Both the position numbers and the translations under genes were made by a program. The notes under the pieces were generated by a model. The model ran no database searches, was not told the origin of the DNA, and saw only the letters and a list, made by a program, of their open reading frames with translations. Positions 1-46,442 of a stretch of DNA of 46,442 bases are shown in pieces. The DNA comes from Microcaldota archaeon (GTDB lineage Archaea > Micrarchaeota > Micrarchaeia > Norongarragalinales > Norongarragalinaceae), in NCBI GenBank assembly GCA_013360305.1, contig JABWCK010000002.1, forward strand, positions 1 through 46,442, read 5' to 3'. Position 1 is the first letter of the stretch, and the number at the start of each line of letters is the position of its first letter.

Positions 1-57
1 TTGTCTGATGAAGACATGAAGAAGGTTTTGGAAGTTTTGAAAAAGCATGCAAAGTGA
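1..57 (+). CDS. rpo4: C-terminal end of RNA polymerase subunit Rpo4/RpoF (partial)
   Basis: Frame 1 reads LSDEDMKKVLEVLKKHAK*, followed by DUF655 and RsmA as in the common archaeal rpoF-DUF655-ksgA order; 4-nt GTGA overlap with the next gene. Confidence 0.6.
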   Translation: MSDEDMKKVLEVLKKHAK

Positions 58-623
58 GTTTAATGAAGAGGGAAGACTACGCTTTAGTGTTAGATTATTT
101 GCCGTACGGAAAATCTGGCGAGGCAGTGAAGGAGCCTCTAGCGATAGTTTTAGGTGACTCTCAGTTTACTTTGCTTGAAGTAGTTTTAAAGCCTGGCTTG
201 AAAGTCGACTTGTTTGAAAAAATCTATATTGGTTCTGATTCTCGCGATAAAGTTGACCACATCAAGCAAAGAATTGAATACTCTCATCTTACTTCTGGCG
301 CGTCTCGCGAGTTGGATGACGCTGTTAAGTTAATAGTCAAGACTAAGGAAGCTGAGTTCGTTAACTTCTTGAACAAGGCTGGGTCCTTAAGCATTCGTTC
401 TCACTCGCTAGAGCAATTGCCTAGTATTGGCAAGAAGCACTTGAGTGCTTTGCTTACTGCTAGAGAAAAAACTCCTTTCACTAGTTTTGAAGACGTTCAA
501 AAAAGAGTTCCTCACTTGATTAATGTAGAGGATATTTTCGTTCAACGAATAGTTTCCGAATTAAAAGGCGGAGAAAAATACTTCTTGTTTACTAAGCCCC
601 CAAGACGCGAAGAGCGTTATTAG
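54..623 (+). CDS. DUF655 family protein (HhH-containing archaeal protein)
   Basis: ORF 189 aa; position between rpo4 end and rsmA; HhH-like segment LEQLPSIGKKHLSALLTARE. Confidence 0.85.
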   Translation: MSLMKREDYALVLDYLPYGKSGEAVKEPLAIVLGDSQFTLLEVVLKPGLKVDLFEKIYIGSDSRDKVDHIKQRIEYSHLTSGASRELDDAVKLIVKTKEAEFVNFLNKAGSLSIRSHSLEQLPSIGKKHLSALLTAREKTPFTSFEDVQKRVPHLINVEDIFVQRIVSELKGGEKYFLFTKPPRREERY

Positions 624-625
624 AA

Positions 626-1354
626 ATGTTTCAGAAAAGGCTTTTGAGTCAAGTTTTTCTTTGCGATAGAGAAGCTATTCAAAACATTGCTGATTCTGTT
701 GCGTTAAAAGGAAAAACTGTTTTAGAGATTGGTACGGGCGAAGCGTTGTTGACTAGAGAGTTAGCGAAGCGTGCGAAGAAAGTAGTTTCTTTAGAAGTAG
801 ACAAGGAGTTAATGCCTAAGATAAACAAGAATCTTGATGGCTTGAAGAATGTTGAAGTAAACTTTATTGACGCTAGGCAAGCTAGTTTTGATTACGAAAT
901 CGTCTTTGGGAATATTCCTTACCACTTGTCTTCAGAATTATTGTTTAAATTACTAGATAGCAATTTCAAGCAGGCAGTGATCATGGTTCAAAAAGAATTC
1001 GCCGACCGGTTAATCGCTGAACCCGGCGGTGATGATTATGGCCGCCTGTCGGTAACGACTCAAGCTAAGGCTAATGTAAAGAAATTGTTTGATGTTCCAA
1101 AATGGAGTTTCGTGCCTGCGCCTAGGGTTGATTCGACTGTTGTTTTAATAGAAAAATCAGACAACGCGGTTTTGAATGAAGAACTAGTTCGCGCATTGTT
1201 TTCTCACCGCAACCAGAACGTTCGCAAGGCGTTGATTAATTCTCACTTGGTTTCGAAAGAAAAAGCTCAGGAATTAGCTGACTTGGTTGAAAACAAGAGA
1301 GTTAAGGAATTAACGCTCGAAGACGTTGAAGAATTGTCACTGGCGTTTCATTAA
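626..1354 (+). CDS. rsmA: 16S rRNA dimethyladenosine transferase RsmA/KsgA
   Basis: SAM motif VLEIGTGEALLTRELA, NIPYHLSS motif. Confidence 0.93.
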   Translation: MFQKRLLSQVFLCDREAIQNIADSVALKGKTVLEIGTGEALLTRELAKRAKKVVSLEVDKELMPKINKNLDGLKNVEVNFIDARQASFDYEIVFGNIPYHLSSELLFKLLDSNFKQAVIMVQKEFADRLIAEPGGDDYGRLSVTTQAKANVKKLFDVPKWSFVPAPRVDSTVVLIEKSDNAVLNEELVRALFSHRNQNVRKALINSHLVSKEKAQELADLVENKRVKELTLEDVEELSLAFH

Positions 1355-2089
1355 AAACGCAGCAGCTCCGCCTAGTATTACGATGACTCCTGCTAATCCG
1401 ATTAAGGTGAAGTCTATTCCTCCTTGCGTAGTGCCTTCGGTGGATTCGCTTGTTGTAGCTGGTCCAGAGTCTAGTTGTCTGGAAATTACTTTAGGCGCGT
1501 CGTAATCGTCGAGTACCTTGTTGTCTAATTCTTTCTCTACAGTGTAAGACCTAGATTCGGTTTCGCCTGGGTCTACGTTATCCATTAGCCAAGTTACTAC
1601 CACAGACCCTTCTTCGAAGCGGAGTGGTTGAATGTTGAAGTCTATTAATTCTTCAGGCAACGTAGCGACTTCGGCGGGTAGTTTTTCTTTTACTAGTATG
1701 TCTTTTACTGGTGTTGAACCAACGTTTTTCACGTTCAAAGTGATAGTAGTGAAAGTCTTCCGTCCTTCGGGAGTGTCTAGTTCGTATGTTCTTAGTTGCC
1801 TCCAGTAAATTAGTTCGCCTTGGTCGCATACTAGTGGCTCGGTTTTTTGAGTGTATTCTTGAACGTTTGAGTAGAGAACATTAGCTCCGGTAGGTATTGT
1901 TTGAGTTGGTTGTATTGCGAATAACGGGTTGAGTAATTCTATGAATAATAATAGCCCCAGCACGAATCCGGTTATTGAAAAGATTGTTTTTACTGGGTGT
2001 TTTTTTCTATCGAGTCCGTAGTATATGGTGGCAAAGCTTGAGGCTAGTAGTAATAATACTCCTAGTAGTTGGCTTATGCTTAAACTCAT
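1337..2089 (-). CDS. Membrane-anchored protein with a DUF11-like repeat region and C-terminal TM
   Basis: N-terminal hydrophobic helices, GRKTFTTITLNVKNVGSTPVKDILVKEKLP, C-terminal TM; overlaps rsmA 3' end by 18 nt. Confidence 0.65.
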   Translation of the reverse strand: MSLSISQLLGVLLLLASSFATIYYGLDRKKHPVKTIFSITGFVLGLLLFIELLNPLFAIQPTQTIPTGANVLYSNVQEYTQKTEPLVCDQGELIYWRQLRTYELDTPEGRKTFTTITLNVKNVGSTPVKDILVKEKLPAEVATLPEELIDFNIQPLRFEEGSVVVTWLMDNVDPGETESRSYTVEKELDNKVLDDYDAPKVISRQLDSGPATTSESTEGTTQGGIDFTLIGLAGVIVILGGAAAFLMKRQ

Positions 2090-2121
2090 GACAAAATAAG
2101 GGGGAAGAGGTTTTTAGTGTT

Positions 2122-3726
2122 TTAGTGTCCGTGTTCATCGTGGGTTGCATGAGATTCATGTGTTTCGTGTGTGTCTTCTACTGCGTGTTTTAGTGAAGTA
2201 ATTCTGTCTCTGTATTCGTCTTCAATTGTTTTTCTTCGTCCAAATAATACCATGATGATGACTACTGCGATGATTATTAGTATTCCAATGAAAAAGCTAT
2301 TTTGGCCTAGTGCGGTAAACAAGCCAGTGATTCCGCTTCCTCTTGCTGGTATTTTGTCGACTGGAATGGTTTCAATTGTTCGGCCGTCTGCTTCGATTAT
2401 TAAAACTGGTTCAGCTGCTTCGTCACTGTTTCTGGTTAGTAGTAGTGATACTATTTGACTGGTTTGGCCTGGGATTGTTATCAAGTCGCTTTTTTGCTCC
2501 CAAGAGTTTGGAACTCCTTCTAATCGCATTCTAACGTTTTGTAAATCGCTTAGTCCGTCGTTGTTGATTACTGCAGTGTACTTGTATAAGTCTTGAGAAA
2601 CGTTTGAGGTAGTAACGCTTGTTTCAGTTGAAGGCTTGTTTGTGCATGAAGTTATTTGGAATTGAATGTTTCCTGCAGAAGTTTTTCCTTCAAAGTCTTC
2701 GATTAATTTGATTTGCATTGTGCTTGAACCAATTGGTAACTCGCCTGGGTTTACTAGGAATTGTATTTGAGAAAACTCGCTTGGTCCTAATGATATTCTG
2801 TGAGGGTTTACTGAAACAAAGCTTGGTGCTTCAATAGTGAATGAGTCTTGTCCTGTTCCAGTGTTTTGAATGGTTCCGTAAAAAACAATTGGTTCACAAA
2901 CGTTTCCTTTGACGGTTAATGGAACGTCCAAGTTGGCTTGCCTGTCGTTTTCGACATCAAAACAAAATGATTGGTCGCCTACAACTACTCCTCCTACAGT
3001 TGCTTGAAGAGTCAAAAAGTATCGACCGTCTCTCACTCGTGAAGGGTTGACGTTTATGTAAACGCTGTCGACTTCATTTTTGCTTAAAGACAAGTGGTTT
3101 TGTGAGGGAATAGCGTTTAATTCTTCCTCGTTGCCGACTAGTCTCAAATCAATTGATGTTGAAGCGCCTTGGTTGTAAACGTTTGCTTTAATCTTAGCGT
3201 AAGAATCTGCTTTTACTTGCAAGCAACTGGTTGGTCCAGTTATTCTTACTTGGTAATCAGTTGGATCATAATAAGAATGTTTTTGAACAGTGCTGTATAT
3301 GGTTGAACCGTGTCCGTATTGGTGTGGTCCTTCAAAGTAATCGTAAGCTTGTCCCAAGTCGTACTTGTAAGAACAACTCTTTCTTGCGAGAACGTATACG
3401 CGAATGGTTTTGCTGACTGGAATGCATTCGTTGTTAGTGCAAGCTCTAGCGGTTAGTAATAAGTCGTATGATCCTTCTGCGCAGTCTGGTGCGGTTAAGT
3501 GCAAGTAAGTGCCGCGTGTTTTAGTTAAGTCTACGAATGAGTCTTCAAAAAAACCATTTAATGGTCCTAAATCTGCGTGGAATGATGCTGAGTCGAATCC
3601 TTTAGTGCTGATCCATGCGAAAACTCGTGCTTCAGTGCCTGAAATAGTTATCGAGTTGTCTGACGTTTCTAGAGAGACTGCACTCAATAAAGGCAATAAC
3701 AACAATAATGCAAGCAATTTCTTCAT
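2122..3726 (-). CDS. Secreted surface protein with Ig-like/NEW3-like repeats, C-terminal TM and His-rich tail
   Basis: Signal peptide MKKLLALLLLLPLLSAV; TM near the end; tail HAVEDTHETHESHATHDEHGH. Confidence 0.75.
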   Translation of the reverse strand: MKKLLALLLLLPLLSAVSLETSDNSITISGTEARVFAWISTKGFDSASFHADLGPLNGFFEDSFVDLTKTRGTYLHLTAPDCAEGSYDLLLTARACTNNECIPVSKTIRVYVLARKSCSYKYDLGQAYDYFEGPHQYGHGSTIYSTVQKHSYYDPTDYQVRITGPTSCLQVKADSYAKIKANVYNQGASTSIDLRLVGNEEELNAIPSQNHLSLSKNEVDSVYINVNPSRVRDGRYFLTLQATVGGVVVGDQSFCFDVENDRQANLDVPLTVKGNVCEPIVFYGTIQNTGTGQDSFTIEAPSFVSVNPHRISLGPSEFSQIQFLVNPGELPIGSSTMQIKLIEDFEGKTSAGNIQFQITSCTNKPSTETSVTTSNVSQDLYKYTAVINNDGLSDLQNVRMRLEGVPNSWEQKSDLITIPGQTSQIVSLLLTRNSDEAAEPVLIIEADGRTIETIPVDKIPARGSGITGLFTALGQNSFFIGILIIIAVVIIMVLFGRRKTIEDEYRDRITSLKHAVEDTHETHESHATHDEHGH

Positions 3727-3742
3727 TTAACCACCATTCTAA

Positions 3743-3837
3743 TGTTACTATTACTGAGTTACAATATTTATAAACCTTTAGTTTGTTACTATTGGCCAGT
3801 AAAAACTTTATATACTAGTTGTTTAATATGTTACTAT
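3743..3837. repeat. Three direct copies of TGTTACTAT (3743-3751, 3784-3792, 3829-3837)
   Basis: Exact 9-mer seen three times in the intergenic region between divergent genes. Confidence 0.85.
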
Positions 3838-3885
3838 GCGTTAATGACGAATTTAACGCTTAATTTTATATAGGAGCTTTTAGTA

Positions 3886-4617
3886 ATGAACAACGAAATG
3901 CCCGATAGAGATACACTAAACCAATTGCGACAACTAGGTTTAAACGAATATGAGTCTAAGGCTTACTATGCACTAGCCAGCCATGGTATTCACACTGCAG
4001 GCGCTTTAAGCGAAAGAGCTGACCTTCCAAGAGCAAGAATGTATGACGTTTTATCTAAACTTCAAGAAAAAGGATTCGTTTCAATTCAACAAGGCCGTCC
4101 AGTAAAATTTTCAGCTTTGCCTTTAAGCGAGGCTGTTAAAACGCTCCGCAAACAAAAAGAAGCTTCTTTGCAAGACGAGTTAAACTTGATTGAAGGACTA
4201 GGCAAGGACTTGCAATCCAAGCTAAAGCCTTCAAGTGCTTCTTCGACGCCGACTGAAGAAATCGTTTGGTCTTTGAAAGGAAGAGATTCTATTTATTCCA
4301 AGATTGGCTCAATGATTGCTGACGCCAAGAAGCACGTAATTATTTCAAGCGGCGCTGAAGGCGTTGCTAGGAAACTAAAGTTTTTCTCTGCTGATTTAAA
4401 GAAAGCTAAAACGCGGGGAGCTGAAGTTACAGTTGTTTCTCCTGAAAAAATAGATTCAGAACACTCTGTTAAAATAAAATCACTGCCTACTCGACTGGTT
4501 TTAGCTGACGACCAAGCAGTCGTTTTCTTAAACAATGCTCAAGACCCTGAAGACGAGTTAGGCTTATGGTTGAAGAGTCCTCACTTCGTGGAAACAATCA
4601 AGCACGCAGTCAAATAA
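3886..4617 (+). CDS. TrmB family transcriptional regulator
   Basis: N-terminal wHTH LRQLGLNEYESKAYYALASHGIHTAGALSERADLPRARMYDVLSKLQEKGFV and PLD-like sensor domain. Confidence 0.9.
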   Translation: MNNEMPDRDTLNQLRQLGLNEYESKAYYALASHGIHTAGALSERADLPRARMYDVLSKLQEKGFVSIQQGRPVKFSALPLSEAVKTLRKQKEASLQDELNLIEGLGKDLQSKLKPSSASSTPTEEIVWSLKGRDSIYSKIGSMIADAKKHVIISSGAEGVARKLKFFSADLKKAKTRGAEVTVVSPEKIDSEHSVKIKSLPTRLVLADDQAVVFLNNAQDPEDELGLWLKSPHFVETIKHAVK

Positions 4618-4619
4618 TT

Positions 4620-4928
4620 TTACTCTATTCTCTTTAATTCAAACGCATGCAATGCAAGAAACGCTTTAACGACTTTTTCTAAGTCTTCTTGTTCTTTGTG
4701 AATAAATCTTACTTTTCCACTTCCCCTATATTGCAAGTTAAAGCCTAGTAGCTTTGCTTTATTCATTAATGGAGTGTCTATTGCTGAATGCAGGGCTAGG
4801 AATCCTACTTTTCCTGTTTTGTTTAATTTAACTATTTCCGCTAGTAAATCCGTTGGAATTCTTGCAGATTGAATAGGGTAGTCGGCTAGTTCTAAAGCGT
4901 ATTTTTTGTTGATTTCTTCTTTATTCAT
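4620..4928 (-). CDS. Conserved hypothetical protein
   Basis: ORF 102 aa; abuts the next upstream ORF with a 4-nt overlap. Confidence 0.5.
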   Translation of the reverse strand: MNKEEINKKYALELADYPIQSARIPTDLLAEIVKLNKTGKVGFLALHSAIDTPLMNKAKLLGFNLQYRGSGKVRFIHKEQEDLEKVVKAFLALHAFELKRIE

Positions 4929-5215
4929 GTTGTTCTGTTAAATGGTTCAATATACGCGTGCACGTGCAGTCTATTGTTTTCAATAGAGACAGCTATGCCT
5001 TTTTTCCCATTAGTGCTTAAGTTAAGTCCCTTGTGCGGAAGTAGTTTTTTAGCAATTTTAATTGCTTCACCTACATGTTTCGCTTCTGTAAACTCGAAAA
5101 AAGCATGCTGTTCTTTTTTGATAATTTTAATTATTTTTAATTCGGGCTGCTGTTCAAGTTCTGAGTGCAAGTTGTTAACGAATGACGCAAATTTGGGTTG
5201 GAGTGGATTTGGCAT
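4925..5215 (-). CDS. Conserved hypothetical protein (start trimmed to MPNPLQ at 5215)
   Basis: The ORF track start at 5341 overlaps the divergent ORF; the internal ATG at 5213-5215 is more plausible. Confidence 0.5.
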   Translation of the reverse strand: MPNPLQPKFASFVNNLHSELEQQPELKIIKIIKKEQHAFFEFTEAKHVGEAIKIAKKLLPHKGLNLSTNGKKGIAVSIENNRLHVHAYIEPFNRTT

Positions 5216-5266
5216 TATAACTTTATTTCGAAAAAGATTATAAATTCTTTTTTTCACTTTAACCAC

Positions 5267-5434
5267 ATGGTTTTTTTCGATATTTGGTTTTTTATTGGCG
5301 CATTGTTTGTAGCAGTGTTTTTTGCTAAGATTAAAGAGCAATTCTTGCTAGCATTCAGCGATTTTGCTTCAAACCCTGGATTAGTAATATTGATTTTATT
5401 CTTGGTTGGTGTGGCGTTGTTTGTTGAACCCTAG
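5267..5434 (+). CDS. Small two-helix membrane protein (trimmed start)
   Basis: MVFFDIWFFIGALFVAVFFAKIKEQFLLAFSDFASNPGLVILILFLVGVALFVEP; TATA-like element upstream. Confidence 0.45.
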   Translation: MVFFDIWFFIGALFVAVFFAKIKEQFLLAFSDFASNPGLVILILFLVGVALFVEP

Positions 5435-5467
5435 ACTTTTTTAATCCCGCAATCATTCCTCTTATTA

Positions 5468-6598
5468 GTGAAAAAATTATTTTTCGTGTTAACCGCTTTA
5501 TTCTTGCTAGGCTGCACTATTCCGCAGGAAGTTGAAGACGCTATTCCTACCGTTATAATAACTCCTTTCCCTACTAGCGCTCCAACTCCTGTTCCTGACA
5601 TTCGCGTAGCAGAAAAACAAGCCATTGAATTCGAAGAACCTTTAATAGTGAAGGAGAAGGACGGCAAGCAATTCATTGTTTCTGACTCTGAGTTGTCTTA
5701 CTCTCAATCTCCTGACTTGATTTCTTCAATTGATTTTCCTGAATTCAATTCTACTCTTGAAAGAAACTTAAAGATTAGTGGTTCGGAAATGGTTGTCGGC
5801 GTTTTTTACAACGGAGAAGCTAAAGCGTATCCTGTTAGAATATTAAACTGGCATGAAGTAGTGAACGATAATTTTAGGGGGGAGAAAATAGTCGTAGTTT
5901 ATTCTCCTTTGACTTTCGCCGCAGCAGCATTCAAGAGAGCGTCACTGGATTTTGGAGTGAGTGGAAAGTTTTACTTGAATACTCCTTTGCTTTATGACCG
6001 CCAAACTCAATCTTTATGGCATTCTTGGACTGGATTCGCAATTCAAGGACAATACTCTGGAGACTCTCTTGAAAGTATTCCCGTATTCGTTGGTTCTTTC
6101 GGGGAATGGAATGCTACTCACCCGGATACTAAAGTATTAGACGCTCCGCGCGGAACTAGAGCCAAGCCTTACAATACGTACCCTTATGGCAACTATAATT
6201 CAAGTGAAAGATTGTTGTTTCCGTCTTTAAGCATTGACCAACGCTTGCGTGCAAAAGAACCAGTATTGGGCGTCGGGTTGAATGGTTATTATAAGGCGTA
6301 CAAGATTTCAACAATGCCTAACGCGTTGAATGATGAACTAGCTGGAACTAACTTAGTTTTATTAAAGAATCCAGTCAATAACGAAACTAGATTGTTTGAT
6401 AGGCGGGATTACTTGTTTTTCGCTAACGAGACGGGGTTGTTTGATTCTCAAACGTTCAGTCAATGGAATTTTGATGGTAGTATTAATTCAACGCGCAGAA
6501 GCAATTTAAGAAGCGCTAAACTCGACGAAGTTCCATCAATTAGGCTGTACTGGTTTGCTTGGAGTCAATTCCACGCTAAAACTGGATTAGAACGCTAA
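5468..6598 (+). CDS. DUF3179-like lipoprotein
   Basis: Lipobox FLLGC; AYPVRILNWHEVVNDNFRGEKIVVVYSP...FGVSGKFYLNTPLLYDRQTQSLWHSWTGFAI resembles DUF3179; GTG start. Confidence 0.8.
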   Translation: MKKLFFVLTALFLLGCTIPQEVEDAIPTVIITPFPTSAPTPVPDIRVAEKQAIEFEEPLIVKEKDGKQFIVSDSELSYSQSPDLISSIDFPEFNSTLERNLKISGSEMVVGVFYNGEAKAYPVRILNWHEVVNDNFRGEKIVVVYSPLTFAAAAFKRASLDFGVSGKFYLNTPLLYDRQTQSLWHSWTGFAIQGQYSGDSLESIPVFVGSFGEWNATHPDTKVLDAPRGTRAKPYNTYPYGNYNSSERLLFPSLSIDQRLRAKEPVLGVGLNGYYKAYKISTMPNALNDELAGTNLVLLKNPVNNETRLFDRRDYLFFANETGLFDSQTFSQWNFDGSINSTRRSNLRSAKLDEVPSIRLYWFAWSQFHAKTGLER

Positions 6599-6637
6599 AG
6601 CTAGTGTTTGTTTTAAAAAATTCAGGGGAAAAAAACT

Positions 6638-7306
6638 TTAATTCGTTGCTGGTTCTTCTGCAGCTTCAACTTTCTTTTCTTCTTTTGCTACAGGAACGTC
6701 CATTGTTTCTTCAACGTCGAATACTTCAGTCAACTCGATCTTGCTTATTTCAATCCTGCGGATTGGAGCAATCTTGTTGATGTCCTTCATTAATGGGGGC
6801 ACGAATTTGTTAAACAACACTGCTCTAACGAATTCAGCGAATTCCATTTCGCTAGATTGCTTGACTATTTGTTCAGTTAAGAATTTTCTCAAAGAATGGT
6901 TTTGTTTCTCACTGCACCTGTTAGCGGTAATAATAACTGCTTTAGCTACGAAGTCGACTCCGTCTTTTGACTTGGTTGGAACAACGATTTCTAATGCATC
7001 GCGTCCTCTTCGTACTAGAGTGCTTAAGTATTCTTTAGCAATTGAGTGGCCGATGAATTTAGTGAAGGCTTTCTTTCCTTGCACTTCAGTTACTCTCAAC
7101 TTAATGCTGGTATAAATGTGATTGATGTCTCGAGTAATTTCTTTTAATGGCAATTTTAATACTCTGTTGGTTAGTGTTTCTTCTTCTCCAGCTGGAACTA
7201 CTGTGTTAGTTGGTACTTCGCCCAAAAACTTTGGAGCAATAATTGTATACCAAGACTTTGTCTTCCAAGTGTCGATGTTTTTCTTTTTGAATTCGCCAGT
7301 AGCCAT
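6638..7306 (-). CDS. rps3ae: 30S ribosomal protein S3Ae (eS1)
   Basis: KTKSWYTIIAPKFLGEVP; IRRIEISKIELTEVFDVEETMDVPV; acidic C-terminal tail. Confidence 0.93.
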   Translation of the reverse strand: MATGEFKKKNIDTWKTKSWYTIIAPKFLGEVPTNTVVPAGEEETLTNRVLKLPLKEITRDINHIYTSIKLRVTEVQGKKAFTKFIGHSIAKEYLSTLVRRGRDALEIVVPTKSKDGVDFVAKAVIITANRCSEKQNHSLRKFLTEQIVKQSSEMEFAEFVRAVLFNKFVPPLMKDINKIAPIRRIEISKIELTEVFDVEETMDVPVAKEEKKVEAAEEPATN

Positions 7307-7311
7307 TTAAT

Positions 7312-7761
7312 TTATTTCACCAATAATGTTGCTTCTTCAGGGTCGTACTTCCAGTTTTGTGGCAGTTTGTTGCCTCTGTAGTATCGAACTAACCTCTTGA
7401 TTTTTGATTCTACGTGAGTTAGTTTTACTTTGTTTGAAGTGTCAGTCTTGTTTTCTTTCAAGTGCTTTCTAACGCGTACAGCGCGTTTAATCAAGTTTAG
7501 CAAGTCTGAAGGGTATTCTTGAGTTACTTCTTTTTCCTTTAGTACTTGAGTAATTGTTTTTCCAGTGGCGGCCTTTACTGAAGGAACACCTTGCGCCTTT
7601 AATTCTTGGCCTATTGCTTCTGGTTGTTTTCCTTCCTTGGCTAGTTTTTCTACTAGCGAAATTATTTCGTCCTTAGGCATTTTAGTTGATTTTTTGAACT
7701 TCAACACAGCGTGCCTTTTAGAACCGCTCTTTCCTTTTTTTCGTGAATGTAGTCTAGCCAT
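7312..7761 (-). CDS. rps15: 30S ribosomal protein S15 (uS15)
   Basis: MARLHSRKKGKSGSKRH...ESKIKRLVRYYRGNKLPQNWKYDPEEATLLVK. Confidence 0.95.
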   Translation of the reverse strand: MARLHSRKKGKSGSKRHAVLKFKKSTKMPKDEIISLVEKLAKEGKQPEAIGQELKAQGVPSVKAATGKTITQVLKEKEVTQEYPSDLLNLIKRAVRVRKHLKENKTDTSNKVKLTHVESKIKRLVRYYRGNKLPQNWKYDPEEATLLVK

Positions 7762-7861
7762 TTTAAAAAAATTACACCTTTGAATAGAAAATAAAAATCT
7801 CGCTTAAAGAATTTTCAGCTAAAACGAGCAATTAAGTATATGCCGTCTTGGGTTTATAAAT

Positions 7862-10192
7862 TTACTCGTTCAAGTGAATCGCTGTAGTTAGTTCGCTTCC
7901 CTCGTTGAAAACAATGGTTTTTGCTTTTAATACTCCTTTTAAGTCTTTTTCGACGTCTGCCAAGTTCAAGATGTTTTGTTGGGGTCCGGTTATTTCTACT
8001 CGGCTTATTTCTGTCGCTAGTGAAATGTTGTTCTTGGTCTTGAACTGTCTTACTTGGGATACGATCGAGTGAAAATCGCTTGCTATTTGTATTGCTATTT
8101 CGTCGATTTTTGCTTCTCGTGTTTCGGGCCATTTAGATTCGTGAATGCTTTCGTCGTGTGTTTGTGAATAAATTTCTTCAGTCAAGAACGGCGCGAATGG
8201 TGCTAGTAATTGGAGCGTTTTTTCTAGCACTTCATGCAGTGTAGAAATAGCTTCTTCTTTTTGCGTTCCTTCGTAAATGCGATACTTGACGTCTTCCAAG
8301 TAGTAATCACAATAATCATGCCAGAAGAACGATTGTATTTCCGTCAAGGCGCCGTAATAATCGTATTCGTTTATAGCCTTGCTTACGTTGTTGATTGTTT
8401 GGTTTAGTCTTGAAATAATCCATTTGTCAATCAAGTTTGTTGATTCTTTCTCGATTTTTTCGTTTTGAAGAACGAACTTGCTTGCATTCCATACTTTATT
8501 CATGAATGACTGGGCGTATTGAATGTCTTGCATTCTGAACGCGTTGTCTTTGCCCGTAGAGCCAGATAAAGCCGCCCATTGGCGTAAAGCGTCAGCCCCG
8601 TATTGTTGCAAGACGTCTTTTGCTTCAACGTAATTGCCTAAACTCTTGGACATTTTTTTGCCGTCGCTTCCAGTAACCATTCCGTTTACTAAAATGTCTT
8701 TAAACGGAGTCGAACCGGTTAACTCGTTGCATCTGTAAATAGTGTAAAACGCCCACGTGCGTATAATGTCGCTGCCCTGTGGGCGTAACGCAACGGGATA
8801 GTGTTTTGTTTCATTAGGCCAGTTAGTTATTACTAACGGCGTAATGCTTGAGTCAATCCACCCGTCGCATACGCTGGTTTCGCCTATTATTTTTCCTCCA
8901 CAAGAACAGTTTCCTTCGTATTCTTTTAACGCTGGGTCTATTGGCAGGTCTTTTTCTTTTGGTAGTATTACTTCATCGCATTTCTCGCAATAATAAAACG
9001 GTAGTGGAATGCCAAAGATTCGTTGTCTTGAAATGCACCAATCCCATTCTAGTCCAGTAGTCCAATCGTCGAATGTTTGGTGATAGTAAGAGGGATACCA
9101 ATAAACTTGATTGCCTAGTTTCTTGATTGAGTCTTTGTTTTCTTTTAATCTAATAAACCACTGCTTGCTTTCTAGCAATTCAATCGGCTTCTTGCATCGG
9201 TCGTGAATTTTTACTACTTGCTTGGTTGTTTCTTGTTTTTCCAACAAGCCTTTTTCTTGAAATTCTTCTAAGAGTTTAGCTCTTGCTTCTTTTGCGTATA
9301 ACCCGCCTACTTTTTCGGAATTAATTATTTTACCGTCTTCGCCCATTGCTTGAATTACTGGCAAGTTGTGTCGGTTAATCCATACTACGTCTTGCTTGTC
9401 TCCGAAACTGCATACCATTACTGCACCGCTTCCGAATTCTTTGTCTACGTCTTGGTCTGCAATAATCGGCACTTCTTTACCTAAAGGCGTAGTAGCTTTT
9501 TCTCCTATCAAGTTTTTGAATTTTTCATCAGTTGGGTGTACGACGATTGCTACGCAAGCATGCAAGTATTCCGGTCTAGTAGTTGCAATACTTAAGTTTC
9601 CAGAACTAGTTTTGAACGTAATATAGTTTAGTTTTGTTTCTTGGTTTACTTCTTCAGTTTCTGCTTTAGCTATAGCGCTCCTGCAGTAAGTACACCACAA
9701 TACTGGGCTAGTTCCTCTATAAACTAGTCCTTTCTCGAACATTTTTAGTACTGATAATTGTACTTTTTGCTTGTAGGAATCGTTTATTGTATAGTATTCT
9801 CTATCCCAGTCTATTGATAGTGCTAAGTCTTTCATTTGAGTCTTCATAGACGCGACTACTTCGTGAGTATGTTCCAAGCATTTTTTATAGAATTCGTCTC
9901 GAGGCAGGTTTTTGCCGTATTTTTTTTCTACTTTTACTTCAGTCGGAAAACCGTGACAATCCCATCCTTGAGGAAACAATACGTCGAATCCATTCATTCT
10001 CTTGAATCTAGCAATGAAGTCGATGTAGCACCATCCTAGCACGTGGCCGATGTGAAACTCTCCAGTAGGAAAAGGAGGGGGCGAGTCAATAACGAATTCG
10101 TTTTCGCCGCTGGCTTTGTATGTGTACAGACTTTTCGGCCACTTCTCGACCCACTTGGCTTGTATTGCCTTGAAGTCTAGTTTTGAGCTCAT
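7862..10192 (-). CDS. valS: Valyl-tRNA synthetase
   Basis: PPPFPTGEFHIGHVLGW (HIGH) and GSDGKKMSKSLGN (KMSKS) motifs. Confidence 0.95.
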   Translation of the reverse strand: MSSKLDFKAIQAKWVEKWPKSLYTYKASGENEFVIDSPPPFPTGEFHIGHVLGWCYIDFIARFKRMNGFDVLFPQGWDCHGFPTEVKVEKKYGKNLPRDEFYKKCLEHTHEVVASMKTQMKDLALSIDWDREYYTINDSYKQKVQLSVLKMFEKGLVYRGTSPVLWCTYCRSAIAKAETEEVNQETKLNYITFKTSSGNLSIATTRPEYLHACVAIVVHPTDEKFKNLIGEKATTPLGKEVPIIADQDVDKEFGSGAVMVCSFGDKQDVVWINRHNLPVIQAMGEDGKIINSEKVGGLYAKEARAKLLEEFQEKGLLEKQETTKQVVKIHDRCKKPIELLESKQWFIRLKENKDSIKKLGNQVYWYPSYYHQTFDDWTTGLEWDWCISRQRIFGIPLPFYYCEKCDEVILPKEKDLPIDPALKEYEGNCSCGGKIIGETSVCDGWIDSSITPLVITNWPNETKHYPVALRPQGSDIIRTWAFYTIYRCNELTGSTPFKDILVNGMVTGSDGKKMSKSLGNYVEAKDVLQQYGADALRQWAALSGSTGKDNAFRMQDIQYAQSFMNKVWNASKFVLQNEKIEKESTNLIDKWIISRLNQTINNVSKAINEYDYYGALTEIQSFFWHDYCDYYLEDVKYRIYEGTQKEEAISTLHEVLEKTLQLLAPFAPFLTEEIYSQTHDESIHESKWPETREAKIDEIAIQIASDFHSIVSQVRQFKTKNNISLATEISRVEITGPQQNILNLADVEKDLKGVLKAKTIVFNEGSELTTAIHLNE

Positions 10193-10356
10193 TTAGAAGT
10201 AGTCTTTTTTTTCTTGCTAACCCATAAAGGCTTGCGCTTCATTAAGAAGTTCTTGTAAGACTTTTGGTTCAAGAAATGCAATGGAGTGCCGTCTTTCTTG
10301 TACAAAGTAAACCCGCTGCCTAGTGGGATTTCTTTTCCAGTGTAAGAATCTTTCAT
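10189..10356 (-). CDS. rpl24e: 50S ribosomal protein L24e, cysteine-free (55 aa; absent from ORF track)
   Basis: Hand translation MKDSYTGKEIPLGSGFTLYKKDGTPLHFLNQKSYKNFLMKRKPLWVSKKKKTTSK*; follows L7Ae-S28e; 4-nt overlap with valS. Confidence 0.85.
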   Translation of the reverse strand: MKDSYTGKEIPLGSGFTLYKKDGTPLHFLNQKSYKNFLMKRKPLWVSKKKKTTSK

Positions 10357-10365
10357 TTGTTAAAA

Positions 10366-10653
10366 TCACTTCCTCTTAGTCTTCAATGGCTTTGCTTCGC
10401 GTTCGGTTTCGAGCAACATTAAAATGTCGCCTTTCTTTACTGGTCCCTTGACGTTTCTGCGAATCACGCGACCTCTGTCTCGTCCTTCTAGGACTTTGCA
10501 CATTACTTGATTGATTTCTCCGAATACGCCAGTTCTGCCAATCATTTCAACTACTTCGGCAGGAAAACCTAATTCAGTGGATAATCGTTCTTCAACAACG
10601 GGTTTTTCTTCCTTTTTTTCAGGAGTTTTTTTCTCTATTTTTTTTTCAACCAT
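10366..10653 (-). CDS. rps28e: 30S ribosomal protein S28e with charged N-terminal extension
   Basis: [58 protein letters not shown]. Confidence 0.93.
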
Positions 10654-10665
10654 TTAAAACACAAC

Positions 10666-11085
10666 TCACTCTTTCTTTTTCTTAGCTGCAGGCTTCTTTT
10701 CAACTGTTTTTGATTCAGTTACTTTGCCGCCTAGTTTCTCGATTACTTTCTTTAATTCCTCATCAGCAGCTCCGCCAGAGTTGATTGCAATAGCACTTGT
10801 ACCGACTCCTAGCCCGCCAGCCTTGCCTAGCTCGTCTTTAGTGTTTACAAAGCAGTAAGCAATGCCTTTTTCCTTGCATAATACTGGCAAGTGCATTACG
10901 ATTTCTTCAGGGTCAACGTCGCCTGCGACAATAACTAGTTTCGCTTCACCACGCTCGATTGCCTTAGTGGCTTCATTAATTCCTTTCCTAATGCGTCCGC
11001 CACTTTGTCTAGATTTCTCTAAGACTTGCAAAACGCTTGCTTGTACATCAGAAGGAGTCTCGTTGTCTACGTAACTTTTCGCCAT
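10666..11085 (-). CDS. rpl7ae: 50S ribosomal protein L7Ae
   Basis: GRIRKGINEATKAIERGEAKLVIVAGDVDPEEIVMHLPVLCKEKGIAY. Confidence 0.95.
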   Translation of the reverse strand: MAKSYVDNETPSDVQASVLQVLEKSRQSGGRIRKGINEATKAIERGEAKLVIVAGDVDPEEIVMHLPVLCKEKGIAYCFVNTKDELGKAGGLGVGTSAIAINSGGAADEELKKVIEKLGGKVTESKTVEKKPAAKKKKE

Positions 11086-11287
11086 ATAATTTTCTCACCA
11101 TTTTTTTACCCGAAGCTTTTACAAGCTACTTAATAGGTCATTGAATTCTTCTCTAAAAAAGAAGCAAAATAGTTAATGCTTTGAGCTCTTTAAAAAACTT
11201 TGCAACTCGTTCATTTGCTCCAAACAATATTGCTTTATAAATGGTTTGCTTAATGTTTTAAACAATTTTCGTTTTAAACGGAGGGAT

Positions 11288-11536
11288 ATGAATTTGAGAG
11301 GAGAAATATTTACTAAAGTAATGATTTTCACTATTGGTGCTTTCTTGATCGGAACCCAACTAGTAAACCTAGCCAACTTTTTGAATGGAGTTACTCCAAC
11401 AATGAACATTTACGAAATGGCATTGTGGTGGACTGTCTTCTTGATGGGTGCTTTAATGCTTCAATCACCATCAATGGCTAAAGAAATGGCCATGCCTTCA
11501 AGGCCAGCCCGCAAAGCTGCACGAAGACGCAGGTAA
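11288..11536 (+). CDS. Small membrane protein with Arg-rich C-terminus
   Basis: GGAGGG just before ATG 11288; two TM helices; tail RPARKAARRRR; TATA-like TTTATAAA upstream at about 11233. Confidence 0.6.
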   Translation: MNLRGEIFTKVMIFTIGAFLIGTQLVNLANFLNGVTPTMNIYEMALWWTVFLMGALMLQSPSMAKEMAMPSRPARKAARRRR

Positions 11537-11559
11537 TTTCTTTTCCTTCCTCTTTTTTT

Positions 11560-13263
11560 TTAACAACTTATTATGAAACGCATTTTTTGCTTATCGTCTA
11601 GCTTGCAGAAGCCGATTCTTTCGAACTGAATTACTTGTCCTTCTTCTAACTGGAGGCAGTCTTTCTCGCAAAAACCTTGTTTTGTGCGTAGGCTGGCTGG
11701 GTTGAATTTTTCGTCTATGAATAAGTCGCTTAATTCTACTAACTCGCACTTTATTGCTTCTTCTACTGGAACCCATTGGAGTTTCTTGTTTTGTTTCAAG
11801 TCTTTTCCTGAATACTTGAAGACTATAGTGCTTTGAGTTTTTTCAAAGACTATGCAGTTGTACAAGTCTTTCAACCTGACTTCTTCTCCTTGTTTTAATT
11901 CATCAAAGTCTTTTTTTGAAACGTATATTGATTGTTTGGGGTTCAAGAATCGTGTTCCTTTCTCTAAAGAAGGGTGTTTTGCTAAGCGTAGTCCTGTACT
12001 TGATGGGGCGTTCTTGATTAGTGCTTTAACCGGGTTTTCTACTGCAAAGTAGTGTTCGGCTTGTTGTTCTAGTAATTTTCTGTTTTCTGTTAACAAAGCA
12101 TCCCAGCCAGGTTGGCTTTCTACTTTGCTTAAGCCAAAACTCAAAACGAATTTCTTAATTGCTTCTGGTAATATTCCTCTCCTTCTCAATCCAAAAATCG
12201 TCGGCAAACGCGGGTCGTCCCATCCCCATACTTTCTTTTCTTCGATTAGTGGTTTAATATGCCTTTTACTTAAGACTGTTCCTTTAATGTTCAGCCTAGA
12301 AAAATCATACAATACCGGCTTCCTTAAACCAAGCTTGTCTAGAATATAGTTGTATAACTCGTCTCTCAACTCGTATTCCTTGCTGCGAAGCGCGTGAGTG
12401 ACTCCGCTTATTGAATCCATTATTGATGCTTCAAAATCGTAAGTAGGCCAAGCCTTGTATTTAGTTCCTTGCCTGTAGTGGGGGGAGTGAATAATCCTCC
12501 ACAATACTGGATCGCGCATTACTGTATTCAACGCAGTCAAGTCGCCTTTTAACCTAATCGTTGCGTCGCCTGGGTTTAGGGTTGAATTCATTTTCTCCCA
12601 GCCCGCTAGGTTTTCTTCAACGCTTTGACTCCTGCAAGCACAAGCTTTTTTTGCTTCTCTGTTGGCGCGCATTTCTTCTTGTTGGCAAGTGCAAAAATAA
12701 GCGTCGCCTGAAGAAATTAGTTTCTTGCAGTAGTCAATTAGTTTAGGCATTGAATCGGAAGTAAACGACTGCGAGTCAAACTCTGCGCCTAACCAGGCGA
12801 GTGCTTCTTTGATGGAGTCTACGAATTCTTGGCTTTCGGTTTCTGGATTAGTATCATCAAATCTTAAACAAATTTTTCCACTCCAGTCTTTAGCTAGTTG
12901 GTGGTTTAAGAAAAATGCTTTAGCGTGTCCCAAGTGGGCGTACCCGTTAGGTTCAGGCAAGAATCTTGTCACGACTAATCCTTCTTCGCATCCGGGTAGG
13001 GATAGTTTTTTCGTTTCTTCTGGTTTTTTTTCTATGAAAACGAATTCTTGAATTTGTTCTTCCACTTGCTCCTTAGTTAATTCATTTACTTCCGCGATGG
13101 TTTCAGCAATCAATTTCATTGTTTCGCGCATGTCTTTCTTAGCGTCTGGAGATTCAGCGATAACTTTACCGATTACTCCGTTAGGATTAGCTCGACCGTA
13201 ATCCAACGCGTTCTTTAAAGCGTATTTTTTAACTATTTTTTTTAAATCCATTGCCTTTAACAC
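11560..13263 (-). CDS. gltX: Glutamyl-tRNA synthetase (archaeal class I GluRS)
   Basis: VVTRFLPEPNGYAHLGHAKAFFLNH; LSKRH (KMSKS-equivalent). Confidence 0.93.
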   Translation of the reverse strand: MLKAMDLKKIVKKYALKNALDYGRANPNGVIGKVIAESPDAKKDMRETMKLIAETIAEVNELTKEQVEEQIQEFVFIEKKPEETKKLSLPGCEEGLVVTRFLPEPNGYAHLGHAKAFFLNHQLAKDWSGKICLRFDDTNPETESQEFVDSIKEALAWLGAEFDSQSFTSDSMPKLIDYCKKLISSGDAYFCTCQQEEMRANREAKKACACRSQSVEENLAGWEKMNSTLNPGDATIRLKGDLTALNTVMRDPVLWRIIHSPHYRQGTKYKAWPTYDFEASIMDSISGVTHALRSKEYELRDELYNYILDKLGLRKPVLYDFSRLNIKGTVLSKRHIKPLIEEKKVWGWDDPRLPTIFGLRRRGILPEAIKKFVLSFGLSKVESQPGWDALLTENRKLLEQQAEHYFAVENPVKALIKNAPSSTGLRLAKHPSLEKGTRFLNPKQSIYVSKKDFDELKQGEEVRLKDLYNCIVFEKTQSTIVFKYSGKDLKQNKKLQWVPVEEAIKCELVELSDLFIDEKFNPASLRTKQGFCEKDCLQLEEGQVIQFERIGFCKLDDKQKMRFIISC

Positions 13264-13279
13264 TTGAACTTTTTTTTAA

Positions 13280-13915
13280 TTAAAGCTTTTCAGGAAAAGC
13301 CGTATTACCCAACTCCAAAAAACCAGGCTTGGAGTATTTAGTGTTTACTAATTCTCCACCAATTACTTTTCCTCTGAGTAAAGATACTTTAACTCCGTGT
13401 CTAATATTTTTTTCATCAACTAATTCAGCATCGTGTTTTTGTTCTGAATAGTATTCAGTAAAATTAGTTCCTGAAGCTAATAACGTAACGCCTGCTAGTG
13501 CGCGCAGCGCGTTTTTCAAAAAGCGTCGCCTAGTTATTGGTTCTTGGCTTGACAATGCAGCGCTACTGCCTGCTCCGGTTGCTAGTAGCAAGCTAGTCAG
13601 CAATTTTTGGTTAAACCAAGCTTTCCTGCGAGTTTTAGGTATTGATTCTAGCCTGCTTAATTCTTCTGATTTTATTTTTATTATTGGAGTCCCTTTTCTT
13701 TTGTATTGTTCTACCAAGTGCTTAGTAACCGGGTTGTTTTCAGTATTTTCGTGTTCTAATACGAACAACGCGTCTATTTCTGGGAGTTTAGGAGTACTGG
13801 CAGTAGTTGGTTGTGTTCCTAACGCATCAAGCGACTCGTTTTGCATTGCTGGAGTGATTATAGTTATTGTTTTTCCTTGAATTGTTTTGCGTTCAGTAAC
13901 AAAAGTATTAGCCAT
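13280..13915 (-). CDS. Hypothetical protein with two hydrophobic segments and an internal Tat-like motif
   Basis: KLLTSLLLATGAGSSAALSSQEPITRRRFLKNALRALAGVTLLASG; 8-nt overlap with fni. Confidence 0.55.
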   Translation of the reverse strand: MANTFVTERKTIQGKTITIITPAMQNESLDALGTQPTTASTPKLPEIDALFVLEHENTENNPVTKHLVEQYKRKGTPIIKIKSEELSRLESIPKTRRKAWFNQKLLTSLLLATGAGSSAALSSQEPITRRRFLKNALRALAGVTLLASGTNFTEYYSEQKHDAELVDEKNIRHGVKVSLLRGKVIGGELVNTKYSKPGFLELGNTAFPEKL

Positions 13916-14918
13916 TTTCTAACATCTTGGCTTTCTTTAGTTGCGTTAAGTTCTTGCTTCTAGTCAAAAACATTGCTATCTGTAATCCTTTCTTGAATGA
14001 CTGGATTTCTTCACGAATTGCTTTCACTCCGCCCTTGTTTTGAGCTTGAATGAATGGCTTAGCTACTCCGCAAAGAGAAGCACCGAATCGAATTGCTTTC
14101 GCGCAATCTAAACCATTCCTTAACCCGCCTGACGCGATTAAGGGTAGTGAAGTTGATGCCGAGCATTGTTGTAATGCGGTCAACGTTGGCACTCCAAAGT
14201 CCCAGAACAAGTTTCCTTCCTTTGCGCCTTTCCTGTAAATTTCAATCGCAGTCCAACTAGTTCCTCCTGCTCCGGCTACATCTACGGCGCTAACTCCTGC
14301 TTCTTGAAGCTCTCTTGCGACGAATCCATTAATTCCCGCGCCTACTTCTTTAGCGATAATCGGAAACTTTGCATAATCGCATAGTTTTGAAATTGCTTTT
14401 AAGACTCCAACCCAGTTTCTATCTCCTTCTGGTTGTACGGTTTCTTGCAACGCATTAATGTGAATAAAACAACCGTTGGCTTCAATTTTTTCTACAGCGT
14501 CACAAACTTGCTTTGGAGTGTATTCCAACAATTGAGCCGCGCCGAAGTTTCCATACAAAACTGCTTTTGGAGCGTGTTTTCGCACCATAAACGTTTTTGC
14601 TAATTCCGAATGCTTGAGCATTGGCCTCATGCTACCAAAACCCATTGGTATTCCTTCTGCTTCTGCAGCAATAGCTAGTTCTTGGTTGATTTTTTCTCCT
14701 TCGGCGTAACCGCCGGTCATTGAAGAAATTAATAACGGTGCTTGGAAAGAGTGCTTTAAGAAACTAGTTTTCAAAGAAACTTCATTGAAGTTCATTTCAG
14801 GCAAAGCGTAATACAAGAAGTCAATATCGTTAAAGCCCGTTTTCTTGTTTTTGAAATCAATGTCCTTATTCAAAACAATATCAACGTGTTGCGCCTTACG
14901 ATCAGCAATCTTAGTCAT
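13908..14918 (-). CDS. fni: Type II isopentenyl-diphosphate delta-isomerase
   Basis: MTGGYAEGEKINQELAIAAEAEGIPMGFGSMR; FPIIAKEVGAGI; ASGGLRNGLDCAKAIRFGA. Confidence 0.93.
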   Translation of the reverse strand: MTKIADRKAQHVDIVLNKDIDFKNKKTGFNDIDFLYYALPEMNFNEVSLKTSFLKHSFQAPLLISSMTGGYAEGEKINQELAIAAEAEGIPMGFGSMRPMLKHSELAKTFMVRKHAPKAVLYGNFGAAQLLEYTPKQVCDAVEKIEANGCFIHINALQETVQPEGDRNWVGVLKAISKLCDYAKFPIIAKEVGAGINGFVARELQEAGVSAVDVAGAGGTSWTAIEIYRKGAKEGNLFWDFGVPTLTALQQCSASTSLPLIASGGLRNGLDCAKAIRFGASLCGVAKPFIQAQNKGGVKAIREEIQSFKKGLQIAMFLTRSKNLTQLKKAKMLENG

Positions 14919-14972
14919 TATTATTAATTAAGCAACAAGGGATTAAAAACCGCGTTCCTGATTAATTAATTC

Positions 14973-15281
14973 ATGGTGCTTATTGTTGTGAACTTAACTA
15001 GTGCGGAGAAAAAAGAATTCGATTCGTTGACTGAGTTTCAGCAAAAAGTCTTGATTGCGTGCAGTGAAATTCCAAAAGGAGAAACGCGTACTTATTCTCA
15101 AATTGCGGTTAGTATTGGAAAGCCTAAAGCAGTTCGGGCGGTGGGGACTGCTCTTGCAAGAAATCCTTTTGCTCCTAAGATTCCTTGTCATAGAGTTGTT
15201 GCTAAGAATGGCTTGGGCGGTTATTCCGGCAAAGGTGGTCTTGCAACAAAAAAGAGATTGTTGAAGAAAGAAAAAGGCTAG
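14973..15281 (+). CDS. ogt: O6-methylguanine-DNA methyltransferase catalytic domain (Ogt/MGMT)
   Basis: PKGETRTYSQIA, NPFAPKIPCHRVVAKNGLGGYSGG-like active site with PCHRV. Confidence 0.9.
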   Translation: MVLIVVNLTSAEKKEFDSLTEFQQKVLIACSEIPKGETRTYSQIAVSIGKPKAVRAVGTALARNPFAPKIPCHRVVAKNGLGGYSGKGGLATKKRLLKKEKG

Positions 15282-15313
15282 TTATTAAATTCCTTGCTTG
15301 TTTTTACTAATTA

Positions 15314-15694
15314 ATGAAGATTATTAGCTTGTCTTTAGATGACGAGTTCTTGAGTGATTTAGACAAAGCCGGAAAGAAATTAGGTTATAATAGTAGGAGC
15401 AAGGTATTGCGTGAGGGCGTAAAATCGTTAATGCAGCAATACGTTTCATTAGACGATTTACCTGCAAACGCGTCTTTAGTTATTACTGTAGTTCACAATC
15501 ATGCTGGTGATGATTTTGTTTCGAAATTATCTCACGAGTTTGAGGACGTTATTGAAACTAAGATTCACAAGTCTTCAAAAAACGGGTGTGTTGAAGTGTT
15601 ATTAGTCGAAGGACCTTCGCATAGGGCTAGTGACTTGGTTAAGAAATTGAAAGCCAGCAAGAAAATCAAGGCTGTTTTTTATTATCCAGTATAG
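15314..15694 (+). CDS. NikR-like ribbon-helix-helix regulator
   Basis: IISLSLDDEFLSDLDKAGKKLGYNSRSKVLREGVKSL RHH domain plus NikR/ACT-like C-terminal domain. Confidence 0.8.
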   Translation: MKIISLSLDDEFLSDLDKAGKKLGYNSRSKVLREGVKSLMQQYVSLDDLPANASLVITVVHNHAGDDFVSKLSHEFEDVIETKIHKSSKNGCVEVLLVEGPSHRASDLVKKLKASKKIKAVFYYPV

Positions 15695-16398
15695 CTTTCG
15701 AGGATTTTTTGCAAGTCCTTTAATCCTTGAATCATGAAGTCTGGCTTTTCAAGAACTAATTGTTCCCTAGTAGAAACTCCAGTAATTGCTCCAATAGTAG
15801 TGCACTTTATTTTTTTACCTGCTTGAACTTCCGCAACTGAATCAGTTACTATGAAACACTCTTCTAGTTTTAGCTTGAATTGCTTAGACGCAAAACCAAA
15901 CGGCTTATCGTTCTTACAAATAATCAAGTTAGTTTGAATCCCGTACTTATCCAGCAAAAACTCGGCGAATTTTTTATCCAAGTTAGTGTAAACGGCTACT
16001 TTGAATTTTTTTTTCTGCAAGAAAACACTCAAGCTGCCAGGTTCTGCTAGCGGCTTAACCATGTGATTCAACTTAACCCATCCAGAATACAATTCCTCAT
16101 ACTTCCTTAAAGCGATAGAAATTGTTTTTTCATCCTTTTCAGTAAACTTGTTGATTTCTAGAATTATTTTCTCGGAATCAACAATCTTGCCAAGCTTGTA
16201 CACTACTAGCAACGCCTTGAAGAAATTTTTCCTACTAGCGAACTCGGGCAACGAATGCAAGTAAAACAAGTCGTTCAAGTTTTGTTTTATAGTAATGCCT
16301 GCTTTGTTAAAGCTTTGAACAATAACGTAAGCTTCCAACTGTTTTACACTAACTAAAACGCCTTCTAACTTCAACAAAGCAGCCTTCAAAACAATCAT
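15682..16398 (-). CDS. HAD-superfamily-like protein, probably not a standard phosphatase
   Basis: HAD layout ALLKLEGVLVSVKQ...VAVYTNLD...KPFGFASKQF...CFIVTDSVAEVQAGKKI. Confidence 0.65.
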   Translation of the reverse strand: MIVLKAALLKLEGVLVSVKQLEAYVIVQSFNKAGITIKQNLNDLFYLHSLPEFASRKNFFKALLVVYKLGKIVDSEKIILEINKFTEKDEKTISIALRKYEELYSGWVKLNHMVKPLAEPGSLSVFLQKKKFKVAVYTNLDKKFAEFLLDKYGIQTNLIICKNDKPFGFASKQFKLKLEECFIVTDSVAEVQAGKKIKCTTIGAITGVSTREQLVLEKPDFMIQGLKDLQKILESYTG

Positions 16399-16440
16399 TT
16401 ACAGAAAGAATTAGTTAGTTTAAGTTAAAAAAGAAGGAAA

Positions 16441-17532
16441 TTAGCCTGGGAAATGAGTTTCGATTCTAATCCCTTCATTGCTTATTCCTATTTGCAATGG
16501 TTGGACTTTTTTTATCGCGTTGTGACGCCAAAATTCTTCAAGTCTTTCCTTGTCTGCTTTGCTTAAGCAAATAGCTGCAATACTGTCGCCGCCGCCTGCT
16601 CCCGGAAGCTTGCAAGCAAAAGCCCCGTTAGTTAAGCTTTCTTCTATTAACTCGTTTAATTGTGGCGTTGAGACTGCAGCGCCTATTTTTTCTCCAAATA
16701 ATGCAGTCAATTCCCATCCTTTTTGAAAGTGTTGTTTGAATGATTCGTTATTTCCTTTATGCAATGCGTCTATTGCGCTTGCGTTTTCTTGATTTAGTTC
16801 GGTAAATAATTTTTTGTTTTCTTCAGGGTTAATTTCTTTCCAAGCCTTCCATTTCTTTACTGCTTCACTAGTAGACATGCTTTCGCCAACCACGTTTGCT
16901 ATTGCTGCGTGAAAATCTTTAGGCAAGTTGGCGGGTTGAATTTCATAATCCCAATCAGAATCTAAGAATTGAGGAAAGTTTTCTTTGTTAATCATTGTTG
17001 GTGAATAGCGGACGTATTTAGCTGCTCCAAAAGCGCTTGCTGCAATGTCAAAACCAGATCCAATTTTTCCTTGAGCTTCACTGTGAGCATACTGAGAAAT
17101 CTTATGAATTAAGTCTTTATCCTTTCCCGTAACGTCGTATTCGTGTAGTGCCATTATTGCTGCGGTAGTTGCAGTAGTTACTGCGGCACTGCTTCCTAAG
17201 CCTGCTTTGTCTTCAATTCCAAACGCGGGATCAGAATAAGTAGTTAGAGTAAAGTTTTTGGTTGCTTTTCCTTTAGCTTTCAAGTAATTCAAACAAATTT
17301 CTGCAACTGTGCAAACGAACTTTGCCTTGTCATTCTTGCATTCGATTTTTTCGTTAAACGTAGTAGTAAAATCGTAACCAAATTGTTTTGAAACAAACTT
17401 TAAATCAGAACTTTCTTCTGCTTTAGCGTAAACTCTTTTATCTACGCCTGTAACTAGTGAAACGTGAGGTCGGTCTAAAACAGAGTATCCTCCAATCCAT
17501 AATATTTTTCCTGGAGCAGAACAAATTACCAT
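16441..17532 (-). CDS. Phosphomevalonate kinase, ERG8-like (GHMP kinase)
   Basis: SAPGKILWIGGYSVLD; DKAGLGSSAAVTTATTAAI; EAQGKIGSGFDIAASAFGAAKYVRYSP; CKLPGAGGGDSIAAI. Confidence 0.88.
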   Translation of the reverse strand: MVICSAPGKILWIGGYSVLDRPHVSLVTGVDKRVYAKAEESSDLKFVSKQFGYDFTTTFNEKIECKNDKAKFVCTVAEICLNYLKAKGKATKNFTLTTYSDPAFGIEDKAGLGSSAAVTTATTAAIMALHEYDVTGKDKDLIHKISQYAHSEAQGKIGSGFDIAASAFGAAKYVRYSPTMINKENFPQFLDSDWDYEIQPANLPKDFHAAIANVVGESMSTSEAVKKWKAWKEINPEENKKLFTELNQENASAIDALHKGNNESFKQHFQKGWELTALFGEKIGAAVSTPQLNELIEESLTNGAFACKLPGAGGGDSIAAICLSKADKERLEEFWRHNAIKKVQPLQIGISNEGIRIETHFPG

Positions 17533-17533
17533 T

Positions 17534-18610
17534 TTATTTCACAATGATTTCTTTCTTTATTTCATCAAAGCGAGCTTCCTTAGCGTTGCCGTTAGAATCA
17601 ATCAAGTGTCCTTGGTTTAAGTATTTTGGTCCTTCGCCTACTTTGCAAACCATTGTTTTAGTAACTCCTTCAATTCTGCTTAATAGTTTGACTACTTCTT
17701 CTACTTGGTCTGCGGTAGTATAAACGTGAGCGTTTGGACCAGCGTCAAAAGTATAAGCTGCCTTAATGCTTCCTTTAGATGCGTTGAATTCTTGAACTGC
17801 GTACATTATTTCTTTTGAATAATCATTCAAGTAAGTGATCGAGGGCCAAGTGTCAAGCATTACTGCGTGCATGTTTGACGACTCGCGCATTGTTAACTCT
17901 CCAAATTTAGCGAAATCTTTAGCTAGTACTGCTTTCTTCATTTCTTCAATTAACTTTGGCACGTACTGCAATCTAGCTGGATACAATACGCTAGTGGCAA
18001 TGGTTTGCTTCATTCCTGCTCTTGATGATACTTTCTTTTTTCCAGCATCAACTACTGCAATAACGTTTCTCAATTCTGGCCAGTGTGATGCAGGCGCAAT
18101 TTGAACGGCTATGCTATCGCTTCCATCTGTTTTTGAACCCATTTTCCATTCTACGAAACCACCGTCAACACTTCTACAAGCAGAACCGCTTCCTAGCCTT
18201 GCTAGTATGGATAATTCTGAAGGACTTAAGTTTAATCCAGCAGCTTTTGAAGCAGCGCAAGCTAATGCTGCTAGTCCTGCCGCGCTTGAAGCGAATCCTG
18301 CAGCAGTCGGGAAGCAATTAAGCGAAACGATTTTAGCCTTGGTTGTTATTCCTGCTTTTTTTCTTATGACGTCTATTTGTTGCAATCTTTCAGCAGTTTC
18401 TTTATCGGTTAAATCCATTTTCTTTCCATTCAACCAAAACTCATCTTCTTTAAACGATGAATCAAAAGCAACACTTGTTCGAGTTCTTAGTTGTTCATCC
18501 ATAGTAAAACTCAAGCTCGAATTAGTAGGCAAGATTAGCTTATCGTCTCTTTTTCCCCAATACTTTACTACCGCAATGTTAGCAGTCGCTTCACAAGTAA
18601 CAATATTCAT
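17534..18610 (-). CDS. mvaD: Diphosphomevalonate decarboxylase
   Basis: TANIAVVKYWGKRDDKLILPTNSSLSFTMD; GFASSAAGLAALACAA; AAYTFDAGPNAHVYT. Confidence 0.93.
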   Translation of the reverse strand: MNIVTCEATANIAVVKYWGKRDDKLILPTNSSLSFTMDEQLRTRTSVAFDSSFKEDEFWLNGKKMDLTDKETAERLQQIDVIRKKAGITTKAKIVSLNCFPTAAGFASSAAGLAALACAASKAAGLNLSPSELSILARLGSGSACRSVDGGFVEWKMGSKTDGSDSIAVQIAPASHWPELRNVIAVVDAGKKKVSSRAGMKQTIATSVLYPARLQYVPKLIEEMKKAVLAKDFAKFGELTMRESSNMHAVMLDTWPSITYLNDYSKEIMYAVQEFNASKGSIKAAYTFDAGPNAHVYTTADQVEEVVKLLSRIEGVTKTMVCKVGEGPKYLNQGHLIDSNGNAKEARFDEIKKEIIVK

Positions 18611-18697
18611 TCATTTCACCATTTGAGTATATTATCGTTTTATGTTCCAAAACTAAGTGGAAGTTATAATATTAAAACTAAAACATAAATTGTTATT

Positions 18698-19666
18698 ATG
18701 GAAATAACTGCTTCTGCTCCTACTAAAATCATTATTACTGGTGAGCATGCAGTCGTTCATGGTTGTACGGGATTAGCAGTCCCTTTAGATTCTAGAAACA
18801 GCGTTACGATAAAAACTATTTCTTCTCGTAAAGTGGTTTTGCCTCCAAATTCAAAAAAACAATTAAGAGATGCTTTTAACTCAGTTTTTTCTTTAGTTAA
18901 TCCTTCAAGTGGCGTAAAAGTTACTTTGGGTTACAGCGGAATGCCTAAGGGTACGGGTAATAGTGCTAGTATTGGAGCAGCTTTTGCTTTAGCTTTGTAT
19001 CATTTAGATGGACGTACTCCCAGCAAACAAGAACTTTTTGATGCAACACAAGAATTTGAAAAAGTTTTCCATGTAGCTCCTTCGGGAATAGATGCTCGTA
19101 CTGTTTTAGGAAATTCTTCCTTAACAATGAAAAAACAATGGAAGAAAGGCCAAGTTGTTTTTAATTTTAAAGAAAAAAAACTAGTGCTACCACGCTCTAT
19201 AGTGTTACTTATTGTAGAAAGCAAGTTGAAAGAAACTCCATTAACTACAGGAGAATTAGTAACTTTATTCTCCAAAACGTTAGTAGGCAAGCATCCTAAT
19301 GACGTAAATCCTGTTGAGCGAAAGTTTATCGTTGATTTGTTCGAGCCAATAACTAAAGATATTATTGGAGAATTAAAACAAAACGGAAACTCTGCAAAAC
19401 TAGGCAAGTTATTTTTAGAAAATCATTTTCTACTACAAAAAAGTGGAGTAATACCTGATAGTATGGATCAAACAATTCGCGATTTAGTTGCTAGTGGTTG
19501 TTTAGGTGCTAAAGGCACAGGCGCATGTGGCCCCGGTGGCGTAGTGATTGCGTTATCTAAAGAAAAAGAAGTAGAAAAAATAAAGAAAAAATTAGGCTCT
19601 AAATATAATATCAAAGTTGCTTCATTTGCTTCTGAAGGACCAAGAATAGAAAAAGTAGTAAAATAA
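18698..19666 (+). CDS. mvk: Mevalonate kinase (divergent)
   Basis: ASAPTKIIITGEHAVVHG; GMPKGTGNSASIGAAFALAL; SGIDARTVLGN; KGTGACGPGGVVIAL. Confidence 0.85.
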   Translation: MEITASAPTKIIITGEHAVVHGCTGLAVPLDSRNSVTIKTISSRKVVLPPNSKKQLRDAFNSVFSLVNPSSGVKVTLGYSGMPKGTGNSASIGAAFALALYHLDGRTPSKQELFDATQEFEKVFHVAPSGIDARTVLGNSSLTMKKQWKKGQVVFNFKEKKLVLPRSIVLLIVESKLKETPLTTGELVTLFSKTLVGKHPNDVNPVERKFIVDLFEPITKDIIGELKQNGNSAKLGKLFLENHFLLQKSGVIPDSMDQTIRDLVASGCLGAKGTGACGPGGVVIALSKEKEVEKIKKKLGSKYNIKVASFASEGPRIEKVVK

Positions 19667-19669
19667 TTA
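19626..19669 (+). repeat. 44-bp direct repeat, copy A (3' end of mvk)
   Basis: 42/44 identical to 21792-21835; first 32 nt exact. Confidence 0.95.
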
Positions 19670-19685
19670 GTGGGCAATGGCGAGA

Positions 19686-20225
19686 TCAGAACTTTTTTCG
19701 ACCACTTTGCCCTTTTAGTTCTGAAATTATTTTCTTAACATCATAATCTGCTTCTTTTTCTAGTTTTTTAAATTGTTTTGAAGCAATCAAGTTTTCCTCA
19801 ACTCTGATCCCAACACTCTTTCCCGTTTCCTTGTCTTTAATTGCGTAAACCGCGAAATTCTCGTCCATAATCATGCTCTTAAAATTAGAGTTATTTATAA
19901 AACCCATTCTAAAGTTGGGTAGTGATAAGTATTTTTCCCATAGTTGAAGTGTTTTTTCTAAAGTTTTTTTATCCATTGTTAAAAGCATTTGTTTAGTTTC
20001 GGGCAAAGACGATAAATAAACTGTTTTTAGTCCTGAAAATATTTTGTTCATTGCTTTGTGAGTATATTTTTTTCTCCATAGTCCTTTTTGTTCTTGAAAA
20101 ATTAACAAAGTAGGTGTTTTTGCTGCTACATAAAATTCATTTGCGTTTGCAACCATTCGAGTCGCAGCTTTGTAGTACACGTCAGGACTAATTTCTTGTT
20201 GTAAATTAGAATAGGTAGTCTTCAT
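19686..20225 (-). CDS. TrmB-like sensor-domain protein lacking an HTH
   Basis: NEFYVAAKTPTLLIFQEQKGLWRKKYTHKAMNKI resembles the C-terminal half of ORF 20872-21726 (STIRLASKTPAIILSKETELTPLRKTYVENLL). Confidence 0.5.
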   Translation of the reverse strand: MKTTYSNLQQEISPDVYYKAATRMVANANEFYVAAKTPTLLIFQEQKGLWRKKYTHKAMNKIFSGLKTVYLSSLPETKQMLLTMDKKTLEKTLQLWEKYLSLPNFRMGFINNSNFKSMIMDENFAVYAIKDKETGKSVGIRVEENLIASKQFKKLEKEADYDVKKIISELKGQSGRKKF

Positions 20226-20280
20226 TATACTTCATATCTTTTTTTATACAAAATGATTTCTGTTTATTTTTAATATTTTT

Positions 20281-20847
20281 TTATTTATTTAAAGTTTTAA
20301 GATAATGCATTAGAATGACTCTGGCAGCAGGCGTAAATTTTTCTTTCTTTAATAATTCGGATATTTCTTGTGTTGAATAATGAGTCGTTCCTTTTGGGTT
20401 TACTTCTTTTTCATTTATTTTAAAACTACCTTCGTATTCGGCAATAAGTGGAAGGTATAGTCTGTGGGGGTTGTCACTGTCAATTTCTCTTGGTATTTTC
20501 CACAAAACTTTTAGTTTTTTAATTGATTGTCTTTCGATTCCTAATTCCTCTATTGCTTCTCTTATTGCAGCACCCTTGATGAATTCTGATACTGCAAAAG
20601 GGCCTTTAGTCGCCTGTAATCCCCCGGACGCACTTGTTGTATAAAAATTAGGATAATCATTTTTACTTGCTGCTCTTTGTTGAAGTAATATTCTACCTTC
20701 TCCGTCTTTTAGAAGGAGCATGACGAATACGTGTGGTTGCTTGGTGGTGTTTGCTTCTTTTCTAGTTATTTTTCTCCCAGTAATGTATGGTCCAAAAAAG
20801 GGTAAATTAATTGTCTTATGATATTTGTTTACTAGTTCCTCCGGCAT
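20281..20847 (-). CDS. Nudix hydrolase-family protein, IDI1-like layout
   Basis: Nudix box GPFAVSEFIKGAAIREAIEELGI matches Gx5Ex7REUxEExGU; RILLQQRAASKNDYPNFYTTSASGG. Confidence 0.88.
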   Translation of the reverse strand: MPEELVNKYHKTINLPFFGPYITGRKITRKEANTTKQPHVFVMLLLKDGEGRILLQQRAASKNDYPNFYTTSASGGLQATKGPFAVSEFIKGAAIREAIEELGIERQSIKKLKVLWKIPREIDSDNPHRLYLPLIAEYEGSFKINEKEVNPKGTTHYSTQEISELLKKEKFTPAARVILMHYLKTLNK

Positions 20848-20871
20848 ATATTATAGTTTAATTCTAGTTCT

Positions 20872-21726
20872 TTAAATTCTGTTTGCTGGGTTTAATTCGT
20901 TTTCAATCTCGTCTATGAATTCTTTGCACTCGTTAGCATTTACGAAAATATTATCGTAAATATTTGATATTTCTTTAGTATCTAGACTACTCATATGAAG
21001 AATTCCTACTAAATCCGTGTGGCTCGGTGAAGCAAAACCTATCATACAATCTTTGCTTCCGATAACTAGTGTCGTTACTGTGTGTAACGGTGCGTGTCTT
21101 AATCGCAACCCCGTTATTTTTGAAAGTTTTTTTAGGGTGTTTATTGCTTTCTTATCTTTCTCGGCTAGTATTTTTTTTCTTGTCAAATCGGTAGAAAATA
21201 AATACTTTGCTTTAAGAACACCTTTTGTAGTGAGTTTCAACAGGTTTTCTACATATGTCTTCCGAAGTGGAGTAAGTTCTGTTTCTTTTGACAAGATTAT
21301 TGCAGGCGTTTTACTGGCGAGTCTAATAGTTGATTCTTTGAGAACAAGTTGATTTAATATTAGATAAAAATCATCAGGGCTGGTATAGATTCTTATGTTT
21401 GCTGTCTTCGTATTACGCGTGGTTAGTCCTTTTTTAGTCTCGGAGTAAGCGTTTTTAGTAATTCTTCCAAACCTTTCGATTTCTTTAAGCCAATTTAAGT
21501 TCAATTCGTATTTGTTATTTTTAGTTGTTGAGATTATACTTAAGTCTACTAGTTGTTTTACTACTTTGTGGACGCCTTGATAACTTATATTGTAGTTTAG
21601 ATCGTTCTTAATTTTGTTATAAACCTGTTTTGTAGAAAGAGGCCATTCTGCACTAAGAACAGTTACGACTAATTGTTTACAATCACTTTCCTTTGTTCCA
21701 AACAACGATGGTTTTTTAGAATTCAT
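20872..21726 (-). CDS. Winged-helix transcriptional regulator with TrmB-like sensor domain
   Basis: N-terminal VTVLSAEWPLSTKQVYNKIKNDLNYNISYQGVHKVVKQLVDLSII wHTH. Confidence 0.75.
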   Translation of the reverse strand: MNSKKPSLFGTKESDCKQLVVTVLSAEWPLSTKQVYNKIKNDLNYNISYQGVHKVVKQLVDLSIISTTKNNKYELNLNWLKEIERFGRITKNAYSETKKGLTTRNTKTANIRIYTSPDDFYLILNQLVLKESTIRLASKTPAIILSKETELTPLRKTYVENLLKLTTKGVLKAKYLFSTDLTRKKILAEKDKKAINTLKKLSKITGLRLRHAPLHTVTTLVIGSKDCMIGFASPSHTDLVGILHMSSLDTKEISNIYDNIFVNANECKEFIDEIENELNPANRI

Positions 21727-21791
21727 TTAGGTAACTACTAGCGTTTTAAAGTTATAAAAAATATTTGTTGTGTTGTAAAAACAATTTTTTC

Positions 21792-21835
21792 TTGCTTCTG
21801 AAGGACCAAGAATAGAAAAAGTACAAAAATAATTA
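21792..21835 (+). repeat. 44-bp direct repeat, copy B (orphan fragment of mvk 3' end, ASEGPRIEKVQK*)
   Basis: Matches 19626-19669; last 3 nt are the hmgA stop codon on the minus strand. Confidence 0.95.
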
Positions 21836-23101
21836 TTTCATCAATTCTTTTGCTCGTTCGAGTTTGACGTTTTTTTCTTCGTACATTTTTTCAGCGATTT
21901 TTCTTATTTGTTCTCCTTTTGCTCCAGCCATTACTGCAATATTGTTAGCATGCAAACGCATGTGGCCCCGGTTGATTCCTTCTGTTGACAAAGCACGAAC
22001 TGCAGCAAAGTTTTGAGCTAGTCCAACACAAGCAATTATTTCCGCCAATTCCTTAGCAGTCTTTACTCCTAGTAATTTAAGACTCATTTGTGCGAGGGGG
22101 TGTGTTTTTGTTGCTCCGCCGACTATTCCCAACGCCAAAGGCAACTCAATCTCCCCAACCAAATCCCCATTCTTATTCTTGTAATATTTAGTCAAAGGCT
22201 TGTATCTACCTGTTAGCGAAGCGAAAGCGTGTGCTCCTGCTTCGATAGCGCGAAAATCGTTTCCTGTAGCTATAACTACTGCGTCTATTCCGTTCATTAT
22301 TCCCTTGTTGTGAGTCACCGCTCTATATGGATCGGCTTCAGCGAAAGCATAACAATCCAAAAACCGCTCAATAATTTCTTCTCCAGTAAATTCTCCTTTA
22401 AACGATTTTTCCAAATTGTCCTTAGTCCATACTGCCTTAGCTCTAGCTAACCGCTTTACAGCTAGGTTTGATAGAATGCGTAATCGAGCTTCTCCTCCGG
22501 TTAATTCTTCTAACAAGGGAGCGAGTTTTTCGCACATTGAGTTTACTGTGTTGGCTCCCATTGCGTCTTGAACGTTTACTTCCAAGTAAACGCAAACGCA
22601 TTCGCCGCGAGTGGTTTGAATTATTTTTGCTTCAAAGTTTTTTGCCCCGCCGCCTTGCTTGAAAATAGTCGAAGAAGGATCATTTATAGAGTCAATTAGT
22701 TTTTTTTTACTAGCTTCAATCGCTTTTATTGCTTTCTTAGCGTCTGGAACGTTGACTAGTTGCACTTGCCCAATCATTATTGGTTCATCAGTTGACGCAG
22801 TGAATCCCTGAGGCAGAGTGATTTCGGCTGCTTTGCTTGCGGCTGCAACAACCGATGGTTCTTCTATGACGAAAGGAATCAATCTTTCGATTCCGTTGAT
22901 TTTGAAGTTAGTTGCAATGCCTAGTGGTAACTGAAAGGTTCCAATCGCGTTTTCGATCATGTTGTTAGCGGTTTCGAAGCTCAACGCGTTTTCTAACAAA
23001 GTAAATTCTTCTTTGGTAAGGTGAGTGTTTTTTTTCAAGAAGTCGATTTTTTCTTGCAAGGATTTTTTATGGAATTCGTTCCATTTTATTTGTGAAGTCA
23101 T
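21833..23101 (-). CDS. hmgA: HMG-CoA reductase, class II-like
   Basis: VIEEPSVVAAASKAAE; DAMGANTVNSMCE; TGGEARLRILSNLA; THNKGIMNGIDAVVIATGNDFRAIEAGAHAFAS; HMRLHANNIA. Confidence 0.95.
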   Translation of the reverse strand: MTSQIKWNEFHKKSLQEKIDFLKKNTHLTKEEFTLLENALSFETANNMIENAIGTFQLPLGIATNFKINGIERLIPFVIEEPSVVAAASKAAEITLPQGFTASTDEPIMIGQVQLVNVPDAKKAIKAIEASKKKLIDSINDPSSTIFKQGGGAKNFEAKIIQTTRGECVCVYLEVNVQDAMGANTVNSMCEKLAPLLEELTGGEARLRILSNLAVKRLARAKAVWTKDNLEKSFKGEFTGEEIIERFLDCYAFAEADPYRAVTHNKGIMNGIDAVVIATGNDFRAIEAGAHAFASLTGRYKPLTKYYKNKNGDLVGEIELPLALGIVGGATKTHPLAQMSLKLLGVKTAKELAEIIACVGLAQNFAAVRALSTEGINRGHMRLHANNIAVMAGAKGEQIRKIAEKMYEEKNVKLERAKELMK

Positions 23102-23235
23102 TATTCTACTTGACCGCGTTGAATTAATTAACGCTTTCTTTTCGTTGAATAGCGAACTGGGTTAGGCTTTTTAACGATTCTATTGATAGTCTTCTTGTAT
23201 TTTTTTTCCCACTAGATTAGAGTTTGATTGAAAAA

Positions 23236-24279
23236 ATGGCTGGCATTATTGGTTACGGCGTGTTTATTCCTCGCTTTAGGATTAAAGTTGAAGAAATAGC
23301 TAGAGTATGGGGTAAGGACGCTGCTCGTGTTTCAAGCGGTTTAGGCATTAAGGAAAAAGCAGTCGCTGCTTTTGATGAAGACTCGGCGACTATTGCTGTC
23401 GAAGCGTCTAGGAACGCTATAGAGTCGTCTGGAGTTAATCCGGATGACATTGGTGCAGTATTCGTAGGCAGCGAGTCAAAACCGTATGCTGTAAAACCAA
23501 CTGCTACGATTGTTGGCGACGCTGTCGGAGCGAGTCCTGTAATGACTGCTGCTGACTTCGAGTTCGCTTGCAAGGCTGGAACTACGGGTATTCAAACTTG
23601 TATGGGTATGGTTGATTCTGGAATGATTAAAGTCGGTTTAGCTGTAGGTTCCGACACCGCTCAAGGTCGACCGAATGATGCTTTAGAGTTTTCTGCTGGT
23701 AGTGGCGGAGCTGCTTTCTTGATTGGTAATGACAAGCCGATTGCTTTAATTGAAGACACTTATTCTTTCACGACTGATACTCCTGATTTTTGGAGGCGAC
23801 AACACGCTGAATTTCCTCGCCATGCGGGTAGATTTACAGCTGAACCTGCTTATTTTAGGCACGTGTTAAGCGCAGCTGAAGGATTGTTGAAAAAAATAGG
23901 CAAGAAGGCGAATGATTTTGATCACGTTGTTTTTCACCAGCCTAATGGAAAGTTTCCTCAAGCAGCGGCTAAGAAGTTAGGCGTTGATGCTGAAAAAATA
24001 AAGACTGGATTGCTTACTCCAATGATTGGTAATACTTATTCCGGAGCAGCCATGGTTGGTTTGGCTGCAGTATTAGACGTAGCTAAACCAAACGATGAAG
24101 TTTTAGTAGTATCGTATGGTTCTGGTGCAGGCAGTGATGCTTTCTCGATTAAAGTAACTAAGGAAATCGAGAAGAAACGCAGTAAACCAAGCGTTCAAGA
24201 ATTAGTTGCAGAAAAAGAATACATTGATTACGCGTTGTACGTAAAACACAGACAAAAATTGAAGGCTTTGGGCGATTGA
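23236..24279 (+). CDS. Hydroxymethylglutaryl-CoA synthase (archaeal type)
   Basis: [66 protein letters not shown]; start trimmed to ATG 23236. Confidence 0.95.
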
Positions 24280-24280
24280 T

Positions 24281-25441
24281 ATGAGAAAAGTTTCTATTAT
24301 TGGCGGCGGATTAACGCATTTCGGAGAACACTGGGAAATTAGTTTCAGGGAAATGGTTGCTGAAGCAGGAGCGAAAGCGTTACACGATTCAAAAATTGAA
24401 GGAAAAGACATTCAAGCTATTTACGGCGGTTGCATGGCGTCAGGCCGATTGCTTGGCCAAGAACACGTTGGTGCTTTAATCGCAGACCAATTAGGATTAA
24501 ATCCTCTTCCATCGACTCGCTGTGAAGCAGCTTGTGCTTCGGGAGGCGTTGCGTTACGTCAAGGAATTCAAGCTATTGCTTCAGGAATGTATGACGTAGT
24601 CGCTGTTGGTGGAGTAGAGAAAATGACTGAAGTCAGCGTTGAAGAAGCTTCACTAGCATTAGGCGGAGCAGGAGACCAGGAGTGGGAATTGTTTAACGGC
24701 GCTACTTTTCCAGCTTTATACGCTTTAATGGCTAAGAGACACATGCTTGAATACGGCACTACCGAAGAACAACTAGCTTTATGCGCTGTCAAGAATCACG
24801 CTAATGCAGTGCATAACGAGTACGCGCAATTTAGGAGTCCTATTACTTTAGAGCAAGCAATGAATGCTTCAGTTATTGCTTCGCCTTTAAAATTATTCGA
24901 TTGCTCTCCAATTAGTGACGGGGCGGCTGTGGTTATTCTAGCTGCTAGCGATGTGGCTAAAAAATTCGTTGACGAACCAGTTGAAGTAATAGCTTCAGCT
25001 CAAGCAAGCGATTCGCTAGCTTTAACGGGTCGCGAGACGCTTACTTCGTTGAAGGCTACTCAAATAGCTGCTAAAGACGCGTTCAAGCAAGCTAAGATTA
25101 CGCCTAAAGACGTTGACTTGGCTGAAGTTCATGATTGTTTTACTATAGCTGAAATACTCGCGATAGAAGACTTAGGCTTTTTCCCTAAAGGAAAAGGCGG
25201 AAAAGCAACTGAGGATGGAGAAACTGCTTTGAATTCAACTGTTTCAGTTAATACTTCAGGCGGTTTGAAAGCATGCGGTCACCCGGTTGGAGCTACTGGC
25301 GTAAAACAAGCAGTAGAATGCTTGTGGCAGCTTCAAGGAAAAGCAGGCCAACGCCAAGTAAAAGACGCTGAATACGCTTTAAGCCACAACGTTGGAGGAA
25401 GCGGAGCTACTGCCGTAGTTCACATTTACAAAAAACTTTGA
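24281..25441 (+). CDS. Acetyl-CoA acetyltransferase (thiolase)
   Basis: STRCEAACASGGVALRQGIQAI; EVHDCFTIAEILAIEDLG; GGLKACGHPVGATG. Confidence 0.95.
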   Translation: MRKVSIIGGGLTHFGEHWEISFREMVAEAGAKALHDSKIEGKDIQAIYGGCMASGRLLGQEHVGALIADQLGLNPLPSTRCEAACASGGVALRQGIQAIASGMYDVVAVGGVEKMTEVSVEEASLALGGAGDQEWELFNGATFPALYALMAKRHMLEYGTTEEQLALCAVKNHANAVHNEYAQFRSPITLEQAMNASVIASPLKLFDCSPISDGAAVVILAASDVAKKFVDEPVEVIASAQASDSLALTGRETLTSLKATQIAAKDAFKQAKITPKDVDLAEVHDCFTIAEILAIEDLGFFPKGKGGKATEDGETALNSTVSVNTSGGLKACGHPVGATGVKQAVECLWQLQGKAGQRQVKDAEYALSHNVGGSGATAVVHIYKKL

Positions 25442-25462
25442 GAAAACGAACGTGATAAAAAA

Positions 25463-25864
25463 ATGAGAGACGCTTTGCCTTTGATTTGGAGAAAAATTCC
25501 CGAGCGATACACTTTGCTAGGTAGCCATTGTAATAATTGCAAGACTGATTACTTTCCTCAAAGAACTATTTGCCCCCACTGTAGAAGCAAAGGCAAGTTA
25601 GTTGATAAGCAAATGCCTAGGGAGGGAAAGGTTTACTCGTTTACTGAAGTTCACTCTGGCCCTGCGGGTTTTCAGCACGAAACGCCTTACTTCTTGGCAA
25701 TTATTGAATTGCCTAACAAAGTTAAAGTATTAAGCCAATTAGTTGATTCTAGTAAAGATAAAGTGAAAGTAGGCGCTCCAGTAAAAATGGTTTTCCGCAG
25801 GATATTCGCTGACGGAGCTGAAGGCGTCATTGCTTACGGGTTCAAGTTCAAAGTAGTAAACTAA
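25463..25864 (+). CDS. DUF35 OB-fold/zinc-ribbon protein (thiolase-HMGCS bridging subunit)
   Basis: GSHCNNCKTDYFPQRTICPHCRSKGKL zinc ribbon; follows HMGCS and thiolase. Confidence 0.93.
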   Translation: MRDALPLIWRKIPERYTLLGSHCNNCKTDYFPQRTICPHCRSKGKLVDKQMPREGKVYSFTEVHSGPAGFQHETPYFLAIIELPNKVKVLSQLVDSSKDKVKVGAPVKMVFRRIFADGAEGVIAYGFKFKVVN

Positions 25865-25898
25865 TTGTTTTAACTATTTCCTTCTTCTTTGTTTTCAA

Positions 25899-26222
25899 GT
25901 GATTGAACACTCTGTAGACGCTCAAAACTTAAAGTTTTACTTAGACCAACCAGTTTTTTCTGGTTTAGTTTCTAAAGGCTTTAAAGTAATTGATGTTTAT
26001 TCCCACTCGCTCAAGTCGTTGGGTTTAGTGGAGAATTTTTATTCAGTTACTTTAACGTATCCTGATTATTCTTCAAAACAAGAATTAGCAAAATTATTTC
26101 ACGTCTTCACTAAAAGCGAAATCGCTGATTTTCCAATCGACCGGCCTAGACCTAGAGTTGGACAATTAGTAATAAAACTTCCCTTCGAAGGAGTTCAAAT
26201 CAAGTCTTTTTCAGTCAAGTAA
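25899..26222 (+). CDS. Hypothetical protein
   Basis: ORF 107 aa, GTG start; convergent 28-nt overlap with the next gene. Confidence 0.45.
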   Translation: MIEHSVDAQNLKFYLDQPVFSGLVSKGFKVIDVYSHSLKSLGLVENFYSVTLTYPDYSSKQELAKLFHVFTKSEIADFPIDRPRPRVGQLVIKLPFEGVQIKSFSVK

Positions 26223-27073
26223 AAGATTTTAGTTAAAGCGAAATTTACTGCAAACATTGAAACAATGCTTCCCGCAGCCCAAATCAACAACGTTATTACG
26301 TTTACGATTGGCAAGTACGCGCTGATTATGTTGAATGGGAATTGAATTACTCCGACAGCGATTTGAATCGTTAAGCTAATTATTAAACTCGATAAAATCG
26401 TTAAAGCCAGCAAGCTTATTGCGCGGTGGTTTGTTTTCAAGTAAGACATTGATGCCGCGGTAGTAATGCTGTTTGTTTTAGTCAAGAAGTAGAATGGAGT
26501 AAGCATTAGTCGAGTTTGTTGGTAGATTATGTTGAGTAAGTAAAAACCTGCGCTGATTACGAAAAAGAATAACGGTATTGTTCCAAGCAACCAGCCGCCT
26601 GAAATAAAACCCAAGTAAGTCAGTATTCCTGTTCCGAACAAGACGAATAATGGTTGCGGCCAGTAAATAGAAAAAATAGCTGCTATTGCTATGTATATGT
26701 TCAGTAAAAAGAATTTCACGAAGTCTATTATTTTTAGTTCGCGAACCTTCAAGTTTTGTTTTTTCAACCCGTCCGAGTAAATCAAAGCGTTTGCTCCAGA
26801 CAACAAGATTGAACCAATGAAAATAAACAACAAGAAGCCAGTCAAACCGATTGAAGCGAGGGCTAGTCCTATTATTGTTGTTTTTATTTCGTTAGCTAGT
26901 TGAGGCACTGCGAATCCAATCAATCCTAGTACTAGCATTATTATTCCCGCAACCAAGAACAATAAACCAATTACTGCGGCTGCGACTGCAGTGTAATAAA
27001 GAGTAGTGAATGGTTGTTTAGTCCATTTTACTGAATGCCTTAATACTTCAGTTAATTGTTTAACGAAATCCAT
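26195..27073 (-). CDS. Polytopic membrane protein
   Basis: About six hydrophobic segments; RAISLLALTILSSLIISLTIQIAVG. Confidence 0.7.
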   Translation of the reverse strand: MDFVKQLTEVLRHSVKWTKQPFTTLYYTAVAAAVIGLLFLVAGIIMLVLGLIGFAVPQLANEIKTTIIGLALASIGLTGFLLFIFIGSILLSGANALIYSDGLKKQNLKVRELKIIDFVKFFLLNIYIAIAAIFSIYWPQPLFVLFGTGILTYLGFISGGWLLGTIPLFFFVISAGFYLLNIIYQQTRLMLTPFYFLTKTNSITTAASMSYLKTNHRAISLLALTILSSLIISLTIQIAVGVIQFPFNIISAYLPIVNVITLLIWAAGSIVSMFAVNFALTKIFYLTEKDLI

Positions 27074-27126
27074 TGAAATTAGTCACTCACTGAGTGTTAA
27101 TAAGTGATTATGTTAAAAATATTTTA

Positions 27127-28173
27127 ATGGATATAAAGGTTGAAATCAAGAAATTTGTTCCTGAAATAGAAGCATCAATGCAGGAATTACTTCCAAAGAA
27201 ATATAATTCATCCAGTATTTCAAAGACTTCTGGAAAAATTAATTACGAACTCGACTTGCAAGCTATTAATGGCTCAATTAATACTCCGTTTTGGGACTTG
27301 CTCGAGAGAGGCGGCAAGCGATGGAGGCCTGCTTTATTGTTAATGACTTGCGAAGCTTTAGGCAAGGATTACAAGAAAGCCTTAAACTTAGCTGCTTTAG
27401 TCGAGTTGACGCATAACGCTACTCTGGTCGCGGATGACGTTGAAGACTCGTCTGATGAAAGAAGGGGAAAACCTTGCTTGCACCACATTTATGGAATAGA
27501 CATTGCTATTAACGCTGGTAATTCCGTGTACTTTATTCCTGCAATGACTATATTGAATTCTCCTTATTCTTCAGAATTAAGAAACGAGTTAATGAATGTA
27601 TTCTTGATTGAAATGGTTAACGTATCTATTGGTCAAGGAATTGACATTTACTGGCACCGCGGATTAAAGGAAGAAGTAAGTGAAGCACAATACTTGCAAA
27701 TGGCTGCTTTCAAGACTGGTTGCTTGAGTAGAATGGCTTGCCGTTTGGCGTCAGTTCATTCCTCCGCAAGCAAAGAGCAAGTTGACGCGTTAGGAGATTT
27801 CGGCGAAAGCATTGGAGTAGCTTTCCAAATTCAAGACGACGTGTTGAACTTAACTGCCGATGAAGAATACGGCAAGGAAATCGGCGGAGATATTTCTGAA
27901 GGAAAACGAACGCTAATGACTATTCACGCAATGCAACACAGTCCAAAAGCAGCTCGCTTAAAGGAAATTTTGAACATGCATACCAAGGATCAAAAATTAA
28001 TAAAGGAAGCTATTGAAATAATCAAGCAAGCAGGATCGATCGATCATGCCGTGGGCATTGCTTCAAGTATTGTTGAAAAGTCTTGGAGTAAAATTGATTC
28101 ATTCTTGCCGGAAAACCAAGGCAAGTTAAAGTTAAAAGCTTTAGCCGAGTATTTGATTACAAGAAAATACTGA
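27127..28173 (+). CDS. Polyprenyl (geranylgeranyl/farnesyl) diphosphate synthase
   Basis: GGKRWRPALLLM; DDVEDSSDERRGKP (FARM); GVAFQIQDDVLNL (SARM); start trimmed to ATG 27127. Confidence 0.93.
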   Translation: MDIKVEIKKFVPEIEASMQELLPKKYNSSSISKTSGKINYELDLQAINGSINTPFWDLLERGGKRWRPALLLMTCEALGKDYKKALNLAALVELTHNATLVADDVEDSSDERRGKPCLHHIYGIDIAINAGNSVYFIPAMTILNSPYSSELRNELMNVFLIEMVNVSIGQGIDIYWHRGLKEEVSEAQYLQMAAFKTGCLSRMACRLASVHSSASKEQVDALGDFGESIGVAFQIQDDVLNLTADEEYGKEIGGDISEGKRTLMTIHAMQHSPKAARLKEILNMHTKDQKLIKEAIEIIKQAGSIDHAVGIASSIVEKSWSKIDSFLPENQGKLKLKALAEYLITRKY

Positions 28174-28189
28174 GGGAGGGCTTTTTTGT

Positions 28190-28465
28190 ATGCATGGTTT
28201 AGTGGGCTTGAATGTTTTGAAACAAGCTCGCGGCAACGCTGCGAGAACTACGATTCCTTTTTCCTTGTCTGCTTCTTCTTTAGCCGTTAACGGCTCTGAT
28301 TGTACTGTGTTGAATGTTAATTCTCGTTTTGATTGCGTTAAAGACTTAGTATCCAAACTATCTTTGGAACAAGCTAGAGCTTTTGAAAGAAAACACGGAG
28401 CAAGCTTTGACGTTACTGTAGCCTCAAACCACGCTCATTCTAGAATCATAATAAAAGAAAAATAA
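28190..28465 (+). CDS. Hypothetical protein
   Basis: ORF 91 aa with GAGGGAGGG shortly upstream of ATG. Confidence 0.5.
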   Translation: MHGLVGLNVLKQARGNAARTTIPFSLSASSLAVNGSDCTVLNVNSRFDCVKDLVSKLSLEQARAFERKHGASFDVTVASNHAHSRIIIKEK

Positions 28466-28518
28466 ATTGAAAAAGAATTAGTTTTTGGGACGAGAGCCTT
28501 TTTTTCTAAAAGGCTTTC

Positions 28519-29133
28519 TTATGCTTCGAAGTCTTCTTGTTTTAAGGAGTATTCTTCGTCTGAAGTGATTTTTCCTTGAGCTTTTAATACTTCTCTAGTC
28601 AATACCCAGAATACTAGTCCTAGTGCTTTTCTTCCTTTGTTGTTGGTTGGGATTACTAGGCTTAAGCCGGCAGGGTTGTTGTTTGTATCGCATAATCCAA
28701 TTACGGGTACTCCGAAGGTGCTGGCTTCTTTAATGGCTTGCTTGTCTACGCTTGGGTCGCATACCATGATCATTTCTGGTTCGACGAAGTCGTTTCTAGC
28801 AGGGTTCGTAAAACGACCGGGAGTGAACCTTCCGGTAATTGATTGAAAGCCGGTCATTTCGCAGAATTTTTGGATTGGCTTCTTAGCGTTGTCTTTAGAG
28901 CTAATAATGAATGTCTTTCCTGCGTCTTGTTTTGCTAGCAATTGAGCAGTTTCTAGCAATCGCTCGTCTAGTTTCTTTAAGTCAATAACGTGCAATCCGT
29001 CGTTTCTTGCTTTGTAAATGTATTCTTTCATTCCACCGTGCTTGTTTCTTGTTCCAATGTGTGCTCCTGCTTCCAAGTATTTTTCTTGAGGCAGTAATCC
29101 TGATTGTTGATAGTCACTCATTTGTTTCACCAA
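28519..29133 (-). CDS. rps2: 30S ribosomal protein S2 (uS2)
   Basis: YLEAGAHIGTRNKHGGMKEYIYKARNDGLHVIDLKKLDERL; PVIGLCDTNNNP. Confidence 0.95.
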   Translation of the reverse strand: MVKQMSDYQQSGLLPQEKYLEAGAHIGTRNKHGGMKEYIYKARNDGLHVIDLKKLDERLLETAQLLAKQDAGKTFIISSKDNAKKPIQKFCEMTGFQSITGRFTPGRFTNPARNDFVEPEMIMVCDPSVDKQAIKEASTFGVPVIGLCDTNNNPAGLSLVIPTNNKGRKALGLVFWVLTREVLKAQGKITSDEEYSLKQEDFEA

Positions 29134-29289
29134 TTTTTTTTACAGCCATACCCTGTTGGGAATAAACGACTGTTCTTAGTCTGAAAACGCGTTTCACTAA
29201 AAAAGCTAGTTTTCAGCTTACTAAATAACGCTAAATCGAGTTTAAAAAAGCTTTCCTGCGTACGCAGTTTTAAATTTTTGACTCTCGTT

Positions 29290-29859
29290 ATGCCTAGTGA
29301 AATGAAAGCCGGCCTTAAGTTGGAGTCTGTTGATGAAGAATTAGTCGAGACTCCTGAGTTCGAGGAAGAAATGCAGGGGATGGAGTTAGTAAAGAAAGCT
29401 CCTGCGTTGCTTCAAGCTAAGCGATTGATTGAAGCTGCTTTGTTTCAAGCTAACCGTGCTTTGAGTTTCAAGGAATTAAGCGAAGTTCTCGGCGGAAAAG
29501 AATACGTTCCGGGATTATTGCATGAATTAAAAAGCGAGCTTGACGCAAGCGATTCGGCTATTACGTTGTCAATGACTGAAGACAAAGCATTCTTGGAAGT
29601 CAAGCCTGACTACTTGGAGAAAGTCGCTTTCCTATCAAAACAAACCGAGTTATCCAGGAAAGCTACTCGAATTCTCGCATTAATTGGAAAAAAAGGACAA
29701 TTATTGCAGTCTGAGTTAAAGAATTATTTTCGTGGAGAAATATACGCTTACATTGCTGAACTAAAAGACTTCGGTTACATTGAAGCAACCAAGCAAGGAG
29801 CTACTCGATTATTAAAGCCGTCGAAAAAGTTTTTTGACACCTTCCAACTTACAGCCTGA
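29290..29859 (+). CDS. scpB: ScpB-like segregation/condensation protein
   Basis: Two winged-helix domains; AKRLIEAALFQANRALSFKELSEVLG; ELSRKATRILALIGKKGQLLQSEL. Confidence 0.82.
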   Translation: MPSEMKAGLKLESVDEELVETPEFEEEMQGMELVKKAPALLQAKRLIEAALFQANRALSFKELSEVLGGKEYVPGLLHELKSELDASDSAITLSMTEDKAFLEVKPDYLEKVAFLSKQTELSRKATRILALIGKKGQLLQSELKNYFRGEIYAYIAELKDFGYIEATKQGATRLLKPSKKFFDTFQLTA

Positions 29860-30595
29860 AGCCTTTTGGTTTGAATGCTATTAGTGTTTCGTCATCAGTT
29901 TGCTTGCTTTTTTGTTTCCTTAATTCTCGTCTAAGTTTTTCTAAAAATAATTTCATGTTGTTTTGAGTTTTAGGGTGTTTTCGTAGTATTTTCAAAGCGG
30001 TTTCGGCTAGTTGTTTTTGTCCTTCCCCGTTTCCTTTTCTACCTAAACTAGTTTTGGTTTCCGTAATTCCGTCGCTGTAAGCAATCCATATGCCGTTAGT
30101 CGGCAAACTTCCTTTTGGTTGTTCGTATTCTTTTTCTGAAATGCCTAATGGTTCTCTTGTGGAAATTGCAGAGTGATTCTCGTAAAACTCGTGTTTTAAC
30201 TCGCCTTTTTCGTTTCTGTAGATAAATAACGCTGGCAAGTGTCCAGCTGATGCGGAGGTAAGTTTTCCGTTAGCGTAATCAAAACCAATTCCAGTAGCGA
30301 AAGGAGTTAACGTGGTTCGGTTTATTTTTTTGCCTAGTTCTTCTGCTTTAACCGGTAATTCTAAACTAGCTTGATGAAATGCTTTGTGTATTGGCAAGCT
30401 TAGTTTTTTAGTAATTATTGTTGCTGCCAAGTTTGCGAAAGGAATGTTTTTTTCCTCATGACCAAAATAATCTATTAGCCCGAATTTTGTTCCTCTAGAA
30501 AATACGCGGTCGTTTCCTGTCTTTTCTAAAGGGTTAGAGTGATAAGCTATTTCTAATTCAGGGTGTCTTTTTGCAGCAGTAATTTTTCTGTCCAT
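29849..30595 (-). CDS. SpoIIE/PP2C-like (PPM) serine phosphatase
   Basis: KTGNDRVFS...FGLIDYFGHEEKNIPFAN; LTSASAGHLPALFI; IWIAYSDGITE; DDETLIAFK. Confidence 0.82.
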   Translation of the reverse strand: MDRKITAAKRHPELEIAYHSNPLEKTGNDRVFSRGTKFGLIDYFGHEEKNIPFANLAATIITKKLSLPIHKAFHQASLELPVKAEELGKKINRTTLTPFATGIGFDYANGKLTSASAGHLPALFIYRNEKGELKHEFYENHSAISTREPLGISEKEYEQPKGSLPTNGIWIAYSDGITETKTSLGRKGNGEGQKQLAETALKILRKHPKTQNNMKLFLEKLRRELRKQKSKQTDDETLIAFKPKGFRL

Positions 30596-30619
30596 TATTC
30601 TTCTTTGTTTTTTCTGGTT

Positions 30620-31264
30620 TTATTCTGTTTCGTATGCGGCAGTAAAGACTTTCTTGATTTCTTTCGCGCGAAGTGGTCCGATTCCTTCACAGTCTTGCAA
30701 TTCTTTTTCTGAAGCGGTAAATATTTTTTCAACCGACCCGAAGTGTTTCAAGAGTGCTTTAGCGTTTTTTGGGCCAATCATTGGAATGCTTTCCACGATT
30801 AATTGTTGTTGTTCTGACAATAATTCGGTTTTCTTGCTGAATTGTAGTTTGATTTCTCTTTTTTCTTGAAATTGTTCCTTGAAAGCAGTAGCGTAAAGAA
30901 ATTCCGCCAAGTCTTCCTCAGAGTCAAAAAACAATATTGGTATCTTGTAGTCGATAATTAGCGAAATCATTGCGCCACGAACTGCTTTTTCTTGAACTCT
31001 ATAGTATTCGCTTCCAATGACTGCAATAATTGGCGCTTGGTACGCGGCAGACATTTCTTTAGCTTGGCTGAATAAGCGACCGTCAATTATTGAACTCTCC
31101 AAGTCCTCGCTAGTTTTTCTTTCAACGCAAACACGGTCGCTCAAAATATAGTCTCCAATAATTAATCGTTGTGGTCTTAGTGAAGCGTTTAATTCAAATA
31201 ACTTGCGCGCAGTTTTACTCTTTAATTCTCGGTCGTCTAACGTGATTTCTGGTTTTTCGTCCAT
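30620..31264 (-). CDS. XPF/ERCC4-type nuclease with C-terminal HhH (nuclease half of Hef)
   Basis: DDRELKS; GDYILSDRVCVERKTSEDLESSIIDGRLFSQA; HhH IPMIGPKNAKALLKHFGSVEKIFTASEKELQDCEGIGPLRAKEI. Confidence 0.93.
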   Translation of the reverse strand: MDEKPEITLDDRELKSKTARKLFELNASLRPQRLIIGDYILSDRVCVERKTSEDLESSIIDGRLFSQAKEMSAAYQAPIIAVIGSEYYRVQEKAVRGAMISLIIDYKIPILFFDSEEDLAEFLYATAFKEQFQEKREIKLQFSKKTELLSEQQQLIVESIPMIGPKNAKALLKHFGSVEKIFTASEKELQDCEGIGPLRAKEIKKVFTAAYETE

Positions 31265-31265
31265 T

Positions 31266-32789
31266 TCAGTATTCTCCTAGTTTTTTTTGAGGGGCTTCGC
31301 TAATAATGTTTTGAATCGACTTGAGTGTTTCGTGCATTTTCTTTTCCTTGCGCTTTGAAATCCACATGAATGCTTCGTCTTTAGTGTCTTTAGTTACTAG
31401 AATAATCGCGTTTCCTACGCGCGTACGACCAGCTCGGCCGCGTCGTTGAATTAATCGAATTTCAGAAGGAACGGCCTCGTAAAAAACAACCAAGTCAACA
31501 GCCGGAACGTCTAATCCTTCCTCTCCAACGCTTGTTGAAACCAAGACGTTGAATTCCTTGTTTCTAAAAGAGTCGAGTGCTTCTTTTTGTTTTTTCTGGC
31601 TCATGCCTTCATTGCTTCGCCCGACAATAATCCTAGCATCAACGCCAGGCAGCTTGTTTAATTCCTTCTGCAAAGAATCAACGCTATTCCTGTAGTGAGC
31701 GAATACTATAACGCTTTGTCCTGATTTGGTTGAGTTTGAAATAATTTCTTTAAGTTTTTCTAGTTTGGGGTGTTCAATGTTTTTTTCAAGCATTGTTGAA
31801 GTAATCGTTTGAATTTTTTTTATTCGAAAATCATCAATTAATTGCTGAACTGCTTTAGTTTTAGTCTTCCTATCCTTCAATGATGAAAGAAACTCGTTTA
31901 ACGACTGCAAGCCTTGGCTTTCCAGCAAGTCGATTGCTTGAACCAAGTTTAATGCTTTAGCTAAACTGCTTAAAGCTTGGTAAGCGCGAGGATCGTGCTT
32001 GGTTGCTAGAATTATTTTACCTCTCAAAGCTAATAATTTTCCTTTATGCGTCGTTAAAGCAGCAGAATCAAGAAAACCGTTTTCTTTGAGTATCGAGAGC
32101 GTTTCTTTGAGTATTTCTTCTAGTAGTGTTCTGACTTCTTTGAATTCTTCAGGCAAGTCTACGTACTCGTTGTTAATCGTTACTTTGTTCGAGTACTCGG
32201 CTGCGTCTTTTTCGGTTTTTACTTCCAAGTGGTTGATTCCGAGGTTATTGCATACTTCCATTATTTTCTCGGTTTGAGAAGATGGCGAAGCTGTTAATCC
32301 AATTACTTTGATTTTTTTCGCTAGGGCTTGCTTTGCTATAAATGCGTAAGCGTAATCTCCTACTGTTCGGTGAGCTTCATCGAAAACAATCAAGCTGTAG
32401 TCCGTTAATTTTATTTTTCCGCTTAAAACATCGTGTTCTATAGTTTGGGGTGTGCCGACAATGACCCAAGAATTATTGTATAACTCGATTCGTTTTTCTG
32501 GTTGTATTTCTCCAGTAACTACTTGCACTGCTTCGGGATTAATTTCCAAAACATCCTTCAACCGGTCAGCTTGTTGCATTGCTAACGGCTTAGTCGGCGC
32601 TAGAAACAAGGATTTCTTTTTCTGGTTCAACAAGTGAGCTATTACTAGGATTGCTACGAATGTTTTTCCCATGGCAGTCGGGAAGACTACTAGCGCGTTG
32701 TGCTTCAAGCAATTCTCAGCCGCTATTACTTGATAATCCCGCAATTCTGCCTTGTCTCGCTTTAACAAAGTCAAATCTAAAGAATCCAT
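31266..32789 (-). CDS. SF2 helicase (helicase half of Hef)
   Basis: VVFPTAMGKTFVAI; IVFDEAHRTVGDYAYAFIAKQ; STSVGEEGLDVPAVDLVVFYEAVPSEIRLIQRRGRAGR. Confidence 0.93.
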   Translation of the reverse strand: MDSLDLTLLKRDKAELRDYQVIAAENCLKHNALVVFPTAMGKTFVAILVIAHLLNQKKKSLFLAPTKPLAMQQADRLKDVLEINPEAVQVVTGEIQPEKRIELYNNSWVIVGTPQTIEHDVLSGKIKLTDYSLIVFDEAHRTVGDYAYAFIAKQALAKKIKVIGLTASPSSQTEKIMEVCNNLGINHLEVKTEKDAAEYSNKVTINNEYVDLPEEFKEVRTLLEEILKETLSILKENGFLDSAALTTHKGKLLALRGKIILATKHDPRAYQALSSLAKALNLVQAIDLLESQGLQSLNEFLSSLKDRKTKTKAVQQLIDDFRIKKIQTITSTMLEKNIEHPKLEKLKEIISNSTKSGQSVIVFAHYRNSVDSLQKELNKLPGVDARIIVGRSNEGMSQKKQKEALDSFRNKEFNVLVSTSVGEEGLDVPAVDLVVFYEAVPSEIRLIQRRGRAGRTRVGNAIILVTKDTKDEAFMWISKRKEKKMHETLKSIQNIISEAPQKKLGEY

Positions 32790-32974
32790 ATTTATTTATT
32801 AGCTCGTAAACGAATTAATTCCTTAACTACGCCTCGATTCCGGTGGTTTACAAATACTGGAAGATAGGTGTTTTTAAAGCAGGATTGAGTTGTTTATAAT
32901 CCCGTGAAGCCTGGAATTGGGTGTTTTAAGGCACGAGCGGTTTTTATTTAGGAAAGGGGTGGATTTCTAGTAAA

Positions 32975-33175
32975 ATGGCTATTTTACCTTTAGCTCCAGT
33001 AGAGCGATTGATTCGAAAAGCAGGCGCTGACAGAGTGTCGCAAGACGCGGCTGAAGCGTTAGCTGATGTATTGGAAGAAGTTGGCTTGGATATTTCTTCA
33101 AAAGCAGTCAAGCTGGCAAAACACGCTGGAAGAAAAACTGTCACTAAGGAAGACATCAAGCTAGGCTCTAGATGA
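32975..33175 (+). CDS. Archaeal histone
   Basis: [63 protein letters not shown]. Confidence 0.95.
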
Positions 33176-33178
33176 GAA

Positions 33179-34144
33179 ATGCTTGTTTCTATTCTTTCCT
33201 CCAAACCTGAGTTGTTGGGGGATTGTCTTTCTGCTTACAGTTCTCTTTCTCCTAAATCCTTGTTTCTAGTTATTAATCCTGAAAAAATTCACTCAGTTAA
33301 TGCTAAAACTATTTCAAAAATTGGTTGCGACTGCATTCACGTCAGTGAAGAATCATTCACGGATTCAGCGTTTCAAGGTTTTGGGGGGTTGAGGAATATT
33401 GCTTTGCTTCATGCAGTTAAAGAAAAAAAAGACTGCGTGTTTTTCGATGATGATACGCTTCCAGCAGCCAATCCTTTAGCTAGGTATGAAGAATTGTTTT
33501 CTCAAGGAAAAGAAATAATTTGCGGAAAATACTTAAAACACTCTGGCGGAAGTACTGCGTTATTGTTGTCTTTAATTGATTCGTTAAAGAAAAATTCAAG
33601 CCAAGCTGAATCCTTTCTAAATGGTATACCTATCGAAGCTAGTGAAGCGTTCGAGTCTTCCGGCTTGGTTGGAGGAAACATGGGTGTTTCTTTGAAAGTG
33701 GCTAGAACGTATTGTTTTTTTCCCACTACTTACAGAGTAGAAGATGGGTCGTTTGGTTTCTTAGCAAAATACTATGGCTTTCAAGTGTTTAACTCGACTA
33801 GAATGCCTCTAGTTATTCACTCCAAGCAGCCAGCGAAAAACGCTTTATTCAACAACTTAGTCAGCGAAGCTCGTGGTTCAGTGGTTTCTTTAAGCATTAG
33901 TGATTACTTGAATGGTTTAACCGTAAACAAGGAAGATAAAGCAAAACTAGTGTTCAAAAACTTTTTACTCCCTTACTTCAAGGAAAAAACAAGCAAGCTA
34001 GATTTAGACGAGTTCGGCAAACAAGTACGCGAACAAGTGCAAAGAATTCGCGCATTAACAGAGAAAGACTTTATCCCAAAAGATTTCGAAAAACAATTCG
34101 ACTTGTTTTTTAAAACGCAAGCAAGCTGGAAAAAAATTGTTTAA
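33179..34144 (+). CDS. Glycosyltransferase-like protein (GT-A fold)
   Basis: CVFFDDDTLP (DxD), GGNMGVSLKVART..FPTTYRVEDGSFGFLAKYYG. Confidence 0.6.
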   Translation: MLVSILSSKPELLGDCLSAYSSLSPKSLFLVINPEKIHSVNAKTISKIGCDCIHVSEESFTDSAFQGFGGLRNIALLHAVKEKKDCVFFDDDTLPAANPLARYEELFSQGKEIICGKYLKHSGGSTALLLSLIDSLKKNSSQAESFLNGIPIEASEAFESSGLVGGNMGVSLKVARTYCFFPTTYRVEDGSFGFLAKYYGFQVFNSTRMPLVIHSKQPAKNALFNNLVSEARGSVVSLSISDYLNGLTVNKEDKAKLVFKNFLLPYFKEKTSKLDLDEFGKQVREQVQRIRALTEKDFIPKDFEKQFDLFFKTQASWKKIV

Positions 34145-34198
34145 AAATCGTTTTTTTAGTTTTTTTTCTCTCACTTCGGGTTTGTTTTTAATTCTTTT

Positions 34199-35755
34199 TT
34201 GAAGCGTTTTAATAACGTGTGGGTTTTTTTGCTGTTTTTAGTATTGACTTCGGCTGAATTAATCGAACCGTCCAGTTTGCTTCAGCCAAACAATGGTTAC
34301 TCTGAGTTTTTGCTTCAAGTGCCTAGTGAAAAAGGAGAATATTTTTTCAAAGCAGATTTTCACTCGAAGGAAGGAAACTGCGGCGGTCCTGGAAGTTCAT
34401 GTGCTAGTGTTAGGTGCGTCAATCAAAGCGTTTTCGTTAATTCGTTGCAACAAGACAGTTTCTTGACGTGCGAACCAAACCCGGCTAGTTTTTGCGGCAT
34501 TAAAGAAAACTATCACTCTATAAACTTGACTCAATACTCTGGCACTCAAGTAAGCGTTGGAGTCAGTTCAGTTGGCGTTAGCGGATGCCAAAACGGTTGG
34601 GGAGGCTGGCAAAGGTTTTTACAATTAGAATTCATTCCCAAACCAAACGCTATTCCGACAAAACCGGTTTTCAATAATGCTAGTTATGATCGAGTTTACG
34701 GAAACCAATTCTTTCAATGGACTCCTTCAATTGATGAAGACGGTGATGCTTTAGAGTATGAATTTTTTCTAAAAGACTGGGAAGAAGCGAGTTGCTGCAG
34801 TGTTACTAAAAACGTTTCACTGCTTGAAGACGGCGCTCATTCTGTTAAAATTCGTTCCTTTGATGGGTTGAATTACAGCCAAGAAGATTATTTGGAATTA
34901 ATAATAGATTCATCTTTTACTCCAGAGTATTCACTAACTCAACAAAACCAGGAATTCGACAAAATCACTTGGTTGCTTTCCGTTTCAGGTCGAGGCGAAG
35001 GAGTGTGTTCGTTTGTTTTCGTTGGCGAATGGTTTTGCGATTTAAAACAAAAACAAGAAAAACAATTCACTACTTCGCTAGAATTAACAGAGTTCGTTAA
35101 TTATGAATCAAATTTTATTGAGAAGACTCTAGTCGTTAAAAACCCGAGTTTCTTGAATTATTCTTCGCTAGTGTTCAACGCGTGCAGCGATTATTGCTTG
35201 CAGCAAACAATTGACTTGAATGCGTTTCAAGAAAATTTTTTAACCTTCAAATTCGAAAAACCTTCATCTACTTTTGCTTCAACTCCTTCACCAACCGTTT
35301 TAGAAATAAAACAACATAATAACGCATCAATTGAATCAATTAGTGAGCCAGTGGTTGAAGTTGTTGAACCTGTCATCGCCTCAGTAATTCCTTCCTTCAA
35401 GCCAGTAAAACTAGATAGTGAATCTTCAATGATTGTTAACGACTCGCGCAGTGATTCGAGTTTCTTGCTATTGTTTCCAGTAATTGCTTTAGTTGTTGGT
35501 TATTTTTTTACTAGAACACCATTCAAAAAACAAGGCGACGTTTTAGTGTTTAAAGAAAAGCCCGGCAAAAAACTGTATTGTTTGCTTAACCAAGATTGCG
35601 AGCATAATGGTGAAAGCATTGAAACGATTCTTGGCTTGCTGGTTGTTTTTGATTGTAAAGCAATTCTTTACTGCAGTGAAAGTAATGTGAGGGAGTTTTT
35701 TTACTCTGAAAAAAGCTTAAATGAGTTAATCGCGTTAAGAATTAGTCATGCGTAA
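34199..35755 (+). CDS. Secreted membrane-anchored protein with Ig-like regions
   Basis: TTG start, signal peptide; C-terminal TM SSFLLLFPVIALVVGYFFT; 8-nt overlap with next gene. Confidence 0.6.
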   Translation: MKRFNNVWVFLLFLVLTSAELIEPSSLLQPNNGYSEFLLQVPSEKGEYFFKADFHSKEGNCGGPGSSCASVRCVNQSVFVNSLQQDSFLTCEPNPASFCGIKENYHSINLTQYSGTQVSVGVSSVGVSGCQNGWGGWQRFLQLEFIPKPNAIPTKPVFNNASYDRVYGNQFFQWTPSIDEDGDALEYEFFLKDWEEASCCSVTKNVSLLEDGAHSVKIRSFDGLNYSQEDYLELIIDSSFTPEYSLTQQNQEFDKITWLLSVSGRGEGVCSFVFVGEWFCDLKQKQEKQFTTSLELTEFVNYESNFIEKTLVVKNPSFLNYSSLVFNACSDYCLQQTIDLNAFQENFLTFKFEKPSSTFASTPSPTVLEIKQHNNASIESISEPVVEVVEPVIASVIPSFKPVKLDSESSMIVNDSRSDSSFLLLFPVIALVVGYFFTRTPFKKQGDVLVFKEKPGKKLYCLLNQDCEHNGESIETILGLLVVFDCKAILYCSESNVREFFYSEKSLNELIALRISHA

Positions 35756-37085
35756 GTTTTTGTTTATCGTACTAGCCTTGTTTTTGCTTGGTTGTACTTC
35801 TCCGAGCCCGACTGTTACTCCGACGAGTAACGCTACTATTGAACCAACTCCTACTGTTGCTTCGTGCGTAGAAGATGGATTGTTTTGTGGCTTGGGTGTA
35901 GCGTGTTGCACTGGTGAATGCAATCCTTCAAGCGGCAAGTGTGAAGCAGTTGCTTCGCCTACTCCTACGATAACGCCTACTCCTGTTGTGACTAGTTCTG
36001 GTATTACTTGCAGTGTTGATTTAGAACCTGACTTTATTGACAACCAGGGTGAAACCGTAGTAGTCGTTTCATTCAATTCAATGCCGTCTAGTCCGTTAAT
36101 AGTGAAATGCAGTGATGGTGATTCTGGGAAAACCGTTTCAATTTCATCGACTACGTTAAAAGGAATAACTAGTTGCAGTTATGCTCCGACTGCTACTACT
36201 ATTTACAAGGTTTCAGCAATTAGCGACGTGTCTTGTTCTAAAACTATTGCGGTAAACGTGGTTGGGTTGTTAATTTCAGACATTATTACTAACTCGAGTC
36301 AGGGGTCAATGACTATTTCTTGGAATACTAACCAACTAGCTGACTCGCGTATTCTTTACGGTTTGAATTCGACTAACTTGAATAATTCAATGAATTTAAC
36401 TCAAGGCGTTACTTACCACTTCGTTACTTTAACAGGCTTGCTTGCGAATACGAATTATTATTATAAGGTAATTTCCTGCACTTCTACAGTATGCGCTAGT
36501 ACTGACGTGATTACTCACTCTACTTCGCAAGATGGAACTCCTCCAGTAGTTACTTTAACTAGTCCTTCAGATTCTGCTTGGGTTGCTTCAAGCAATGTAT
36601 CTTTTTCATTTATTCCTATAGATTCCGCTTTAGCGAATTGCAGCTTGTTCGTCAACACTACTTGGGTTCCTAATGCGACGATTACTTCGTTGTCGAGTAA
36701 TTCAATAAATGCTATTTATTCTCCAATGGGTGCTGGAGTACTTGCTTGGAACGTGCAGTGTTTTGACCAGTCTGGAAATAAAGCGTTCGCGTCAAGCAAT
36801 AACACTGCAAAAATCGATTACATTGCTCCAACCGCGTCAACTGTAAGTGTAGCTAATTCTTCTGATTCATCAATATTCTTGACTTGGACTGCGTCAATTG
36901 ACTCATTGAGTGGAGTAAGTACTTACGCTGTTTACCGCAACGCTACGAATATAGCTAATACAACTAACTTGTTTTACGAAAATACTGGCTTGACTACTGC
37001 TACGGCTTACAATTTTGTCATTAAAACATTTGATGTTGCAGGAAATACTGTTTCAAGCAATTCTTTAGATGTTAGTACTAGCTAG
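35748..37085 (+). CDS. Lipoprotein with Cys-rich segment and fibronectin type III-like domains
   Basis: Lipobox LFLLGCT; ISWNTNQLADSRILYGL...HFVTLTGLLANTNYYYKVISC FN3-like. Confidence 0.75.
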   Translation: MRKFLFIVLALFLLGCTSPSPTVTPTSNATIEPTPTVASCVEDGLFCGLGVACCTGECNPSSGKCEAVASPTPTITPTPVVTSSGITCSVDLEPDFIDNQGETVVVVSFNSMPSSPLIVKCSDGDSGKTVSISSTTLKGITSCSYAPTATTIYKVSAISDVSCSKTIAVNVVGLLISDIITNSSQGSMTISWNTNQLADSRILYGLNSTNLNNSMNLTQGVTYHFVTLTGLLANTNYYYKVISCTSTVCASTDVITHSTSQDGTPPVVTLTSPSDSAWVASSNVSFSFIPIDSALANCSLFVNTTWVPNATITSLSSNSINAIYSPMGAGVLAWNVQCFDQSGNKAFASSNNTAKIDYIAPTASTVSVANSSDSSIFLTWTASIDSLSGVSTYAVYRNATNIANTTNLFYENTGLTTATAYNFVIKTFDVAGNTVSSNSLDVSTS

Positions 37086-38032
37086 AATTCTTGAAGCAAT
37101 CCTTTTATTTTCAACAAGCTTTCTTGAGGCGTTTCTATAGTATTCAACAAAAATACTGGCACGTCTTTGAATAATTGCTTGAAGAAGCTAGTCCTTTGCT
37201 TTAGCTTAGTCTTGTTTTTTATTAATTGGTGTGGATTGCAGAAATTGTTTTTTTCAAGAAAAACAATAGCTTGTTTTTGTGATAGTTTTTGAAAAACTTG
37301 TTCGCCTTTTTTCCTTTGAAGCAATACGACTGCCTTCAATACTGACGATTCCTTTATGCGTTCTCCGCCTAGTACGCGTTTAATGTCTATTACTCCTCTT
37401 TGCTTGGAGTCTTTTATTGCGCCGTCTACTGCTTTCTTGAATTTCTTCCAATTCTTTGCCAAATCAACTCTAACGTAAGAGTTTTTTTCTGAAGCGTAAG
37501 CGACTACTTCGTTTTTATTCATTTTAACGAAAAACCAGTCGTCCGCTAAGTAATTGTTTTCTTTATCTAGCAACAAACCATAAGTAAGCGTCGTCTTGCC
37601 AGTGCCGCTTGGACCAATTAACGCTATGCCCCTGCCTTCAAAGTCAATGAAGGACCCGTGAATCGAGTATCTTTTATGCTCTGAAGTAAAGTCTTCAAAA
37701 AAATCAGCTACTAAACCAAGAGCCACGCTCTTTACTAATCCGTAGTAATCGCAATTAAAAATCAAAACAGTCTTGGATGTTGGCTCGTAAAGCACTTTAT
37801 TTTTCGCGTGTCCTTTCTTGACGCTGAATATTCTGCAATGTGGGCGAATGTCTTCAAGCATTGGCTTGAAGTTTTCCTCCCACAACTCCTTAAATTCTTT
37901 GTCGTCCGTGAAGAACTTGACGCAAGTGCCGTGAATGTTTGCTTTCAATTCAGACAAGTTATTCTCAACTAACCCGAACATTAATTTGTCTTTAGTCTTG
38001 CGCGAAATCAATTCTACTTTGTAGTCAACCAC
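37082..38032 (-). CDS. HPr kinase/PEPCK-like P-loop protein
   Basis: GIALIGPSGTGKTTLTYGLLL; NNYLADDWFFV. Confidence 0.6.
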   Translation of the reverse strand: MVDYKVELISRKTKDKLMFGLVENNLSELKANIHGTCVKFFTDDKEFKELWEENFKPMLEDIRPHCRIFSVKKGHAKNKVLYEPTSKTVLIFNCDYYGLVKSVALGLVADFFEDFTSEHKRYSIHGSFIDFEGRGIALIGPSGTGKTTLTYGLLLDKENNYLADDWFFVKMNKNEVVAYASEKNSYVRVDLAKNWKKFKKAVDGAIKDSKQRGVIDIKRVLGGERIKESSVLKAVVLLQRKKGEQVFQKLSQKQAIVFLEKNNFCNPHQLIKNKTKLKQRTSFFKQLFKDVPVFLLNTIETPQESLLKIKGLLQEF

Positions 38033-38061
38033 GATATTGATTAGAAGAGAATTAGTTAAAA

Positions 38062-38511
38062 TTACCAGTAGGTTTTCTCGATTGCTTTACTTAACAAGAT
38101 GCGAAGAATCACTGCTTCGTCCTCGCTTAAACTAGTTTGAATAGTCTGCAGCGAAGAATCTTGTTTTTGCCTGGATATTTTGAAAAAATAACCATAATCC
38201 CCTTTACTAATACTAACCGTAGTGTTCTTCACGTCAGTTTCAGTAACATGCTTGCTCTTGGAAATATCATGAAACAAGTCCGCATTCTTCAACCGGTTCT
38301 CAATAACCGCGATTATTTTAGCGCAATCATTCATTGACAGTTTGAAAACAATCTTGTTAGCCCAATCAAAGGATTGTTCTCCGTTTTGAGAAGACGCTTC
38401 AATAAAAACCGCGCCTATTTTCTCGTTAAAATCAAATTGTACTGCAGCCCCGTTTCCTGTCTTGCGAGGCTTGTAAACCGCGAATCTTTTTTTCTCTTCA
38501 GTCATGTACAT
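38062..38511 (-). CDS. Hypothetical protein, possibly Whirly/PC4-like ssDNA-binding
   Basis: RFAVYKPRKTGNGAAVQFDF...GAVFIEASSQNGEQSFDWANKIVFKLSMNDCAKIIAVIE; fold assignment tentative. Confidence 0.45.
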   Translation of the reverse strand: MYMTEEKKRFAVYKPRKTGNGAAVQFDFNEKIGAVFIEASSQNGEQSFDWANKIVFKLSMNDCAKIIAVIENRLKNADLFHDISKSKHVTETDVKNTTVSISKGDYGYFFKISRQKQDSSLQTIQTSLSEDEAVILRILLSKAIEKTYW

Positions 38512-38545
38512 AACTAGAAAATTAGTTTTTTACTTAAAAACAATT

Positions 38546-39868
38546 CTAGACGTGTGTTCCGGTGATTTTTTTTATTATTTTCTTTGTTTCTTCGAGTGTT
38601 TTTTCTAGTATTAAGTTCTTTAATTCTTCAGGGTAACGCATTGCTGCAGCTTGCTCGTGTCCTCCGCCAGTGGCTTGAGGGTATTCGCTAGTAACTATTT
38701 TGATTACGTCCGTTGCCTTGAAGCCTTTCTTCCATAGCGCAGTCGACACTCGAAATTGAATAGTATCGCTTGAGTAGCTAACCGTAGCAACCAACTCGTT
38801 AGTTTTCTCTCGAGAATTATGTATAGTGTTCAAAACAATTCCTTTCGGAGGATACGCTCGCTTCTTTATCTTGCTTAAGTTAACAGTCAAAAACAAAACG
38901 CTCTCGATTTTTTCTTCTTTTACTTCTGTTTGAGCGACGCTTTTCTCTAGCTTTCTCTTGGATTGGTCGTACAAAGAATTTATTTTCTGTGGAGACTCTA
39001 AAATTTCTTCATATCCTTTCAAAGAATATTCTTCTCGAGATAAATAATCCAAGACTACTGCTTCCTTGAATTCTTTTTCCTTGCGGAAAGAACTTTTATC
39101 GCTTTGCAAAGAAAACCAGACGCGTTCCTTGTTAGCTTTTCCCGCAAGAGCAAGCGCAAAGTGGTAAGCAAGCAATCCTGTAGTATGCGATGACGTCCCG
39201 CCAGTATTCATTGGCGAAATAAAGCGCGTGTGTTGAACAGTTTCCTCACTGTGAGGGTGGTGGTCTAGTATCAATACGTTGAATTTTTTTGATGCTTCGT
39301 TTACTGCAGTACTGCTTTCCTTATTCGCACCCAAATCCAACAAAAACAAGACTGGTTTTTCCTCAAGAAACTTGTCAGAATCCCAAATCAAGTCATTCGC
39401 GTCATAAACCGCTGAATTCAATTGGTCATCCTTCAACTCGATAGGTATTCCTTGTTTGTTAGCGTAATTTAATAACGCATTTTTAACGTATAATCCTGAA
39501 ATAATTCCGTCACAGTCATCATTAAATCGAATTATTACTGGCCTCAGTAGTAGTAATTGTTTTGCAACAAACTCAGCTGCTTCGCGAATTATTGGCTTTA
39601 ACTCGTTCAAGCAATCGTCTTCAACCAAGTTATCGTAATCAAAACTCTTTGCTTTAGCTAGCAATTCTTCTTTTAAGTCGTTTTTTTGTTCAATTATTTT
39701 TTCAGCAAAAAATTCTTTTCCCTTAAAGAACCCTTCTGCTTTAAAACAAGCAAACTCGTTTAAATCCGTCCTGGTTTTTTCTTGAATTACTTTAACAAAG
39801 CCCTTTTCACAATAACAATAATAATCTGGATTATTCGACAAAGTTTTTTTTAACACTAAAAAATTCAT
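38546..39868 (-). CDS. DHH-family phosphoesterase (RecJ-like)
   Basis: VIIRFNDDCDGIISG; FLLDLG; VLILDHHPHSEE; GGGHEQAAAMRYP. Confidence 0.85.
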   Translation of the reverse strand: MNFLVLKKTLSNNPDYYCYCEKGFVKVIQEKTRTDLNEFACFKAEGFFKGKEFFAEKIIEQKNDLKEELLAKAKSFDYDNLVEDDCLNELKPIIREAAEFVAKQLLLLRPVIIRFNDDCDGIISGLYVKNALLNYANKQGIPIELKDDQLNSAVYDANDLIWDSDKFLEEKPVLFLLDLGANKESSTAVNEASKKFNVLILDHHPHSEETVQHTRFISPMNTGGTSSHTTGLLAYHFALALAGKANKERVWFSLQSDKSSFRKEKEFKEAVVLDYLSREEYSLKGYEEILESPQKINSLYDQSKRKLEKSVAQTEVKEEKIESVLFLTVNLSKIKKRAYPPKGIVLNTIHNSREKTNELVATVSYSSDTIQFRVSTALWKKGFKATDVIKIVTSEYPQATGGGHEQAAAMRYPEELKNLILEKTLEETKKIIKKITGTHV

Positions 39869-40048
39869 TTCTAAAATACTTGCACGAGTAAAATAATAAA
39901 TACTGTTAGAGAGTTTTTACTCTTTTTCGGGTAATCGGCGTTTTGTTTATAAGTAGTTGTTGTATTAATGTTTAAACCCACAGAAAAAAATTTGATAGTT
40001 CAAATTGAAGACTAGCTTTTTTATTTGCTAGAATCAAAATCTCGCTTA

Positions 40049-40309
40049 ATGGCGGGAGGAATAGTTTTTTTCATGTCTAGCGAAGCGTGGGTTTTTAGGA
40101 GGGAGAAGGAAATGGTTAGAGTAGTTTTGAAGAAGTTCGCAGACGACGAAGACGGCGATAAAGTAGAGGAAGGTCTTAATGCAGTAGTCAAGGAGCTAGA
40201 AAAGAATTGTTGCAAGGTAATCGATATTGACGTCAAGTCTATTAGGGCGGAAAACTTGTTCTTGATAAAATACGAACCTGTTTTGGGATATATCACTCAC
40301 AACCCTTGA
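40049..40309 (+). CDS. Hypothetical protein (start uncertain)
   Basis: ORF within 40025-40309, just upstream of trm1. Confidence 0.45.
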   Translation: MAGGIVFFMSSEAWVFRREKEMVRVVLKKFADDEDGDKVEEGLNAVVKELEKNCCKVIDIDVKSIRAENLFLIKYEPVLGYITHNP

Positions 40310-40340
40310 GTTTTTCTTCCCTTTCTTCCTTTTTTTTATT

Positions 40341-41405
40341 ATGTTAGTTACTGAAGAGTCAATCAAGCTGGATTTGCCTAAAAAAACTGTGGACGACCCG
40401 CATCACGCTTTCGTTTTCTACAATCCCGTAATGCAGTTTTCGAGAAGCATTTCTTCACTAGCCTTAAGTGTGTCTAAAGCGAGTAGGGTATTGGATGGTT
40501 TAAGCGCGTCAGGCGCTAGGGGTTTACGCTATTACAAAGAAAACGACTTAGATAAGGTAGTCTTTGTTGATGCTAATCCTGATGCTGTCAAAACCTGCAA
40601 GAAAAACTTGAAACTCAACAAAGTCAAGGCGAAAGTACTAGGACAAGATTTGAACCAGTTTTTTTTGACTACTGAAGAAAAATTTGATTTCATTGAAATT
40701 GACCCGTTTGGTACTCCTGCTCCTTTTTTGAAGAATGCTTTCGCTTGCGGTGATAAGAAATTCTTTTTATCTGTTACTGCGACTGATTTAGCAAATTTAT
40801 GCGCTAGAAAGGAAGCTTGCTTTAAGTACTACCAGTCGTTGCCTTTGAATATCGACTGCACTCACGAGATTGCTTTGAGAATATTCATTAAAAAAATCGC
40901 CCAAGAAGCAATTCAAAATGAGTATTCTTGCAAGCCGTTGTTTTCTTTCTATAAAGGCCATTACGTCAAGGCGGTTTTATATTGCGAGAAATACGTTTCA
41001 GCTAAAGCGTTAGAAAACATTGGTTACTTGAATTACGATCCTGAGACAATAGAGCGATCTTTTTCGTCTAACCCTGGTGAAAAATTCGGCGGCCCGTTAT
41101 GGATCGGCAAACTGCAAGACTCGGAGTTCTTGAAGAAAATGATTTCCTTAAACAAGAAAAGAAACTATGCTGACAAGGAAAAAATCAATTCGTTCTTGGA
41201 CTTGTTATTGGCTGAAAACGATTTTGATTCACCATTCATTGATTTATCTCAACTAGCCGACCATTATAACAAGTCTATGGATTTCAAAATGAACGAGTTA
41301 GTTTCCAAGTTGAACAAGAAGGGGAAAAAAACTACTCGCGTTCATTACAATCCTTACGGCATAAAAACGACTGCTTCTTTTAAGGAGTTGCGCTCTTCTT
41401 TCTAG
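40341..41405 (+). CDS. trm1: tRNA (guanine26-N2)-dimethyltransferase Trm1
   Basis: VFYNPVMQFSRSIS; RVLDGLSASGARGLRY; FIEIDPFGTPAPFL. Confidence 0.95.
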   Translation: MLVTEESIKLDLPKKTVDDPHHAFVFYNPVMQFSRSISSLALSVSKASRVLDGLSASGARGLRYYKENDLDKVVFVDANPDAVKTCKKNLKLNKVKAKVLGQDLNQFFLTTEEKFDFIEIDPFGTPAPFLKNAFACGDKKFFLSVTATDLANLCARKEACFKYYQSLPLNIDCTHEIALRIFIKKIAQEAIQNEYSCKPLFSFYKGHYVKAVLYCEKYVSAKALENIGYLNYDPETIERSFSSNPGEKFGGPLWIGKLQDSEFLKKMISLNKKRNYADKEKINSFLDLLLAENDFDSPFIDLSQLADHYNKSMDFKMNELVSKLNKKGKKTTRVHYNPYGIKTTASFKELRSSF

Positions 41406-41851
41406 TCTTGTAATTCAAATAACGAGACGTAGCCTGTACCGTTGTTTAAGTGGTGCATTACTTCTTTGACTTCTTCGGGTTTGAGTCTTTTTCCTGCATT
41501 CGCTCTTACTTTTGAAGAAGCTGCTCGTATTTCTTCTATGAATTTAGCATTTTTGACTCGTCTAGCTTGTTCGTATGCTTTGTCAAAATGTTCTTTGGAT
41601 TCTAGTGCGTTAGCGTAATTAGCTATTGCTTTTCTAGCGATTTCTTTTTTTGGAAACTTTCGTACAAGCATTTCTCCAATTACTGCGCCGTAAACCTGGG
41701 TTGTTTGATGGATGGTCAAGTTGTGTGTGTTAATTTTAGCTAGGGTTAAGGCTAAGGGTTTTGGTGTTAAGCTAATTTTTCTTAACTTCTTCATTGCTTT
41801 AATAGTTGCTTCGACGTCGTTGTTTGTTATTGCTTTCACTAAGTCGCGCAT
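41402..41851 (-). CDS. Conserved hypothetical protein
   Basis: ORF 149 aa, downstream of tfb. Confidence 0.55.
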   Translation of the reverse strand: MRDLVKAITNNDVEATIKAMKKLRKISLTPKPLALTLAKINTHNLTIHQTTQVYGAVIGEMLVRKFPKKEIARKAIANYANALESKEHFDKAYEQARRVKNAKFIEEIRAASSKVRANAGKRLKPEEVKEVMHHLNNGTGYVSLFELQD

Positions 41852-41877
41852 ATTATAAAATAAAGAAAAAGAGGGAA

Positions 41878-42777
41878 TTAAATGCTTACTTTTAACGCTA
41901 GAGATTTCTTTAGCTCGCGGTACCTGTTGCGGATAGTGACTTCAGTTACTCCCGCAACGTCAGCGACTTCTTTTTGCGTTCTTCGTTCGCCTACTAATAC
42001 CGATGCAATATACACGGCAGCAGCCGCGACTCCCATTGGGCCTCTTCCGGATACTAGTCCCTTCTTGATTGCTTGGTCTAGTATTTCTTGAGCTTTCTTT
42101 TGAGTTTCTCCAGACAACTTCAAGGCAGTAACGAACCTAGTAATATAGAATTGAGGGTTCGTTAAAGGAATCTTTAAAGTTAGTTCTTGTGAAATCAATC
42201 TGAAAGTTCGGCCGATTTCTTTCTTTGGAATTTCTGCAATAGCTGAAATTTCGTCTAGAGTGCGTGGTACTCCGTATTGCCTGCATACTGCGTAAATAAC
42301 TGCGCTTACGACTGACTCGATTTGTCTTCCTCGAATCAATCCTTTTTCGACGCATTTTCTGTACAATAAAGCAGCTGACTCGCGGATTACTTCTTGCAAT
42401 CCCAAGTGTGAAGCAACTCGGTTTAATTCAGTTAATGCAATAGCTAGGTTTCTTTCAATGCTGTTTGAAATAGAAGCACGCTTGTGCCACTTGCGCATTC
42501 TGTATAATTGGGCTTGTTGGCTTGGAGCGATTTTTCCACCGCGAACGTCTCGATTGTATTGGTCAATTTCAGTAACTAGTCCTTTATTTGGAGACATGTA
42601 CTTCAAAGGAGCTCCAGTTCTAGCGCGTGAAGCTCGTTGTTCTGCATCGAAAGCTCTCCATTCTGGACCTTCTTGCACAACGTTGTCTTCTAACACTAAA
42701 CCGCAGTCTTTGCAGACTACTTCGCCGCGCTCGGCGTCGCGAGATACTTTGGTACTACCACAATCAGGACACTTCAT
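41878..42777 (-). CDS. tfb: Transcription initiation factor IIB (TFB)
   Basis: CPDCGSTKVSRDAERGEVVCKDCGLVLEDNVV zinc ribbon; two cyclin repeats. Confidence 0.97.
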   Translation of the reverse strand: MKCPDCGSTKVSRDAERGEVVCKDCGLVLEDNVVQEGPEWRAFDAEQRASRARTGAPLKYMSPNKGLVTEIDQYNRDVRGGKIAPSQQAQLYRMRKWHKRASISNSIERNLAIALTELNRVASHLGLQEVIRESAALLYRKCVEKGLIRGRQIESVVSAVIYAVCRQYGVPRTLDEISAIAEIPKKEIGRTFRLISQELTLKIPLTNPQFYITRFVTALKLSGETQKKAQEILDQAIKKGLVSGRGPMGVAAAAVYIASVLVGERRTQKEVADVAGVTEVTIRNRYRELKKSLALKVSI

Positions 42778-43001
42778 TTCAAACCGCCTTTTTTATTTTT
42801 ATAATCGGACAAGAACCCGTTCAAGTTTTCTTTAACTGGTTTGGCTAAGTAAAACGGTTTTTCTACAGAGCCAATAGTGTCAAAAATCCTTGCAACCAAA
42901 ACACTGTTCTGAAACAAGTCTTTTCTTTCCAAGCCTTTAGCTTCGTCAGACTCTAAAACCAAGTTACCGGTTTTGCTCTCGAACAATATTTTGAATTCCA
43001 A
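42774..43001 (-). CDS. gar1: H/ACA RNP protein Gar1
   Basis: VLVARIFDTIGSVEKPFYLAKP; immediately upstream of tfb with 4-nt overlap. Confidence 0.85.
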   Translation of the reverse strand: MEFKILFESKTGNLVLESDEAKGLERKDLFQNSVLVARIFDTIGSVEKPFYLAKPVKENLNGFLSDYKNKKGGLK

Positions 43002-43070
43002 ATCTATTTTTTACACCAAAAAAAACAAGAACTAGTATAAACGCAGACAAAGACTTTATAAGCCTTTCTC

Positions 43071-43463
43071 TTACTTTTGGAGTGTTGCGTTTACGATGCC
43101 ACTTTGACCTGGCCTTGACGTTACTCGAGCTTTACCTAGCTCGGTTTCAATCAAGCAGCCGCGAGTAAGCAAGTTTTCCCTAGCAAAGTGCCTGTTGTCT
43201 GGACTTTCGACTACGGTTAAAATCTTTGCTTTCTTGACGGTTTTTCCATCTGAAACATTAGCGAATACTACTGTCCTAGCGTGTACTTTTACGCTTCCTC
43301 CAGTGACTTTGCTTTTCTTCAATGATTTTTCTTGACCTTCTTTAGCGACCTTGCTTCTAGAAAAGAATCCACCATAATGAGCTAGTACTTTGTCTCTAGT
43401 TCTCTTCTTTTTTCCGCCCGAACCAGATTGCTTGCTTTTTGTAGACTTGTGATATTGAACCAT
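43071..43463 (-). CDS. rps8e: 30S ribosomal protein S8e
   Basis: VQYHKSTKSKQSGSGGKKKRTRDKVLAHYGG; RPGQSGIVNATLQ. Confidence 0.95.
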   Translation of the reverse strand: MVQYHKSTKSKQSGSGGKKKRTRDKVLAHYGGFFSRSKVAKEGQEKSLKKSKVTGGSVKVHARTVVFANVSDGKTVKKAKILTVVESPDNRHFARENLLTRGCLIETELGKARVTSRPGQSGIVNATLQK

Positions 43464-43651
43464 TTATTAAACACCTAAAAAATTTTTTATGCTTTGAAAA
43501 TCAGCATTACAAACTTGCATTCCTCGGTTTAAAAACTTTTCTTGAAGGTGGCGTGTTTGAACTCTTAACTCGTTTTTATCGCGCCATTAACTTTAAAAAG
43601 CATTTTAGGGTAATGATTTAAAAAACCCACGTTTATTGCAGGAGTGATTGA

Positions 43652-44350
43652 ATGGTATTGGAATCAGTTTACAATGAAGTTATAGTTCAACTAGGCTTTG
43701 CGTCGAGAAACTTTTTGTTTGACTTAGGCGGCTTGTTGATGGTTTTAATCGCGTTCGGAATTGGTTGGTTAGTAGCCGGCTGGCTTGTTGACATAATCAA
43801 GCACTTCATGGAGCACGTCAAGTTTGAACAAGGATTGAAAAAGCGCGGAATTCATGACGCTTTGCTTGGTTTCACGTTCACTGACTTCGTTACTAAAGTC
43901 GTGAAATTCACTACGGTAGTAGTATTCTTGAACATTGGCGCTCGCGGAGCAATGCGCTTGGCTGGCCCAGAGTTTTTCTTATACCCCTTCTTGAGGTGGT
44001 TGTTTGAATATACTTTCAATAACTTATTGCAAGGATTATTGATTTTAGTGCTAGCTTTAATCGCTGGAGACTATATTACTGACAGAATCAAACAGTCGAG
44101 CATTCCTTTGAGGAAATTCGTTGCTTGGATAATTGAAGCATTCATTGCTTACTCGGGTATAGTCATTGCATTGCCTTTAATTATTCCACGCGCCAACGTA
44201 TCAATCTTGGAAAACACCTTTACTATTTTGTTAGGTGGAATTGCTTTAGCAATCGGCTTGGGATTCGCAATCGCAATCGGACTAGGCTTGAAAGACTCTG
44301 TTGCTAGAGTCGCTAAAAAGAAAGAACGAGAAATAGACAAGCTATTCTAG
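43652..44350 (+). CDS. Polytopic membrane protein, mechanosensitive-channel-related TM helices
   Basis: IGWLVAGWLVDIIKHFMEHVKFEQGLKKRGIHDALLGFTFTDFVTKVVKFTTVVVFLN; GLGFAIAIGLGLKDSVARV. Confidence 0.7.
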   Translation: MVLESVYNEVIVQLGFASRNFLFDLGGLLMVLIAFGIGWLVAGWLVDIIKHFMEHVKFEQGLKKRGIHDALLGFTFTDFVTKVVKFTTVVVFLNIGARGAMRLAGPEFFLYPFLRWLFEYTFNNLLQGLLILVLALIAGDYITDRIKQSSIPLRKFVAWIIEAFIAYSGIVIALPLIIPRANVSILENTFTILLGGIALAIGLGFAIAIGLGLKDSVARVAKKKEREIDKLF

Positions 44351-44399
44351 TTTCTTTTCCCCTTCTCCTTTTTTATTTTTCTATTACTAATTAATCATT

Positions 44400-44879
44400 A
44401 TGTCTAGTAAGGGAAAAACGGTTTTCGTTTCTACTCATTCGTTAAAGCCACCTTTTGCTGGAGAAGCCACTCGTCGTTTTTTAGAAAAAAAAGGATTCAT
44501 AATTCATTCTAGCGGAAAAAAAGTAATTCCATTCTCCGACAAACACCCTTTCGTGGAGTGGGAACATTATTTTGCAGTAAGCTTGCCTAAAGAACATGAA
44601 TCTGAACTAAAAGCTTTTTTGAAATCCTACGAGCTTCCTAAATCAACTGCTTTGGACTTGTTTGAGCACTTGGAAAGACACCTTGGGGTTACTAAGAACG
44701 ACTTATCTGAAGAACACTTGCGAGAATTATCTAAATTGTTGTTCCAACACTCTATTGCTCGCCATTTTATGGATCGCGATCCTCAAGATTTATTTAGATT
44801 AACGATTAAAGAGCAAGCAAGACAAGCAGATCCAAAACCAATGCCGCAAAAGCCACGTGGTCCTAAAAACATTGCTTAA
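44400..44879 (+). CDS. Hypothetical protein
   Basis: ORF 159 aa; convergent with rnhB, stop codons overlap. Confidence 0.5.
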   Translation: MSSKGKTVFVSTHSLKPPFAGEATRRFLEKKGFIIHSSGKKVIPFSDKHPFVEWEHYFAVSLPKEHESELKAFLKSYELPKSTALDLFEHLERHLGVTKNDLSEEHLRELSKLLFQHSIARHFMDRDPQDLFRLTIKEQARQADPKPMPQKPRGPKNIA

Positions 44880-45529
44880 AAGTATTTCTTCAAGTCAACT
44901 TGAGTAGTTTGCAAATTCTTGATCGTAGCCCACTTTGTTCGAATGAATTCTTCTAGCTTAGAGTTTTTGCCGTAATTATTCTTCAAGAAAGCAATCGTTT
45001 TTTCATCAGACGAATAACCCGAACCAAAGTCTCCAATTATTTTCTTTATTCGCACGACTTCCATTTCGCGAGTTTCTTTCGCAATAATCGAAGCAGCTCC
45101 AGCACACAAGTACTTAGAATCAGCCTTGTTTTCCGAAACAATTTTAGCGCTTATTTTCTCGTACTTCTTAATGCGTTTAGTGAATTTTTCAGGAATAGAA
45201 TCAGGCGAGTCAACGAAAACCGTTGTTTTTTCCCCATCTAATTCCTTCAAACACTCGGCAATCTTCATTGCCTCAATATCATTCAAAGAAACCCTCTTAC
45301 CCATTAACTCGTTCAATTCCGTAGCGGAAATAATCTTCAAACAATGCTCGTAACTAACCAACTTGTCGTAAACCTTTTTCCTAGCAACAGGCAACAACAA
45401 CTTAGAATCCTTCACTCCTAATTCTTTCAAAGTAGGCTCTAGCTTTTCATCAATCTTAAAGGCCGCGACGACTAACGGCCCAATAACACAACCACGACCC
45501 GCTTCATCTACTCCAATAATCATTTTCAT
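44876..45529 (-). CDS. rnhB: Ribonuclease HII (start trimmed to internal Met)
   Basis: IIGVDEAGRGCVIGPLVVAAF; GVKDSKLL; ADSKYLCAGAASIIAKETRE. Confidence 0.93.
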   Translation of the reverse strand: MKMIIGVDEAGRGCVIGPLVVAAFKIDEKLEPTLKELGVKDSKLLLPVARKKVYDKLVSYEHCLKIISATELNELMGKRVSLNDIEAMKIAECLKELDGEKTTVFVDSPDSIPEKFTKRIKKYEKISAKIVSENKADSKYLCAGAASIIAKETREMEVVRIKKIIGDFGSGYSSDEKTIAFLKNNYGKNSKLEEFIRTKWATIKNLQTTQVDLKKYF

Positions 45530-45673
45530 TAATTTTAATGTCTCCACATGGTTTTTAATTAGAGTTTCAACAGAATATTCTTTCTTCAAAACTAATTCCA
45601 AACGTTTTGATCAAACTTTTATCAAAAAGTTTGTTGGGGTTGTGGTATAACCTGGCAGCATGTTAGGCTCCAG

Positions 45674-45787
45674 ATAAATTTTTTCCCTCAAAAGAAAAAA
45701 TTTAGTAAAAAACTTAGGTATTTTGACTCTGCAAAGAGAATGATTTGAAAAATGGAGCTCTGATTTCGTGACGAGCGTTTTTGAGAT
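45674..45787 (+). ncRNA. tRNA-Trp intron (~114 nt) with candidate box C/D guide (C 45740-45746, D' 45760-45763, C' 45768-45774)
   Basis: ATGATTT, CTGA and GTGACGA boxes; guide UGGAGCU complementary to anticodon arm nt 30-36; fifth nt upstream of CTGA pairs C34. Confidence 0.72.
45676..45703. repeat. 10-bp perfect inverted repeat (AAATTTTTTC/GAAAAAATTT) inside the tRNA intron
   Basis: Direct reading; 8-nt loop. Confidence 0.85.
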
Positions 45788-45823
45788 ACCTGAAGATCCG
45801 AGTTCGAATCTCGGCGACCCCAT

Positions 45824-45859
45824 GTCCGCATGGGGGACAGTAGTCCCCCTCGCCCGGAC
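45824..45859 (+). other. GC-rich two-tier stem-loop just downstream of tRNA-Trp
   Basis: GTCCG-cat-GGGGGAC-agta-GTCCCCC-tcgcc-CGGAC. Confidence 0.75.
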
Positions 45860-45905
45860 CACGCTTCCCCCTTCTTAAAAAGATTCAACGACTTATCTTT
45901 ACAAA

Positions 45906-46421
45906 ATGGTTTTTGTCTTAATCTTGTTGTTGGCGTTGTATTACTTGCCTTCTGCGCCGTCATTGTTTTCTAGCAGTAAAAAGTTTTTTTCATTCAATTC
46001 GACAACTTTGTTAATGTTGCTAGCTTACGGGAGTTCCTTGTTATTTGTTTACTCTACTTGGGTTGAAGAAATCGACTTGCTAGCATTGAGTTTAGCTAGT
46101 GGTGGAATAATCTTGCACTTTTTCGCGGTTTTTGGCTTGAAGGAAAACTGGAGCGCTGGAATTCGCAAAAGCAATTCTTTGAATACAAAAGGAATTTACT
46201 CGATAGTAAGGCATCCTGCGTATAATGCGGCCTTCTTGTTTTACTCTGGGCTTGCTTTGAATTCCAAAAGCGTGGAAGCTATAATAATAGTAGGAACGTA
46301 CTTGCTGGTTAGAATCACTATTGAAGAAAAAGAACTAAGAAAACACTTCGGTCCTGCTTACATTGAATACTCTAAAAAAGTCCCAGCCACCCTGCTCGGG
46401 TTAGTGTTCAAGCCCCTCTAA
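45906..46421 (+). CDS. Isoprenylcysteine carboxyl methyltransferase/PEMT-like membrane methyltransferase
   Basis: NTKGIYSIVRHPAYNAAFLFYSGLAL...EEKELRKHFGPAYIEYSKKVPATL. Confidence 0.8.
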   Translation: MVFVLILLLALYYLPSAPSLFSSSKKFFSFNSTTLLMLLAYGSSLLFVYSTWVEEIDLLALSLASGGIILHFFAVFGLKENWSAGIRKSNSLNTKGIYSIVRHPAYNAAFLFYSGLALNSKSVEAIIIVGTYLLVRITIEEKELRKHFGPAYIEYSKKVPATLLGLVFKPL

Positions 46422-46442
46422 CAAATTCAGCTTTGCATTTTT

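Follow-up and report, generated by a model that had tools for sequence, protein, structure and literature searches.

A duplicated mevalonate kinase gene end flanks a regulator-Nudix block in a Micrarchaeota genome, with orphan gene ends in related archaea

The mvk/hmgA locus and its duplicated gene end

The window, meaning here the whole stretch of DNA analysed (46,442 nt), is contig C44 of an 821-kb assembly in 55 contigs, 89% complete. The genome (G000) is the sole representative of its genus and comparisons were made with order-mates. The window carries a mevalonate cluster encoding a type 2 IPP isomerase (13908-14918), a second GHMP kinase that is presumably the phosphomevalonate kinase, mevalonate decarboxylase (MVD), mevalonate kinase (mvk), HMG-CoA reductase (hmgA), an HMG-CoA synthase-like protein, a thiolase and a polyprenyl synthetase. 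The mvk gene (18698..19666, forward strand) is intact and encodes 322 aa with GHMP kinase Pfam domains, its match to TIGR00549 (E=5e-33) lying under the family cut-off. The hmgA gene (21833..23101, reverse strand; 422 aa) was assigned by PF00368 (E=3e-110).

The last 13 codons of mvk lie inside a 44-nt repeat present in two directly oriented copies. Copy A (19626..19669, forward strand) forms the functional mvk 3' end, TAA plus TTA, and copy B (21792..21835, forward strand) is an orphan mvk 3' end without an attached mvk, adjoining the hmgA stop codon. Direct comparison bore out the positions, the 42/44 identity and the exact match over the first 32 nt reported in the first-pass annotation, with the two copies differing at two adjacent bases only (GT vs CA). 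The description of copy B as a stranded mvk C-terminus running into the hmgA stop was likewise upheld by its sequence and translation: it reads ASEGPRIEKVQK followed by a stop, which corresponds to the 12 C-terminal residues of mevalonate kinase apart from a single change (VVK to VQK), and its TAA stands immediately next to the TTA of the hmgA stop, the hexamer TAATTA being present in copy A too. This is the sole exact direct repeat of at least 20 nt in the window, and no third copy of its 32-mer core was detected elsewhere in the 821-kb assembly with up to three mismatches allowed. From the two sequences it follows that recombination between copies A and B would restore convergent mvk and hmgA genes with adjacent stops.

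Between the copies lies a block of 2122 nt (19670..21791) with a GC content of 0.32, compared with 0.39 for the window. Its first 46 nt (19670..19715) are predicted to fold into a hairpin of -20.3 kcal/mol that overlaps the end of the ORF at 19686-20225 and is probably a bidirectional terminator. That ORF (19686..20225, reverse strand) encodes REG1 (179 aa), similar to the C-terminal domain of REG2, described below (30% identity across 90 aa), and devoid of the winged helix; judged from this similarity, REG1 resembles a sensor-domain protein without HTH, that is, a sensor-only paralogue of REG2. The quality of its structure model was too low to use. The second ORF (20281..20847, reverse strand; 188 aa) encodes a Nudix protein with a canonical Nudix box, G-x5-E-x7-REAIEELGI, a motif read from the sequence. 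Its assignment as a type 1 IPP isomerase was rejected (TIGR02150, 31 bits vs a cut-off of 105.8), the order yielded distant Nudix matches but no orthologue, and no match was found in GTDB contigs.

The third ORF (20872..21726, reverse strand; 284 aa) encodes REG2, a winged-helix protein with a TrmB/PLD-like domain. The N-terminal winged helix and the TrmB-type C-terminal domain are both visible in its model, which is of moderate confidence (pLDDT 61), and the best PDB match was TrmBL2 (E=4e-8), with a TM of only 0.31-0.34. REG2 had no significant family match in Pfam, and a match to a Tc3-like HTH (E=0.16) was under its cut-off. Full-length REG2 homologues with 36% identity are located directly upstream of MVD in two genomes of a different family, f6 (G015 and G028), on which account the block cargo appears linked to the pathway and a REG2-type protein is suggested to be a mevalonate-pathway regulator. 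This arrangement, with a TrmB-like homologue of REG2 just upstream of MVD, was recorded at L172:6954-8839 and L171:3-1820. The cargo, namely a TrmB-like regulator, its sensor-only paralogue and a Nudix hydrolase, is thus probably metabolic or regulatory and not selfish machinery.

No transposase, integrase, recombinase, endonuclease or tRNA was found in the block, the cargo proteins having been scanned against Pfam, NCBIfam and PADLOC, with an additional fold search for REG2. The block holds no multicopy sequence, is single-copy in the assembly, has no terminal inverted repeats at its ends in the inverted-repeat list, and its proteins had no matches in viral contigs. A contig joining mvk to hmgA without the block was sought in the assembly and none was found. 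The suggestion that the block might be a reversible or recently mobile cassette was not supported by these results, there being no mobility gene, no second genomic copy and no empty-site contig; the proposed search for the cassette at other loci returned it once in the genome.

The junction in order-mates and orphan gene ends elsewhere

In most order-mates in which mvk and hmgA were found together the two genes are convergent, and they are co-directional in three (G011, G015 and G028). The convergent stops are 1 nt apart in G023 (L051) and about 10 nt apart in G002 (L052, stops at 6469 and 6480), but the mvk of the latter is a non-orthologous, weakly similar gene. In seven order-mates (G001, G006, G008, G016, G018, G020 and G021) the interval is occupied by 0.8-3.9 kb of unrelated DNA, with hydrogenase/Nuo-like ORFs, GNAT-like proteins, a LAGLIDADG protein, a dehydrogenase with an aminotransferase-like enzyme, and others, several of these names having been read off translations. 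The mvk/hmgA junction is thus an insertion hotspot, and the window block would be one among several independent fillings. The comparison with relatives proposed at the outset therefore agreed with one part of the first-pass annotation, that a block had landed between convergent mvk and hmgA genes: near-abutting convergent stops in two order-mates together with unrelated fillings in seven make the landing of the block with a copy of the mvk tail the simplest history. The other part, a reversible or recently mobile cassette, was not sustained.

The same architecture, a working gene end followed by an insert and an orphan gene end, occurs in relatives at other genes in the order. When intact genes were scanned for orphaned C-terminal tails in their vicinity, 7 hits were returned among 563 ORFs in DPANN hmgR loci and 12 among 484 ORFs in random stretches of G000, G020 and G006, hits that include some paralogues, low-complexity tails and weak matches; none was returned for the 570 ORFs of non-DPANN hmgR control loci. 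A stricter scan that included 5' ends returned 13 hits among 273 ORFs in G006, 3 among 341 in G008, 2 among 157 in G020 and 1 among 292 in G000 (the window case), compared with 1 among 570 in the controls, and its hits likewise include motif-sharing paralogues. A general count of nucleotide direct repeats could not separate these genomes from the controls, which had more of them, and gene-end-specific scans alone were used for this reason.

Two cases resemble the window block in site or layout. In G020, an orphan hmgA tail (VQVDRAKELLEEMRK, followed by a stop) adjoins the mvk stop and is separated from hmgA by a LAGLIDADG_3 ORF (L036:6277-7334). In G006, a 2.1-kb cassette of the AbiEi/AbiEii-like type IV toxin-antitoxin type lies at a convergent junction between dUTPase and a 73-nt exact orphan copy of the dUTPase 3' end (L211:3924-6169); of all the cases it resembles the window block most closely. 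The same genome also has an orphan HMG-CoA synthase tail.

Other observations were made along with these scans. Orphan HMG-CoA synthase tails 3' of the intact gene were seen in two members of one family, at L043:3546-3584 (a weak match) and L034:1250-1288. At L097:1486-2642, the last 89 nt of a polyprenyl synthetase C-terminal ORF are repeated (88/89) past a 184-aa membrane-protein-like ORF. Neighbouring ORFs in three genomes share an LPNMVGGC C-terminal motif (L343:6242-7835; L364:7226-8825; L200:1048-2199, as LPDMVGGC/LPSMVGGC), which is possibly a sorting or modification signal. A repeat array in another contig of the window genome (C4, L183) was discarded as a run of tandem paralogues, and a 108-nt exact repeat in L219 (9278-9385 and 14435-14542) was set aside as a possible scaffolding artefact bordering a run of N.

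R1 mini-elements and working versus relic tails

The spacer of an orphan-tail case in G010 (L041) proved to be a dispersed repeat, here termed R1. R1 is a short, multicopy, non-coding element of about 60 nt with two hairpins, as represented in a covariance model of 17 copies, and five base pairs changed on both sides, a number of compensatory changes reached in 0 of 500 shuffles. Copies were found in four genomes of one archaeal family (28 in G008, 26 in G006, 13 in G001 and 10 in G010; L225, L251-L319), with single weak matches in each of G004, G009 and G022, and R1 was detected in no further genome of a class-wide sample of 246. A single match in viral contigs was rejected as a chance hit in a GC-rich contig with flanks that were not duplicated. 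R1 had no matches in G000, and the best covariance-model match in the window (E=0.28) lies outside the block. Because the block contains neither a recombinase, nor an endonuclease, nor an R1 copy, its mobility is unproven.

Of the 77 R1 copies tested, 59 have flanks that share a direct repeat of 16-95 nt exceeding the 99th percentile of a cross-copy null, under which 1% would be expected, and these repeats nearly always start within a few nucleotides of the 3' end of the element. The duplicated sequences are usually gene ends, including both the 3' and the 5' ends of protein genes as well as tRNA gene ends, with copies at tRNA genes exemplified by L313, L318, L310 and L293. The geometry is not universal, as R1 is opposite in orientation to its gene at L238/L301. 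Stop-codon readthrough into the relic was rejected because the spacings (165, 98, 120, 179, 110, 135, 112 and 119 nt) share no reading frame. MITE/REP-like dispersed repeats may be compared with R1, which is similarly short, structured, multicopy and non-coding, but differs in that its flanks are duplications of 16-95 nt, often gene ends, and not short fixed target-site duplications.

At nine loci where working and relic 3' ends could be aligned at the stop codon, changed codons were synonymous in 39 cases and non-synonymous in 3, while random substitution averages 19% synonymous; these loci are a selected set, eight of them with R1 or an R1-like element and the HMG-CoA synthase case with a different spacer, and synonymous differences are favoured to some degree because the search that located them compared the tails at the protein level. 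An automatic count over all R1 loci (65 synonymous vs 56) was set aside, since several of the ORFs picked look like spurious antisense frames. Such synonymous divergence is what would be expected if the two tails stem from different alleles or species and were both selected while functional. The two G010 copies share 68 identical nt but are recoded over their final 31 nt; across these 31 nt the relic and the working tail match the G008 orthologue at 27 vs 23 positions and the G001 orthologue at 24 vs 24. For the EF-2 tails of G008, the corresponding matches over 60 nt are 49 vs 45 to the G010 orthologue and 43 vs 44 to that of G001. These comparisons lean, weakly, towards the displaced relic being the native tail at both loci. 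The window tails, with their two adjacent base differences, are without the recoding seen in the tails of relatives.

Competing explanations and known systems

We consider it probable that the block was inserted between the convergent mvk and hmgA genes by a homing-like or integrase-like event, after which the last 13 mvk codons were present twice. Invading DNA would have entered at the gene end, the mvk tail may have served as shared homology, and the working tail would have arrived with the insert, leaving the old tail displaced and stranded as a relic beside hmgA; the enzyme responsible could have acted in trans or could since have been lost. Counting against this reading are the absence of a recombinase, endonuclease or R1 copy from the block, the missing recoding between the window tails, and the slight preference of the relics at the two R1 loci for one orthologue but not for the other. 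That the window block belongs to the same process as the cases in relatives is unproven: it is grouped with them on shared architecture, clade and site, which leaves room for a one-off duplication. A broader proposal, which we advance tentatively, is that the order hosts undescribed gene-end-replacing mobile DNA, ranging from the ~60-nt R1 to multi-gene cassettes and targeting protein-gene 3' and 5' ends and tRNA ends, in which a synonymous end is swapped in and the native end orphaned.

The duplicated stretch coincides exactly with the coding 3' end of mvk, stop codon included, and G020, G006, G008, G010 and G001 show the same geometry. Both observations speak against a one-off illegitimate insertion, in which a local operon was picked up during repair of a staggered break or by template switching, with the 44-nt duplication as a by-product and no mobile system involved; this account is unlikely, although it is a serious contender, as it agrees with the near identity of the copies, the absence of a mobility gene and of listed terminal inverted repeats, and the single copy of the block. 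Integrase islands are characterised by direct repeats together with a restored target gene and a displaced fragment (PMC4383910), and several R1 copies in relatives are at tRNA genes, as would suit an integrase-type integrative element with the mvk tail as attL/attR and an integrase gene since lost. Such an element is nevertheless improbable, no integrase or remnant having been recognised in the 2.1-kb block and R1 being at many unrelated targets, unlike a site-specific integrase. It is very improbable that an isoprenoid regulatory operon (REG2-Nudix-REG1) moved in during an ancient reshuffle of the cluster, with copy B as the leftover of a partial mvk duplication: the position of REG2 homologues directly upstream of MVD in family f6 would fit, but copy B still matches at 42/44 nt, useless reading frame included, which argues for a recent event, and the order yielded no Nudix orthologue. 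A transposon with target-site duplication was rejected for lack of a transposase and of terminal inverted repeats at the block, as was a diversity-generating retroelement, the GT vs CA differences including a G/C site (and so not being adenine-only) and the cargo proteins having no RT domain.

Entry by gene-end replacement, the reading preferred here, would account for the arrival of cargo in very compact genomes without gene breakage, and for chimeric gene ends. We found no description of the pattern in archaea in the open-access literature searched, which is not proof of its absence. Integrase islands in tRNA and tmRNA genes have endpoints marked by a regenerated target and a displaced fragment (PMC4383910), and the window block likewise has direct repeats that restore the target gene, but Islander needs an integrase gene inside and none is among the three cargo proteins. 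In Torulaspora and Lachancea, WHO elements encode endonucleases and have one target gene, FBA1, at their home locus, where homing is reported to swap in the donor 3' end, the old end becoming a fragment (PMC7282813). The proposed likeness lies in an insert bordered on one side by a complete gene whose 3' end has been replaced and on the other by the displaced 3' fragment, clusters of fragments building up through repeated events; in the window the displaced fragment is present as copy B, whereas the scans of the block found no encoded endonuclease or other recognisable nuclease, and many different genes are hit in the archaeal cases. Fungal mitochondrial mORFs (Allomyces atp6; Glomus atp6, atp9, cox2 and nad3) leave a duplicated C-terminus on either side of the insert, keep the native tail in displaced form and show largely synonymous differences (PMC3630166), a trace like that proposed here. 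Their closest match is the hmgA case of G020 with its LAGLIDADG ORF, but mORFs are organellar and encode nucleases, while the window cassette consists of regulators and a Nudix protein. Gene-end replacement is already an established process in the WHO elements of yeasts and the mORFs of fungal mitochondria, and the same signature is found in DPANN archaea at essential genes (mvk, hmgA, EF-2, dUTPase and tRNAs) with mostly enzyme-less inserts. This raises the testable question of which activity cuts or recombines there, and the recurrent insertions with orphan gene ends point to a little-noticed route of DNA invasion into compact archaeal genomes.
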